Shown here one piece after another: positions 1 to 64,000 of a DNA stretch of 64,000 nucleotides. Position 1 is the first letter of the stretch. The number at the start of each line of letters is the position of its first letter. The position numbers and the translations under genes are program-made. The notes beneath the pieces were generated by a model that was given only the letters and a program-made list of their open reading frames with translations, had not been told where the DNA came from and made no database searches. Origin of the DNA: Sedimenticola thiotaurini (GTDB lineage: Bacteria > Pseudomonadota > Gammaproteobacteria > Chromatiales > Chromatiaceae); contig VMRY01000034.1 in the NCBI GenBank assembly GCA_007713595.1, positions 29,963-93,962 of the forward strand. The letters are read 5' to 3'.

Positions 1-1192
1 CGGACATTTGCCCCAGTGCTGCGAGCTTTTCGGCCTGTATCAGCTCTTCATGGGTGTGGCGCAACTGTTCTTCAGTCTGTATACGACTCTCTATCTCTTC
101 AATCAATCGATTATTGGTTTCATTTAAATCACGGGTCCGTTTTTCCACGCGCTCTTCCAGCAATCGACGGCTCTGTGAGCGACTGACGATGATCATGCTG
201 ATCAGTACCAGCAGTACAGTGATCAGCATGCCGATCAGCAGGGCCGAACGTTTTTTATAGACAAGGTCTGTAAGATCGGAAAGGTAATAGAGCGTCCAGT
301 TCAGGTCGCTGAGTGGACGTTGATGCATGAGGAATGTTTTGTTTGTGTTTTTATCGTTACTGGTAAGTTTTATAATACGATGGCCTTGCGGAGAAGTGCG
401 CTGCTCCTGCATGGACAGTGGCATGATGTTGTTACGTCCGTACTTTTTTTCTGCGGTCAGTCGATCCAGTGTTGTGGCATCAATCGCAGATAAACTGCTG
501 TATTTCCAGCGTGGGTTGCTGGAGAGAAAAATAACCCCATCATTATCGGCCACCAACACCCACTCGCCACCCCGTTTCCAATCCTGTTCGAGTTGTGTCA
601 TGTCGATCTTTACAACAGCGACACCGATGATCTCGCTATTGTGCTCAACAGGCCGGGAGAGAAACAGCCCGGGTTGTCCGGTGCTGGCCCCAACGGCAAA
701 GAACTGTCCTCGGTTTCCATTAATGGCATCTTTAAAGTAGGGGCGGAAGTGATAGTTGTTGCCGATAAAACTCTCGGGTTCACTCCAGTTACTGGATGCA
801 ATCACTTGCCCCGATTGATTCATCAGATAGAGAACGGCTGCGTCGGATTCAGTTTGCCATGCCTTCAGTTTCTGATTCACTGACTCGCTATCCGCGCGAC
901 CGGTCAACAGCATACTCACCTGCAGGTCACGGGATACGATGTAGGGCAGATAGTCGAAACGTTGTTTCACCGCCTCGACCGTCGATGCATAGAGTTCAAG
1001 CCGGGCATTGCCTTGCTGGTTCAACGATTCAAAGTGCTGTTGCTCTGTCCATTGGGTCAGGCCAACAGAGAAGAGTACGCCTACCATCAGGGCAGCAGTG
1101 AGCAGAAGCAGGTATCGCATTAAAGGACGAGTAGCTGGTTTGGCTTCTTCCTCTGTTGCAGTGGTCTGGCTCATTACGACGTCTCTGTTCAT
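1..1192 (-). CDS. dctB: C4-dicarboxylate sensor histidine kinase DctB-like, C-terminal part cut by window edge
   Basis: Manual reverse-strand translation is open from about 1192 (alternative ATG at 1174) to the window edge: MSQTTATEEEAKPATRPLMRYLLLLTAALMVGVLFSVGLTQWTEQQHFESLNQQGNARLELYASTVEAVKQRFDYLPYIVSRDLQV...RTRDLNETNNRLIEEIESRIQTEEQLRHTHEELIQAEKLAALGQMS. Divergent from dctPQM. Absent from the ORF track because it has no stop in the window. Confidence 0.85.
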   Translation of the reverse strand, partial: MNRDVVMSQTTATEEEAKPATRPLMRYLLLLTAALMVGVLFSVGLTQWTEQQHFESLNQQGNARLELYASTVEAVKQRFDYLPYIVSRDLQVSMLLTGRADSESVNQKLKAWQTESDAAVLYLMNQSGQVIASSNWSEPESFIGNNYHFRPYFKDAINGNRGQFFAVGASTGQPGLFLSRPVEHNSEIIGVAVVKIDMTQLEQDWKRGGEWVLVADNDGVIFLSSNPRWKYSSLSAIDATTLDRLTAEKKYGRNNIMPLSMQEQRTSPQGHRIIKLTSNDKNTNKTFLMHQRPLSDLNWTLYYLSDLTDLVYKKRSALLIGMLITVLLVLISMIIVSRSQSRRLLEERVEKRTRDLNETNNRLIEEIESRIQTEEQLRHTHEELIQAEKLAALGQMS

Positions 1193-1290
1193 GTTCGGTG
1201 TGCCTCTGTAGAGACAAGTCGGTAGATAGGAATGCACAAACCGCACCACCCCTCAGGCCGCATTGTTAGGGTGCTTTCGGCAATATCTTG

Positions 1291-1370
1291 CTTATCGTGC
1301 TGCGTATCATAGGCCAAATATGGCTTATCGTGTGGGGTGATTTTTTGTAACGCCAGTACGTTCTATCGTG
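1291..1370. repeat. Three direct repeats YTATCGTG in the dctB-dctP intergenic region, possible regulator-binding sites
   Basis: cTTATCGTG at 1291-1299, cTTATCGTG at 1324-1332, tCTATCGTG at 1362-1370; spacing 33 and 38 bp. Confidence 0.4.
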
Positions 1371-1425
1371 ACAATTTATGAATTTATATACAAAAACAAT
1401 AGGATAGTGTCACTTTGGCGTGTGA

Positions 1426-1441
1426 TGGCCCGGATCTTGTA
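1426..1441 (+). promoter_or_regulatory. Candidate sigma54 -24/-12 promoter for dctP
   Basis: TGGCCCGGATCTTGTA against consensus TGGCACG-N4-TTGCA; GG and G(T) separated by 10 nt. Located about 65 bp upstream of dctP. Confidence 0.45.
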
Positions 1442-1506
1442 ATACCACCCGGGAGTTCTGCCGGTGCGTGCATCGGTATCCATAAACAGATCGGAGGAGA
1501 TTCAAG

Positions 1507-2508
1507 ATGAAGATAAAGAAATTGGCACTGATCAGTGCCTTGGCAGCAAGTTTTGTAGCGGGTGAAGTGGCTGCGGCTACTGAGTGGAATGTATCAACCT
1601 GGGGTAAGCGCCGGGCCTTTACCGAAAACCTGGAGAAGCTGGCGGAGCTGGTTGCGCAGAAGACCAACGGTGATTTTACATTGAATATCTCCTATGGGGG
1701 GCTCTCAAAGGCCAAAGAGAATCTCGATGGCATCTCTATCGGCGCGTTTGAGATGGCACAGACCTGCGCCTTCTATCACAGTAAAAAGAATCCAACCATC
1801 ACCGTTGCAGAATTGCCGTTCTCTCGTGATGTGACGCTCACCCGAATGACTGAGATCTACATGGAGTTGTTCAAACACCCGCTGGTGGTTAAGGATCTGG
1901 CGCGCTGGAATGCCACGCTGCTGATGCCCACGCCGATGCCGCAGTACAACATTGTCAGCAAGAGTGAGCCACTGAAGGCGCTGTCTGAATTTACCGGACT
2001 GCGAGTCAGGGGGCCGGGCGGTATCATGGGAGTACTGGGTAAGTTGGGTGCGGTAAGCACAGGTGTGCCCTTTACTGAGGTACGCCAATCGATGGATTCG
2101 GGCGTGATTGATGCGGCCTCGTTTGCACCGCATGCCCATCTGGCTACCAACTCTTACAAAGTCGGTAAATGGGCCACGACCAACTTGAATCTGGGCACGG
2201 CTAACTGTCCTGTAATTGTCAATACCGATGCCTTGAATGCGTTGAGCCCTGCGTATAGGGAAGCCCTGCTCGGTTCAGTCGATGAGGCGTTGGCCTATTA
2301 CGTTAATAACTATGATAACAACACCACGGGAAAGTATGAGGCTGCTATCAAGGAAGCCGGCCTGACACAAATAACCTTTACCCCGGAGCAGACGGCTGAA
2401 CTGGACACCCTTTCAGAGTCCGTCAGACAGGAGTGGGTTAAAGCCAACAGCGGTGATTTTGATGCCCAGGTACTGCTCGACTATACAGCGGGATTATTTA
2501 AAAAATAG
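1507..2508 (+). CDS. dctP: TRAP transporter substrate-binding protein DctP
   Basis: Signal peptide, DctP-type sequence, SD GGAGG upstream, followed by dctQ and dctM. Confidence 0.93.
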   Translation: MKIKKLALISALAASFVAGEVAAATEWNVSTWGKRRAFTENLEKLAELVAQKTNGDFTLNISYGGLSKAKENLDGISIGAFEMAQTCAFYHSKKNPTITVAELPFSRDVTLTRMTEIYMELFKHPLVVKDLARWNATLLMPTPMPQYNIVSKSEPLKALSEFTGLRVRGPGGIMGVLGKLGAVSTGVPFTEVRQSMDSGVIDAASFAPHAHLATNSYKVGKWATTNLNLGTANCPVIVNTDALNALSPAYREALLGSVDEALAYYVNNYDNNTTGKYEAAIKEAGLTQITFTPEQTAELDTLSESVRQEWVKANSGDFDAQVLLDYTAGLFKK

Positions 2509-2520
2509 CGGTGGGACAAT

Positions 2521-2553
2521 ACGTCCGTGTCAACCAGGTTGGCACGGACGTTT
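2521..2553 (+). terminator. Intercistronic hairpin between dctP and dctQ (partial terminator or mRNA stabiliser)
   Basis: ACGTCCGTG t CAACC a GGTTG g CACGGACGT followed by TT. Confidence 0.6.
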
Positions 2554-2608
2554 ATCAATAATCAAAGCGATATGCAGCTCCGTTTAACTGAACCCCTGTG
2601 AGTGAACT

Positions 2609-3238
2609 ATGTCTTCATCTGCTACTGTACTGGACGATCATTCCAGGCTGAGTTTGGCTGACCGTACCTTCTTCCGACTCGAGAGTGTACTAACACTGCT
2701 TGGTGGCGTTGTCATTCTACTGTTGGTCTTCCTGGCATCTGCAAATGTGCTGGGCCGTTGGCTGTTCAATATGCCGATCAATGGTTATGTCGATTGGGTA
2801 GAGCAGGCCATGGCTTTTTTTGCCTTTCTCGGTATCGCCTACACTCAGCGCATGGGTGGGCACATACGCATGGATATGGTGGTAAGTCATCTCAAGGGCC
2901 GTCTGCTCTGGCTCAGTGAACTGATCTCTATTTTGCTCATGTTGGGTGTAACGCTGGTATTGATTTACGGTTCTTATTTACACTTTTATCGTGCCTATCA
3001 AATTGGTGACTCTTCGCTGGATATTGATCTTCCGACTTGGCCGGCAAAGTTGGTTGTACCGGTAGCATTAACCATTCTTGCACTACGCCTGCTATTACAG
3101 ATCTGGGGTTATATCCGGGCCATAAAAGATGGAGGCGACTCACCCATTGCAGTTCCACTTATTGAAGATGCCGCTACCGTGGCTGCCAAAGAAGCAGAAG
3201 CCGTAATGGGCTCTTTGACAGAAACGGAGTCAAAGTGA
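2609..3238 (+). CDS. dctQ: TRAP transporter small permease DctQ
   Basis: Four hydrophobic segments; position between dctP and dctM; overlaps dctM by 4 nt. Confidence 0.9.
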   Translation: MSSSATVLDDHSRLSLADRTFFRLESVLTLLGGVVILLLVFLASANVLGRWLFNMPINGYVDWVEQAMAFFAFLGIAYTQRMGGHIRMDMVVSHLKGRLLWLSELISILLMLGVTLVLIYGSYLHFYRAYQIGDSSLDIDLPTWPAKLVVPVALTILALRLLLQIWGYIRAIKDGGDSPIAVPLIEDAATVAAKEAEAVMGSLTETESK

Positions 3239-4644
3239 TGAGTCTCTTTGAAACAATGGGCAATATGGATAATATCAGTATCGGCATCTGGGTAACGGGT
3301 GTAATGCTGTTGTTGGTTGTTATTGGTGTGCGTGTGGCCTTTGCGGCGGCTATTGCCGGCTTCGTTGGGTTGGTGTGGATTTTTTCTGCCAAGATGGGGT
3401 TTGAAAAAGGTTTTCTGGTAGCGGTTAAAATGGCGGGTACCATTCCGCATTCCAAGGTCTCGACGTTGGCCTTATCACTAATACCGACGTTTATTCTGAT
3501 TGGCTTCCTCGCCTATCATGCCGGTTTAACCCGCGCCCTGTTTGAAGCGGCAAAACGCTGGGTGGGGTGGTTGCCCGGTGGCATGGGTGTGGCAACTGTT
3601 TTTTCCACCGCTGGCTTTGCGGCAGTATCCGGTGCCTCGGTTGCAACATCAGCGGTGTTTGCCCGGATTGCTATTCCAGAAATGTTGAAGCTGGGCTATG
3701 ACAAACGTTTTGCCGCCGGCGTTGTTGCCGCAGGTGGCACTCTTGCTTCGCTGATCCCGCCATCGGCTATCCTTGTAATTTATGCCATCATTGTTGAACA
3801 GGACGTAGGTGCTCTGCTCATGGCCGGGTTTATCCCGGGTGCTGTTTCCGCACTAATCTATGGCGGGCTGGTGATACTGCTGGCCAAGACACGTAAGAAT
3901 TTTGGCCCACCCATTACCGGCTTTAGCTGGAAGGAGCGATTTGAGTCGCTGCCTGGTGCATTCCCCATCTTTTTTGTCGTCGCCATAATTGTGATCTGTA
4001 TTTATGGTGGTGTCGGAACGCCTACAGAAGCCGGCTCGCTTGGCGCCTTGATGATTCTGGTTATTGCGCTCTACAAGGGTATGCGCATGCATGCACTGAA
4101 AGAGTCACTGCTGGAGACAGCGAAGCTAACCGTGATGATCTTTACCATCATCTGGGGTGTGTTGCTGTATGTGCGTTTTCTCGGCTTTGCTGATCTGCCC
4201 AGTGCCTTTTCTGATTGGATTACCAGCCTTGACCAGAGCCCAATGGTCACCTTTCTGCTTATTCTCTGTGCCTATGCCGTACTGGGTATGTTTATGGATG
4301 CGATCGGTATGCTGCTTCTGACCCTGCCGGTGGTTTATCCCGCCGTCATGGCGCTGAATGGTGGTGATGCGGTGACGGCCGCCGATTCGGCCTTTGGTGT
4401 CTCAAGTGTCGGTTGCTCTATCTGGTTCGGCATTATTGTTGTTAAGATGGCGGAACTCTGTCTGATTACACCGCCCATCGGCCTGAACTGCTTTGTGGTT
4501 GCGGGTGTCAGACCAGAGTGTTCAGTACAGGATGTGTTTCGTGGTTGTACTCCCTTTTTTGTGGCCGATGTGATTACTATCGCGGTGCTCATTATGCTGC
4601 CCGGCATCGTGCTGTGGTTGCCGGGGCAGATGGGATTTACCTGA
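3235..4644 (+). CDS. dctM: TRAP transporter large permease DctM
   Basis: Polytopic 469 aa protein with DctM-like motifs (LASLIPPSAILVIYA, GVGTPTEAGSLGA, ELCLITPPIGLNCFV). Confidence 0.95.
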   Translation: MMSLFETMGNMDNISIGIWVTGVMLLLVVIGVRVAFAAAIAGFVGLVWIFSAKMGFEKGFLVAVKMAGTIPHSKVSTLALSLIPTFILIGFLAYHAGLTRALFEAAKRWVGWLPGGMGVATVFSTAGFAAVSGASVATSAVFARIAIPEMLKLGYDKRFAAGVVAAGGTLASLIPPSAILVIYAIIVEQDVGALLMAGFIPGAVSALIYGGLVILLAKTRKNFGPPITGFSWKERFESLPGAFPIFFVVAIIVICIYGGVGTPTEAGSLGALMILVIALYKGMRMHALKESLLETAKLTVMIFTIIWGVLLYVRFLGFADLPSAFSDWITSLDQSPMVTFLLILCAYAVLGMFMDAIGMLLLTLPVVYPAVMALNGGDAVTAADSAFGVSSVGCSIWFGIIVVKMAELCLITPPIGLNCFVVAGVRPECSVQDVFRGCTPFFVADVITIAVLIMLPGIVLWLPGQMGFT

Positions 4645-4672
4645 ACGAAAAGTAAATTATCAGCTTGTTAGT

Positions 4673-4720
4673 CTGTAGATAGCCCCAGTAAATGTTGGTG
4701 GCTATCTACAGCAGATTTTT
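4673..4720 (+). terminator. Rho-independent terminator-like hairpin after dctM
   Basis: CTGTAGATAGCC (4673-4684) and GGCTATCTACAG (4700-4711), perfect 12-bp stem, then CAGATTTTT. Confidence 0.65.
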
Positions 4721-4762
4721 ACGTGTTGTACCGATAGTACTGCTTTACAATTTGTCTACAGG

Positions 4763-5305
4763 TCATCCTACGTTAAGGCTCGTCTCTACAGAAACGCCGT
4801 CGCGTAATGTCTGCCAAACAACACAACTGTATTCCGATGCCGCAGCGAGTTTTTCTATAAGCCGGGGATCTGTGCCTTCTGCCGCCTGGATATTCACATG
4901 ACATTGCATTTTCTGAAAACCGACCTGTACAGTTCGATCCACAAGGAGTGTGCCACGCACATCCACGTTGGCTACTACCTCCACTTCAAGCGATGTAAGC
5001 GATATCCCCATTCGATTGGCGATAATTCGAAACGTTGAATCGAGACAGGCGGCCAGGGCCGCACAAAGAAGATCACCAGGATTAGGCGCATCGTGGTAAC
5101 CGCCTATGGCACGGTGAATTCCGAAAGGTACCGACACATCGTAGTCTGCTTTGCCCGGCTGGACCATTCCATGAAAGGGGTCGTTCGTGCTACCACCGGA
5201 AGTTTTTGCCCGGTCGCTGATAGACGCGTCCTGCGGCTTCTCCTGGTAGTGCTTACGTAATGGGTCCTGTCGATCACGCACAGTCATGTTGCTTTGATTA
5301 ATCAT
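4763..5305 (-). CDS. OsmC family protein
   Basis: OsmC-like features (GDLLCAALAACLDSTFRIIANRMGI; C near the C-terminus in ASEYSCVVWQTLRDGV). Start taken at MINQSNM. Confidence 0.8.
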   Translation of the reverse strand: MINQSNMTVRDRQDPLRKHYQEKPQDASISDRAKTSGGSTNDPFHGMVQPGKADYDVSVPFGIHRAIGGYHDAPNPGDLLCAALAACLDSTFRIIANRMGISLTSLEVEVVANVDVRGTLLVDRTVQVGFQKMQCHVNIQAAEGTDPRLIEKLAAASEYSCVVWQTLRDGVSVETSLNVG

Positions 5306-5410
5306 TGATTTACACCTCCACGTTCTTTCAGTAAGGGCCTGCTCCAGGCGCATGGGTATTTGCTATAACCGCAATACGTCGTCACCCATAAAGATTTCAG
5401 CTACTCTGGT

Positions 5411-6244
5411 TTACTTGACTACTACGATCTCCAGATACTCGGACGGAACCACCATCGTGCCGTCACCCGTCTTGTTGAATTTATGAATCAGGCTCAGTAC
5501 GTCTTCGCTCAACTTCGCGCCAGTAGATTCATCAAGTGCTTCGAAAGTCTTTAGTAACGGGCCATAATAGGTAGCGAACAAATCGAGCCAATGCTGGGGT
5601 GATTGATAGCGAAAGGTAAAGTTTCTCGCTTTGCTCTGTAACGTTGTAGTATGCGGGCCGAAGTTTTTATCCAGAAAAGCTTTTGTCCCCCAGGCGGCTG
5701 GAGAATTTACCCCGGCTGGCGGTGCGATGTACTGACCGATGGTCTTGAACAGTTGACCGATGAAACCCTCTGGTGTCCAGTTTGCCATGCCAATCTTTCC
5801 ACCTTGTTTACACACGCGGATCAACTCAGATGCTGCTTGCGCTTGATTGGGTGTAAACATCACGCCAAAGGTTGAAACGACATTGTCGAAGCTGTTGTTC
5901 GTGAAGGGCAGCGCCTCTGCATCCGCATGTTGGTATTCGATCGCCAGGCCATCCACTTCGGCACGACGTTGGGAGTGCGTCAGAAGTGCCGGGACATAGT
6001 CAGTGGAAACCACTTTACAAAAACGGCGCGCGGCGGCGAGGCTCATATTGCCATTACCACCAGCAACATCCAGGACACTTTGGCCTGCATGTATATCCAT
6101 CGCCTCACACAACTGTTCCCCTGAAATCTGCAGGGTTACGCCCACGCGGGCATAATCACCAGAACCCCAGGCGATCTGCTGTTTGGTCTTGATTGCATCG
6201 TAATTGGGTAGATTCGGTTGAATATTTTTCGCTGTGTTAGTCAT
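5411..6244 (-). CDS. Class I SAM-dependent methyltransferase
   Basis: SAM motif VLDVAGGNGNMSLAAARR; ADAEALPFTNNSFDNVVSTFGVMF. Confidence 0.88.
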   Translation of the reverse strand: MTNTAKNIQPNLPNYDAIKTKQQIAWGSGDYARVGVTLQISGEQLCEAMDIHAGQSVLDVAGGNGNMSLAAARRFCKVVSTDYVPALLTHSQRRAEVDGLAIEYQHADAEALPFTNNSFDNVVSTFGVMFTPNQAQAASELIRVCKQGGKIGMANWTPEGFIGQLFKTIGQYIAPPAGVNSPAAWGTKAFLDKNFGPHTTTLQSKARNFTFRYQSPQHWLDLFATYYGPLLKTFEALDESTGAKLSEDVLSLIHKFNKTGDGTMVVPSEYLEIVVVK

Positions 6245-6388
6245 GTTGCTCTCCTCGGTATTTTACTGGTATGCAGGTCTCGAACCGTTTGGTTTGAGCC
6301 TGCCAGAGAAATACTAGTGATGATGAGTGCAATCCGCTTGTGGCTAACGTGGAGGTTTTATGGGGATCTTGTGCAGACGCGCGAATAC

Positions 6389-7909
6389 TTAGTTCAGCGC
6401 CCGCAGTTGTTGCCCCAGTCTGGAGGTAATCAAGGCATCCATCTCGGTGTCAGAAAGGTCGGGCTTGATCCTGTAGGCTTCAGCCAGTGCCTGCTGTGCG
6501 GCTTCGGGCTTCCTGCCGCATAGCAACACGGCGGCGAGTACTATGCGTGATAAGTAGGTTCGATCATCCCGTTGACAGGCGAGTTCTGCCCGATCCAGAG
6601 CGGCATCCAGGTTATGGGTGAGCATCAATGCCAACGCCAGCAGCGCTTCCCAGACGGCCAGCCGGTTATCCAGTGGGCTCATTTCAATCCCGCGAGTCAA
6701 GTGGGTAACGGCGAGTTCCGGATTGTTGTCAATCAGATAGGCAGAGCCAAGTGCGGCCCATGCTTGGGCATTGTTTGGATTGAGTTCAACGGCATTCTTG
6801 AGTATCGGAAGGGCGCGATTAACCAGACCAAGATCAGCCATCGCACAGCCGGCAAAACCCAGTACAGTGGAGTCCATATTATCCAGTTGCAGCGCATGCT
6901 CGGCAGCCTGAATGGCTTCGTCCTTCGTCTGCTCTCGTTCACTCAGCAGTCCAACGCGATGACCCAGTGCCAGAATCAAAGAGAGGTAAGCGGGTGCCAG
7001 TGCGAATTCAACATCCAGTTCTGCACTCCGGCGCAACAGGTTGGCGGCCTCCGAGAATGTCTCCAGATGCCAGCCTTTCATTGCCAGAATACCACTGGCT
7101 TCCAGGTACAATTCCCGTGCGCTGGGCTCTTCTTCGTTGGTCCTGACGCGGTTATAAATAGCACGGTTTAACTGCGGCTCAAGTTTAGCAATGATAGCAA
7201 TAATGCCACTGTCCATATTGCCCTTGATATCATTCAGCAACTGTTCGAACTGTCCGGCCCACAAGCGAAAACCTGATTGAGCGTCGACCAGTTGAATGTT
7301 TATTCTTATTTGATCTTCCAGTACTTGCACATTACCTTCAAGCACAAAGTCAACGCCGGTCTCCTCGTAGATTTTTCGGGCAGTCGGGGTTATGTCCCGG
7401 TTTGCATAGCTGGAAGCTTGTGAGCTTATACGCAACAGAGGAATACGAGTGAGGATTGTCTCCAGGTTGGCAACCAGGCCTTCAGTGAAGCCATCGATTG
7501 CCGGGTTATCACTGATGCTTTTGAACGGCAGCACAATCAACGATGGTTCAAAATGTTTTGCTCGCAGGGTTACTGAATTTTGTTGTTGTGCTTGGGTCCG
7601 TGCTAGATCGATCTCACCAATGAAGCGAAACCCCCGTCGCTGCACAGTCTCAATATAAATCTGTCGATTACCGCTGTCTCCCAATGCCTTCCGGGCAGAC
7701 TTTATACAACTTGACACTGTGGCATCGGACACAATACGTCCGTTCCATACCGCCGCAATAAGATCGTCGCGGCTGAAAATCGTATTCGGGTGTTGTGCGA
7801 AATGGATCAGTAGATCAAAGACCAGTGGTTCAACGGCAATCCGTTCACCTCGCCTGCGCAGTTCATAGCGGTCCGTGTCTAGCTCTATGTTGGCAAAACG
7901 GAGTAGCAC
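6389..7909 (-). CDS. Winged-helix (CadC/OmpR-type) regulator with TolB-like and TPR regions, no obvious TM
   Basis: N-terminal Trans_reg_C-type domain (ELRRRGERIAVEPLVFDLLIHFAQHP..SRDDLIAAVW), then LIVLPFKSISDNPAIDGFTEGL and TPR-like repeats. Confidence 0.85.
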   Translation of the reverse strand: MLLRFANIELDTDRYELRRRGERIAVEPLVFDLLIHFAQHPNTIFSRDDLIAAVWNGRIVSDATVSSCIKSARKALGDSGNRQIYIETVQRRGFRFIGEIDLARTQAQQQNSVTLRAKHFEPSLIVLPFKSISDNPAIDGFTEGLVANLETILTRIPLLRISSQASSYANRDITPTARKIYEETGVDFVLEGNVQVLEDQIRINIQLVDAQSGFRLWAGQFEQLLNDIKGNMDSGIIAIIAKLEPQLNRAIYNRVRTNEEEPSARELYLEASGILAMKGWHLETFSEAANLLRRSAELDVEFALAPAYLSLILALGHRVGLLSEREQTKDEAIQAAEHALQLDNMDSTVLGFAGCAMADLGLVNRALPILKNAVELNPNNAQAWAALGSAYLIDNNPELAVTHLTRGIEMSPLDNRLAVWEALLALALMLTHNLDAALDRAELACQRDDRTYLSRIVLAAVLLCGRKPEAAQQALAEAYRIKPDLSDTEMDALITSRLGQQLRALN

Positions 7910-8156
7910 GCTATAGCTCCCTCGCAGATAAGTTTCCCTGGTAGGCTTATGGGCTCAAGATTCAGAGAGATACTTCATCAGCAGATATGGATTGTCATAA
8001 GCATATAGGGTTCCGTTATGGGATGGAAGTAACGATTAAGCAGGAGAGCCTGACAAAATTCCACTGAAAGTTCACTTTATGTAGTAATGCGCTAATACCC
8101 ATTTAACTATTGCAACTGCTAGTCTCCAGGCTCAACTATCTAAAGGAGGCAGAGAA

Positions 8157-8729
8157 ATGCAGAATAAAAAGATACTGATGATCACCGGTGATTTTACAGA
8201 GGACTATGAAACCATGGTCCCATTCCAGGCACTGCAGGCTGTTGGGCATACCGTCCATGCCGTCTGCCCGGATAAAAAATCTGGAGAAACTGTCGCAACA
8301 TCCATTCATGATTTTGAAGGCGATCAGACCTATACAGAGAAGCGTGGACACAACTTCACACTTAATGCCAGTTTTGATGAGATTAATACAGATGACTACG
8401 ATGCACTGGTCATACCCGGTGGGCGTGCGCCTGAGTATCTACGGCTGAACGAGAAAGTGAATGCCATGGTCCGGCACTTTTTCGTTGAGAACAAACCGGT
8501 TGCAGCCATCTGTCATGGTGCTCAACTGCTGGTAACGGCGGGTGTTCTTGAAGGGAAACGCTGTTCCGCCTATCCTGCCTGCATGCCAGAGGTGAAGATG
8601 GCAGGTGGAGAGTATGCCGAGATAGCGATTGATGCAGCCGTTACTGATGGGAATCTTGTTACAGCACCGGCTTGGCCTGCACACCCTGCATGGCTGGCAC
8701 AATTTATGGACCTGCTGGATAAACGCTAG
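8157..8729 (+). CDS. DJ-1/PfpI family protein
   Basis: Nucleophile elbow [36 protein letters not shown] upstream. Confidence 0.88.
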
Positions 8730-8813
8730 ACAACTTCTATCCATGTGCTGATATTCAGCTATGCTTGATGGGTTATAGGACGCTTATCAGGCATAGTCAG
8801 CATTAAACCGGAG

Positions 8814-9170
8814 ATGAGCATGTGCAAGCTTTTTATTAATGCCGATGCGAATAATTGGCTCAGTAGCACCAAGTCATTACGTATTGACGGAATGGTGACC
8901 AGCGTACGTTTGGAAAACTATTTCTGGGCCACTCTGGAAGAGATTGCGCAACGTGACTCGATGAATGTGCCACAGATGATCACCCGGCTCTATCATGAAT
9001 CAATCGATGCGGGACATGATCTGGGTAATTTTACTTCATTTCTGAGGGTTTGCTGCATGCGCTATCTGGCCCTGCAACTGAGTGGTGAAATACCTGATCA
9101 ACCTGAAGTCTCCATTGCATCACTAGATGCAGATCAGATTTTATTGCGGGAGTCTAAAGAGTTGCATTAG
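8814..9170 (+). CDS. Ribbon-helix-helix (RHH_4-like) domain protein
   Basis: TSVRLENYFWATLEEIAQRDSMNVPQMITRLYHE. Confidence 0.65.
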   Translation: MSMCKLFINADANNWLSSTKSLRIDGMVTSVRLENYFWATLEEIAQRDSMNVPQMITRLYHESIDAGHDLGNFTSFLRVCCMRYLALQLSGEIPDQPEVSIASLDADQILLRESKELH

Positions 9171-9261
9171 CTGTACTATGTGAGGCTTAAAAAAATGATC
9201 GGCGGGGATATCAAAGCGCAACTGATTGTGCCGAATACAGAGTGTCGCTATTACCCATCGA

Positions 9262-9295
9262 ACTCACCGTCTGAACATTCAGGCGGTGAGTTTTT
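9262..9295 (+). terminator. Rho-independent terminator
   Basis: ACTCACCG t CTGAA ca TTCAG g CGGTGAGT followed by TTTT. Confidence 0.75.
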
Positions 9296-9301
9296 CAGCA
9301 G

Positions 9302-9727
9302 TTACTTTACGTTAATCGTGATAATCTCGGAGACAACTGGCGGATCATGAGGTATATGACCCTTGTCACCAAGTATCAATTGTAATGTATGTGTCCCGGG
9401 CTCCAGAGTAAGCTCTGTCTGAGTCTGACCTCCACCAAAGTGTTTCGTCTCTTTACCAAGTGGCTGATCCAGTGGTGGCATCATCTTGCTGTCAATTAAG
9501 AGATGATGATGGCCGGTATTCTCTTTGTCAGTTCCCGCAGGCGCAACGCCCATTCCTTTAAGACCGAAGATAACATTGAATGTTGTAGGAACTGTAGCGC
9601 CATTTTTTGGTTCGATAATATAGGCAGATGCTCCATCAGGTGATTTGGATTTTGTCATCTCTCCGGCGATAGCTGTACTGGAAATGAGTACAGCTACACA
9701 GAGTGCAGCTTGCTTGATCAATTGCAT
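9302..9727 (-). CDS. DUF4399-like secreted protein
   Basis: Signal peptide; GHHHLLIDS and LEPGTHTLQLILGDKGHIPHDPPVVSEIITI. Confidence 0.75.
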   Translation of the reverse strand: MQLIKQAALCVAVLISSTAIAGEMTKSKSPDGASAYIIEPKNGATVPTTFNVIFGLKGMGVAPAGTDKENTGHHHLLIDSKMMPPLDQPLGKETKHFGGGQTQTELTLEPGTHTLQLILGDKGHIPHDPPVVSEIITINVK

Positions 9728-10159
9728 ACATCCTCCTTGTTGTAATGCTGATAGCTATGTGGAGAAGTTACCAGAATTATCTGCTGACTCTCATTAATTA
9801 ATGAGAGAGAGCGATAGTAGCGAGTATGTATTGAAGAGAAAACAGAAAGAAAGTGTGTTTATCCTGGATAGCTCAGATCTGGTGTAGATCTGATGCGATA
9901 GCCCCGCCGATTATACGTCACTCCGCTTGAAGTGAGTGCCATTCAGACCATAAGTTCATTTTATAAAGGAGATTATTACTCATGTATACGGCTAGCAAGC
10001 GTAATGCGGATATGTTTATTTGCAAACTCCAGCATGAGTAATTCGCACGGGTGCTATCATACGTTAGAGGGTATGCGGTTTAAGTAGGTGCCGATTACAG
10101 CTTTAGCTACTACGTAGGCACATCACTGTTGGAGTTCAATTAATATACCAGGTGAAAAT

Positions 10160-11815
10160 TTGAGTAACTCATTACCCGAGGAATTTATTCTTGGCGAATA
10201 CAGGGTATTACCGTCGTGCAATGAATTATATCGTCAGGGAGTTCCGATTCAGCTAGAACCAAAGGTTATGGCGCTGCTGTTACTTTTGGTGGAGAATGCT
10301 GGAGAGACGGTATCGCGTGATGAGATATTTAAGGTGCTCTGGCCGGGTGTTATTGTAACAGACGATACACTTACCCAAGCTGTTATAAAGTTGCGTAAGG
10401 CACTGGGAGACTCTGCAAAGGATTCGCGTTTTATTCAGACCGTAACCAAACGCGGATACCGATTGTGTGTGCCGGTAACCGTTCCTTCAGACCCGATTTC
10501 AAAATCTTCCAAAATATTCAAGCCACTGCTCCTGATCAGTCTACTGATGGTGATATTGGCTGGGGGGGTAATCAGCTATTGGAATGCCAATCCAGATGTT
10601 GCTGAGATACCTGCCGTAATCACAGTAGTCGAGTCATCAACAGATGGCTTGCCAACCTTGACGGTAGAGCCCTTTGTCTTGTTAGGTGAGGATACCTCCC
10701 AACTCTATCTGGCCCAGGGGCTCACTCAGGACCTGATCACTGATCTATCAAGACTCTCTGCATTGTGGGTGATTGGTTCACGTTCTGTAATGGGTCAGAA
10801 AGCAGATAAGACTAAGCTTACCCAAGTGCGCTATCGGGTTGTGGGTGAGGTCCAGCGTTCTGGAGATCAGTTGCGTGTCTATGTTGATCTTATTGAAGTA
10901 GAGAGTGGACGCCAGCTCTGGGCAGAACGCTACCAGCGACCCTTTAATGACCTGTTTAAACTGCAAACAGAGATCAGTCAACAGATTGCAACTACACTCT
11001 CGCTTAAGGTGAGCGAGGCAGAGCAGTTACGTCTGGCGCATCGCTATACAACGAATGTTCAGGCCTATGAACTGTTTTTAAAAGCGCAATCACTTTTATT
11101 GGTCAGGGAAGAGGCGGCGAATAATCAAGCCCGCCAAATTTACCGACAGGCCATTGCGCTGGACCCCTCTTTTGCCCGCGCCTATGCAGGGTTGGCTCTC
11201 AGTGCGGCGGCTGATTACCGAAACCAGTGGGCAGCAAATGGCGAGATTGCCCTGCAGCGTGCAAAAACCATGGCCCGTACAGCTCTGCAGATAAATCCGG
11301 ATATCCCCGAGGTCTATTGGGTACTTGCGTATGTCAATGCGCAACAGCGGCAACATGACAAAGCGCTCAGACTATTGAGTAAAGCGATATCCCTCGATCA
11401 CTCCTTCGCTGATGCCTATGCTTTGATGGGTGGTATTCATACCTACACAGGACACCCGGATGAAACGCCCAAGTTGCTGCGAACAGCGATTCGACTCAAC
11501 CCGGATGCCGGGTATCTCTATTATCTGTTGCTTGGGCGCGCCTACTTCTATACAGGTGATTGGGAGCAGTCGCTGATTAATCTTAATGAAGCATTGGATC
11601 GAAATCCTACCAATCTTGAGGCCAGGATCTACCTTGCTGCAGTCATGGAATCGATGGGTAATCATCAAGATGCCATATGGGAGGCAGATGAGATACGTAG
11701 TCTGCAAGATGATTTTAATATAGATATCTGGCTCAACACCTACCCAATGACCAGTGCGGATCTGACCCAGAAACTACGCCACTTCCTTGTGCCGCTTGGT
11801 TTGAGTAATAGCTGA
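10160..11815 (+). CDS. CadC-like membrane-anchored winged-helix regulator with TPR repeats (TTG start)
   Basis: N-terminal wHTH (LEPKVMALLLLLVENAGETVSRDEIFKVLWPGVIVTDDTLTQAV), one TM (LLLISLLMVILAGGVISYW), TolB-like and TPR regions. Confidence 0.85.
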   Translation: MSNSLPEEFILGEYRVLPSCNELYRQGVPIQLEPKVMALLLLLVENAGETVSRDEIFKVLWPGVIVTDDTLTQAVIKLRKALGDSAKDSRFIQTVTKRGYRLCVPVTVPSDPISKSSKIFKPLLLISLLMVILAGGVISYWNANPDVAEIPAVITVVESSTDGLPTLTVEPFVLLGEDTSQLYLAQGLTQDLITDLSRLSALWVIGSRSVMGQKADKTKLTQVRYRVVGEVQRSGDQLRVYVDLIEVESGRQLWAERYQRPFNDLFKLQTEISQQIATTLSLKVSEAEQLRLAHRYTTNVQAYELFLKAQSLLLVREEAANNQARQIYRQAIALDPSFARAYAGLALSAAADYRNQWAANGEIALQRAKTMARTALQINPDIPEVYWVLAYVNAQQRQHDKALRLLSKAISLDHSFADAYALMGGIHTYTGHPDETPKLLRTAIRLNPDAGYLYYLLLGRAYFYTGDWEQSLINLNEALDRNPTNLEARIYLAAVMESMGNHQDAIWEADEIRSLQDDFNIDIWLNTYPMTSADLTQKLRHFLVPLGLSNS

Positions 11816-12077
11816 TAAACGGCTGCCATCAGGTGGCTAACTGACTCGAGAGGTCAAATGATCAGCAGGATTCTGTTTGATTATTATGCGTGTGACCCAC
11901 TGCTTGATCCTGAAGTAGTCGATGCTGCTGTTTCCGGTGTTTGGTATCTTGTTGAAAATTAAAATAAAGTAATTTGTTCGTAACTTCTTCGTGCGCTTTT
12001 CGGGATACTGTTTGTGTTTACGTTTATACCTTAAGTCACATTATGCAGATCACTCTGTGACATAAGGAGAACACGCT

Positions 12078-12953
12078 ATGAGCACAACGACACAGCAAGC
12101 CGTATTTGATTCCGTTAAATACAAACAGACCACTCGGCAGCAATGGGATATGGCTGCAGAAGCGTGGTACAACTGGGGCCCATTACTTTCAAAATGGCTG
12201 GGTCCGGCTACTGAACTGATGTTGGACAGGGCACGCATAGTCAGTGGCTCCAGGGTATTGGATGTGGCTGCCGGAGCGGGCGAACAGACGATGGCCATAG
12301 CGAGACGTATCGGGCCTGAAGGGCAGGTGCTAGCCACTGACATTTCCAGCTCTATTCTTACCTATGTCGAAAATTCCGCCAAGCTGGCCGGCCACAGCAA
12401 CGTACAAGTGCGTGAGCTGGATGGTGAGTGTCTGGATCAGCTGGCAGCAGCCTCTTTTGATGCCGTCGTCTCACGTGTTGGTCTCATCTACTTTCCAGAT
12501 CAACAGAAAGCATTGCGTGGCATGATCCATGCGTTAAAGCCTGGTGGTTTGGTTGGTGCAATGGTTTACTCCACCGCAGAAAAGAATCCCTTCTTCTCCA
12601 TCCCGGTTTCTATAATACGCCGCCGTGCAGCCCTGCCACCGCCATTTCCTGGTCAGCCTGGTCCCTTCAGTTTAGGGGCCGAAGGTGTGTTAGAGCGTGT
12701 CTTCACCGAGGCCGGGTTAGTGAACATTGAAACCATCCGTATTGATGCACCTGTAAGACTTGAATCGGCGGCAGAGTGTTTGCGTTTTGAGAAAGAGTCT
12801 TTTGGCGCACTCCATCAGATGTTAGCGGGACTCTCAAAACAGGAGCAGGAAGAAGCCTGGGACGAGATAGAGCAGGCATTGAAGGCCTATGAAAATGAGG
12901 ATGGATTTTCCGGGCCGTGCGAGATGGTCGTTGTGGTAGGTACCAAGTTATGA
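12078..12953 (+). CDS. Class I SAM-dependent methyltransferase
   Basis: VLDVAAGAGEQTMAIARRIGPEGQVLATDIS; first gene of a coupled operon. Confidence 0.87.
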   Translation: MSTTTQQAVFDSVKYKQTTRQQWDMAAEAWYNWGPLLSKWLGPATELMLDRARIVSGSRVLDVAAGAGEQTMAIARRIGPEGQVLATDISSSILTYVENSAKLAGHSNVQVRELDGECLDQLAAASFDAVVSRVGLIYFPDQQKALRGMIHALKPGGLVGAMVYSTAEKNPFFSIPVSIIRRRAALPPPFPGQPGPFSLGAEGVLERVFTEAGLVNIETIRIDAPVRLESAAECLRFEKESFGALHQMLAGLSKQEQEEAWDEIEQALKAYENEDGFSGPCEMVVVVGTKL

Positions 12954-13897
12954 AGAGTGCCACCAACAAACTGGCCATTGTGCAGGTACCACCAGTATTT
13001 CTGGACCGGCAGCAGACGCTCGAACGCGCAGTAAACTCTATTGATCAGGCAGCCTCTCAGGGCGCCAAACTGGTGGTCTTCCCAGAGGCGTTCATCCCCG
13101 GTTATCCAGCCTGGATCTGGCGCCTCAGGCCTGGCAGCGATTGGGGGTTATGTGAGAGTCTGCATGCACGTCTATTGGACCAGGCGGTGGATATTGAGCA
13201 TGGTGATCTTGCGCCTTTATCTGCTGCGGCAAGACAACATGGGATCACCATACTCTGTGGTATCAATGAACGTGACAGCACACTGAGTCGTACCACACTC
13301 TTTAACAGCTATGTGGTGATAGGAACGGACGGTGAATTGCAGAACGTACATCGCAAACTGATGCCGACTAATCCAGAACGCATGGTATGGGGCTTTGGTG
13401 ATGGTGCTGGATTGAATGCGGTAGATACACCTTGTGGGCGTGTGGGTTCATTGATCTGCTGGGAAAACTATATGCCGCTGGCACGTTATGCCCTCTATGC
13501 CCAAGGTGTAGAGATCTACTTTGCCCCGACCTATGACAGCGGTGATGACTGGGTTGAGTCACTGCGCCACATCGCTCGTGAGTCCGGCTGCTGGGTTGTG
13601 GGAGGTGGCACTCTACTGCGGGGTAGTGACATGCAGTTTGAGTTAGATGGTGCGAGTGAACTCTATCCTGATCACGAAGAGTGGGTCAATCCCGGCGACT
13701 CCGTGGTAATAGCGCCTGGTGGTAAGTTGGTGGCCGGACCCATGCATCAGGAACAGGGCATTCTCTATGCAGAGATTGATCTGATGCAGATTGGCACTGC
13801 ACGTCGGACAATGGATGTGACGGGTCATTATGCCCGCACCGATATTCTTCAGCTGCATGTAAATCGAAAACCACAAAGTCCAGTGAATTTTTCATGA
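12950..13897 (+). CDS. Nitrilase (carbon-nitrogen hydrolase superfamily)
   Basis: Glu-Lys-Cys triad context: LVVFPEAFIPGYPAW, HRKLMPT, GSLICWENYMPLARYALYAQG. Start overlaps the upstream stop (ATGA). Confidence 0.9.
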   Translation: MKSATNKLAIVQVPPVFLDRQQTLERAVNSIDQAASQGAKLVVFPEAFIPGYPAWIWRLRPGSDWGLCESLHARLLDQAVDIEHGDLAPLSAAARQHGITILCGINERDSTLSRTTLFNSYVVIGTDGELQNVHRKLMPTNPERMVWGFGDGAGLNAVDTPCGRVGSLICWENYMPLARYALYAQGVEIYFAPTYDSGDDWVESLRHIARESGCWVVGGGTLLRGSDMQFELDGASELYPDHEEWVNPGDSVVIAPGGKLVAGPMHQEQGILYAEIDLMQIGTARRTMDVTGHYARTDILQLHVNRKPQSPVNFS

Positions 13898-14988
13898 AAC
13901 GCCAGTCAAACACACTGGCAATCGACCGAAGGCATTTTGTTGCCTGGTTGCTGGCGTGTTTGACTACAGGCGTCTCCCCCGGAAAGGGGATGGCATACAG
14001 TACGACTGATGAAAACAATACAATCAAGGTGGCCGCGTTACAGATGACGCCCAGACTGGGCGATTTTTCAGCCAATATGGAACAGGCAGAACAGCTGATT
14101 CGACAAGCGCAGCGTCAGGGTGCGCAATGGATTGTTTTACCTGAAATGTTTACCTCAGCCGTTGCTTTTCACCCAGACATGCTTGGGGTGATACGACCCA
14201 TAGAGGGTGCGCCCGCTCAGATGATGCTACGCCTTGCGCAGCAGAGTGGCAGCACAATAGGCGGCTCTTTTCTTGCCAGTGTTGATGGAGAAGTTCGAAA
14301 CAGTTTTTTATTGGTGTCTCCGAATGGTGATATTCAGCGCCATGACAAAGACCAACCCACTTATTGGGAAAACTGTTATTACCAGGGTGGGGCAGATGAA
14401 GGTGTACTGACTAATCCTCTCGGTCAAATTGGCGTGGCACTCTGTTGGGAGTTAATCCGCTCACGCACTATGCGACGGCTTAAAGATCGTGTTCGACTGG
14501 TGTTGAGTGGATCATGCTGGTGGACGCTCAGTGATGATGTGGATATTGCAAACCCTTTGCGATTAATCAATCTAAGTATGCTTCAGGATGCTCCGGTTCA
14601 CTGTGCCCGCATGCTTGGTGTGCCAGTTGTGCATGCTGCGCATGCGGGTTCATTTAAAGGCTTTTTTAGCCCGGATTTACCCGATATCCCCTATGACTCC
14701 TCATACATGGGGGAGTCAATGATCGTGGATGCGACAGGGGCTGTTTTGGCGAGACGAAGCGCCGAAGAGGGTGCGGGCACTCTTGTTGCTGAGATCACGC
14801 TGCCACTAGAGCCGAAGCCCTCTCTGGTTATACCACAACGGTTTTGGATGCCCGATACGATGCCAGTGCCCTGGAAAACTGCCTGGGTGAGGTGGCTCAA
14901 GTCTGGTTCGCACTATTATAAACGAGTGACCCGTGACTATCTGGCAACCGGTAAAACCAATGACTACACGCCTGAATATATGGAGTAA
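13894..14988 (+). CDS. Nitrilase-superfamily hydrolase with Tat-like signal peptide
   Basis: N-terminus MKRQSNTLAIDRRHFVAWLLACLTTGV; triad contexts IVLPEMFTSAV, HDKDQPTYWEN, GVALCWELIRSRT. Start overlaps the upstream stop (ATGA). Confidence 0.8.
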   Translation: MKRQSNTLAIDRRHFVAWLLACLTTGVSPGKGMAYSTTDENNTIKVAALQMTPRLGDFSANMEQAEQLIRQAQRQGAQWIVLPEMFTSAVAFHPDMLGVIRPIEGAPAQMMLRLAQQSGSTIGGSFLASVDGEVRNSFLLVSPNGDIQRHDKDQPTYWENCYYQGGADEGVLTNPLGQIGVALCWELIRSRTMRRLKDRVRLVLSGSCWWTLSDDVDIANPLRLINLSMLQDAPVHCARMLGVPVVHAAHAGSFKGFFSPDLPDIPYDSSYMGESMIVDATGAVLARRSAEEGAGTLVAEITLPLEPKPSLVIPQRFWMPDTMPVPWKTAWVRWLKSGSHYYKRVTRDYLATGKTNDYTPEYME

Positions 14989-15691
14989 GTACTCATTGAA
15001 CTCCCCTCATTCAATCTTTCCAGGTCAAGAAATACTTAAAACGTGCAAAAAACTCCTCGGGAAGATCTCAGCTTATTTTTGTTTCAAGATTGTTCTGGTG
15101 TTGGGAGTGGTGGCTTTTCTGAATAGTGCTGGAATATGGCTGGCACACAACATCAATACGCAATTTTTATCAAACAATCGAACGATGTTTTTCCTTTCGC
15201 TGCTGTGTCTGTTTTTTGTCTATATAGTTTTATTGGCATTACCCTTTATACCTGGTATTGAGATTGGTCTTGCGCTGATGTTCTTGATGGGAGCAAAAGG
15301 GGCGCTTCTGGTCTATATCAGTACCATTGTGGCGCTATCAATCAGCTATTTCATAGGGGGTGCCATACCTTCTGGTTTGATTTGCAAGGGATTGGAGTGG
15401 CTCCACATGAATAAGGCATGTGCCATGATTCGTCAACATGAAACCCTGAATGCGAATGCGCTACTCCAGGTGCTTAATAATAAAGCCCCCACTCGGTTTA
15501 TACCTTTTCTACTAAGACACCGTTACATCGCCATTGCAACGGCGTTGAATTTACCGGGAAATTCATTGATGGGTGGGGGTGGGGGCATCGCAATGATGGT
15601 AGGTATAAGTCGCCTGATCTCATACCCTAAGTTTCTATTGCTGCAGGTAGTAGCAATAGCACCGGTTCCGCTGTGGTTTATTGTATTTTGA
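14960..15691 (+). CDS. VTT/SNARE-associated-like polytopic membrane protein
   Basis: Hydrophobic protein with LPFIPGIEIGLALMFLMGAKGALLVYISTIVALSISYFIG; overlaps the end of the preceding gene. Confidence 0.6.
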   Translation: MTTRLNIWSKYSLNSPHSIFPGQEILKTCKKLLGKISAYFCFKIVLVLGVVAFLNSAGIWLAHNINTQFLSNNRTMFFLSLLCLFFVYIVLLALPFIPGIEIGLALMFLMGAKGALLVYISTIVALSISYFIGGAIPSGLICKGLEWLHMNKACAMIRQHETLNANALLQVLNNKAPTRFIPFLLRHRYIAIATALNLPGNSLMGGGGGIAMMVGISRLISYPKFLLLQVVAIAPVPLWFIVF

Positions 15692-15801
15692 TTGTCCGAA
15701 TAGCGGCGATCAGTCAATTCACTGAACAGAGCGGAGCTTCAGCATGGTCTAGGAATCGCTGAGGGGCCCGTTTTAGATGGCCCCGCAGTGATGCGCTGAA
15801 A

Positions 15802-16248
15802 TTATTTAATTTCTGTGTCGGCTAATTTACATTCACCAACACCTTTCTTTCCAATCTCTTCTGATACTTCATGAAGCTGGGAACGGGCAGTCCACATGCC
15901 CATTTTAACTTCTTGCCAGATAAAATGATTCTTCCCCTCAACAGCGTTTATTTTGATCTTGGCTGTATTTTCAGTCAGAGAAGTAACTTCATGCTCCCCG
16001 GGCTCTACTGACCACAGAAAATATGTTTGAGCACCAGTTTTTCCTGCGACCATCCCATCCAGGCTAACCGGCATGGCAATTGCGGCGCCAAATGATTCAT
16101 TTCGGTAGAGGTAGATGTTAGCCTTGTTAGATTCGGTAATATATTGTTTTGCTTGAGTATCTTTTTCTATTGATGCCATGGGTACAGATGCACACCCAGT
16201 GAGCAAGAGATAAAGCGAAGCAATTATGGGTAACAAAAGTTTTTTCAT
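15802..16248 (-). CDS. DUF2846-like lipoprotein
   Basis: Lipobox LLTGC; SNKANIYLYRNESFGAAIAMPVSLDG. Confidence 0.7.
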   Translation of the reverse strand: MKKLLLPIIASLYLLLTGCASVPMASIEKDTQAKQYITESNKANIYLYRNESFGAAIAMPVSLDGMVAGKTGAQTYFLWSVEPGEHEVTSLTENTAKIKINAVEGKNHFIWQEVKMGMWTARSQLHEVSEEIGKKGVGECKLADTEIK

Positions 16249-16406
16249 TTCACTGTCTCGTGTTGAATTTATATTGTTTATTAGTACTTCTGCAGTACAC
16301 AGGTTATTAAGCCGCCCTGGTTGATGCCTGACGAGTTAAGCCGGTGTTGTTTTTAGTTTCCCGTCAAGACGGGTAATCTATTAATTACTAATACTATCAG
16401 GCAGTA

Positions 16407-17276
16407 TTACAGTATTAAATGTTTTGTCAATTGCAGGTAATACTTACGGCACTCATCTTCACGTCCGCGAATGACTCTTTTCCCAATCAGGTCGCCCTGT
16501 GTTTCAGTTACTACTGTCTGTTGACCCTCCTGATGATGCTCATCGTAAAAGTAGATGACGACCCAGTCCCTGGTCATGTTCAGCTGATGGGCAAGCGCTG
16601 AATTGGAATAGAGCGCAGTAAAATGCCAGCCTTTCTGATCGGTATGGAGAATGGGTAGCCATGCCTCATGTCCTGGATTAAAACGCTTAGGTGCAATCAG
16701 TGGTAAACTCCCAGTAATTGCACTCTCCAGATAGAGGCGGTCGATATCAAGTAATAGGGCAACATCAGGGCTCTCTTTTTGTGGCAGATGATGGATTCTT
16801 CTTGTGCGACCAAGAATGGAAGAGAGGGCATTGCGAATGGCGGCCAGTCTTCGTTTTCCGATACCCTTAATCTGTTCAAGTTTGCCGTTGTAAGCAGCAA
16901 TCTCAAGCGCCTCCAGTGAGTCAATGTGCAGGCCCTGATAAATCTTGCTCGCGAGGTCTGCGCCAATGCCGGGTATCGTCTGGAATAGATGAGCCGGATC
17001 CAGATTTCCACGCAGACGTTCAAATTGTGTCCAGTGTCCTGTCGTGATTATCTCCGCAATAGCTGTGGCAATACCCTGGCCAATGCTTGGCAGTGCGATC
17101 AATCCCTTGCTGCCATCCTTCTTCAGGATGTCTTCTATGTCCTTTTTGAGTCCACTCACTGTTTCTGCGGCGCGGCGATAGGCGCGTATGCGGAAAGGAT
17201 TGGCACCTTGCTGTTGTAGCAAATCAGCCATCTCATCCAGTTTTTTGGCAATCTTTTTATTGAGTTGAAAGTCCAT
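16407..17276 (-). CDS. PolX N-terminal-like helix-hairpin-helix protein without obvious palm or PHP domains
   Basis: MDFQLNKKIAKKLDEMADLLQQQGANPFRIRAYRRAAETV..LPSIGQGIATAIAEI..IPGIGADLASKIYQGL..IKGIGKRRLAAIRNAL. Confidence 0.75.
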   Translation of the reverse strand: MDFQLNKKIAKKLDEMADLLQQQGANPFRIRAYRRAAETVSGLKKDIEDILKKDGSKGLIALPSIGQGIATAIAEIITTGHWTQFERLRGNLDPAHLFQTIPGIGADLASKIYQGLHIDSLEALEIAAYNGKLEQIKGIGKRRLAAIRNALSSILGRTRRIHHLPQKESPDVALLLDIDRLYLESAITGSLPLIAPKRFNPGHEAWLPILHTDQKGWHFTALYSNSALAHQLNMTRDWVVIYFYDEHHQEGQQTVVTETQGDLIGKRVIRGREDECRKYYLQLTKHLIL

Positions 17277-17330
17277 GCTCTTGCCTCTCAACACTTAATG
17301 AACTGAATATGTGATTAATGTTAATTCCAT

Positions 17331-19718
17331 TCATGTTTCACTTTTTATACTGACGCCCGCATAGTGCAGACGCAGTGCGATCCACTCAGCGAGTTTGACC
17401 TGAATGAGAAAGTTAAAAGTGCCTTCCGGGAAGATTCCTTCTTCATTGGTAATGCCAGCAGGCAGGCCTGAAAGTATTTCCATGGCCTGCTCAGCGTGTT
17501 CAACGGCATAGACATTGAAGAGCCCAGCGGCGTTTGCTTCGACTATCTCCTGTTTTAGCATCAGGTCTTTGATATTCGAAGAAGGGATAATCACACCCTG
17601 TTCACCGGTTAATCCACGTGCTTTACAAATATCAAAGAAGCCCTCTATTTTCTGACAAACACCACCAATCGCCTGCACTTCACCGTGCTGGTTGATTGAG
17701 CCTGTAATGGCCAGCGACTGCTTGATTGGAATATCGCCGATGGCGGAGAGTAGTGCGCAAAGTTCGGCTGCGGATGCGCTGTCACCTTCAATTTCTCCGT
17801 AGGTCTGCTCAAAGACCAGACTGGCCGTCATGCTCAGAGGTTGATTCCTTGCATAGCGTTGACCCAGATAGGAGGTCAATATCAGCACACCCTTTGAGTG
17901 AATGGGGCCACCTTGTTTTGTTTCCCGTTCTATGTCGATAAATTCACCGCCACCCATACGGGCAGTTGCACTGATCCGGGTGGGTGCACCGAAACTGTGA
18001 TCACCCAGTTGTAGAAAAGAGAGTCCGTTGACTTGCGCCAGCTGAACGCCCTTAGTCTCTATCTTGATCGTCTCTTTTAAAATGGCTTCATGCAGGTGCT
18101 GCTCATATTGATTGCCACGGAAGGCCTGGGCATGAATAGCTGCATCTACATCCTTTTGAGCAATTGTATTTGCACCTCGTTTTTCTGCCCGATAATTGGC
18201 CTCCTGCAGCAAATCAAGAATAGTGCTGAGGTGGAGAGAGATCTTATCGCCATCATTGGCTATTCGGATGTTGTGCTCAATGATTCGTGCGACGCCGTTA
18301 CGGGTGATATCACGAACACCCTCGCGTTTTTGTAGTGTTGCGATCAGGCGCGCATAGAGCAGCTCATTATTATCCTCCCGCGCGAGTCGCTCTGAAAAGT
18401 CAGCTGTTACCTTGAATAGCAGGCCAAACTCTGGATCATACTCCTTGAGTAGATAGAATAGTGATCGACTACCGATCAGTACGACCTTGAGGTTCATGGG
18501 GATCGTTTCAGGTTCCAGTGAAATTGTACTGATGAGGCTAAGCTGGCGCTCCAGAGATTCAATGCGAATCTCCCGTGATTTAATGGCGCGCTTTAACCCA
18601 TCCCAGGCAAACGGATTGGCGAGTACCTTTTCTGCGTCGATAATAAGATAACCACCATTAGCGCGATGTAGCGCACCCAGCTTGATCAGCGTAAAGTCGG
18701 TATGGAGTGTTCCCATTCTTGCCAGGTGTTCAATGCGCCCAACCAGATTCTGGTAAGTAGGATTATCTTCAAAAATAACCGGTGCACCTATTGTATCTGC
18801 ATTGTCGATAAGAACATTTATCCGATAACGCACAAATTCAGGGTCATCTGCTGTGATATTGCGTTCTTCAGATTCACCGGCAAGTCGAAACTGGTCAACA
18901 TTTTCGATGATGTCCTGTTTTACATGGCCGAGGTAGGCACTGATTTTTTGGTCTGCTGCGTAAGCATCTTCCAGTTCCTTCATGAATTCGGTAACCGTGA
19001 GTTCCATGGTCTCACGGTTTAATTTACTGAATTGCTGTTGCAGTTCGCGTTGCCACTCAGGTATGTGGCTCATCGTCTCTTTCAGCTGTTTCTTTATCTC
19101 GTCCAGACCTTCATTAAGCTTTTTCTGCTCGGTATCTGGCAAAGCATCAAATTGCTCAGTTGAGAGCATTTTTCCCTCTTTAACAGGGGCCAGGGTAAAA
19201 CCAGTAGGTCCCTGCATCAGTGTGATACCCAACTCTTTTGCTTTCGCTTCAAGACGTTTCACCATCTCGCGTTGACGTTCATTGAAGTTGCTTTGAATCT
19301 CTTTAGCCTGGCGTTGATACTCATCGCCTCTAAATGCCGCCGGTATAGCCTTGATGAGATCATCAATCAACTGCTCCATATCATGACGCAGTTTACGTCC
19401 GGTTCCTGCCCGAATACCAAGTGCAGTCGGTGTGTTCGGATGCTCAAAGTTGGCGACATAACACCAGTCAAGTGGAGTGGGTGTATCCATGGACTGCTTT
19501 ATCAGGGCTTCATGAACAAGGGTATGCCGGCCGAGGCCGTTAGAGCCCATAACATATAGGTTAAATCCCGCATGGGGCATGCCGATGCCAAAGTCAATTG
19601 CTTCCAGGGCACGTTCCTGACCGATTGTTTCAGAGAGGTGTTCCAGTTCAGCCGTTGTCTCAAAAGTAAGGAGATCCATGTTGCAGGCGTGATAGAGCTG
19701 GTTGGGTTTTAACAACAT
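17331..19718 (-). CDS. Lon-related (AAA + S16) ATP-dependent protease
   Basis: Walker A-like GSNGLGRHT; S16 region EGDSASAAELCALLSAIGDIPIKQSLAITGSINQHGEVQAIGGVCQKIEGFF. Confidence 0.88.
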   Translation of the reverse strand: MLLKPNQLYHACNMDLLTFETTAELEHLSETIGQERALEAIDFGIGMPHAGFNLYVMGSNGLGRHTLVHEALIKQSMDTPTPLDWCYVANFEHPNTPTALGIRAGTGRKLRHDMEQLIDDLIKAIPAAFRGDEYQRQAKEIQSNFNERQREMVKRLEAKAKELGITLMQGPTGFTLAPVKEGKMLSTEQFDALPDTEQKKLNEGLDEIKKQLKETMSHIPEWQRELQQQFSKLNRETMELTVTEFMKELEDAYAADQKISAYLGHVKQDIIENVDQFRLAGESEERNITADDPEFVRYRINVLIDNADTIGAPVIFEDNPTYQNLVGRIEHLARMGTLHTDFTLIKLGALHRANGGYLIIDAEKVLANPFAWDGLKRAIKSREIRIESLERQLSLISTISLEPETIPMNLKVVLIGSRSLFYLLKEYDPEFGLLFKVTADFSERLAREDNNELLYARLIATLQKREGVRDITRNGVARIIEHNIRIANDGDKISLHLSTILDLLQEANYRAEKRGANTIAQKDVDAAIHAQAFRGNQYEQHLHEAILKETIKIETKGVQLAQVNGLSFLQLGDHSFGAPTRISATARMGGGEFIDIERETKQGGPIHSKGVLILTSYLGQRYARNQPLSMTASLVFEQTYGEIEGDSASAAELCALLSAIGDIPIKQSLAITGSINQHGEVQAIGGVCQKIEGFFDICKARGLTGEQGVIIPSSNIKDLMLKQEIVEANAAGLFNVYAVEHAEQAMEILSGLPAGITNEEGIFPEGTFNFLIQVKLAEWIALRLHYAGVSIKSET

Positions 19719-20040
19719 CTACTGTTCTCCTTTTGATGAGCGAGACTACGCGATCAGTTATTTAGTGTGAAAACAATTGGCTATTACCCCTGGCCTCAGA
19801 TAGGGGGCTAGCGCATAGTTTAGATAAATGAACCTCCGTTACCCTCCTGTAAGCATAGCCACACCTGCCGTGCTGTACCATGACGAAGCACAATTAACCT
19901 GTAGTTTATGGAAAGGGTGTATGGGGGCTAGGGTGGGAGGTAACAACTGTGGCAGGAGAGTATGCAATGATGTTGGCGATCAAATATTCCCCTATAGATT
20001 ACCGGTTGAGACAGGCTATTAGCTGGCGGCAGATTAATGC

Positions 20041-20829
20041 TTAGAGACACCCATAAGTCCTACTGGGAATAAGCTGAATTCGCATGCCATCCTGCGCTAT
20101 TTGGATATTGTCAGGTAGCGTATTTGGGTTGTGCAAGAGCCAATGTTCAAAGCGGTGGCTGATATGTGTCAGCCATGTTTTGGTGGGTGCCAATTGTTGA
20201 ATGATTTCAAGGGCGCTGTTCAGGTCATTATGATTATACATAATCTTGCTGGATGGTGGCTCAGCACAGTCAAGTATCAGATAATCGATGCGCTTGTTTT
20301 TGAGAAAATCTTTAGTAACTACCGGTAGTCCCGCTGTATCGCAGATATAGGCGAGTCGGTTGCCGCCATATTCCAGTAGATAGCCTAACGTAGGTTTCGA
20401 GTGATTCAGTGGGAGTGCGGTGAGCGCGAAATCATCCCAGACAATGGTATCCAGTTCGCGAAAGGGTTTTTGAAATTCAAAAATACCGGGGTGTTTGTAC
20501 AAGTCATCACAACCGATAGGGTCGTCAGGGCGATAGACTGGAATCTTCCGGCCATGTTCCGACCAGCGTAGATGGAATAACCCCTGTACATGATCCATGT
20601 GAAAGTGAGTTAAAATAATGCGTGAAATCTGCTCTACACTAAAACAGTCTGCCAAGTCATTTCTACCGGCGTCAATCAGCGTTACGCCCTTAGGGGAAGT
20701 AATTGACAGACCTGCAGGTTTACGCTTGAAAGTAGTGATATTTTTAGCCCGGACACAGGCCGTACAGCCACAACCCCAAACCGGTATCTGTGCGGCATCA
20801 CCTGTACCGGTAAATGCTATATCAAGCAT
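20041..20829 (-). CDS. phnP: PhnP-like MBL-fold phosphoribosyl cyclic phosphodiesterase
   Basis: MLDIAFTGTGDAAQIPVWGCGCTACVRA; HFHMDHVQGLF; last gene of the phn operon. Confidence 0.9.
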   Translation of the reverse strand: MLDIAFTGTGDAAQIPVWGCGCTACVRAKNITTFKRKPAGLSITSPKGVTLIDAGRNDLADCFSVEQISRIILTHFHMDHVQGLFHLRWSEHGRKIPVYRPDDPIGCDDLYKHPGIFEFQKPFRELDTIVWDDFALTALPLNHSKPTLGYLLEYGGNRLAYICDTAGLPVVTKDFLKNKRIDYLILDCAEPPSSKIMYNHNDLNSALEIIQQLAPTKTWLTHISHRFEHWLLHNPNTLPDNIQIAQDGMRIQLIPSRTYGCL

Positions 20830-21391
20830 TGGTCGCTTCCTTGGCAAGTTGCTCAATCAGCAGTTCAAACTGCAGTACTGCCCTGTCCAGAGTTCCATTA
20901 TTGTCGAGGATATGTAATGGCTCACTGATCTGCGCCGGGTAGTCGTTCGCCCGTTGAATTCGTAATGCTATTGTTGCTTCATCCTCCCGGCCGCGAGCAA
21001 GAAGGCGGGATCTGAGTGTCGATTCATTGGTCATTACCATTACGGGAATCAACTTATCTTTATACCGTGACTTTGCATTATCCAGGTAGGATCTGGAGCC
21101 ATTCACTAGCACCAAGTTCTTGGCTTGTATCCAGGCATCCACTTCACAGCCGATCGCATATTTATTCTGATTGGCTTCCCAGTGCATGGAAAACAGGTTG
21201 AGTGACTTGCGGAGTTCAAACTCGGTGTCTGATAGTTCAACATGGTTTTCACCACCCGATTGCCAGTGACGGGTTATATAACGATGCGCAATGATCAGGC
21301 GAGACTGAGGATGCAGCTGCTGCCTTAATCGGGAGAGTATGGAGTCCTTTCCACTGCCGGATGGACCCATGAGATAGATCAGTTTGCCCAT
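20822..21391 (-). CDS. phnN: Ribose 1,5-bisphosphate phosphokinase PhnN
   Basis: MGKLIYLMGPSGSGKDSIL; overlaps phnP. Confidence 0.9.
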   Translation of the reverse strand: MGKLIYLMGPSGSGKDSILSRLRQQLHPQSRLIIAHRYITRHWQSGGENHVELSDTEFELRKSLNLFSMHWEANQNKYAIGCEVDAWIQAKNLVLVNGSRSYLDNAKSRYKDKLIPVMVMTNESTLRSRLLARGREDEATIALRIQRANDYPAQISEPLHILDNNGTLDRAVLQFELLIEQLAKEATNA

Positions 21392-21395
21392 GAGT

Positions 21396-22532
21396 CTAGT
21401 ACACCCGTTTGCCGGCTTTCCACACATGCTCAATATGAATGTGATCATTGGCACGACTACTCCAGATCAGATCGGCCTGCGCCCCTGGTTCAATCCGCCC
21501 ACGGTCTTTTAGTTTAACCGCATCGGCTGGATTGCGGGTCACCAGAGCGACGGCCGCTGACAGGTCATAATCGTTTGACTCCAGTTCTGCAATTTTAAAA
21601 GCGGCATCAAGTAGGCTGGCTGGATAATAGTCACTCGACAGGATATCCAGAACACCCTCTGAGGCTAACTCATAGGCCGCGATGTTACCCGAGTGTGAAC
21701 CGCCCCGTACCACATTGGGGGCACCCATCATGACAAACATGCCTTTTTTATGTGCGGCAACGGCGGCTTCGGCGGTGGTGGGAAATTCTGCCACCACCAT
21801 GTTGAGAGCATGTGATTCATCCACGTGTGCCTGGGTAGCATCATCATGGCTGGCCAAGGGGATACGGCGTTGATTACAGAGTTCGCATATCGCCTTGCGA
21901 TAAGGATCGCTGTATTGACGACTGGCTTCAGTCTGGCGTTCGATAAAGGAGGCTAGTTCGCTGTCCGATAGCTTGTACTTCCCTTGATAGTACTGCCGAT
22001 ATTTTTCCAGACTGGCAAATTGTCGCTGCCCTGGCGAATGATCCATCACCGAGACCAGCTGGGCGGTATTACCTTCCATCAGGGACAGGAACATCTCCAG
22101 TGTGTCGGCATGACTCACTTCACAGCGTAGGTGCAGCAAGTGTTCTGCCCGGCTTAACCTGCGTGCCTTGGATTCAGTCAGTGCGGCTACCATGCGTGTC
22201 AGGTTGTTGAGTCGTTCACTGCCTTCTATGACATCGCCGATGGAGACAGCGTCAAACACGGTAGTGATTCCAGCACTGATCATCTGGGCATCATGAACCT
22301 TGAATGCCTGTATGCCTGGCCAGGCAACACCGGGGCGGGGCGTAAAATGTTTTTCCATATTGTCTGTATGCAGTTCAATCATGCCCGGCGTTACGTAGCC
22401 ACCCAGACAGTCAATTACGCCGGGTAGGTTCACCCAACCTTGATCAATGGATTGAATAACGCCTTGGTCAATGGTCAGTGTTCCATTGATTACCTCGTCC
22501 GGCAGTACAATTTGTGCATTGGTTAAAATCAC
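21396..22532 (-). CDS. phnM: PhnM triphosphate hydrolase
   Basis: Amidohydrolase-type GYVTPGMIELHTDNMEKHF; GTG start at 22532 gives (M)ILTNAQIVLPDEVINGTL. Confidence 0.92.
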   Translation of the reverse strand: MILTNAQIVLPDEVINGTLTIDQGVIQSIDQGWVNLPGVIDCLGGYVTPGMIELHTDNMEKHFTPRPGVAWPGIQAFKVHDAQMISAGITTVFDAVSIGDVIEGSERLNNLTRMVAALTESKARRLSRAEHLLHLRCEVSHADTLEMFLSLMEGNTAQLVSVMDHSPGQRQFASLEKYRQYYQGKYKLSDSELASFIERQTEASRQYSDPYRKAICELCNQRRIPLASHDDATQAHVDESHALNMVVAEFPTTAEAAVAAHKKGMFVMMGAPNVVRGGSHSGNIAAYELASEGVLDILSSDYYPASLLDAAFKIAELESNDYDLSAAVALVTRNPADAVKLKDRGRIEPGAQADLIWSSRANDHIHIEHVWKAGKRVY

Positions 22533-22548
22533 AATGTTTTCCCTTGCG

Positions 22549-23259
22549 TTAATAATTCGCGGCGGTGGCAAAGGTCGTCTGGTCCAGATCAAATAGCTGG
22601 CTGGCGACTGTTTCGCGCACCTCGATGTCATGAAAGATACCGACTACCGCAGTTCCCTGTGCCAGGGTTGACTGGATCAGTTCCACTACTACATGCGCGT
22701 TGCGTCGATCCAAAGAGGCGGTTGGTTCATCCAGTAACAGGATTGGATACTGGGCGATAAACCCCCGGGCGATATTTATTCTTTGTTGTTCGCCGCCGGA
22801 GAATGTGTTTGGGGCCAACGACCAGAGCCGTTCAGGAATATGCAGTTGGCGTAGCAGTGCACAGGCACGTGCTTCCGCTTCGTCATCAACAATGCCGCGC
22901 TCACGTAGCGGCTGTTTTACTACCTCAAGGGCCGATACCCGTGGAATCACCCGTAGAAACTGACTGACGTATCCTAGTGTCTCCTTACGTATCTCCAGTT
23001 GCTGGCGACTACTAGCCGTTGCAAGGTCAACCATTTCCTTGCGATGCAAAACGCGGATGCTTCCGCTGCTGGGTAAATAGTTGGCATACAGCGTACGTAG
23101 CAGGGTACTTTTCCCTGTTCCGCTTTCACCATGCAGTACCATGCATTCCCCTGCGTTTACCTGCAGATTGATATTATTAAGCACTTGTAACTTGGCTCCA
23201 CCCTGATTGTGCAGGGTGAAGCTTTTTGATAATGCCTTTACTTCGATAACCGTTTTCAT
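22549..23259 (-). CDS. phnL: PhnL ABC-type protein
   Basis: Walker [27 protein letters not shown]. Confidence 0.92.
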
Positions 23260-23276
23260 TCATCACTCCTGTTGCG

Positions 23277-24056
23277 TCATGGAGTCAGTACAGAAGAGAC
23301 CAGCAGCTGGGTATAGGGGTGTTGTGGATCATCCAGCACCTGATCAGTGAGGCCACACTCCACGATATGTCCGTGTCGCATCACGACCAACCGTTCAGCT
23401 AACAGACGGGCAACGGCCAGGTCGTGGGTGACAATAACTACGGCCAGATCAAGATGGGTGACCAGGTTACGTAGCAGATCCAGCAGACGGGCCTGAACTG
23501 AAACATCCAGTCCGCCCGTTGGTTCATCCATAAATACGAGTCGTGGATGAGTGACCAGGTTGCGCGCAATCTGTAGTCTTTGTTGCATGCCGCCAGAGTA
23601 GGTGGTGGGTTTGTCATCGATGCGATGGATATCCAATTCCACATCCTGCATCCACTGCAGACCGCGTGCCCTGATATCTCCGTAGTGTCGTTCGCCCACG
23701 GCCATCAGGCGTTCGCCTATATTGGCCCCGGCGGAAACACCCATGCGCAGGCCGTCTCTGGCATGCTGGTGGACCATGCCCCACTCAGTACGCAACAATC
23801 GTCGACGCTCAAATTCAGAAAGCGTATAGAGATTCAGCCACTGATCACTCCTGTTACGGTAGCGTATCTCGCCTGCAGTGGGTGCCAGACGGCCGGAAAG
23901 AGAGTTAAGCAGCGTCGATTTGCCAGAACCCGACTCACCCACGATACCCAGCACTTCGCCCGGATAGAGTTCGAAGTCAACTGCTTCACAGCCCTTTCCA
24001 GGAGCGTAGAGTTTAGTGAGATTTGTGACCTGCAACAGTGGTTCCTGAGACATCAT
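23277..24056 (-). CDS. phnK: PhnK ABC-type protein
   Basis: [26 protein letters not shown]. Confidence 0.93.
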   Translation of the reverse strand: MMSQEPLLQVTNLTKLYAPGKGCEAVDFELYPGEVLGIVGESGSGKSTLLNSLSGRLAPTAGEIRYRNRSDQWLNLYTLSEFERRRLLRTEWGMVHQHARDGLRMGVSAGANIGERLMAVGERHYGDIRARGLQWMQDVELDIHRIDDKPTTYSGGMQQRLQIARNLVTHPRLVFMDEPTGGLDVSVQARLLDLLRNLVTHLDLAVVIVTHDLAVARLLAERLVVMRHGHIVECGLTDQVLDDPQHPYTQLLVSSVLTP

Positions 24057-24910
24057 GTCAGCGCCTCCTGTTGAATACGTTGACTGCAGTAATCGGTATC
24101 GGAGCAGATATAACTCCGGGTGCCCTGATCATCCGTGATTACTTCGTCAAGGAAGCTGTGATCGGAGCCACAGATGGCACAGGTCTCTTCCCAGTGTTGT
24201 ATCTCGAACGGGTGATCGAGAAAGTCGAGGCTGAGGACTTCTGTATAGGGGGGGACGGCGTAGATGCGCTTCTCTCGTCCGGCCCCAAACAGTTGCAGCG
24301 CAGGCATGCGATCCATCTTCGGGTTATCAAATTTAGGAATAGGTGATGGGTCCATGATGTAGCGACCGTTAACCCGTACCGGATAGGCATAGGTCGTGGC
24401 GATTGAACCAAAACGTGCAATGTCTTCGTAGAGCTTGACGTGCATGACACCGTAATCTTCCAAGGCGTGCATTTTGCGCGTCTCCACTTCACTCGGTTCA
24501 ATAAATCGCAGGGGTTCAGGAATAGGAACCTGATAGATCAGTATCTGATCGGCCTGCAGCGGTACTTCGGGAATCCGATGACGGGTCTGGATCAGGGTTG
24601 CATCACAGGTTTTCTCTGTGGTTTTTACACCAGTTAGATCTTTAAAGAAGGTGCGGATGCTGACAGCGTTGGTCGTATCATCCGCCCCTTGATCAATGAC
24701 CTTCAGTACATCGTCTTGTCCAATCACTGCCGCTGTTAGCTGTATGCCGCCAGTACCCCAACCGTAAGGCATAGGCATCTCTCTTCCACCGAATGGAACC
24801 TGATATCCGGGTATGGCAATCGCTTTTAATAGTGCACGGCGAATCATTCGTTTAGTCTGTTCATCAAGATAGGCAAAGTTATAGCCATCCCGAATAGCTG
24901 TTGCCTTCAT
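24053..24910 (-). CDS. phnJ: PhnJ carbon-phosphorus lyase
   Basis: Cys motif CAICGSDHSFLDEVITDDQGTRSYICSDTDYC; YNFAYLDEQTKRMIRRALLKAIAIPGYQVPF. Confidence 0.96.
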   Translation of the reverse strand: MKATAIRDGYNFAYLDEQTKRMIRRALLKAIAIPGYQVPFGGREMPMPYGWGTGGIQLTAAVIGQDDVLKVIDQGADDTTNAVSIRTFFKDLTGVKTTEKTCDATLIQTRHRIPEVPLQADQILIYQVPIPEPLRFIEPSEVETRKMHALEDYGVMHVKLYEDIARFGSIATTYAYPVRVNGRYIMDPSPIPKFDNPKMDRMPALQLFGAGREKRIYAVPPYTEVLSLDFLDHPFEIQHWEETCAICGSDHSFLDEVITDDQGTRSYICSDTDYCSQRIQQEALT

Positions 24911-26022
24911 GCTGGTTGCTCCTGTGCTTCTGCAACGACGGTTTGCTTGTTTTGTAATTTTCTCAACAGTTCAAGTTCAGACTGAAAGTCGACGTAGTGG
25001 GGGAGTTTGAGATGGGAAACAAATCCAGACGCCTCGACATTGTCGCAGTGGGACAGTACAAACTCTTCCTGCTGTGCTGGCGAGGTGCGCTCTTCATCAT
25101 AACTATCCGCCTGTAGTGCACGATCAACAAGCGCCATTGCCATGCATTTGCGCTCGCTTTGTCCAAAGGCAAGACCATAGCCCCGGGTAAATTTGATTTC
25201 ACCGTCTGGAAGTCGGCTAAAACCGTTAATCATTTCGCACTCAGTAACCTGGATGATGCCGATCTCAATGCTGAATCCCAATTCATCCGGGGTGAGGCAG
25301 AGTTCGACTTCACCGATGCGGATCTCACCGGCAAATGGGTGATTACGCCCGTAACCCCGCTGGGTTGAATAACCCAGAGCCAATAGAAAGCCTTCATCAC
25401 CCCGTACCAATGATTGGAGTCGTGCACTGCGATCACAGGGGTAGCTGGGTGCATCCTGAGTAATATCTGCTGGCGCCGTACCATCATCGACCTCTTCAAC
25501 GAGCAGTGCTTCACGCTCCAGCATGGGCAGCACCCGGCTCATCAGGTGCGGGTCTGAGTCTGCAGGGTCATCTGAGGTTTGTTCGGGTGCGGATTGTCCG
25601 GTGTTGATGGACCCTTCGGCCAGCAGTTTGAAATCAAGCAGGCGATGGGTGTAGTCGAAGGTCGCGCCTAGCACTTGGCCGCCAGGAAGATCTTTGAAGG
25701 TAGCCGAGATGCGTCGTTCTACCTGCATCTTGCCTGTATCAATGGGGTCAGTCGTATAGAGACGACTCAGTGTAGTGCGATAGGCGCGCAGGAGAAAAAT
25801 CGCCTCCACCAGATCGCCAGCGGATTGTTTGATCGCCAGTGCTGCAAGCTCATGATCATAGATTGATCCTTCGGTCATTACACGATCCACAGCCAGGGGT
25901 AACTGCTCATGGATCTGTTGTACCGAAAGTTCAGCAACAGCGGTATCTCCCCTCCGACGCTTTTCCTGTAGTTTATGCGCCTGACTGATAGCCTGTTCGC
26001 CACCTTTTACAGCAACATACAT
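24907..26022 (-). CDS. phnI: PhnI
   Basis: MYVAVKGGEQAISQAHKLQEKRRRGD...; operon position. Confidence 0.95.
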   Translation of the reverse strand: MYVAVKGGEQAISQAHKLQEKRRRGDTAVAELSVQQIHEQLPLAVDRVMTEGSIYDHELAALAIKQSAGDLVEAIFLLRAYRTTLSRLYTTDPIDTGKMQVERRISATFKDLPGGQVLGATFDYTHRLLDFKLLAEGSINTGQSAPEQTSDDPADSDPHLMSRVLPMLEREALLVEEVDDGTAPADITQDAPSYPCDRSARLQSLVRGDEGFLLALGYSTQRGYGRNHPFAGEIRIGEVELCLTPDELGFSIEIGIIQVTECEMINGFSRLPDGEIKFTRGYGLAFGQSERKCMAMALVDRALQADSYDEERTSPAQQEEFVLSHCDNVEASGFVSHLKLPHYVDFQSELELLRKLQNKQTVVAEAQEQPA

Positions 26023-26023
26023 A

Positions 26024-26635
26024 TCAGCACACCTCCAGTTGTGTTGTCCTTGGAATAGCAACCAACGATTGCTCCGCGGTAAAGATAAAATCGATACCTA
26101 ACGGAAAAGGATCGGGACGCTCAGTCAGATAGTGAATAATCGCTTGGCTGAGACCTGCAATAACGATTTGGTGCTCTGTTTCGATTCCTGGTCCGGAGAG
26201 TTTCAGCGTTGTGCTGTTCTGGTCAGTTGATGGAGACTCAGAAATCGTATGAACCTGCAGAATAAGGGTGCAGTTGCGCTCTGGATATTCGGCCGTACCC
26301 TTTTTAAAGCAATCCAGTGTGGCAATCTCACCGGCATAGGCAAGGGCGAACTGCGCGTCCATTGAGTGCCTGGCCAGCGGCATACCGGTATGAAAGTGCA
26401 GGTTGTGTTGAATCTCCGGGTTACTGAACTCCTTTGATAACCACAGAGTTGTCTGCTGATCCAATAAAGTCTGACAGACTGCAAATGTGCTGGGATAGAG
26501 GTGAAGTAATGCTTCTGGTGAATATGCAGAAACAATCACACCCGGTTCACCCATCGCCTTGAGTACTTTTCTGAAGGTCTGCTGGGCGTCTCTAACAGGG
26601 TCTGCAAAACCAGCCACAATAACAGTATTTTGCAT
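26024..26635 (-). CDS. phnH: PhnH
   Basis: PVRDAQQTFRKVLKAMGEPG; operon position. Confidence 0.92.
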   Translation of the reverse strand: MQNTVIVAGFADPVRDAQQTFRKVLKAMGEPGVIVSAYSPEALLHLYPSTFAVCQTLLDQQTTLWLSKEFSNPEIQHNLHFHTGMPLARHSMDAQFALAYAGEIATLDCFKKGTAEYPERNCTLILQVHTISESPSTDQNSTTLKLSGPGIETEHQIVIAGLSQAIIHYLTERPDPFPLGIDFIFTAEQSLVAIPRTTQLEVC

Positions 26636-26637
26636 GT

Positions 26638-27087
26638 TCAGTCCTCGCCTCTTACCAGGGTAAAGAATTTGACTTTTGTAGCGTCGGTCTCTGAGCGCTT
26701 GTATTTCTGTTGTGCATACCATTGTTGCTGTAATGGTTCTATGACCTGTGCATCGATAGCATTAGCTAATGGACTCTGTTGCATCAATGCATCCAGTTTG
26801 GCGGCGCATTGTGCATGGGCTTTATCTCTGCCACGAATGAAGGCGTAGCCGTAGTGGCCGGCCGTCGACTGTACTACGCAGCGTGTAATGGTCGTGTCAC
26901 CAAGATTGAATGTGTTGCCAGTACCACCCATACGGCCACGTATTTGCGCAAGACCAATCTCTGGTGCGCGAATGGTTTTAAAGTCGTCAGACTCAATAAA
27001 AGAAGAGGCAAGTTCTGTCAGTTTCTCACTTGGAGCTTTGGCCATCACTGACATCCAGTGCTGCCGTTGCGATCGTGTTGTGTTCAT
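26638..27087 (-). CDS. phnG: PhnG
   Basis: RQHWMSVMAKAP...FNLGDTTITRCVV...GYAFIRGRDKAHA. Confidence 0.92.
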   Translation of the reverse strand: MNTTRSQRQHWMSVMAKAPSEKLTELASSFIESDDFKTIRAPEIGLAQIRGRMGGTGNTFNLGDTTITRCVVQSTAGHYGYAFIRGRDKAHAQCAAKLDALMQQSPLANAIDAQVIEPLQQQWYAQQKYKRSETDATKVKFFTLVRGED

Positions 27088-27089
27088 AT

Positions 27090-27782
27090 TCAGGGTTCCA
27101 CGCTGTATTCAAAAATGTCACTGCGACTGATACTGATGGCATACTCCATCAAATGGCTGGTCTGCTTAAGGTAGTAACGGCTATGTATCTCCATCACCGG
27201 GATGCCACGACCCATGGCCAGTTGTCGACACTCATCGAAAGTCGGCATGCGTGCACGCAAGCGGGTGTTTCCTCGTGTGGCCTCATAGCCGTAATGCTTA
27301 TGCAGAAATTGATGCAATGATCCGCTTGCAAACCGCTGCATCTGCTCAATATCGACATTGAACAGGTGGTGGCGGATTAAAGTAGAGGGTTTGTTATCAA
27401 TGCAGCGACAGGTCTTTATCACTACCACTGGAGTGTCCATGGCAAGATCAAGTTTTTCTGCCAGGAGTGGATTTAATGTCTCTGCTTTACACCCAAGTAC
27501 GACCGTATCTAAAGGCAAGCCTTTTTTGGATAGGTTGTAGGTAAAGCATGAGGGGTTATCCAAGGCGTAATCGATAGGTGTACTGACGACTTGATTACCC
27601 AGGCCCTGGAAGCGTCTGATCAGGCCATCTTGCACCAACTCATCAACTGCACGGCGAACGGTGTGTCGATTAACATTAAAACGTTTCGCCAACTGATGTT
27701 CCGATGGTAAAAGATCACCAGCGGCATACTGGGTGTGAATTTCATCCCGCAGTTGTGTTGCGATATTCAGGTAAACAGCCAT
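27090..27782 (-). CDS. phnF: PhnF GntR-family regulator
   Basis: GntR wHTH LPSEHQLAKRFNVNRHTVRRAVDELVQDGLIRRFQGLG; UTRA-like C-terminus; inside the phn operon. Confidence 0.92.
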   Translation of the reverse strand: MAVYLNIATQLRDEIHTQYAAGDLLPSEHQLAKRFNVNRHTVRRAVDELVQDGLIRRFQGLGNQVVSTPIDYALDNPSCFTYNLSKKGLPLDTVVLGCKAETLNPLLAEKLDLAMDTPVVVIKTCRCIDNKPSTLIRHHLFNVDIEQMQRFASGSLHQFLHKHYGYEATRGNTRLRARMPTFDECRQLAMGRGIPVMEIHSRYYLKQTSHLMEYAISISRSDIFEYSVEP

Positions 27783-27816
27783 AGTTGTTGTCTATACAAA
27801 TTTGCAGAATAAAGAA

Positions 27817-28605
27817 TCAGATAAATGCCTTACGTAGGCGTTGAGAAGTCAGGTCGATCAAGGTAACGCTGAGGATAATTACAATCATCACGGCACAGGT
27901 CTGTTGAAATTGAAAGCCACGTACACTTTCCCAAAGAATGACACCGATACCACCTGCACCGACCATCCCTACAACTGTGGCGGAACGTACATTGGACTCG
28001 AAGCGGTAGAGTGAAAAAGAGATCCAGAGCGGTAGCACTTGGGGAATGACTCCGTAAAGAATCTCTTCAAACAAAGTGGCACCGGTTGCTCTTACCCCTT
28101 CGACAGGGAGTGGATCGATGGCTTCTACGGCTTCTGAAAAAAGTTTGGCCAGTACCCCTGTGGTATGGATAAACAGTGCCATGACGCCGGCAAATGGACC
28201 TAAACCAACCGCTACGACAAATAGCATAGCGAAAACCATCTCATTAATTGCACGAGTGGCATCCATCAAACGTCGGGTGGGTTGATAGACCCAGGCAGGT
28301 GCAAGGTTTTCGGAGCTCATCAGGCCCAAAGGGATAGAACAGACAATCGCCAGCATGGTTCCCCAAAGGGCAATATGCAGTGTGATGATCATCTCATCGA
28401 GGTAATAGCTGATGTCCGTAAAATCAGGCGGAAAAAAATCACCTGCAAATTCCACCATGTTGCTGGCGTCGGAAAACAGAACCAGAGGTTTCATTTCCGC
28501 AGCTTGCCAACCCCAGCCCAGCATCATGAATAGCACTCCCCAGCTCAGGGCGCCAATCCAGTTAAAAGGCTGTCTTGGTATCTTGTTGATATCTGTTGAT
28601 GTCAT
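27817..28605 (-). CDS. phnE: Phosphonate ABC transporter permease PhnE
   Basis: Polytopic permease; [35 protein letters not shown]. Confidence 0.93.
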
Positions 28606-28626
28606 GTGGGAGTCCGTTATTAAAAC

Positions 28627-28649
28627 CAGGGCGGCGTATTGCCGCCCTG
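28627..28649 (-). terminator. Intercistronic hairpin between phnD and phnE
   Basis: CAGGGCGGC and GCCGCCCTG, perfect 9-bp stem with 5-nt loop; followed on the minus strand by GTTTTA. Confidence 0.6.
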
Positions 28650-28661
28650 TGATCACTCTGC

Positions 28662-29678
28662 TTAATTGCTGGATGCAACGGATAATGAATCCATGCGACG
28701 GTTAAGCTCGGACAGTTGATCGTCGATTGCCCGGATCTGTTTTGTCTTATCTGCCTCATTCAAGCTGGAGTTGTTCATCAACTTGATGCGGTTTTTGTAC
28801 AGCACCAGTTGGCGGATAGGCAGCAATTGATCATCGTTGGAAGATTTAAAGGGCGCCCAACCCAGGTCAGCAAGGATCTGCTTTTCTTTAGAATCTTTAT
28901 TTTTCCCGTAGGTCATAAAGAAGTCGTAGACCTTGCTTTTGGTGCTTTCTGGCAGGTTTTTACGCCAAACAATAGGATCAGAGGGGATCAGGGGTGATTT
29001 CCAGATAATCTTTACCTTGTCCAGTTTTTCGGGGTGGGTGACTTTTACGCGAGCCAGGTTTTCGGTGTTGTTGGTGGCTACATCAACCTGACCGTTGGCA
29101 ACGGCAAGGAAGTTTGATTCATGACTTGTGTTGGTCATGCGCTTGAAGGCTTTTTTAGGATCGACTCCATTTTTAGCAAATACATAGTAACTTGGCACCA
29201 GGAATCCGGACGTTGAATTAGGGTCGCCATTACCAAATGCCAGTTCACCACTCTGTTTAAGCATATCTTCCACGGAGTTGATCTTGTTGTTACTCTTGTT
29301 TGCCAGCAATACACTCCAGTAGCCAGGGTTACCGTCTACATCAACGGTTTGTGCAAAGATTTCTCCACCTGCACGATCAACCGCTTCCATTGCAGATTTG
29401 TTTCCGTACCAAGCAATGTCTACTTTATCGAAACGCATGCCTTGAATAATGCCGGCATAGTCAGGGGCAAAAAATGGCTTCACTTCCATCCCCAGTCTTG
29501 CTGACATGTCTTTCAGGAATGGAACCCAAATAGTTTTCAGGTTTTGCGAAGACTCGGTCGAGATAATGCCAAAGTTGATGGTTTTGGTTTCATCAGCCTG
29601 TGCAATATGAATTCCAGAGAGGGATGTGGCCAGTACCAGTCCCGCTGTTATTTTCCTGAACACTGTTTTTACTTTCAT
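28662..29678 (-). CDS. phnD: Phosphonate ABC transporter substrate-binding protein PhnD
   Basis: Signal peptide; [49 protein letters not shown]. Confidence 0.93.
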
Positions 29679-29708
29679 TGATTGACTCCGCTAGGGTTAT
29701 AGTTAAAG

Positions 29709-30545
29709 TTATGCAACTGCTAACCGCCGATTCGTCACCGATCCGCCGGTATAAATGTCATCCCGTTTCAGGTGGGATGGTCGTGTGCCATAGAGTTGGT
29801 TGATCTGTTCCGTTTTTAGTGCATCAACCCGCTGATCAAAAAAGATTTCACCTTGTCGAAGCGCAATGGCGCGCTGACAATATTGCTGTGCGTAATCCAC
29901 TTGATGCAGTGTCACAACTACCGTTATTCCGTCGCTCTCGTTGATGCGTTTTAACGTCTCCATGACTTGTCTGGATGATTCGGGGTCGAGTGATGCAATT
30001 GGTTCATCGGCCAGAATCACTTCAGCCTTTTGCATGATTGCCCTTGCAATGGCTACACGCTGCTGTTGTCCACCTGAGAGATCGGATGCACGTTTAAGGG
30101 CGAATTCCCGCAGTCCAACGCGTTCAAGTGACTCCAGTGCTGCCAGCTTCTCCTCTTCGGTAAACCAGCCAATTAATGCGCGATAGGAAGGGGTGCGGCT
30201 CAGGCCACCAATCAGGACATTGGTTAATACTGAGAGACGATTGATCAGATTGAATTGTTGGAAGATGTGGCCGATCTGTGCACGGGTCTGGCGTATATCT
30301 TTATCCAGTCGTCCCCGCTTCTGTATCGGCTTACCCAGCACCTGTACTATTCCAGGTGATTGTTTATCTGCCAGGGTTAATCCTGACAGATGACGCATCA
30401 GGGTGGATTTCCCAGACCCGGAAGGACCAATCAGAGCCACCATATCGCCTCGCTCTATATGCAGGTCGATATTTTTAAGTGCGGACTCACTGTTTTTGTC
30501 TTTTGAAAAAGTTTTTGTTAACGCAGAAATAGCAATGGCCGACAT
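29709..30545 (-). CDS. phnC: Phosphonate ABC transporter ATP-binding protein PhnC
   Basis: [34 protein letters not shown]. Confidence 0.93.
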
Positions 30546-30643
30546 AGCGTGCTCCTCATGTTTATGCAGAGGCATGCTAACGACGGATTGTGACAAGTTA
30601 GTTATCTATACATGTCGATGTTGTTAAAGTTTTATTATCGGAT

Positions 30644-30662
30644 TTGACAGAATTGTCACATA
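30644..30662 (-). promoter_or_regulatory. Candidate Pho box upstream of phnC
   Basis: Minus-strand ATGTGACAATTCTGTCAAA; CTGTCA half-site intact, other half degenerate, 11-bp register with CTGTCAT-N4-CTGTCA. Confidence 0.45.
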
Positions 30663-30792
30663 ACAGATTAAAGTGATTGAGCAGGCTTGAATAAAAGTCC
30701 ATTCAATGCAAAAAAAATAATCTGGGGTTGATGGGGGGTGCAACGCATTAACACTAGCTAAGCTCTTGCGTGGTGGGTGAGAGGCATAACTG

Positions 30793-31332
30793 CTAGGGAA
30801 AGAAAGAGTTCATCATACCCATGGGGCGGGCGATCTGCCGTACATTCTGTCGTATCAGCGAGACATTACCGGTCATATGGCCGGTTCGTTGTTCTATATT
30901 GAAAAGGCTGAATGTCATTAGTCCCATGTCCTGATTGATTACGTCGACATTCACGGCCATATCTGACATGGCATTACCAATTCTGGGTAACGATTGCGAC
31001 ATCTCCGCCGTGTGGATACTGATGTTGTCCATATATTGAATACTGTTATCAATTGACTGAACATGTTCTGCAATAGTCGACATGTTGCCGGTCACTTCAC
31101 TTAGGTTGTGATGCATGGAGTCCATGTTCTGGACGATGCCATCCAGGTCTTTATAAAGTACACGGACGTAGTAGACATTAAAGACGGCCAGTATGACTAA
31201 CAGAAGTGAGATGATAATGATCACCAGGTTGGTGATCCAGAAGTGGCGGGCCCGTTCATCAAGGTGCAGTTGAGTCTCCCGTCCTATGCGGGCAACTGTC
31301 TCGATCAGTACGCGTCTTGGATCATCAGCCAC
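30793..31332 (-). CDS. Single-TM coiled-coil protein of unknown function, C-terminal ARPMGMMNSFFP
   Basis: TM segment FWITNLVIIIISLLLVILAVFNVYY, then a heptad-rich region; tandem with 31348..31929. Confidence 0.7.
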   Translation of the reverse strand: MADDPRRVLIETVARIGRETQLHLDERARHFWITNLVIIIISLLLVILAVFNVYYVRVLYKDLDGIVQNMDSMHHNLSEVTGNMSTIAEHVQSIDNSIQYMDNISIHTAEMSQSLPRIGNAMSDMAVNVDVINQDMGLMTFSLFNIEQRTGHMTGNVSLIRQNVRQIARPMGMMNSFFP

Positions 31333-31347
31333 GTTTATGCTCCAGCA

Positions 31348-31929
31348 TCAGGGAAAGGGAACCATTTTGTTAAAGGAGCGAGCCGGTTGCCCCATTCGAT
31401 GCATCTCCAGACCCATGCCACTGACTTCGTTGTCCATGTGATTCATGATGGTGGAGATATTGTCTACATTACCGCGTACAGTATTCATATGCCCACTGAT
31501 CTGATTAACCGAAGTGCGCATGGTTTCCAAATCCGTGGCGATGTCATTCATCTCCTTCGTCATAACATCCGTGTGCTGGTCGAGTCCTTGCAGCAGCGCG
31601 ACACGGTGCTCCATGGAGGCAACAGCCGCATCGATTTGGGACATGCGTTCAGATACAGTGCTGAAGTCCCGGTTCATCTTGGTGACAACATCAGAGATGC
31701 GGTTGATCTGGGAAGAGAGGGTGAGAAGCAGTATGAGTATTGAGGCGGCGATCAGCCCAAGAATAACCAAGCCCGTGCCGATTCCGTAATTGAGTCGGTT
31801 AGCCAGTTTGTTCTTGATATTGATCTGGCTGAGCATGATGCCTTCAAAGGAACTAACGGCCCGCATGAACTGCTGTTGCAGAACGGTATCGTCAGTGCTG
31901 GAAGGGGCATTGTTATTCTCTTCGGCCAT
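31348..31929 (-). CDS. Single-TM coiled-coil protein of unknown function, C-terminal QPARSFNKMVPFP
   Basis: Start MAEENNNAPSS; TM segment IGTGLVILGLIAASILILLLTL, then a coiled-coil-like region. Confidence 0.7.
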   Translation of the reverse strand: MAEENNNAPSSTDDTVLQQQFMRAVSSFEGIMLSQINIKNKLANRLNYGIGTGLVILGLIAASILILLLTLSSQINRISDVVTKMNRDFSTVSERMSQIDAAVASMEHRVALLQGLDQHTDVMTKEMNDIATDLETMRTSVNQISGHMNTVRGNVDNISTIMNHMDNEVSGMGLEMHRMGQPARSFNKMVPFP

Positions 31930-32044
31930 ATACTTCTTGTCCGTCTGATATAGCTCAGAGAATACCCAAATCACAAGGGGTTTACCAGAGAATCCTTATG
32001 TAGATTGGTGGACTGGAATCAGATAAGTTAAATGACGCAGTGCA

Positions 32045-33883
32045 TCATGAAGGAGAAGCTGTTTCTGCCTCATGCAGGGCAATGGCATTCATGAACTCGT
32101 CACCATAGCGTTCCAGTTTGGCCTGACCGACACCACTGATGGCAAGAAATTCATCCACCTCGGTTGGTTTGTCCCGTGCCATCAGCAGCAGTGAGTTATC
32201 TCCAAACACTACGTAAGGTGGCACGTTAGCCTCATCTGCCAGTGACTTGCGTAGGGTGCGCAGGCGCTCAAACAGGGCCTCATCGTAGGGTCCAATCTCG
32301 GCTGCGCCCTTGGGGGCCTTAGCTTTGCGCTGCGCCTTTTCCTTGATGCGGGGCAGGGCGAGTTGCAGGGGCTTTTCGCCACGCAGGACCGGTCGCGATT
32401 CGGGCGTCAGGCGTAGCACGGAGTAGTGCTCGATATCCTGTAGCAGGTAGCCGTGATGGATCAGTTGACGAATCAGGCTGGACCACTCGATCTCTGTTTT
32501 ATCGTTGCCAATGCCATAGGTACTGAGTTGGTTGTGACCCAGCCGACGTATACGCTCATTATCGGCGCCACGAAGGACATCGATAACGTGTTTAATACCA
32601 AACGCCTGTCCTACCCGATAGACACAGGAGAGTGCCTTGCGGGCATCTTCGGTGGCATCGAATGTCTCTGGCGGGTCAAGACAGAGGTCGCAGTTGCCGC
32701 AGCCGCCATCAATCTGTTCACCAAAGTAGTTCAGCAACACCTGGCGGCGACAGGTCACACTCTCGGCCAGTGCAATCATGGTATTGAGTTTATGGATTTC
32801 GATGCGTACCCGATCCGGGTTGTCACCGCTCTCAACCAGTTGGCGCACCAGCACGATATCCTGGGTACCAAACAGCAAGAGTGCTTCCGCAGGCAGGCCG
32901 TCGCGGCCGGCACGCCCGGTCTCCTGATAATAGCTCTCGATATTTTTTGGTAGATCATAGTGCACCACAAAGCGCACATTGGGTTTGTCTATGCCCATGC
33001 CAAAGGCCACAGTGGCCACCACAATATCGATCTCATCTCGCAGGAACTGCTCCTGAACCCAGTTGCGCTGTTCCGAAGAGAGTCCAGCATGATAGGCCGC
33101 CGCACGAATGCCTTTCTCGTAGAGTTGCGCGGTGAGTCGTTCTACCCGTTTTCTACTCAACGCATAAATAATACCAGCATCATTCTTGTGGCTATCCAGA
33201 AACTGGCGCAATTGATTAAACGGATTGTGCTTTTCCAGCACCGCATAACGGATATTTGGCCGATCAAATCCGGTGATGTGACAGGCGGCCTTCTCCAATC
33301 CCAGTACCCGCCGGATATCCTTGCGGGTCTGCGGATCTGCGGTGGCCGTCAGGGCGATACGGGGGATAGTTGGGAACAGTTCTGCCAGTCGTCCGAGTTG
33401 GGCGTACTCGGGCCTGAAGTCATGACCCCACTGTGAGACACAGTGCGCCTCATCAATGGCGATCAGTGCGATCTCTATCTGTTGCAGACGCTCAATAAAA
33501 TCTGGCCGCATGAGTCGTTCGGGGGCCACATAGAGCAGATCCAGTTCACCGTTATGTAGCTGGGACAATATTCGTCGGGCACTCTCGGCATCCAGCGATG
33601 AGTTATAAAAGGCGGCTGATACGCCGTTGGCCTTGAGGGCGTCCACCTGATCCTTCATCAGGGAGATGAGAGGTGATATCACGATGCCCAAACCTTGACG
33701 TAGCAGGGTGGGGAGTTGGTAACAGAGCGATTTACCTCCTCCTGTCGGCATCAGCACAAATGCTGAGTCACCCGCGATGACCTGTTCAATGATTTCACGC
33801 TGATGCGGGCGGAATTCGCCATACCCGAAAACCTTGCTGAGTGTCTGGCTGAGTTGGTCAGTTGTCTGGGGGGCGACATTCAT
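32045..33883 (-). CDS. recQ: ATP-dependent DNA helicase RecQ
   Basis: MPTGGGKSLCYQLP, DEAHCVSQWGHDFRPEY, zinc-binding Cys, C-terminal HRDC-like region. Confidence 0.96.
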   Translation of the reverse strand: MNVAPQTTDQLSQTLSKVFGYGEFRPHQREIIEQVIAGDSAFVLMPTGGGKSLCYQLPTLLRQGLGIVISPLISLMKDQVDALKANGVSAAFYNSSLDAESARRILSQLHNGELDLLYVAPERLMRPDFIERLQQIEIALIAIDEAHCVSQWGHDFRPEYAQLGRLAELFPTIPRIALTATADPQTRKDIRRVLGLEKAACHITGFDRPNIRYAVLEKHNPFNQLRQFLDSHKNDAGIIYALSRKRVERLTAQLYEKGIRAAAYHAGLSSEQRNWVQEQFLRDEIDIVVATVAFGMGIDKPNVRFVVHYDLPKNIESYYQETGRAGRDGLPAEALLLFGTQDIVLVRQLVESGDNPDRVRIEIHKLNTMIALAESVTCRRQVLLNYFGEQIDGGCGNCDLCLDPPETFDATEDARKALSCVYRVGQAFGIKHVIDVLRGADNERIRRLGHNQLSTYGIGNDKTEIEWSSLIRQLIHHGYLLQDIEHYSVLRLTPESRPVLRGEKPLQLALPRIKEKAQRKAKAPKGAAEIGPYDEALFERLRTLRKSLADEANVPPYVVFGDNSLLLMARDKPTEVDEFLAISGVGQAKLERYGDEFMNAIALHEAETASPS

Positions 33884-34100
33884 GGGCGCATTCTAAAGGG
33901 TACTGGCAGAGGATGATAGCCGGTCTGCGGAAAGCGCTCCTGAGCCTTGTTCTGACTAGATGGCAGAGAGTCAGTTGAGGCGTATTGCTGTATGAGTACT
34001 GTGTTTCCCGTGTACCCACTAAACTTAGCCAGAAAACAACACACGTAAGCATTTATATTCAATCAGTTACCTTTGCTGTTATGGCGCAATTCATTTGATC

Positions 34101-34282
34101 GGGGCTCGCGCGCCCCTGTGGCGTGTCACTTTTGTTTCGGCAAAAGTGACCAAAACCATCGCTCCGTCATACCACCCTGCGGGTGCCCTGCGCTACTCAT
34201 AAACCAGGGTCGTCGCAAAACTCGCTTGCGCTCAAACAGTTGCGACTCTGATCCCTGGTTTATTCCGTTGCTCGGTGGTATG
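34101..34282. repeat. Nested inverted-repeat intergenic element
   Basis: GTCACTTTTG/CAAAAGTGAC (34125-34134/34141-34150); CATACCACC/GGTGGTATG (34168-34176/34274-34282); ATAAACCAGGG/CCCTGGTTTAT (34199-34209/34253-34263); TCGCAA/TTGCGA (34213-34218/34240-34245). Confidence 0.7.
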
Positions 34283-34379
34283 AAAGTCGCAGCTTGTGCT
34301 GTACCTGAACATTCGAGTATCTCATCTTGCGTCTGTGATGCTATGGCTGAATTGTGTGGATAATAAGGTAGCGTTTTGT

Positions 34380-37300
34380 TTAGGCCTTACCCTCATCCTC
34401 ATCACCCCGAAGATTGATCTTTGGATCAACAGATCGCAGATGTAAGTCCCGCTGTGGGAAGGGTATCTCGATGCCAGCTGCCGCCAACGCCTTGTTTAGT
34501 GCCATGTGCAGATCATGAATCAACGGCATCCTTTTCAGATGGTCACTGACAAAGACGCGGATATCGAAGTTGAGGGAGCTGTCCCCAAAGCCGGTGAAGA
34601 ACACCGTGGGACGGGGTTCCACCAGAACATCAGAGTGGCTCTTGACCACCTCCATCATGACCTTGTGTGCTTTTTCTGTATCGGAACCATAGGCCACGCC
34701 TACCTTGATCACCACACGGGTAACGGGATCAGTGAGAGTCCAGTTGACCAGTGGATCGGTAATGAAATTTTTGTTGGGCACTACCAGTTCCTTGTTATCC
34801 CAGTCGGTAATGGTGGTGGCACGAATACGAATACGGGAGACGGTTCCGCTGATATCGCCAATGGTGACGGTATCACCGATGCGTATCGGGCGCTCAAACA
34901 GGATCAGGATGCCGGAGAAGAAGTTGGCAAATATCTCTTTCAGTCCAAAGCCCAGACCGACACCCATAGCAGCCACCAGCCACTGCACATCATCCCACTT
35001 CAGGCCAATCAGACTTAGTACCAGCAATGTACCACCAGCATAGATGGTATATCGACTGATGGTTGAGACGGCATAGCGATTACCTATTGCCAGGTTCATG
35101 GGTTGCAGCAGGGCGATCTCCAGGAAGCCAGGTAGATTGCTGCCGGCAATAAGGGTGATAGCCAATACGGCCAATGCAAGCAGGCCGTCACCAATGGATA
35201 TGGCGGATACTACGCCTGTACTACTCTTAAATTGCCAGAGGGCAATCTCGTTCAGCCAGGTCAGGGCGGGAGTGAGTTGATCCCAGATCAGATAGAGCAG
35301 TGTAGCGAACAGCAGTCCCGTCCCAACCCGCAGCATGCGCCGTGTCTGTTCATTAATGGTTGTGAGGTTTACCTCTTCAAACTCGGAGAGTTCCGGCATA
35401 CCTTCTCCGGCAGCGTCGGCGACCTCTTTGGAAACTCTGGCATCTATTGCTGCCTGGCGTTTTGCCTTTGCCCTGGCCAGGGCCAAGCGTCGTTCTGCAA
35501 CCAGTAGCCAGCGAACCAGCAGGTTATAGACCAGATAGGCCAATATGCCGGCAAACAGTGATACAAACAGCATCCGCTCCAGATTGAGGGCACTGTAGTA
35601 GTAACCCTCTATGGCGAGCAGTGCCAGACCCAGGCAGAGCAGAAGCGCAATGGGGTACCAGATACCTTTGGGTCGACGGCTGCTGTTTGGATTGAGCGTA
35701 GTTAAAAATCCTGTCCAGGGATTAAGTGCCCGATGAAAGAAGAGCCCAGTAACGAACAGGCCGAGTATGAATGCCAATCGACCGATAGCATGGGTATAGG
35801 CCTCGTTTTCAACCCATTCGAAAACCCCGACGGTAAAGGCCAGAGGCACCAACGCCACCACCAGCCAGTGCAGATCTCTTCTAAAGGCCTTACCAGTTTC
35901 AGGGTTCCAGCGGAAGTGCACCTCGGCGAGACCATTTTTAATAAATAGATAACGCAGTATCTGTATCACCAGGAAAAAGACGGCCAGTCGACGCAGACCG
36001 ATGGAGAGTGCGGTGATAAAAGGCTGTTCTGAACCCTTGGTCAGCCACCAGCCGCATGCTGACATCAGCAAGGGCCAGGGCAGGGCGAGCATAATGGTTA
36101 TACTGAAGGCCTTGATGGTGTGTCGAAAACTGTCATTACTGACATTGCCGACCATAGGGGCAATCTGTTCCAGTGTGCGGGACATTTTTGGCCGCCCATA
36201 GAGTAACAGTGCAAGAATTGCGAATAGGGCGATGATCCGGTAAGGGTAGCGTTCAAATCCAGTCCAGATGGCTTCGAAGCTCAATGCCCAGTTTTGCGGG
36301 GAGAAAAACCACCCAAGTGCACGAATCGCGTCGGTAAAAGTATGGCTATTGATTCTAGTGGTAGAGGGAATCCATAGCAGATGCCTATCGAGCAGCGCAC
36401 CGTACTGTTCTACCCCATCATAAAGCTGCAGTAACTCAGCACTCAGATCGGCCAGTGCCTTCTCCTGTCGGTTATAGGCCGCTTTGACTTTGTCCAGTAA
36501 CAGTAATCTATTCTCTAACAGTGGTTGCAGCTCATCTTGAAGCGTCTTCCATTCGGTATCTGACATCTGATCAGGTCGGTAACTGTTTAATAATCCATGG
36601 CTGAGTTCGCTTTGAAGCTGCAGGCGTTGGTCTTCGATCTGAAATGACTCCAGCCGGGAAGTAGTAATGCGTGAGCGTAACTGCTGAACACGACTATTTA
36701 TTTGAGCCAACTTTGGTAGTGAGGTACGCTGTTTTTGCAACAACCGGCCTGGTTGTTCATCCAGGCTGCCAATCAGGATCTGTTGTTGTAGTCGTTCCTG
36801 ATTTTGACGGATAGCCTCTTTCTGACGGGCGCTTTTTTCAGACTCAAGAATCGCCGTCTCGGTCTGGGTTGTCAGCTGCGTTAATCTGAGACTTATTTCG
36901 GCGTTTTTATCGGCATTTTGCAAGACCAGGGGGTGTTTCCCAACCGCTTTTTGCTGTGCCTGCTGAGCATCCAATTGTGTCAGCTCTGCATCCTGGGTCT
37001 GTAGAGCGGTGATACGTTCCTGCATCTGTTGAATCAGTGTGTCCTGCTGCTGTAGTGTGGCCTGGGCGATTGCAATCTGCAGGGTCAACTGATCCATACG
37101 GTGGGCGTGACTGAGTCGTTCCATCTCCAGTCGGTTAACACGCTCTTTTAGTTGAACGCGCTTGGCAAGTAGTAGATCTCTTTGCTGGGCAGGCATTCCA
37201 GTCGCTGTGTCTGCAACCAGACGGTTTTCGACCTCAATCAGCTCCTTCTTGGCATCGGCCAGCTCTACACCCGATTGCTCCGGGCGTATGCGCTCGGTAA

Positions 37301-37844
37301 TTCGTCTGTTCTCCAGCTCTTGTAGCTGTGCCTGATTCAGTTGGCGTTCTGACTGGGTCTGGTTTTGTCGGCGGACTAATTCATCAACTGTCAGCGTGGC
37401 AGGAATATGATTGTTAGCACCTTCTTTACTAATCTTGGCCAGGGCCTGGCTCAGCTGATTGAGTTGTGATTCGGCATTGTCAACTGTCTGTTTGAAGAGG
37501 TGCGCCCGTTCCCGCTCTTTTTCAGCGCTCTGTAACTGGACAAGCACTTGACGATAGGCATCAAGCTCTGCTGTGTCACTACCTTTTTGGTCGGCCACAC
37601 TTTCCAGCTGACTGATTTTTTTATTAACGGCCTCTATGCTGGGAGCAGCACTGCTGGTATTTACGGTAGTGGATCGCATTTCAGCTGCCGAAGCAGTTGC
37701 AGTCCATACCGATATAAGCAGGAGTACAAGTATGATAGGGCGGCTCAGAAGCGCATGTAGGTACTGCTTATACACTGTTTTTCCCCGGATCCGCCGACTT
37801 GTCCTACCAGATAGAACAGAGGCAGATCCAAAATTATGATTCAT
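34380..37844 (-). CDS. MscK/KefA-type mechanosensitive channel with long periplasmic coiled-coil domain
   Basis: MscS core (VAAMGVGLGFGLKEIFANFFSGILILFERPIRIGDTVTIGDISGTVSRIRIRATTI); long Gln/Glu-rich N-terminal region. Confidence 0.9.
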   Translation of the reverse strand: MNHNFGSASVLSGRTSRRIRGKTVYKQYLHALLSRPIILVLLLISVWTATASAAEMRSTTVNTSSAAPSIEAVNKKISQLESVADQKGSDTAELDAYRQVLVQLQSAEKERERAHLFKQTVDNAESQLNQLSQALAKISKEGANNHIPATLTVDELVRRQNQTQSERQLNQAQLQELENRRITERIRPEQSGVELADAKKELIEVENRLVADTATGMPAQQRDLLLAKRVQLKERVNRLEMERLSHAHRMDQLTLQIAIAQATLQQQDTLIQQMQERITALQTQDAELTQLDAQQAQQKAVGKHPLVLQNADKNAEISLRLTQLTTQTETAILESEKSARQKEAIRQNQERLQQQILIGSLDEQPGRLLQKQRTSLPKLAQINSRVQQLRSRITTSRLESFQIEDQRLQLQSELSHGLLNSYRPDQMSDTEWKTLQDELQPLLENRLLLLDKVKAAYNRQEKALADLSAELLQLYDGVEQYGALLDRHLLWIPSTTRINSHTFTDAIRALGWFFSPQNWALSFEAIWTGFERYPYRIIALFAILALLLYGRPKMSRTLEQIAPMVGNVSNDSFRHTIKAFSITIMLALPWPLLMSACGWWLTKGSEQPFITALSIGLRRLAVFFLVIQILRYLFIKNGLAEVHFRWNPETGKAFRRDLHWLVVALVPLAFTVGVFEWVENEAYTHAIGRLAFILGLFVTGLFFHRALNPWTGFLTTLNPNSSRRPKGIWYPIALLLCLGLALLAIEGYYYSALNLERMLFVSLFAGILAYLVYNLLVRWLLVAERRLALARAKAKRQAAIDARVSKEVADAAGEGMPELSEFEEVNLTTINEQTRRMLRVGTGLLFATLLYLIWDQLTPALTWLNEIALWQFKSSTGVVSAISIGDGLLALAVLAITLIAGSNLPGFLEIALLQPMNLAIGNRYAVSTISRYTIYAGGTLLVLSLIGLKWDDVQWLVAAMGVGLGFGLKEIFANFFSGILILFERPIRIGDTVTIGDISGTVSRIRIRATTITDWDNKELVVPNKNFITDPLVNWTLTDPVTRVVIKVGVAYGSDTEKAHKVMMEVVKSHSDVLVEPRPTVFFTGFGDSSLNFDIRVFVSDHLKRMPLIHDLHMALNKALAAAGIEIPFPQRDLHLRSVDPKINLRGDEDEGKA

Positions 37845-38093
37845 AGTCAAATAGTGAGAGGGCGAGCTGTTTTTTTCAAGCCATGACGTATTTTTAAAGC
37901 AGGCTTCCTCCTCCATGGACATTAAGGTGACTGTAATGTTCACATCATTGGGATGCCAAAGCATCTGCGATGAGAACTCAAGCCTCTATATAGGGTGAAC
38001 CTTTAGCTGTTTAAAGCAAGAACCGGGTGGTAATCACACAGGATTTACTTAAAACTAGCGCATCAAGCATAGCAACTGCTTTCAGGTGTTGGA

Positions 38094-38978
38094 ATGAGTG
38101 CTGCCAGTCTAAGTCGTTTACTTCTACTCTCTGCCATCTGGGGCGGTTCATTTCTGTTTATGCGTATCGGGGCTCCTGTACTGGGGCCAGTGATGCTTAT
38201 TATCTTTCGCGTTGGGCTCGCTGCACTGTTCCTGTTGGGTGTGGCTCTGATCCTGAAAAAGCGTATGTCACTGAAGGTTCATTGGAAACACTACCTGGTG
38301 TTAGGCCTGATCAATTCGGCACTGCCCTTTTTGTTGTTTGCCTATGCGGCGCAGACACTCTCAGCGTCACTGCTCTCTATTTTGAATGCGACTGCGCCGA
38401 TTTGGGGGGCGATCATTGGCGCGCTCTGGACCAGAACCCTGTTATCGGGGAAGGCGGTTATGGGACTGCTCAGTGGCGTGGTTGGGGTGATGTTACTGGT
38501 GGGCTTTGATAGTCTGGTTCTGCTGCCGGGCGCAGGCATCGCTATCGTAGCGGCGCTGGGTGCCTCGTTCTGTTACGGCATCACCAGTGTGTATGCCCGG
38601 TCCATTCCATCGATAGGCCCCTTTGCCAACGCTCATGGCAGCATGTGGGCGGCAACAGTGATCATCCTGCCGTTGGTGCCGTTCTTTCCCGTCAATCAAG
38701 CGCCCACCAGTGGTGCTGTGTTGTCTGTCGTTGCACTGGGTGTGCTCTGTAGCGGCATCGCCTATCTGCTCTATTTTCGTCTGATTGCCGATATTGGTTC
38801 GACCTCTGCACTCACTGTCACCTTTCTGGTTCCACTGTTTGGTGTGCTGTTCGGTACGCTTTTTCTGGATGAAATTATCGGCTGGTATACCTGGATCGGA
38901 GCGCTGTTGGTTATTGTCGGTACGGCTCTGGTCACCAGTTTTTCTCCTCGGTTGCTGTTTCGGAAAAAGATGCCATAG
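38094..38978 (+). CDS. EamA/DMT-family transporter
   Basis: Polytopic protein; LLSAIWGGSFLFMRIGAPVLGPVML. Confidence 0.88.
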   Translation: MSAASLSRLLLLSAIWGGSFLFMRIGAPVLGPVMLIIFRVGLAALFLLGVALILKKRMSLKVHWKHYLVLGLINSALPFLLFAYAAQTLSASLLSILNATAPIWGAIIGALWTRTLLSGKAVMGLLSGVVGVMLLVGFDSLVLLPGAGIAIVAALGASFCYGITSVYARSIPSIGPFANAHGSMWAATVIILPLVPFFPVNQAPTSGAVLSVVALGVLCSGIAYLLYFRLIADIGSTSALTVTFLVPLFGVLFGTLFLDEIIGWYTWIGALLVIVGTALVTSFSPRLLFRKKMP

Positions 38979-39136
38979 GTGTTTTAGAGTAGTGGTCCGA
39001 TAGGAAGGAAAAAAGCTAAACAATTGACCTGTAGAGTTTCTGGTTATCAAGCGTCTCTTGAAGTCTTACTTAAGGTTGCGAGTGATGCGCTTGAAATTGC
39101 ATTCACCAGTCTCCGTTAAACGGGGGAGGTCATATT

Positions 39137-39162
39137 GAAGCCCCTAGTTTAGCGGGGACTTC
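39137..39162. terminator. Terminator-like hairpin between convergent genes
   Basis: GAAGCCCC-N9-GGGGACTTC hairpin (one mismatch), no strong T run. Confidence 0.35.
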
Positions 39163-39179
39163 TAAAAAGCACCCACCCC

Positions 39180-39968
39180 TCAATCCCCCTCAACCACCTC
39201 TCCATGACTATGGTGATGTTTTGGTGCGTCGGTACTATGTTCATGCCCGGCATCTAGGCCCGCTGCATGTATATGCATATGTGAATGGGTATGCACATGG
39301 GGATGGCTGTGCATCACGCCTTCTACCAGGGTGCCATCCTGGATCATCACGGCACGGGTAGAGAGTCGTTCGACCAGTTTTCTGTCATGGGAGACAAAGA
39401 CCATTGCTTGAGTGAGTGACTCCAGATGTTCCAGTAATCGTTTTTCTGCCTTCTCATCCAATCCATTGGTTGGTTCATCCATTAGCAGCACTTCAGGCTG
39501 CATGGCCAACACGGTGGCCAGCGATATCATGCGCTTTTCCCCACCTGAGAGTTTATGTGTGACACGTTGGAGATAGTTGGACATGCCCAGTGATGCCAGC
39601 GTCTCTTCAGCAATTGTCTTGGCTTCCGCTTCGCTTTTGCGCAGATTAAGCGGGCCAAACATGACATCTTCTAAAACGGTAGGACAGAACAGTTGATCAT
39701 CCGCATCCTGGAACAGCAGGCCTGCCTTGGCGCGTACTTCGCGGAAATCGCTTTCACACTGGCGTGTCTGACCAAAGGCTGAGATGGTTCCTGTTGTAGG
39801 TTTGTGCAGACCCACCATGAGCTGCAAGAGGGTTGATTTTCCTGCGCCATTCTCACCCAGTAGCGCAACCCGCTCACCCGCATGGAGTGTGAAATTTACA
39901 TCAGAGAGCACCGAATGGGCGGGATAGTCGAATCCGATCTGATCCAGCGTAATGAGTGGCCCATTCAT
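39180..39968 (-). CDS. nikO: Nickel/cobalt ECF transporter ATPase NikO/CbiO with His-rich C-terminal tail
   Basis: GENGAGKSTLLQLM; LSGGEKRMISLATVLAM; tail HSHPHVHTHSHMHIHAAGLDAGHEHSTDAPKHHHSHGE. Confidence 0.9.
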   Translation of the reverse strand: MNGPLITLDQIGFDYPAHSVLSDVNFTLHAGERVALLGENGAGKSTLLQLMVGLHKPTTGTISAFGQTRQCESDFREVRAKAGLLFQDADDQLFCPTVLEDVMFGPLNLRKSEAEAKTIAEETLASLGMSNYLQRVTHKLSGGEKRMISLATVLAMQPEVLLMDEPTNGLDEKAEKRLLEHLESLTQAMVFVSHDRKLVERLSTRAVMIQDGTLVEGVMHSHPHVHTHSHMHIHAAGLDAGHEHSTDAPKHHHSHGEVVEGD

Positions 39969-40723
39969 AGCGTCTGATCCAGTAACAGGGCGAACAGGCA
40001 GAGGAGACTCAGCGTCAGCAACACAAGCGTGTCGCGCATTTGCCAGCAGTTGGTTGTTATGAGATAGAGCTTGCCATTAAAACCACGACACTTCATCGCC
40101 GCCAGAATACGTTGCGAGCGCTCCAGGCTGCGCACCAGCAGCATCCCGATCAGCCAGCCAAAGCTGCGCCAGGTGTGGCGGTTACTACTGGCGATAAAGG
40201 CACGGGCGCGCATCGCCATGCGCAGGCGTTGATACTCATCGAACAGTACGCTTATATAGCGCACGGTAAACAGAAAAAGATGAATCAGTTTCTCAGGCAG
40301 TTTCAGTTGCGCCAACGCATGCCCAAGTACGACCGGTTCGAGTGTGCCGATCATGGTCATCAGCATAATGACAATGGCATTGGCCTTGAGCACAATCTGT
40401 ATAGCGCGCTGAATTCCCTCTATGCTGGCACTGAGTGCACCCAGAGTGAACAAGCTTTCACCCGGTATTGAAAAAGGTAGCATGATTAGCAGTACCAGCA
40501 TGAATCCTTCCATGGCCAGCAGGCGTTTCAATAACACGCTTCGGCTAATCCCTGTTACCCAGGCGACTAACAATGCGGCAAAGAGGATCAGAATCAGCAG
40601 GGATATCTGTTGCAGAGCGACTGTAGTCAGGGCAAACAGCAGGGCGGTCATCAAGCGCATGCGTGGATCGAACTGTTCAAGCCAGTCTGATCGTGCATTC
40701 TCCTCTGCCACGGTTAGCTGCAT
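39965..40723 (-). CDS. nikQ: ECF transporter transmembrane protein NikQ/CbiQ
   Basis: CbiQ-like (FDPRMRLMTALLFALTTVAL; RMAMRARAF); operon position. Confidence 0.88.
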   Translation of the reverse strand: MQLTVAEENARSDWLEQFDPRMRLMTALLFALTTVALQQISLLILILFAALLVAWVTGISRSVLLKRLLAMEGFMLVLLIMLPFSIPGESLFTLGALSASIEGIQRAIQIVLKANAIVIMLMTMIGTLEPVVLGHALAQLKLPEKLIHLFLFTVRYISVLFDEYQRLRMAMRARAFIASSNRHTWRSFGWLIGMLLVRSLERSQRILAAMKCRGFNGKLYLITTNCWQMRDTLVLLTLSLLCLFALLLDQTL

Positions 40724-41292
40724 TACTTTTTACCCGGAGTCTGTTTGCTGCGCCACCAGAGCGCGATACCGGCGAGTCCAAATATGAAACCGACACCACC
40801 CAGTATGTCACTCAGACGAGCGCGGTCATCACTGCGTTGCAGTGATTCACGCAGGGGGCCAATCTGTTTGGCCACAGCCTGTTCCACTAGCAGTGCAAGT
40901 TGCTGATCTGTTTTTGTTGATGTCGCTGGTGATGAGGCCGGGTAGGATTGATTTGAGGAGTCTGTGGTGTCAGATGTTGAGTTGAATGTATCCGCTTTAA
41001 TCAACCATTCGGCCTGATGACCCTCACCTGTATTAGCTTGAATCTTGTAATCATCAGGTCGCGATGCAGTGAATAAAAATTCACCTTTGGCATCACTCTT
41101 CAGGTTGCTTTGTTCCTTGTCAGTCAAACTTGTAAGAGTGATCGCCGCCCCTTCGACGCCTGCTCCACCGGCAAAATAGGTGGAACCATGTATGGTATTA
41201 CCTTCAACATAGGCAAACAGTTTAAGCAGGTGAGCGTCTGCCGATGTATGTATCAGCAACAGAGCTAAACAGAGCATACGCTTGTGATACAT
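40723..41292 (-). CDS. nikL: NikL-like accessory subunit of nickel ECF transporter
   Basis: Signal peptide, HLLKLFAYVEGNTIHGSTYFAGGAGVEGAAITL, C-terminal TM; operon context. Confidence 0.75.
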   Translation of the reverse strand: MYHKRMLCLALLLIHTSADAHLLKLFAYVEGNTIHGSTYFAGGAGVEGAAITLTSLTDKEQSNLKSDAKGEFLFTASRPDDYKIQANTGEGHQAEWLIKADTFNSTSDTTDSSNQSYPASSPATSTKTDQQLALLVEQAVAKQIGPLRESLQRSDDRARLSDILGGVGFIFGLAGIALWWRSKQTPGKK

Positions 41293-41298
41293 AAACAG

Positions 41299-41907
41299 TT
41301 ACTCCTGCACCCGGATCAGCTCCGGTGCCACTTTAATAATGAAGGCCAGGGTAAAGCCGGTGACCGCGGCCTCGGCCAGCATCAAAGGGGCATAGGTTGC
41401 CAGCACAATCTTGGCGGCTGGCAGATAAGCAGATCCACTTAAACCCAGTGACAGGCTGACCAGTGTGCCCGTCAATAAAACGCCCACGGCACCGCAGAGT
41501 GCACCCAGATAAAAGAGCTGCCTGCCGCTTGAGCGATGCAGTATCGGCGCAAACAGGGCGCTACAGATCAGTGCCGGCAGTGCAATATTCAAGGTATTCA
41601 CGCCCAGGACCAGCAGACCGCCATAACCAAAAAACACCGCCTGCATAATCAGGGCGATCAGGATGGCAGGCACGGCAGACCAGCCCAGTATGATACCCAT
41701 CAGTCCATTGAGAATCAGATGAACACTGGAAGGACCCACTGGAACGCTCAGCAGCGAGGCGATAAAAAAAGTAGCGGCAAGAACCGCAGCCTGCGGTATG
41801 CGCTCAAAATTGAGTCGGCGTGTTGCGACCACCAGCAGGGCGGTGGAGAGTACAGCGCCTGTTATTAGTACGGGTGCAGAGAGTACGCCATCGGGTATGT
41901 GTGCGAT
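41299..41907 (-). CDS. nikM: Nickel ECF transporter substrate-binding membrane subunit NikM/CbiM with apparent ATC start
   Basis: In-frame N-terminal extension of the track ORF: ATC-GCA-CAC-ATA-CCC-GAT-GGC = (M)AHIPDGVLSAPVLITG..., with PSSVHLILNGLMG downstream. AGGAGA 8 nt upstream. In-frame TGA at 41929-41931. Confidence 0.8.
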   Translation of the reverse strand: MAHIPDGVLSAPVLITGAVLSTALLVVATRRLNFERIPQAAVLAATFFIASLLSVPVGPSSVHLILNGLMGIILGWSAVPAILIALIMQAVFFGYGGLLVLGVNTLNIALPALICSALFAPILHRSSGRQLFYLGALCGAVGVLLTGTLVSLSLGLSGSAYLPAAKIVLATYAPLMLAEAAVTGFTLAFIIKVAPELIRVQE

Positions 41908-41911
41908 GAGC

Positions 41912-42697
41912 CTATCTCCTCTCCGGTGTCATGTCGCGGGCGTAGATCCAGATCAGCGCGCCCTGTTCAAGTGGTACCGATTCACCCTGTGGGTTTGTTA
42001 CCGTCTCAGCCCCTTCAAGCAGGGCTGCAAAGCCCCACCAACCGGATCGGGGCAGGGCATAGCTGAAGGTGCCGTTGGCATCGGCTTTGATGATCTGGGT
42101 AACGTAGGGATCGGCGGGCGGGCTGATGGAGCCGTCATTCAACCACTCCACTTCAATTTCTGCGAAGGGAACGGGTTGACCTGCTTGCTTCACCACGCCC
42201 TGGAACAGATTGCCGGTCCAGAGTCCATAGGGACGCGTTAATGGATCGATTTCAACGGGGAAGCCGATGAGTTGATCCCAACCTGCCTCGCCGGCAAAGG
42301 CACCCACAACCACTTTGGTGTAGTGCTTGATCATCACCCCTTCGCTGGGTTCCCAGTACGGGGAAGGCTCTATATAGAAGAGATAATCACCCGGCCGGGT
42401 GAAACGGTAATTGGCTTGGTAGGCGGGCTGTCCTTGGCGTTCAAGTGGCTTCAGCTGGGCTTTGAGATCTTCCCGGCCGTTGGGCCCGATGACGCCAAAT
42501 TGCAGCGGCTTGCCCATCGTCATCACCGGTCCTTGCTGCATCGGGTGGGTAAAAGCGAGATCCAGTGTCACTCGGTGCTCACTCGCTTGTGAGACGATAT
42601 CCAGTGACGGGATTAACGTCTGAAAGTGAGCTGGGGAAAGGCCTGGCAACATGATGAGCAGCAGGGCCATCCAGAGGATAAGCTTGGTTTGCATCAA
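41912..42697 (-). CDS. nikK: NikK-like periplasmic (DUF4198-type) component of nickel transporter
   Basis: Signal peptide; HFQTLIPSLDIVSQASEHRVTLDLAFTHPMQQGPVM; upstream of nikM. Confidence 0.8.
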   Translation of the reverse strand: MMQTKLILWMALLLIMLPGLSPAHFQTLIPSLDIVSQASEHRVTLDLAFTHPMQQGPVMTMGKPLQFGVIGPNGREDLKAQLKPLERQGQPAYQANYRFTRPGDYLFYIEPSPYWEPSEGVMIKHYTKVVVGAFAGEAGWDQLIGFPVEIDPLTRPYGLWTGNLFQGVVKQAGQPVPFAEIEVEWLNDGSISPPADPYVTQIIKADANGTFSYALPRSGWWGFAALLEGAETVTNPQGESVPLEQGALIWIYARDMTPERR

Positions 42698-42752
42698 TAG
42701 ACTCCGATAAGAGAGCGGGGTCGATACTGCGGGCTCCCCGGTAGTTATGAAA

Positions 42753-42777
42753 TATTACAAAAAAATAATTTGTAATA
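42753..42777. promoter_or_regulatory. Candidate NikR operator, perfect inverted repeat
   Basis: TATTACAAA-AAAATAA-TTTGTAATA in the nikR-nikK intergenic region. Confidence 0.6.
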
Positions 42778-42813
42778 CAATCGGAGCGAAAGGGTAGGAA
42801 ATTTTGCTCAGCA

Positions 42814-43281
42814 TCAGGTCTGCGGATGAGTGTGGCTGTGCTTGTGGGCTGACCCGCCATGATGGTGTTGCTCTTGCTCCACCTCGACAGGAATCAGGTT
42901 CAGTTTTCCGTGGCGTACACCGGGCTGGGTGATTACCGCGTTGGCAAACTCTTTCACCTCGCGGATCGGCCCATTGACCACTACCGTCTCCAGGCAGTTC
43001 ACATGATCCAGATGGACGTGCAGGGTGGAGATTGAGACATCGTGGTGGTGGTGATGGGCGTGGGTCAGCCTTCTGGCCAGCTCGCGCTCTTCGTGGTTAA
43101 AGACATAGGTGAGGGTGCCAATGCAGTGCCCGGCATCGGACTTCGCCATGCGGTCGGCCTCCAGGGTGTCTCTGATCATATCCCGTATTGCCTCTGAGCG
43201 ATTTTTGTAATTGCGCTGCTTGAGGTACTCCTCAAACTGACTGACCAGCTCTTCATCCAGGGATATGGTGATGCGTTCCAT
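42814..43281 (-). CDS. nikR: Nickel-responsive regulator NikR with His-rich C-terminal tail
   Basis: RHH N-terminus MERITISLDEELVSQFEEYLKQRNYKNRSEAIRDMIRD; metal-site residues in HHHHHDVSISTLHVHLDHVNCLE. Confidence 0.95.
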   Translation of the reverse strand: MERITISLDEELVSQFEEYLKQRNYKNRSEAIRDMIRDTLEADRMAKSDAGHCIGTLTYVFNHEERELARRLTHAHHHHHDVSISTLHVHLDHVNCLETVVVNGPIREVKEFANAVITQPGVRHGKLNLIPVEVEQEQHHHGGSAHKHSHTHPQT

Positions 43282-43402
43282 TGTGCTTCCTCTTGATCAC
43301 GGGCATGCTATTGGTGAATGATCGCAGGTGTTCCAGGGCGGGGCAAACATTCCTTGGCAGCCTGATTTTACGATGACCCAATTTACAGCAGGAGCGTGAG
43401 AT

Positions 43403-43957
43403 ATGGGGCAACGCTATAACGAGATTCCGCAAAAGGTGATGACCTTCATCCAGAACCAGAAGGTCTTTTTTGTCGGCACGGCTGCGGCGGATGGCCGGGT
43501 CAATATCTCTCCAAAAGGGATGGATTCACTGCGCGTCATCGACAGCCAGCGGGTGCTCTGGCTCAATGTCACCGGCAGTGGCAATGAAACGGCGGCCCAT
43601 GTGGCGGAACTGCCCCGCATGACCCTGATGTTTTGTGCCTTCGAGGGAAATCCGATGATCCTGCGGCTGTATGGGACCGCCCGGGTGATTCATACCTATG
43701 ATGAAGAGTGGGAGAGACTCTATCCCTTGTTTAATCCGACGCCTGGTGTGCGGCAGATCTTCGATCTCTCAGTTGATCTGGTACAGACCTCCTGTGGCAT
43801 GGGGGTGCCCTTTTATGATTATGCTGGTGAGCGGGATCAGCTTATGGCCTGGACAGTGAAAAAGGGCGATGAGGGTATCCGAGACTACTGGCAAGAGAAG
43901 AATCAGCAGAGCCTGGATGGCAAGCCGACTTTTATATTCAAGCCGGATAATCGCTAA
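43403..43957 (+). CDS. Pyridoxamine 5'-phosphate oxidase-family protein
   Basis: FVGTAAADGRVNISPKGMDSLRVID...LNVTGSGNETAAHV. Confidence 0.85.
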   Translation: MGQRYNEIPQKVMTFIQNQKVFFVGTAAADGRVNISPKGMDSLRVIDSQRVLWLNVTGSGNETAAHVAELPRMTLMFCAFEGNPMILRLYGTARVIHTYDEEWERLYPLFNPTPGVRQIFDLSVDLVQTSCGMGVPFYDYAGERDQLMAWTVKKGDEGIRDYWQEKNQQSLDGKPTFIFKPDNR

Positions 43958-44032
43958 TCACTGGAGTTGTTTTACGCATCCTGCTGATCAGGCAGGGTGC
44001 GCAGTTTCATCTCATTTGAAGAGCCCAGTTCT

Positions 44033-46813
44033 TTAACGCGAGGGTAGTTGCAGTCTCGGCGCAGGTCGCATTGGTTGTGGTGTGGCTGTCTCGTCAGTAG
44101 CCTCGTTCTTCGGTAATCCCAACCGACCGGCAGGACGACAGCTTCCCGTTACCTCTATCTGCAGTGGCCTCATGCTTGGCATGCTGGTGCTGTTGGCCAA
44201 TAGTGTCAGTCGATTTTGTCCGGGCTTTAACAGCAGTCTGTCGACTAATTCAATGCCACCTGGGATCAGCTGTTCAGCGCTTCTATGGGCTGTTGCACCG
44301 GTGGGTATAGCCTGCCAAAGTCGGCGACTGACATGCTCTGTTGTCAGCCCTGATCCGCTCCACTGCTGTCGCAATTCGAAGCTACAGAGGCCATTGCTGA
44401 TTGCTGTTGCCTGTTGATCAGGCAAGATGATTCGATCACCCCAATTCCACTGTCGGCCTCCGAGCCAGATGGTCACGGTGGGCTGGGCAATAGTGCCACC
44501 CCGCAGGGTAGGTGTGGGCGTGTTGGTCCGGGGTAAGGAGGGCATCGTATTTTTCGTATCTGTTGGCAGTGATCCATGGAGTGCCTTCTGATTTGCCAAG
44601 CCCGAATTGACTTCCTGTCCGGGTATGAAGGTCTTGGTAATTGGAACTTGCTTTAGATTACCCATCCCGGGTCCAGCTCTCTGTGGTACAAAACCGCCTT
44701 TCTGTCGGCTGTCCTTCGGCAGCTCCCCTTGCATGATCTTCTGCTGGGGAAGGGACCCGCCTCCGTCGGGACCTGGCAGCTGAGGTGCGGTTATCGGTAT
44801 TTGCTGCATGTTACCCAGAGATTGAACCGACTGTTGCGGTACAAAACCGCCACGGTTCTGCATTCCATTCTGTTGCTGAGGGAGCTTCTGGCCATTGGCA
44901 ATACCGGCGGCCAGCGGGTTTGCTGCTACAGTGTCGGGCAGTTTTTCGACGTCACCTTGATTAATCACAGGGTTGATAATGGGGTTAATCAAATCGAGTT
45001 TTTTCTCAAAGGGATTTTTCTTTTCTACCGGGAAATTTTTGTCAAATTGATGTTCATACATCAGCAAGGGCGTATCGACGCCGTCGATCAGCTTGGGAAT
45101 GCTTCCGAGTAGATGATACTCAAAGCCCTTGCTTGTGCTGGGTGGACCAAAGCCGAAATCCTGATTGGGCAGGGATTGAACGGCGGCAACCACACTACTG
45201 CTTGCTGCCAGAATGACCAGCGGATCATACTGAGAGGGTCCTATAACGGGCATTCCTGACAGGCTGTTGAGCTGATTGACTTTGGTTTTTACAGCCTTCT
45301 CTAGTGCAGCATAGTTGCTGTCCATTTTCAGGTCACAGCTGAGTAAGTCCTGCGGGAGATTTGGATAAAGGGTTTTGTATGTCTCCTTGCAATGGTGTTG
45401 CAGCGTTGGACGTGAGCAGACCAGATGAGTCTTTGTCGCCAGTTTTAGTTTGCCACTGACTGTGCACGGGTATTTTGATCCCTTGGCTATCAGGGCATCT
45501 CGAACGGCCTTGGCCACTTCGCTGCCCATGGTGCCACTTGGCAGGCAGCTACTGTTCTGCCCAACACTCTGCATTAAAGCACTGCAGTTGTTGTAGCTTG
45601 TTATGGTACTGCATTTGAGCTTTTCATTGACTACAGAACAGCCATGGGTTTTCAGGTAGTCATAAAAATGCTGGGCAAATTGTGACTTGTTCCCTTTCCA
45701 GAATATTGCGTCACACCACTGCTTGTGCGTGAGCGCCTTGATCTTTGTGGCCTCCGACGAGTGAGTTTGTATCCAGCGGTCAACATGGGCAAAGGTCGGA
45801 TCATAGGAAAAACTATCCGCACACTGTTTAATGACATCGCTGGCCACAGCAGATGCGCTGCTCTTATTTAAACCAGACACAACATTGGCGCTGGCAGTAA
45901 CCTGATTTGCATTGTTGTATTGACTTCGCTTGCTACCCAGCTGCGCCAGCACATCCTGGACAATATGTTTGGTCCATTGTGCATCGACTGCATCTGTAAA
46001 AATATGAGAAGCAATATCAACGGCAGATTTTGGCAGGCCATTTGTATAGACCCAGTTTGGGATGCCTGCAATGCTCCACACCGGTGGCGCGTGCAGTGCG
46101 TTCTGCTCCAATTGCTGTTTCAGCGCATAGAAGCCGGCCGGATTGATCGCCTCCATGGCGGTTAAGCCCTGACCGACTTTTGGTTGAAATACCCAGGCAT
46201 AGGCGATCTGTTCTGGTGGTGAGCTCTCTCCACAACCACCCAGTCCAAGGGAGCAACCGACAGCCTTTGCCGCCTCCCAGGCACCTTCACCCACCGATTG
46301 GAAAAACTTGGCCACGGCCTTGGCGGCATCCAGTAGCTCCTCCGCCACCTTGACCAGATCCTCGATCAGGCCGCAGACATCGACGGCGCCACCGGTCATT
46401 ACCTGCGCAACAACGCACATAGCCGCCTTGCCAAGGTACTTTACGACACCCCAGTAATCACCTTCCCGGTAACTGATATAGAGCTCCAGCAGATCAAACA
46501 CCCAGGAGGGGATTCCGGCCTGGCCTGAAAGGCTACTGCCGATAGGGGTGTTCTCATAATCATTGATGCAGTTGGCAACGGCTACATCATTACCGGCATT
46601 ATCCAGGCAGACGATCAATCCTTTTGATGCGCGAATATCGCCGCTCTTGATCGGCAGCCAGTTGGGCGGCACGCCTGCATCCTCGACCTTTTCCAATAGA
46701 TTGGCCAGGCCATCAATGGCATCGGCCAGGGAGGGTGGTGACCAGAAGAGTACCAGTAGCAGTGGCAGGGCCAGTATCAGGCCAGTGCGTCTGAGAAGAG
46801 AGGGCTGTTTCAT
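44033..46813 (-). CDS. Large exported protein of unknown function with Pro/Gln-rich internal repeats
   Basis: Signal peptide; Cys-rich middle; repeats GGFVPQ(Q/R)...GN(M/L)(Q/K)Q(I/V)PIT. Confidence 0.7.
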   Translation of the reverse strand: MKQPSLLRRTGLILALPLLLVLFWSPPSLADAIDGLANLLEKVEDAGVPPNWLPIKSGDIRASKGLIVCLDNAGNDVAVANCINDYENTPIGSSLSGQAGIPSWVFDLLELYISYREGDYWGVVKYLGKAAMCVVAQVMTGGAVDVCGLIEDLVKVAEELLDAAKAVAKFFQSVGEGAWEAAKAVGCSLGLGGCGESSPPEQIAYAWVFQPKVGQGLTAMEAINPAGFYALKQQLEQNALHAPPVWSIAGIPNWVYTNGLPKSAVDIASHIFTDAVDAQWTKHIVQDVLAQLGSKRSQYNNANQVTASANVVSGLNKSSASAVASDVIKQCADSFSYDPTFAHVDRWIQTHSSEATKIKALTHKQWCDAIFWKGNKSQFAQHFYDYLKTHGCSVVNEKLKCSTITSYNNCSALMQSVGQNSSCLPSGTMGSEVAKAVRDALIAKGSKYPCTVSGKLKLATKTHLVCSRPTLQHHCKETYKTLYPNLPQDLLSCDLKMDSNYAALEKAVKTKVNQLNSLSGMPVIGPSQYDPLVILAASSSVVAAVQSLPNQDFGFGPPSTSKGFEYHLLGSIPKLIDGVDTPLLMYEHQFDKNFPVEKKNPFEKKLDLINPIINPVINQGDVEKLPDTVAANPLAAGIANGQKLPQQQNGMQNRGGFVPQQSVQSLGNMQQIPITAPQLPGPDGGGSLPQQKIMQGELPKDSRQKGGFVPQRAGPGMGNLKQVPITKTFIPGQEVNSGLANQKALHGSLPTDTKNTMPSLPRTNTPTPTLRGGTIAQPTVTIWLGGRQWNWGDRIILPDQQATAISNGLCSFELRQQWSGSGLTTEHVSRRLWQAIPTGATAHRSAEQLIPGGIELVDRLLLKPGQNRLTLLANSTSMPSMRPLQIEVTGSCRPAGRLGLPKNEATDETATPQPMRPAPRLQLPSR

Positions 46814-46819
46814 GACGGC

Positions 46820-47482
46820 CTACCTCCTTAGCGCAGGTAGAGAGGTTTTCTCAGATGCCAGTCGCTGCTTGATGTCGGCCACTGTAATGATGGTGCCATC
46901 AGGGGCCTGCAAGCGCGTACCATCGGGTTTTTGCAGGATTGCCTTCCAATCGGCCTGTGGCCCAACCGGAATCGGCGGTGTGTTACTGGCTCTACTACGA
47001 GTTAATGAGCCACCTATCCGCTGTTCCAGCATGGGCCTTATAAACTTCAGTTGGGCAACGGTAACCCTTTTTCCTGATGGAAGTTGCAGCGTCTCATTAT
47101 CTGGAAGGGTGAGCGCTTCTTCTAAATCCGCCCGGTTATTTAGGGGGCTGCCTTTGTCAGCAGGCAGGGTGCGCAATGCCGAGGGTAAACGGGAACCACT
47201 GTTTCGCGATGACTTCATACGTTGTGAAAGGGCGGTCAACCGGCGAAGATCGGCTACACGAACCTCTCCTCCTGCGGGCAAACGCACGCGAGTCGCGTCC
47301 GGAAGGGCGACAAGCGATCCTTGTGGGAGTGTTGGCTTGAACAGGATTGATTGCCCAGTTATCTGTGCAGAGGCAGTCGGTTGAGTTAGCTCGGCAGCGT
47401 AAAATGAATAGCTCGTAAAAAAGAGGCAGGGCAACAACAGTATAAAATAATAGCGAATTATTTTTGGGAAAAGACCACGCAT
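46820..47482 (-). CDS. Exported protein of unknown function with three copies of a short repeat
   Basis: Signal peptide; repeats LPDATRVRLPAGGEVRVADLRRL, LPDNETLQLPSGKRVTVAQLKFI, KPDGTRLQAPDGTIITVADIKQR. Immediately upstream of 44033..46813. Confidence 0.7.
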   Translation of the reverse strand: MRGLFPKIIRYYFILLLPCLFFTSYSFYAAELTQPTASAQITGQSILFKPTLPQGSLVALPDATRVRLPAGGEVRVADLRRLTALSQRMKSSRNSGSRLPSALRTLPADKGSPLNNRADLEEALTLPDNETLQLPSGKRVTVAQLKFIRPMLEQRIGGSLTRSRASNTPPIPVGPQADWKAILQKPDGTRLQAPDGTIITVADIKQRLASEKTSLPALRR

Positions 47483-47724
47483 GGCGACCTCCTGTCACTC
47501 AGTACTGAGCTATTGGTAACGCCCCGACACAGGGGATATAACACTAAGTCGCAAACCTGGTCGTGATGGTTCAATCGAGGCAAGTTTCTTATCTTAGTGT
47601 TTGAATTGTAGACGTGGATAAGAGGAGTTTCCTAAACTGTTTTACACGCCTCAGTTCGCCGGTCTCCGGCTGTGCTGCTGGTTTAATGCGGAAAACTGAT
47701 CGGTTGCATTATCCCTATGTGATT

Positions 47725-48507
47725 TCAAGCCAACCCCTTCCATAGGCCAATGAGGCTGATAAGCAGCAGGGCAGAGCCCAGCACGCGGAAGAAGAGGGGT
47801 GACTCTGCGGTGAGCATCTTTTTGTGAAAACGTAATCCAATCAAGTGACCGACAGTGGCACAGGGCAACAGCCAGAGCTGGTGGATCAGCTGCAGATCGA
47901 TGCCTACAGCAATGAAGGCTGTCATCTTGATAGTAACCAGGATGAACCAGAGCAGGAACAGGGTATCCCTCAGTTGATGTTTATCTACATGGTTGGCAAA
48001 TACCGCAATGATCAGCGGAGCGCCAATCAATGAAGAGCCACTGATATAGCCGCCCAGCATCAGGAACAGGGCATCAATGGTTTTACTGTTGCTGCGGAAA
48101 GGCCGGTTCAGGATGTAGCCAATGGCATAGATAGAGACAATGGCAAAGATAATGCTACTCATCAGTACAGCAGGGAGCGTGATCAATCCGAACACTCCCA
48201 ACAGTTTTGGGATAATCATGATCATGAGTGCATAGCGCAGATATCCCCAATCAATGCCGTTACTGAAGGCCGCAGCTGTTCCGCCTTTTAGCCGGTTATT
48301 TCTTGCGCTTAACAGCACGGTGGATGAGGAGAAGACCAGGAGGTGGATAGCAATAATAGGCAGGAAAACGAGCGGATTATTATTGATCAATAATAAAAAG
48401 GGTAGGGATAGTGCCGCACCGCCAAAACCGAGCCCGGAGCGTACAAAGCCACTCCAGACAAAGATCAGCGCAATAAGCAGATAGTGATACCAGATGAGAT
48501 CTGCCAT
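47725..48507 (-). CDS. TSUP (TauE/SafE) family membrane protein
   Basis: GFVRSGLGFGGAALSLPFLLLI; GGYISGSSLIGAPLIIAVF. Confidence 0.85.
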   Translation of the reverse strand: MADLIWYHYLLIALIFVWSGFVRSGLGFGGAALSLPFLLLINNNPLVFLPIIAIHLLVFSSSTVLLSARNNRLKGGTAAAFSNGIDWGYLRYALMIMIIPKLLGVFGLITLPAVLMSSIIFAIVSIYAIGYILNRPFRSNSKTIDALFLMLGGYISGSSLIGAPLIIAVFANHVDKHQLRDTLFLLWFILVTIKMTAFIAVGIDLQLIHQLWLLPCATVGHLIGLRFHKKMLTAESPLFFRVLGSALLLISLIGLWKGLA

Positions 48508-48510
48508 GCG

Positions 48511-49077
48511 TCATGCTGTCCTGAATTTTAAAATAGGTATAAGAAACAGATCCAGCAGTTGGTCTCCGTTCTTTTTCAAATCCAACTTGTTCAATCCTGG
48601 CTCCAGGTAAATATGAATTAACCCAAGCAGATAACTCATGAATGCCTGGCTCAGAAGGCTGGCAGGGAGTGGTGAGTTAAGAGCCTTACGTCGTTTGAGT
48701 GTTAAGAAGGCCTGTTCCATGGTGCTGTGTAATTCTAAATGTTTTTTATTCAGGAATCGCCGTAGATCTGTCTGTTCGTCAGTGAATTCTACACTGTGCA
48801 TGACAATTCGTATGGTCTGCCCCAGCTCTGGCCGGGTGACGACCTGTTGCACCAGTTCTTTAATCGTCTGCTGGAAATGCCTGGCCGGTTCAATCCGGTC
48901 GAGATGTCTCAGTTCGATAGTGAATGATTCGCGCGATGTGCTGGCATTTCGTTCCCACAGGGCGCGAATTACCGTATCCTTATTGTCAAAATGCCAGTAG
49001 ACGGTCCCCCGCGTCATGCCGGCTGTGTTTGCAATGTCATTCAAGGTCGGGTTTGCCACACTACTGACGTTGCTCAT
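48511..49077 (-). CDS. TetR-family regulator lacking most of the usual first helix
   Basis: PTLNDIANTAGMTRGTVYWHFDNKDTVIRALWERN; in-frame TAA about 25 nt upstream of the ATG. Confidence 0.75.
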   Translation of the reverse strand: MSNVSSVANPTLNDIANTAGMTRGTVYWHFDNKDTVIRALWERNASTSRESFTIELRHLDRIEPARHFQQTIKELVQQVVTRPELGQTIRIVMHSVEFTDEQTDLRRFLNKKHLELHSTMEQAFLTLKRRKALNSPLPASLLSQAFMSYLLGLIHIYLEPGLNKLDLKKNGDQLLDLFLIPILKFRTA

Positions 49078-49375
49078 AATTCCTGTGCTGTTTGCTCTGT
49101 TTTATCAGGTAAAAGGCTTCTAAATCACTGGTTGGCTACCTTTTGAATAGACGTTTACTGATCTCGGTCAATCTTTCGCAGGTAATTTCAGATTATCGAG
49201 CCAGATGGTTAAAGTCTCTCCCCGGGGTGACCGATAAGCACCCTAATTACAGTCCGTAGTTACAGCTCGTGATGCTTTTTCGCCTGCCCGTATGATCGAA
49301 TGGCGGAAATTAAGATAAAAATAGTTTGATTATCAGCCTATTGTCATCACGGGCGAGTTGTCAGCTACCAAAAAT

Positions 49376-50545
49376 ATGGGGAAGTCCAATATCATGAAAT
49401 CGCTCTTTTTACGTATGCGCAGTATCCATTGGGTCGGGATTATTATCCTGGTGGCTAATGCCCTTATCCTGACTGAAAACAAATGGTCGATGATCATTCA
49501 ACTGGTAGTGGCTGCTGTGGTACTGGTTCATGATCTGGATGAAAAGCGTTGGGGTGTGGATGCCCTGAAGCAGATGTCCCACTATATGGAAAACTTCGCT
49601 CGACGGGATCTCTCCCAGGAGTGTCATGTCAATGCCCGGTTCAATACGGAATTGAGTCAGGTGTTATCGGTTATCGATAGTTTTCGTAACAGTATCCGTA
49701 CTGCCCTGGTCGAGACGAAACAGTTTGCCAGTTCCAATAAAAATGCTGTGCATGATATCAACCGAATGACGGGTGAGATCAATCAGCGTATTAACAGCAT
49801 TGCGACACTCATCCAGCAGGTGGATAGTGAACTGGCAGAACTGGATCAGATAACAGATAGTCTGGTAGTTGATGCCGAAGCAAGTCAGTCACTGATTCGC
49901 CAGGTCAGTAATAATCTGAATAGCTCCCAGCAAGGTATTAGCGAATTTGGCGATAAACTGCGGCGTTACTCGAGTAGCAACAGTGAACTGGTCAATGAGA
50001 TTGCACAGTTGTCGACAAATACTGATCAGGTCAAGGGTGTATTAACTGTCGTCAGTAGTATTGCCGAACAGACCAATCTGCTGGCACTCAATGCCGCCAT
50101 TGAGGCGGCGCGTGCTGGTGAACAAGGACGCGGATTTGCCGTAGTCGCTGATGAGGTAAGGGGATTAGCCGTTCGTACCCAGCAGAGTCTGGAAGAGATA
50201 CACAAGATTATTGCCGATATCACGTCATCAGTTACCAACTCAACAAATAAAATGGCCAGTCAGACGTCCCTGCTTGAGGATGTGATGAGCAGCATGGAGG
50301 GTACGATTGAACTGATCCATGCAGCCACCACAGATGCGGCTTCGGCCTCCAGTCAAATGGAGCACACAGTTAAAGTATCTTCACTTTCACAACAGAAAAA
50401 TGCTCATATTGTTGATTGTGTTTCTCAGGTCAACCAATATTCACAAGCCAATCTGAACGATATTGCTGAAATTTCAGGGCGAGTCCAACAGCAGGAGTCA
50501 ATGGAAGAATCCATGCAGTTGAAGCTGGCTGAATTTAAACTGTAA
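49376..50545 (+). CDS. Methyl-accepting chemotaxis-type signalling protein, two TM, no evident periplasmic sensor domain
   Basis: Signalling hairpin [40 protein letters not shown]. Confidence 0.88.
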
Positions 50546-50614
50546 GCTGACTGTGCTTGGCTCTAGCGGGCTGTACTTAGATGAACAGGTGTTCTTGGCG
50601 TTTATCAATACGGC

Positions 50615-50637
50615 CCGCTTTTATAGAGCGGTTTTTT
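50615..50637 (+). terminator. Rho-independent terminator
   Basis: CCGCT-N7-AGCGG followed by TTTTTT. Confidence 0.6.
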
Positions 50638-50668
50638 AATCAGTAGTCATGACCACTCTGCAGCGTGT

Positions 50669-51613
50669 TCAAGTTCTTGCATACAGACCCATCTCATCCT
50701 GTGACAGGAAATCAATCTCTGGTCCTTTCGGTACAATGCCACTCGGATTCAGGAATGGATGACTCACATAATAGTGTGTCTTGATGTGATCCATGTTGAC
50801 ACTGTCTGCAATGCCCGGATGCTGATAGAGTGCGCGCAGATAAGCCCATAGATGGGGATAGTCGATGATGCGCTGCCGGTTACATTTGAAATGGCTGTAA
50901 TAGACCGAATCAAATCGGACCAGGGTGGGGAATAATCGCCAATCAGCCTCGCTGATCCTGTCGCCTGCCAGATAGCGCTGCTCACTGATGCGGCGTTCTA
51001 ACTCATCCAGTGCTTTAAACAGATTATCATAGGCCTGCTCGTAGGCTTGTTGACTGTTGGCAAAGCCGGTTTTGTAGACGCCATTATTGATGTGGTCGTA
51101 AACAAAGGCGTTAATCTCATCAATCTCGGCTCGCAGCGCCTCAGGATAATAATCAACGCTGCTATCGCCCCACTCATCGAAGGCGCTATTAAGCATACGG
51201 ATAATCTCTGAGGATTCATTATTGACAATCATATCCCGTTTTTTGTCGTACAGTACGGGAACGGTCACTATGCCATCATAGTTGGGTGACACCCGATTAT
51301 AGAGTTGCTCCAGCCTCTGGTAGCCATGGAGATGATCAACTGTAGAGCCAGGATAGGTGCCAAATACCCAACTCTCCTCGGGCATCACCGGATGGACAAC
51401 TGATACCGTGATCAGCTTTTCCAGACCTTTAAGTTTACGATAGATCATTGTGCGGTGTGCCCACGGGCAGGCATGAGATATATAGAGATGATAGCGTCCA
51501 GGCTCCGCCTTGAACCCTTCCTGTCCACTTGGGCCGGCATCGCCAGTTGGGGTTACCCAGTTTCTGAACCGGGATTCCCAGCGAACGAATTCTCCCTTCT
51601 CATTGTTTTTCAT
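50669..51613 (-). CDS. Glutathionyl-hydroquinone reductase (YqjG-type GST)
   Basis: RYHLYISHACPWAHRTMIYRKLKGLE; VTVPVLYDKKRDMIVNNESSEIIRML. Confidence 0.88.
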   Translation of the reverse strand: MKNNEKGEFVRWESRFRNWVTPTGDAGPSGQEGFKAEPGRYHLYISHACPWAHRTMIYRKLKGLEKLITVSVVHPVMPEESWVFGTYPGSTVDHLHGYQRLEQLYNRVSPNYDGIVTVPVLYDKKRDMIVNNESSEIIRMLNSAFDEWGDSSVDYYPEALRAEIDEINAFVYDHINNGVYKTGFANSQQAYEQAYDNLFKALDELERRISEQRYLAGDRISEADWRLFPTLVRFDSVYYSHFKCNRQRIIDYPHLWAYLRALYQHPGIADSVNMDHIKTHYYVSHPFLNPSGIVPKGPEIDFLSQDEMGLYART

Positions 51614-51660
51614 ATATCACGTCCATCAATCAATTGAGGTCTAATTCAAGATCCCAGCCA

Positions 51661-52362
51661 TTACCGGGGAAGATCAAACAGCACTATTTCTGCTTGTTTT
51701 ATTCCATGTAGTTCTACTGTGGGTTCGTCGCTCAGGGTAATGGCATCACCGGCCTTAACTGCTTCGCCACTCACGGTTGCTTCACCCCGGGCGATATGCA
51801 CATAGGCTATTCGGTCATCTGACAGTTTATAGCTGACGGATTCTCCATCATTCAGCAGTGTGCCATAAAGTAGTCCATTCAGATTTGCGCTGATCGAGTT
51901 ATCACGGCCGTCCGGAGAAACCAGCAGTTGCAATTTCCCTTGCCGCTCTTTGAGTGGAAAGTGCTGCTGCGCATAGCCGGGTTTAACGCCTTTCTGATTC
52001 GGCAATAGCCAGATCTGTAATAGATGCACGGTTGTGTTATCAGAAGGGTTGTATTCGCTGTGCGACACCCCTGTTCCTGCACTCATGCGTTGCACATCCC
52101 CCGGCCGGATTATGGAGCCATTACCCATGCTGTCCTTGTGTTCCAGCTCCCCCTCCAGCACATAGGTGACAATCTCCATATCCCGGTGGCTGTGGGTAGC
52201 AAAACCAGAGGAGGGTGCAATACGGTCCTCATTAATAACCCGTAGGATAGAGACCCCCATATGGGCTGGGTCATAGTAGTCGGCGAAGGAGAAGCTGTGG
52301 TAGCTCTCCAGCCAGTCATGGCGGCCTGTGCCGCGATCTTCTGCCCGTCTGATCTGTCTCAT
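51661..52362 (-). CDS. Pirin-family protein
   Basis: SFSFADYYDPAHMGVSILRVINEDRIAPSSGFATHSHRDMEIVTYVLEGELEHKDSMG. Confidence 0.92.
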   Translation of the reverse strand: MRQIRRAEDRGTGRHDWLESYHSFSFADYYDPAHMGVSILRVINEDRIAPSSGFATHSHRDMEIVTYVLEGELEHKDSMGNGSIIRPGDVQRMSAGTGVSHSEYNPSDNTTVHLLQIWLLPNQKGVKPGYAQQHFPLKERQGKLQLLVSPDGRDNSISANLNGLLYGTLLNDGESVSYKLSDDRIAYVHIARGEATVSGEAVKAGDAITLSDEPTVELHGIKQAEIVLFDLPR

Positions 52363-52448
52363 GTGGACCTCCTCAGGTTGATAGAGAGAGTTTAGTTATC
52401 TACTATGAGGTAATAAATACATAAATTAGCAATTAACTGTTACTAATA

Positions 52449-53339
52449 ATGAAACAATATGATCTCATTTCTCTGCGCAGCTTTGTTGCTGTGGTCAATG
52501 CGGGCAGTTTTAACAAGGCGGCAGAACTGCTGCAGACCAGCACGGCGGCGATCAGCCGGCGCGTGGCTGCACTTGAGACAGAGCTGGGTATTCGACTACT
52601 GAACAGAACCACCCGTCGTATCGACCTGACAGAATCAGGACGCCAGTACCATCGTGATGTCACGGCCATTCTTGAGGCGTTGGAAGAGGCGGAAGAGCGG
52701 ATCAACTGTGAGCGTCACTCAATAAGCGGCACCCTCCGTATAGCGGCTCCTCTCAGTTTTGGCACCCTCTGCCTCGGGCCGTTGTTGCCGCCTTTTTTAA
52801 TGCAGTACCCTGAGCTGCGACTGCAGGTTCAGTTAGAGGATCGCTTTACCGATCTGATTGCGGATCAGGTGGATCTCGCTATTCGTATTGGCTCGCTGAC
52901 TGATTCAAGCTATGTAGCGACCCATATTGCTGAACTGCCACGGGTTGTCTGTGCTTCACCCGCCTATCTGGAGCGGATGGGCACACCCCGTGTGCCAGCA
53001 GAGCTGAAATCTCACAATTGTCTGCACTACAATAACCTCAGTATGCGGGAAGAGTGGAGCTTTCAGGATGAGCGCGGGACCATGGCTGTCGAAGTAGGCG
53101 GGACCTTTTGTGCCAACAATGGTGAGCTGCTGCGTGATGCCGCTTTGCAGGGTATTGGCATCATTTCCTTGCCGCAGTTTATTGTCCAGGAGGCACTGGA
53201 TAACGGAAAATTGATGCCGTTGTTATCCACCTATACGAATGCAACATTGGGGCTGCATGTGTTGCGACCGACCCGCAGTTATATGCCCGCCCGGATACAA
53301 CGATTTATAGAGTATCTGAAGTCAGCCTATGTAAAATAA
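52449..53339 (+). CDS. LysR-family regulator
   Basis: LRSFVAVVNAGSFNKAAELLQTSTAAISRRVAALETELGIRLLNRTTRRIDLTESG; divergent from pirin. Confidence 0.92.
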   Translation: MKQYDLISLRSFVAVVNAGSFNKAAELLQTSTAAISRRVAALETELGIRLLNRTTRRIDLTESGRQYHRDVTAILEALEEAEERINCERHSISGTLRIAAPLSFGTLCLGPLLPPFLMQYPELRLQVQLEDRFTDLIADQVDLAIRIGSLTDSSYVATHIAELPRVVCASPAYLERMGTPRVPAELKSHNCLHYNNLSMREEWSFQDERGTMAVEVGGTFCANNGELLRDAALQGIGIISLPQFIVQEALDNGKLMPLLSTYTNATLGLHVLRPTRSYMPARIQRFIEYLKSAYVK

Positions 53340-53399
53340 ACCCAGATAAGTTTAGCTAGCTACGTGTGAATAAACTCAAAAACCAGTTCAACAGAGGGC

Positions 53400-53678
53400 A
53401 TGATGGGACTGCTAACATTTCTTAAGTCGCTGGTCAGTTCGATTGAGAGTGACTCATCACCACCACTCCCAACGGAGGAGTATAAAGGTTTCCAGATAAC
53501 CCCTGATCCATTGCTGGAGAATGGGCAGTACCGCGTGCGTGGGGATATCAGGCAGGGCGAACAGAGTCATACATTCATTCGGGCTGACCAACTGCCTACC
53601 CGTGAACTCTGTGCCAAGGAGACACAACGCAAGGCGCGGGTGTTAATTGACCAACAGGGCAACGCGCTGTTTAAGTGA
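53400..53678 (+). CDS. HlyU-family protein
   Basis: EEYKGFQITPDPLLENGQYRVRGDIRQ...HTFIRADQ. Confidence 0.75.
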   Translation: MMGLLTFLKSLVSSIESDSSPPLPTEEYKGFQITPDPLLENGQYRVRGDIRQGEQSHTFIRADQLPTRELCAKETQRKARVLIDQQGNALFK

Positions 53679-53705
53679 TAGCCTGTTGACTGTGCTGTGT
53701 CGGCT

Positions 53706-54412
53706 CTAGACAGTCAGAAGTGTAATTGACGGCGTGTTCAGTTTTGGATTTGATGCAAAGCCCCGCACCAATACAACATAGTCTCCCTCTGCAGCCACAT
53801 CGGATTCCCGTGCAATGCGTCGTGCCTACTTGTTTGGATGGGTGTTGCCTGCATCCTTTGCCAGAATCGGCAAAGTCCCCCATTGCGGGTTAAAGCGGCG
53901 ATAGGTTCCCGGGTTACAGGAGATGGCCAGCAGGGGGACAGTGGGCCTGGCAGAGCGTATTGTTATGGCTGACATGCCACTGTTGGAGAGACTAATAATC
54001 ATTTTTGCACGCATCTGTTTCGCCAGTGTGGCGGTGCTATGTGCTACGGCATGACCAAATGGAATAGGCTGGTCAATCTGAAGCAGATGTCGTTCCAGAT
54101 CAGTGTTATCTGTCCGTTCTTGAACAGACCGGTACGAATCTTTGGCCCGCAGAGATCGGCAAAATAGCGATTGGATTATTCAGCTCGTTTGCAATGGTGC
54201 GGACGGTGGCATATGTCGTTTCGTGGTATTCGTGTTCTACATGCGACATATTCAGGCGGAAAACATTTGCCCCGGCCTCAATAAGCTGTCAGATAATAGA
54301 AGGATCTGAGTTGGATGGCCCCAGAGTGGCAATAATCTTGGTTCTCCTGCTGTGCAATAGATCCCACTCTGTTTTGATGCTTACCGCTATTTTCTCCTCT
54401 ATTTCAAGATAA
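53706..54412 (-). pseudogene. Decayed pyruvate kinase gene
   Basis: Fragments TKIIATLGPSNSDPSII*QLIEAGANVFRLNMSHVEHEYHETTYATVRTIANELNNPIAI (frameshift) DLCGPKIRTGLFKNGQ, then a C-terminal domain HAVAHSTATLAKQMRAKMIISLSNSGMSA...GTLPILAKDAGNTHPNK*ARRIARESDVAAEGDYVVLV. The barrel core is missing. Confidence 0.85.
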
Positions 54413-54561
54413 TAGCGACAGCGTCACCAATAACGGAATAGCACCGGTAAACAGGGGGACTGGTGATGTCATGCTGAGTTTGTTAAAGCTGTGTATAATT
54501 GACGACGAATAGAGAATAGTTACTCCATCACTCCCATCCATACAGTTTCTGTTGGTAAGCC

Positions 54562-57225
54562 ATGTTGAAAAAGGATGCTGTATCCATCAGAAGAATAGGA
54601 AGAGGGCGGCTCCTTCTCTCCCCCGAGTGGTTACTCCTCTCTCTGTTATTGATCGGCGCTATATTATTTGCCCTCAACACCCAGACCCTCTGGCGAATGG
54701 ATCAGTTGCTCTATGATGTTCAACTAAAGCTCTGGTCACGTCCGCCACCCGAGGACATTGTTATCGTAGCCATTGATAGTGGCAGTCTTGCCGAGTTGGG
54801 TCGTTGGCCGTGGCAGCGTGGTGTACATGCAGAATTGATAGACCGGCTAACTGATAGCGGTGCCAAGGGTATCTTCATGGATATCCTGTTTTCTGAACCT
54901 GATACCCAGGACAGTGATGGAGATGAGCGATTGGCCGCAGCTATTCTCCGCAGTGACCGGGTCTTTCTACCAGTGATTATTGAGCAGCTGAAACAGGATG
55001 GGCAGCTCCAGGAGACCCTGCCACTGCCTTCTCTTACTACCGCCGCAAAGGGTGTTGGGCATGTGGATATTGATCTGGATCCAGATGGTATTGCCCGCCG
55101 GGTTTTCCTCAGGGAGGGGGTTGGCTCAGCCAATTGGCCAAGTATCAGTGTGGTAATGCTGCAAACCATCTATCCTGAATTGCTCACCTCATTACCGGGT
55201 GGCCGGAATCCTGCTGCGCTGTCCGTTGGGTCTCCGGCCATTGTGCGGGATAATCATGTACTTTTGCCGTTCGCAGGACCGCCGGGTCATTTCAACCGCA
55301 TCTCCTATGCCAGTGTCCTGCGGGGTGAATATCCTGCGGAATATTTCAGGAACAAGATTGTCCTGGTAGGTGCTACGGCCCCTGGACTGGGTGATCTGAT
55401 CCCGACGCCTGTTTCCGGCTATAACCGGCCCATGTCCGGGGTTGAGATCAATGCCAACCTGATTGATGCGCTGAGACGGGGCATCACAATAGAAACGGTT
55501 GGTTTGAATTGGCAGATCAGGATCAGCGGCACAATCCTGCTGCTGTCACTCCTCTCATTTCCGTTTGTTAAGCCAAGAATGGTTTTTCTGCTGGTCGGTG
55601 CGCTATTTTTCAGTACGCTTGGCTTGAGCAGTCTGCTGCTGCATGGCTTTTATCTGTGGTTCCCACCTACGGCGATCCTGACGGGATTGCTGTTGGGCTT
55701 CCCGCTCTGGAGTTGGCGAAGGCTGGTACGTACGGCACGCTATTTTGAACAGGAGTTGACTCGCCTGCGTGAAGAGCCGCGGAGTATTCAGTTTTATGCG
55801 GAACCGACTCACATCACCAGGGGGTTAAGATTTCTGCAGGAGGTCTTACAGTTTGAAGACTGGATATTGTGTGATCCGACCGGCCAAGTTATGAGCAGCA
55901 GTGACACGGCCTTCGTTGCTAAGCCGCCCGCGTCACTTAACCTGCTTGGTCAGACCAGAAAGATGGATCTGCTGTGGCTGATTATTCCACGCGGCGATAC
56001 ACACTGGCAGTTGGGTTTGAAGATTAATGAGGAGCTGTATCACGATAGCAGCGCTATGGAGCTGTTGACAGAGTATATAACGCAGTTTGGAGTCAACTAT
56101 AAGCGTGAAAGAAGAGGCAATGTTGAGCTGGTTGAGCGGCAGGTGCGCCGTGTCCAGTCAGCCATTGCTGATCTGCGTTCTACGCGCCGCCTCCTGTCAG
56201 ATATTCTGCGACAGATGGTGGACGGGGTTTTGGTGATCAATCTGGGTGGACAGGTTGTGATGTCCAACCGACAGGCCGCACATTTTCTCGGACTCGACTC
56301 TGATAAAGAGCAGTTGCATATCAATATCAGATACTTAAAAGATCATCTGACAATAAAAGACTCCAGTTCTATTAGCGATGTATTCAAACAGGTTCTGGTG
56401 GATGGAAAAGTTGTCTCGATTGAGGGGGAAATCGCACAGCGTGGAGAATTGCTGATCCAGATATCGCCCTTGTCGGAGGCAGGTGGACGATTCAATGGTG
56501 CTATTATTATTCTGTCAGATATCTCACGATTGAAAGAGAGCGAACGAAAACGCAACCAGACACTAAATTTCCTCTCCCATGACTTGCGCTCGCCACTGAC
56601 TTCAATGATATCGATGTTGGAGATCGCGCAATCGGATGCAGGGATAATAACGCAGGCAGAGATGGCGGAACGAATCAGCCGTTACGCCCACAAGGCATTG
56701 AGGCTGGCAGATGATTTTCTCGGTTTGGCCAAGGCCGAAAATGCCATCTACGAAAATTTCAGTGAAGCAGATATAACCGCTGTTGCACATAATGCTGTAG
56801 ACGCGGTATTTGCGGAGGCCAGGACAAAAGCCATTACCTTAAAGCGGGTTATTCAGGATGAACCTGTCTGGATTAAGATGGATGCAACCTTGCTGGAACG
56901 GGCGTTGATTAACCTGCTGGAAAATGCCATACGATACAGTCCGCATGATTCTATAATTACCCTCCGACTTGACTCGACAGAGGATAAGGTCAGTTGTTGT
57001 GTAGAAGATCAGGGGCGAGGTATTGCCAAAGAAGATCAGGAGAAGATCTTTGCCCCCTACCAGCAGATTCGCAAGGGTGTGAATAGCGGCGAGAAAGGGA
57101 CAGGGCTGGGATTGGCATTTGTAAAAGTGGTCGCTGAGAAACATCGGGGAAAAATAACTGTCCAAAGCGATGTCGATGAGGGTACCAATTTTTGTTTGGC
57201 ACTCCCCCTTGATTCTGAAGAGTAA
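54562..57225 (+). CDS. CHASE2-domain sensor histidine kinase
   Basis: N-terminal CHASE2-like region (VAIDSGSLAELGRWPWQRGVHAELIDRL), TM segments, PAS-like region, HisKA LNFLSHDLRSPLTSMISMLE, HATPase GRGIAKEDQEKIFAPYQQ. Confidence 0.9.
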   Translation: MLKKDAVSIRRIGRGRLLLSPEWLLLSLLLIGAILFALNTQTLWRMDQLLYDVQLKLWSRPPPEDIVIVAIDSGSLAELGRWPWQRGVHAELIDRLTDSGAKGIFMDILFSEPDTQDSDGDERLAAAILRSDRVFLPVIIEQLKQDGQLQETLPLPSLTTAAKGVGHVDIDLDPDGIARRVFLREGVGSANWPSISVVMLQTIYPELLTSLPGGRNPAALSVGSPAIVRDNHVLLPFAGPPGHFNRISYASVLRGEYPAEYFRNKIVLVGATAPGLGDLIPTPVSGYNRPMSGVEINANLIDALRRGITIETVGLNWQIRISGTILLLSLLSFPFVKPRMVFLLVGALFFSTLGLSSLLLHGFYLWFPPTAILTGLLLGFPLWSWRRLVRTARYFEQELTRLREEPRSIQFYAEPTHITRGLRFLQEVLQFEDWILCDPTGQVMSSSDTAFVAKPPASLNLLGQTRKMDLLWLIIPRGDTHWQLGLKINEELYHDSSAMELLTEYITQFGVNYKRERRGNVELVERQVRRVQSAIADLRSTRRLLSDILRQMVDGVLVINLGGQVVMSNRQAAHFLGLDSDKEQLHINIRYLKDHLTIKDSSSISDVFKQVLVDGKVVSIEGEIAQRGELLIQISPLSEAGGRFNGAIIILSDISRLKESERKRNQTLNFLSHDLRSPLTSMISMLEIAQSDAGIITQAEMAERISRYAHKALRLADDFLGLAKAENAIYENFSEADITAVAHNAVDAVFAEARTKAITLKRVIQDEPVWIKMDATLLERALINLLENAIRYSPHDSIITLRLDSTEDKVSCCVEDQGRGIAKEDQEKIFAPYQQIRKGVNSGEKGTGLGLAFVKVVAEKHRGKITVQSDVDEGTNFCLALPLDSEE

Positions 57226-57254
57226 CCTGATTAGCCGAGCTGGAAGGTACAGCT

Positions 57255-57716
57255 ATGATACAGAAGATCAAACAGTTTTTTGACAAACACCTGGCCCCAG
57301 GCTCAAGTGGTGTGAGCCGGGATCCACAACAGGCGATTCAATTAGCCGTCGCCGTGCTGCTGTTTGAGGTAGCCGAGTCAGATTATAAGCAACGCCCTGA
57401 AGAGAAGGCGACGCTGTTGAAGACCGTTCAGGAGTCATTCAATTTGACGGATGTAGAGAGTGCAGAGTTGTTGGCTCTGGCCGAGTCTGAACATGCCGAG
57501 TCGACGGACTATTTTCAGTTCACCAGTCTGATCAATCAGCACTACTCGGCGGAGCAGAAAAATCACCTCATAGAAAAACTCTGGAGAATTGCATTTTCTG
57601 ATCAGCAGCTCCATCATTATGAAGAGCATGTAATCCGTCGACTGGCGGAACTGCTGTATGTGCCGCATTCTGTTTTTATTTCAACCAAGTATAAGATCCA
57701 GAATAATCTGGGATGA
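57255..57716 (+). CDS. TerB-family protein
   Basis: QLAVAVLLFEVAESDYKQRPEEKATLLKTVQESFNLT..IEKLWRIAFSDQQLHHYEEHVIRRLAELL. Confidence 0.82.
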   Translation: MIQKIKQFFDKHLAPGSSGVSRDPQQAIQLAVAVLLFEVAESDYKQRPEEKATLLKTVQESFNLTDVESAELLALAESEHAESTDYFQFTSLINQHYSAEQKNHLIEKLWRIAFSDQQLHHYEEHVIRRLAELLYVPHSVFISTKYKIQNNLG

Positions 57717-57789
57717 CACAGCGTCTGACCAGTTATGTGTAGCGATAATTGATATCGAATAAATCTATCATCAATGTATTCACGGAGTA

Positions 57790-58260
57790 TTGCCAATGAA
57801 CAAAAGGACAATTAAGTTCTCACTCGTTTCCTGTCTGATAGGGAGTCTCTGTTACGGCTCGGCTCTGATTGCCTCTGAATCGACCCAGGGAGCGATAGAT
57901 TTTCGGGAGTCTGTGATGACTACCTTTAAATGGTATCTGCAGCCCATGGGCGCTATGACCAAGGGTGACATGCCATTCGATGCAACCCTGTTCAAGAGTC
58001 GTGCTGAAGGCCTTGCCAATGCCACGCGCCTGGATGTAACGGAGGGATTTCCACTGGGATCAGCGGAAGATACAGAGGCACAGCCAAAGATTTGGGATGA
58101 TTGGGATGATTTTAAGTTGAAATACGAGGCGCTCCAGAAAGAAGCGACGGAGCTGCAGCGTGTAGCGTCAAGTGGAGATGAAGCCGCTATGAAGGCCCAA
58201 TTTGGAAAAACGGCCAAGACCTGTGGCGGTTGCCATAAAGAGTATCGAAAGAAAAAGTAA
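57790..58260 (+). CDS. Cytochrome c' / c556-family protein
   Basis: Signal peptide; C-terminal CGGCHKEYRKK; helical-bundle-like sequence. Confidence 0.85.
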   Translation: MPMNKRTIKFSLVSCLIGSLCYGSALIASESTQGAIDFRESVMTTFKWYLQPMGAMTKGDMPFDATLFKSRAEGLANATRLDVTEGFPLGSAEDTEAQPKIWDDWDDFKLKYEALQKEATELQRVASSGDEAAMKAQFGKTAKTCGGCHKEYRKKK

Positions 58261-58281
58261 ATCACGGGACAAGCAACGGGA

Positions 58282-58315
58282 CAACTAGGGCAGCAGAACC
58301 ATGCTGCCCTAGTTG
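58282..58315. terminator. Strong hairpin, likely transcription end
   Basis: CAACTAGGGCAGCA and TGCTGCCCTAGTTG, perfect 14-bp stem with 6-nt loop; no strong T run. Confidence 0.5.
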
Positions 58316-58375
58316 ATTGTAGAAATGATTTGATCAGCGAAACTGAGTCGAAGCACATCTTTGGGTGACGCAACA

Positions 58376-59482
58376 ATGATCGATAACTGCTCTCTCTTTA
58401 AGCCCTATCAACTCGGTAACCTGGCGTTGTCGAACAGGGTGGTTATGGCACCACTCACGCGTAGTCGTGCGGCGGCAGGGCATACAGCGACAGACTTAAT
58501 GGCAGAGTACTATGCCCAGCGTGCATCGGCCGGATTGATTATTGCGGAAGCCTCCCAAATATCACCCCAGGGCCAAGGCTATCAGGATACCCCGGGCATC
58601 TATAGCGAAGCGCAGATTGCGGGCTGGCGTTTGGTTACCGATGCGGTACACAAACAGGGTGGTGACATCTTTCTCCAGCTCTGGCATGTGGGGCGTGTAT
58701 CCCATCATGCGCTACAACAGGACGGAGGCCAGCCGGTTGCCCCTTCGGCTATCCAGGCCGATGCCATGACCTTCGTGGATGGTGAATTTGTACCTGCCAG
58801 TGCGCCCCGGGCGCTGGGTCTGCATGAGATCCCCGGAATTGTAGATGATTACAGGCAGGCGACAGTGAATGCACTGGCCGCCGGCTTTGATGGTGTGGAG
58901 ATTCATGCCGCGAATGGCTATCTGATTGATCAGTTCCTGCGGGATGGCTCAAACCATCGAACGGATATGTATGGTGGTTCAATTGAGAACCGGTCACGTT
59001 TCCTGTTACAGGTGATGGAAGCGGTGATAGGTGTGGCCGGCGCCGATCGAGTTGGTATCCGCCTGTCGCCCGTCAGTCCGGCCAACGGGGTCAGTGATAC
59101 CGATAACTGGTCATTGTTTAGCTATCTGGTCGATCAACTCGAACAGCTCCACCCGATTTATCTGCATGTGATCGAAGGGGCTACCATGTCTTCGCGCGAT
59201 TATGATCCTGCATTTGACTTTAAAAGATTGCGGGAGCGCTACAGCGGCACCTATATTGCCAATAATGGTTATACTCGGGAGCTGGCATTGCAACTAACCG
59301 AGTCTGATCCGAAGGCGCTGGTGGCCTTTGGTCGAAAGTTTATTTCCAATCCCGACCTGGTTCAGCGACTTGCCGAAGATGCCCCCTTACAGAGTCTGGA
59401 TAAACAGACACTCTATGGCGGTGGGGCGAAGGGCTACACCGACTATCCAACACTAGCTGATCTTTTACATCCAGACGATTAA
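58376..59482 (+). CDS. nemA: Old yellow enzyme-family alkene reductase (NemA-like)
   Basis: LGNLALSNRVVMAPLTRSRA; DGVEIHAANGYLIDQFLRDGSNHRTDMYGGSIENRSRFLLQV. Confidence 0.9.
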   Translation: MIDNCSLFKPYQLGNLALSNRVVMAPLTRSRAAAGHTATDLMAEYYAQRASAGLIIAEASQISPQGQGYQDTPGIYSEAQIAGWRLVTDAVHKQGGDIFLQLWHVGRVSHHALQQDGGQPVAPSAIQADAMTFVDGEFVPASAPRALGLHEIPGIVDDYRQATVNALAAGFDGVEIHAANGYLIDQFLRDGSNHRTDMYGGSIENRSRFLLQVMEAVIGVAGADRVGIRLSPVSPANGVSDTDNWSLFSYLVDQLEQLHPIYLHVIEGATMSSRDYDPAFDFKRLRERYSGTYIANNGYTRELALQLTESDPKALVAFGRKFISNPDLVQRLAEDAPLQSLDKQTLYGGGAKGYTDYPTLADLLHPDD

Positions 59483-60072
59483 TTCATACCGCTGATGTAA
59501 TTCGCCAATGCCTCGATTTCAAATTCGGTCAGCTTGGAGGCAATGGAGTGCATAACTGCGTTGTCATTGGTTCGCACCCGCTTGTTGAAATCCTGTAACT
59601 GGCTGACCAGATAACGTTTGTGTTGCCCGGCCAGGCGGGGCAGGTTTTTGGTCCCCTTGCCTTCATCGCCGTGGCAATTCTTACAGGCGGCCACACCTGA
59701 GTAGGAATTACCCTTGTTGTAGAGATAGTAGCCCACGGCCTCAAACTCTTTATCCCTGACCCTGTGTGCCTGTGGGGGTTTGGCAGAAAAATATTCTCCC
59801 AGTGCCGCCATCTCTTCAGTAGTAAGGTCGGCGGCCATCTCATTCATGGTGCCTTTACGGCGTCCTGCCTTGAAGTCCGCCAGTTGCTTGGCGATGTACT
59901 CGGCATGTTGCCCTGCCAGTCTCGGGTAGATAGCGCTGGAACTCTCACCCTCTGCGCCGTGGCAGAGATAGCACTTCTCATTGACAATCTGCTTGGCTCG
60001 ATCAGCTGCCTGATCGGCTCCAGCCGGTGTGATACTCAGTGCGAGTATGACGAAGCCTAAGATTCTATTCAT
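59479..60072 (-). CDS. Dihaem cytochrome c (c4 type)
   Basis: Two haem motifs CYLCHG and CKNCHG; signal peptide. Confidence 0.9.
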   Translation of the reverse strand: MNRILGFVILALSITPAGADQAADRAKQIVNEKCYLCHGAEGESSSAIYPRLAGQHAEYIAKQLADFKAGRRKGTMNEMAADLTTEEMAALGEYFSAKPPQAHRVRDKEFEAVGYYLYNKGNSYSGVAACKNCHGDEGKGTKNLPRLAGQHKRYLVSQLQDFNKRVRTNDNAVMHSIASKLTEFEIEALANYISGMN

Positions 60073-60151
60073 AACATCTCCCTGGATACTGCTCTCCCTC
60101 TACTGTAATAGAGTTCATGGCGCCTTTGCAAAGGCAATGAGTGGCAGCGTG

Positions 60152-61813
60152 TCAGGGACTCTGAATGAGCAGCGCTATGCGGGCAAGTATCTCTGCAGCC
60201 AACTCATCATCACTCGCGATCTGTTTCTGCTCTTTCAATATCTCGGTAAGAATCTCAGGCGTGGTGAGCGGATTGGCGAGTACGACGCGGAAGACGGTGA
60301 TGGTGTCGCCATTGTAGCGGGCTGGAGCCAAACGGGTTCGAGAAACAAATGAGATGCCCGAGGCGCGCTGGCTCTTCTGGATCTGTTTTGTCAGCTGGTT
60401 CAGTTCGGCATTAATGGCAGATTGTTTCTCTGTATTGGCTGTTTTTAGTAGCTTCTGTATCCGTGCTGGCACATAGCGATAGGTCAGCAGGTTGAGCTCT
60501 GGTCGCGTGATCAGTTCAAAATCGCCCGCCGCCTCAATCAGATCAGCAAAGTTACTGGCCGTAGCGATGCCTTTGTCGATCAGCAGTTCATAGCCCTTAC
60601 GACCAATAATATTCAGTGCGGAGTGGACCAGCATGGCGGTGCCAGGGCGTGATCCTTCCAGAGTATGGCTGCCAAGATCCTTTGATCCCTTACGCAGAAT
60701 ATACTCGGCGTGATGTTCAATGCTGGCCAGTGAGGCGGGATTTTTAAACAGCACCATGCCGGCGCCCATGGGTACATAGAGCTGTTTATGGGCGTCAATC
60801 GTGACCGAATCAGCCCGCTCTATCCCTTTCAACAGATGCTTGTATTTGGATGAGAAGAGAGTTGGTCCTCCCCAGGCGGCATCCACATGGAAATGACAAC
60901 CTTCAGCGGCAGCGATATCGGCTAACTTGTCCAGCGGGTCAACATTACCGGTCTCTGTGGTGCCGGCGATGCCGACCAGACTGAGAATCTTGATGCCCTG
61001 CTGCTTCAGTTCGACAAGTGTGTCCTGCAACTGATCAGTATCGATCTTGTTATCCGTATCTGTCGGAATAGCGATAATGGAGTCTCGACCAATACCCAGA
61101 ATATCGGCGGCCTTGCCGAAAGAGTAGTGTCCGCGCTGGGAGATGAGTACAGCGACACCCTCGCAATTGTAATGACTGAGCGCCTTATAGAATCCCTCCC
61201 GGGCAATACCGCGAAAGCCTTCGCAGGCTGGGAACAGGCTGTTTCTGGCGACCCAGAGTGCGGTAATGTTGGCCAGCGTACCACCAGAGCAGAACGCACC
61301 AAGGGCACTTTCAGCGTTGTGCATCCAGGTTTGGTAAAAACCTTCATCCCGGTCATAGATCAGGGCGTGCAGCATGCCCAATACCTGGCGTTCCATCGGC
61401 GTAAAGGCCTTGGAAGTCTCAATCTTGACCAGATTCTGGTTGAGCGCCGTCATGATGCGGGAGAGCGGCAGCATGAAGCTGGGCAGGGCGGTGGTCATAT
61501 GCCCGACAAAACCCGGGGAGGCGGTATGTACCGACTGCGCCACCAGGGTGTCCATCAGGAACTCCGTGTAGTCAGAGACAAAGCTCGGCTGCTCAGGGAT
61601 CGTGGCTGATGAGAACTCCTCCTCGATCAGTGCCAGATCTTTCTCTGTGGCGACGATACGGTTGCGTAGGAAACCAACCAGATTCTGGGAGATCTCCTGA
61701 TCGATTTTTCCCAGTGTGGTATCAGGAGACTCCTGAACGGTAAAAATACGATAGAGATTGCTGAGATTAGCAACAGCAGGCTTCTGATCGTTATCAGGAA
61801 CTGGAGTCATCAT
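60152..61813 (-). CDS. PLP-dependent decarboxylase (PanP/glutamate decarboxylase-like)
   Basis: FHVDAAWGG and DSVTIDAHKQLYVPMGAGMVL (PLP lysine); group II decarboxylase fold sequence. Confidence 0.87.
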   Translation of the reverse strand: MMTPVPDNDQKPAVANLSNLYRIFTVQESPDTTLGKIDQEISQNLVGFLRNRIVATEKDLALIEEEFSSATIPEQPSFVSDYTEFLMDTLVAQSVHTASPGFVGHMTTALPSFMLPLSRIMTALNQNLVKIETSKAFTPMERQVLGMLHALIYDRDEGFYQTWMHNAESALGAFCSGGTLANITALWVARNSLFPACEGFRGIAREGFYKALSHYNCEGVAVLISQRGHYSFGKAADILGIGRDSIIAIPTDTDNKIDTDQLQDTLVELKQQGIKILSLVGIAGTTETGNVDPLDKLADIAAAEGCHFHVDAAWGGPTLFSSKYKHLLKGIERADSVTIDAHKQLYVPMGAGMVLFKNPASLASIEHHAEYILRKGSKDLGSHTLEGSRPGTAMLVHSALNIIGRKGYELLIDKGIATASNFADLIEAAGDFELITRPELNLLTYRYVPARIQKLLKTANTEKQSAINAELNQLTKQIQKSQRASGISFVSRTRLAPARYNGDTITVFRVVLANPLTTPEILTEILKEQKQIASDDELAAEILARIALLIQSP

Positions 61814-62087
61814 CACTGCGTTAAAACACCCGGGTTAAGGCCAGTAGCTAAATGTAGTGGTTGATTCGGGCGCTGTCGAGTTTTTTTGCTGCTCTGCGTC
61901 AAATTGTATCAGCTAAGGGGGTGCTACGGACTTTTTGGTAAGTCCATACATGAGACTCGTTCCGAGAGATTAGTATCTTCTGAAATTATGGTGCAGCTTT
62001 TAATACTAGTTAGTCAGTTGATTCGAGTGCCAATCGAGTCTTTAAAGGGGAGTTGCCCCGGCAAAAGTGAGTTCTGGCAAGCACAAC

Positions 62088-62444
62088 TCACAGCATCTTC
62101 AAACGATTTTTATCTGCTTTTGTCAGTTTACTGACTACCAACGCATAAGATTTGGCGAAAAGCTCAGTCAGTATTGTATCTGGTAGATCACCACCGAGTG
62201 AAATGGTGATCCAGTGTTTCTTGTTCATGTAGTAGCCTGGAATGACTGATTCAAATTGGCTTACCAGCACTTCCGCTTCGGCAGGGATGCACTTGAGTGT
62301 CACCTTGGGTGTCGTTTCATTTTGTGATACGAGGGCGAACATCTTACCCATGACCTTAAACACCAATGCATCGGGTCCAAACGGATAGGTTCCTTCAGCC
62401 GCTTTGAATTGTCCCAGAAATATTTCAACTGACCGTTTATCCAT
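62088..62444 (-). CDS. MmcQ/YjbR-family protein
   Basis: YPFGPDALVFKVMGKMFALVSQ..VTLKCIPAEAEVLVSQFESVIPGYYMNKKHWITISL. Confidence 0.88.
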   Translation of the reverse strand: MDKRSVEIFLGQFKAAEGTYPFGPDALVFKVMGKMFALVSQNETTPKVTLKCIPAEAEVLVSQFESVIPGYYMNKKHWITISLGGDLPDTILTELFAKSYALVVSKLTKADKNRLKML

Positions 62445-62557
62445 GGCTGATTTAATCGCTACTGTTTAATGTGACTTCACCTGACTTACTGAGCTGCTCA
62501 ACTCCTTCTCATCAATGTTAGGCAGGATCTGCTTTTCTTTCCACTGATTGGTGCAAC

Positions 62558-62995
62558 TCATGGCCCTATCTGAAGCAATCCTACAAGATGGATTGTGCCG
62601 AACAGCAGGCAGATCAGTGAGCTCCATAGCCAGAACACGGGTGTTCGTCCCAGCGGTCGGGAGATGAGAAACAGACCGCCAACACCGCGCAACAAGTATA
62701 CAGCCGTGGTTAATGAGATGACCCACAATAGCAGAGGCAGTTCGGCAATCACCCCGGCTCCAGAAAGGGCATAGAGAGACCAGATTGATAACGCAACAAC
62801 GATTAGTGAGGTGATCAGGGTAGGCCAGATACTGCCTCTCTCTGCCAGTAGAGCCATCTTTTCACCGGCACCAAAAAAGCGGTACCAAGGTGCGCCATAG
62901 CGGATGCAGCCGAGATGCAGAATTGCCACAATCGCGGTCAAGATGCCACCGATCAGCAAATAGGGGTTGATCGCACTATCAAAGTTAAATGCCAT
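62558..62995 (-). CDS. Small polytopic membrane protein of unknown function
   Basis: About four hydrophobic segments; LIGGILTAIVAILHLGCIRYGAPWYRFFGAGEKM. Confidence 0.6.
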   Translation of the reverse strand: MAFNFDSAINPYLLIGGILTAIVAILHLGCIRYGAPWYRFFGAGEKMALLAERGSIWPTLITSLIVVALSIWSLYALSGAGVIAELPLLLWVISLTTAVYLLRGVGGLFLISRPLGRTPVFWLWSSLICLLFGTIHLVGLLQIGP

Positions 62996-63088
62996 ATCGC
63001 TTTTGTACTCCCTGTATCGGTATGGATAGGCCGATCACCCGGATCATCTATGCAGAATTTGTTGAGTGAAGTGAAACTTGCTAGGCCG

Positions 63089-63502
63089 TTATATACTATT
63101 AACCGGTGGCCCTTTCAATTCAACTACATTACCTTCAGGATCGGTAAGATAGATAGAAGGCCCTGCACCCTCCGCCCCATAGCGTGATTCCATATCACCC
63201 ACCTCAATATCAAACTCCTCCAGGTGAGCGCGAATCCCGGCTTCATCAAAGGGATCAATACGCAGACAGAAGTGATCAAGATTGCGTGCATCCTTATCCG
63301 GCGCTGCACCACCGGCTCTACCTAACTGCCCATCTACAGTTACCAGATCTATAAGTGAACGTCCTGCGCGCAGCTGAATCAGGCCAATGTCATCCTTGCG
63401 GCGTTCCACAGTACAGCCCAGTGCACTGCAGTAGAAGTGGAGCATGGCATCGAGATCAACAATACGAAGTACAAGATGATCGATTTCTCGAATATGTATC
63501 AT
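63089..63502 (-). CDS. VOC (glyoxalase/bleomycin resistance) family protein
   Basis: REIDHLVLRIVDLDAMLHFYCSALG...DPEGNVVELKGPP. Confidence 0.9.
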   Translation of the reverse strand: MIHIREIDHLVLRIVDLDAMLHFYCSALGCTVERRKDDIGLIQLRAGRSLIDLVTVDGQLGRAGGAAPDKDARNLDHFCLRIDPFDEAGIRAHLEEFDIEVGDMESRYGAEGAGPSIYLTDPEGNVVELKGPPVNSI

Positions 63503-63617
63503 GACCTGCTTCCTTCAAAATCACTGTCGCAGTTTATAATATTTTTCATATGGCTTGTGGTGAGTGTCACGGAGATCAACACTCGTTAAGATAGAAAAAC
63601 TGATAGAACTTATTCGT

Positions 63618-63980
63618 TTACTCCAATCTACGGCGCTCTGCATCAAATGAGAATAGTATATAAAAAAATAGCAGAGCATACATGATGCAGATAAAGATAA
63701 AATTAATCTGAGCAGATACATCACCAACGAGCGCAAACAGCAGGAATAGGATAAGAGAATTCATAGATATCATGACTTTCCATCGTTCCCAATTATTAAC
63801 TGCGTCATTGCTTATGAGTCCAACCGCCGGTATGAAAACTAACAAGCTATATACGGCATTCAAATTTTCTGGACGATGACCCACAAGTCCAAGATTATAA
63901 AAGGCCAGGAAAATAATCAGTACATCGATAATATCAAGCACAAAAGATCCAAAACTATAATCCGAAATGAATTTGTCCAA
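63618..63980 (-). CDS. Small membrane protein of unknown function
   Basis: Hydrophobic 120 aa ORF near the window edge. Confidence 0.4.
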   Translation of the reverse strand: MDKFISDYSFGSFVLDIIDVLIIFLAFYNLGLVGHRPENLNAVYSLLVFIPAVGLISNDAVNNWERWKVMISMNSLILFLLFALVGDVSAQINFIFICIMYALLFFYILFSFDAERRRLE

Positions 63981-64000
63981 GTGAAGATTGGTGAATGGTA

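Follow-up and report, generated by a model that had tools for sequence, protein, structure and literature searches.

At which codon does translation of nikM begin in Sedimenticola thiotaurini? We analyzed a 64,000-nucleotide stretch of contig VMRY01000034.1 (the window), in which the conserved N-terminus of this nickel transporter subunit is encoded upstream of the start picked by mechanical ORF calling. That start, GTG 41832, is the first in-frame NTG of the gene and corresponds to codon 26 when counting is begun at an ATC at positions 41905-41907 of the minus strand. The original prediction was that nikM is initiated at this ATC, read as AUC, and that default annotation removes the metal-binding end of the protein.

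The nickel transporter cluster and the start of nikM

The gene lies in an intact, single-strand cluster with the minus-strand order nikR, nikK, nikM, nikL, nikQ, nikO. The DUF4198 gene is presumably nikK, an assignment based on its position and general knowledge. The relevant features are as follows, in the order of the minus strand.

42814..43281, minus strand: nikR, nickel-responsive repressor, upstream of the nikK-like gene and in the same direction (NF002815, 4.5e-55)
41912..42697, minus strand: nikK-like gene (DUF4198), starting at TTG 42697 or ATG 42694 (PF10670, 8.6e-57; ORF)
41916..41920, minus strand: putative Shine-Dalgarno sequence AGGAG of nikM, 8-nt spacer to ATC, pairing with the 16S tail at -9.1 kcal/mol
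41905..41907, minus strand: probable AUC start codon of nikM, near-cognate; ATC also in 12 of 74 distinct loci
41299..41907, minus strand: nikM, NikM/CbiM nickel-specificity subunit, 202 codons plus stop from AUC (PF01891, 6.2e-53, full profile; NF004905 from profile position 1)
40723..41292, minus strand: nikL (NF058648, 2.6e-53)
39965..40723, minus strand: nikQ/cbiQ, transmembrane T component (TIGR02454, 1.3e-43)
39180..39968, minus strand: nikO/cbiO ATPase with a His-rich C-terminus (PF00005, 1.2e-32)

This type of nickel transporter, NikKMLQO, has been described previously (PMC2667541). The C-termini of NikO (HSHPHVHTHSHMHIH...KHHHSHGE) and NikR (HHHGGSAHKHSHTHPQ) are both rich in histidine and may serve to store or sense nickel.

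Following the in-frame TGA at 41929-41931, the minus strand reads CAC CGG AGA GGA GAT AGG CTC ATC GCA CAC ATA CCC GAT GGC, and translation of the frame from there gives H R R G D R L I A H I P D G V L S A P. Re-reading all coordinates in the sequence bore out the claim that ATG, GTG, TTG and CTG are absent between this TGA and AHIPDG, leaving ATC as the sole near-cognate start in the interval. It equally bore out the AGGAG (41920..41916) at an 8-nt spacing ahead of the ATC; a second GGAG lies immediately 5' of it. The nikK stop codon, TAG 41914..41912, ends 4 nt before the ATC. Read from AUC, the product has 201 residues after the start codon and covers positions 1-205 of the 205 in PF01891 (CbiM).

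In NikM/CbiM proteins the N-terminal ligands of the metal are the N-terminal amine and His2, and methionine aminopeptidase generally removes Met when Ala comes next. The mature protein would thus be Ala1-His2-Ile-Pro, and, given this removal, His2 and His62 of the window NikM fall, in an alignment with the solved NikM (4m58), on its His2 and His67, so that the metal-site argument of the original prediction fits. Substrate binding by NikM/CbiM involves residues 1 and 2 of the protein (PMC6828968).

Start codons across NikM loci

We examined nine Sedimenticola genomes, seven of which carry nikM. Five of the seven have ATC at exactly the same codon: the window, S. selenatireducens BK-1, S. hydrogenitrophicus SB48 and SN1189, and the two-contig assembly G008. 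The other two, S. selenatireducens DSM 17993 and MAG N3S-Bin_9, have ATG, in one case with an almost unchanged strong Shine-Dalgarno sequence, which shows that the presumed weak initiation at AUC is not indispensable to nikM within the genus and that any dampening it brings can be lost.

The NikM proteins of BK-1 (ATC) and DSM 17993 (ATG), both labeled S. selenatireducens (L031/L034), are 86% and 79% identical to that of the window, respectively. Because the two strains differ both in this identity and in the nikM start codon, one of the species labels looks doubtful.

Outside the genus, ATC occurs in L011 (G151, two contigs), L017 = Thiococcus pfennigii (L050), L013 = L042 (a MAG), L038 (a Thioalkalivibrio paradoxus MAG), L043 (a Chromatiales MAG), and L059 and L142, which belong to another family of the class; L035 has ATA. 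ATC thus spans identities of 74-86% within the genus and 64-69% for the other lineages. Across 74 distinct loci of the Ala-His type of NikM, the start position is occupied by ATG (44), ATC (12), TTG (9), GTG (8) or ATA (1), and by no other codon. The same set is found in the 68 of these distinct loci that were unselected with respect to codon (L001-L110; ATG 41, ATC 11, TTG 8, GTG 7, ATA 1, no other). A search of 210 family genomes, with a pattern allowing any D-T-N codon before AHIPDGV, returned 45 sites, with 30 ATG, 8 ATC, 4 TTG and 3 GTG and none of the other allowed codons. The codons immediately 5' of this position vary freely between species. Exchange restricted to start codons argues that the ATC is neither a product of chance nor a codon within a longer coding region. 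The comparison with orthologues thus strongly supports initiation at AUC: ATC is present in most of the genus and in other gammaproteobacterial lineages, it is exchanged only with start codons, and it follows a strong, compensating Shine-Dalgarno sequence.

The Ala-His type is rare, and an ATH pattern gave no further case in a phylum sample of 398 genomes; the 15 cbiM matches in plasmid records are each below 60% identity. In the sister type that begins Met-His (MHIVDG/MHIPDG; L071-L110), ATG precedes His in every locus seen, unlike the Ala-His type, which tolerates GTG, TTG, ATC and ATA as starts.

Stronger Shine-Dalgarno sequences before weaker start codons

We measured Shine-Dalgarno strength as the energy with which the sequence 5' of the start pairs with the 16S tail (ACCUCCUUA). 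Mean pairing was -4.3 kcal/mol for ATG (n=44), -5.7 for GTG (n=8), -6.1 for TTG (n=9) and -8.5 for ATC/ATA (n=13), such that Shine-Dalgarno strength rises as the nikM start codon weakens, in the known order of start-codon strength. With loci treated without regard to relatedness, ATC/ATA differs from ATG (-8.5 vs. -4.3; Mann-Whitney p = 3e-6) and from GTG/TTG (-8.5 vs. -5.9; Mann-Whitney p = 4e-4). A tree of the nikM loci contains at least six changes between ATH and NTG, with gains and losses indistinguishable, and an independent-pairs test of Shine-Dalgarno strength against codon yielded six pairs, one of them well supported.

ATC/ATA loci and NTG loci are alike in folding energy (-14.2 vs. 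-14.8), and we therefore make no claim for an RNA structural switch at the nikM start. Rfam gave no match, and a search for a nickel-linked element or RNA structure at this start found none. In the window (41875-41924), nikM codons 8-10 contain a CTCTCT that is able to pair with the Shine-Dalgarno GGAGAG; similar pairing with a downstream CTCTC is possible in L003 and L006, and not in L013.

A probable second AUC start in the genus

As a control, orthologous ORFs were compared across stretches of five Sedimenticola genomes, with 1.6 Mb from G008 and 0.83 Mb from the others. An initial screen for genes conserved 5' of their first NTG gave 108 rows, mainly conserved leaders and overlapping genes, and a shared-start version was also too loose; the result reported here comes from a strict version. 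Among 745 genes in 322 orthologue families, nikM was the only clear gene with coding conservation well upstream of its first ATG, GTG or TTG, and the screen picked it out in all genomes carrying ATC. The few other rows were leaders 9-24 codons long that ended at an NTG.

The gene infC, the classic example of an AUU/AUC start, served as a positive control for AUC starts in the genus. In all six Sedimenticola genomes in which it was found (L263-L268), infC has GGAGGA, an 8-nt spacer, ATC and then GCN, and the ATC is preceded by GTT or ATT and a stop codon. Very probably, then, Sedimenticola has at least one essential gene whose translation begins at AUC followed by Ala. Elsewhere, infC starts at AUU in E. 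coli and at ATC in Streptomyces (PMC5472188).

How NikM may be made

As a whole, the best explanation, which we hold to be highly probable, is that nikM is initiated at AUC, that Met is removed, that Ala1-His2 forms the nickel site, and that synthesis is low and sensitive to IF3. Initiation at AUC itself is, on the sequence evidence, nearly certain. The sequence comparisons above show a retained start position, exchange only among start codons, Shine-Dalgarno compensation and an intact gene. The initiator fMet-tRNA would pair with bases 1 and 2 of AUC 41907-41905, the strong Shine-Dalgarno sequence at 8 nt would make up for the poor match at the third, and ribosomes terminating on nikK 4 nt upstream probably help initiation. 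With Ala next, Met would be removed to leave Ala1-His2-Ile-Pro, in which the free amine of Ala1 and His2 would build the nickel site. We infer the use of fMet, loss of Met, low yield, IF3 sensitivity and any benefit to the cell.

The conserved AUU and AUA starts of Staphylococcus aureus have extended Shine-Dalgarno sequences and give about 10% of AUG output, although the AUA start of ccpN reaches up to 30% of AUG in rich medium (PMC13009471). IF3 represses non-NTG starts (PMC5472188). Since starts of this kind are both weak and repressed, the AUC is expected to hold NikM synthesis below the AUG level and to make it IF3-sensitive, as in infC. The AUC may have a regulatory role, in which case such dampening could be useful.

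A reading that has a real, if minority, chance of being right accepts AUC as the true start but regards it as nearly neutral: a strong Shine-Dalgarno sequence would suffice with any ATN, and ATG and ATC would drift without regulatory meaning. In its favor, ATG and ATC replace each other in Sedimenticola while the Shine-Dalgarno sequence stays almost the same (L003/L004 vs. L005), and our search for RNA structures and nickel-linked elements found none. Against it, ATC has been kept over the wide divergence given above despite a roughly tenfold cost of AUU/AUA (PMC13009471), and such drift was seen in no other gene of the 322 families. It is possible, though less likely than not, that the AUC is instead a selected control tier, making NikM both limiting and IF3-sensitive so that nickel uptake tracks the translation state on top of NikR repression, with nikM and infC as a small AUC-start regulon.

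Initiation at GTG 41832, with the conserved stretch 5' of it untranslated, has the merit of a normal start codon but is very improbable. It would remove His2 and the first helix of NikM and would ignore the Shine-Dalgarno sequence placed ahead of the ATC. AHIPDGVL is kept at the protein level while changing at third positions, and the first downstream NTG varies among the ATC loci (codon 26, 14, 27, 8, 13 or 29).

We consider it just as improbable that NikM arises by frameshifting out of nikK, or from a start farther upstream, followed by cleavage that exposes Ala1-His2. The end of nikK is indeed close to the ATC, and L017 and L142 have an in-frame NTG 11-14 codons further upstream; however, NTG/CTG is absent upstream in frame at 11 of the 13 ATC/ATA loci, in most of them the frame is already interrupted by a stop 4-16 codons ahead of the ATC/ATA, and a strong Shine-Dalgarno sequence at 7-9 nt would be pointless. 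Because the nikK-nikM gap (4 to 48 nt) and frame difference (0, 1, 2) vary among ATC/ATA loci, a NikK frameshift fusion is ruled out as a general mechanism.

Sequencing error or decay in this genome, which the original prediction had allowed for and for which the odd codon alone speaks, is refuted for the family as a whole and has next to no probability here, given 12 distinct ATC loci from independently sequenced genomes that include the two-contig assemblies G008 and G151, a full-length nikM frame and an intact nikR-K-M-L-Q-O cluster.

Relation to known weak starts

AUC is hardly ever employed as a start codon, and to our knowledge infC is one of a very small number of bacterial genes for which any start other than NTG is well supported. 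AUC-initiated nikM would belong to a rare but already known kind, represented by the non-NTG starts of infC, pcnB, sigR, cvfC1 and ccpN. Like such genes, it has no nearby in-frame NTG, and its codon and strong Shine-Dalgarno sequence are conserved. The pcnB gene of E. coli, with an AUU start, likewise combines a conserved weak start with an extended Shine-Dalgarno sequence; it differs from nikM in codon and gene. In infC, too, an AUH start stands behind a strong Shine-Dalgarno sequence, and in Sedimenticola it is ATC followed by Ala codons; however, IF3, the product of infC, regulates its own gene, whereas nikM is a transporter gene without such a loop.

The sigR gene of Streptomyces resembles nikM in having a non-NTG start within an operon, removal of Met (presumed for nikM), a mis-annotated start and conservation within the genus. 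It differs in that its start is GTC, is IF3-repressed and is experimentally proven, and in that it keeps the sigma factor below its anti-sigma factor (PMC5472188). The S. aureus genes cvfC1 (AUU) and ccpN (AUA) share the conserved weak start and extended Shine-Dalgarno sequence, but they involve another codon, gene and phylum, and initiation and yield were measured there, whereas nikM is known from sequence (PMC13009471). The solved NikM proteins of NikKMLQO nickel ECF transporters (4m58/4m5b) match that of the window in family, gene neighborhood and the aligned His2 and second His ligand; they begin Met1-His2, whereas the window NikM would have Ala at position 1 after removal of the Met initiated at AUC.

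The literature we searched, which included few subscription papers, yielded no paper linking nikM or cbiM to a non-canonical start. What is new is the gene itself, the recurrence of its start in several lineages, and the stepwise trade-off between start codon and Shine-Dalgarno sequence inside a single family.

Very probably, then, the AUC of nikM is a genuine if weak start, and one that gene finders would overlook. Because the metal is bound by the first residues of NikM, misplacing the start abolishes the function predicted for the protein. The gene offers a clean test case for control of a transporter by IF3. Its family also amounts to a natural experiment, in which ATG, GTG, TTG and ATC are exchanged by degrees against Shine-Dalgarno strength, on how the two trade off. 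A search for conserved N-termini behind AUH codons could reveal more such genes.
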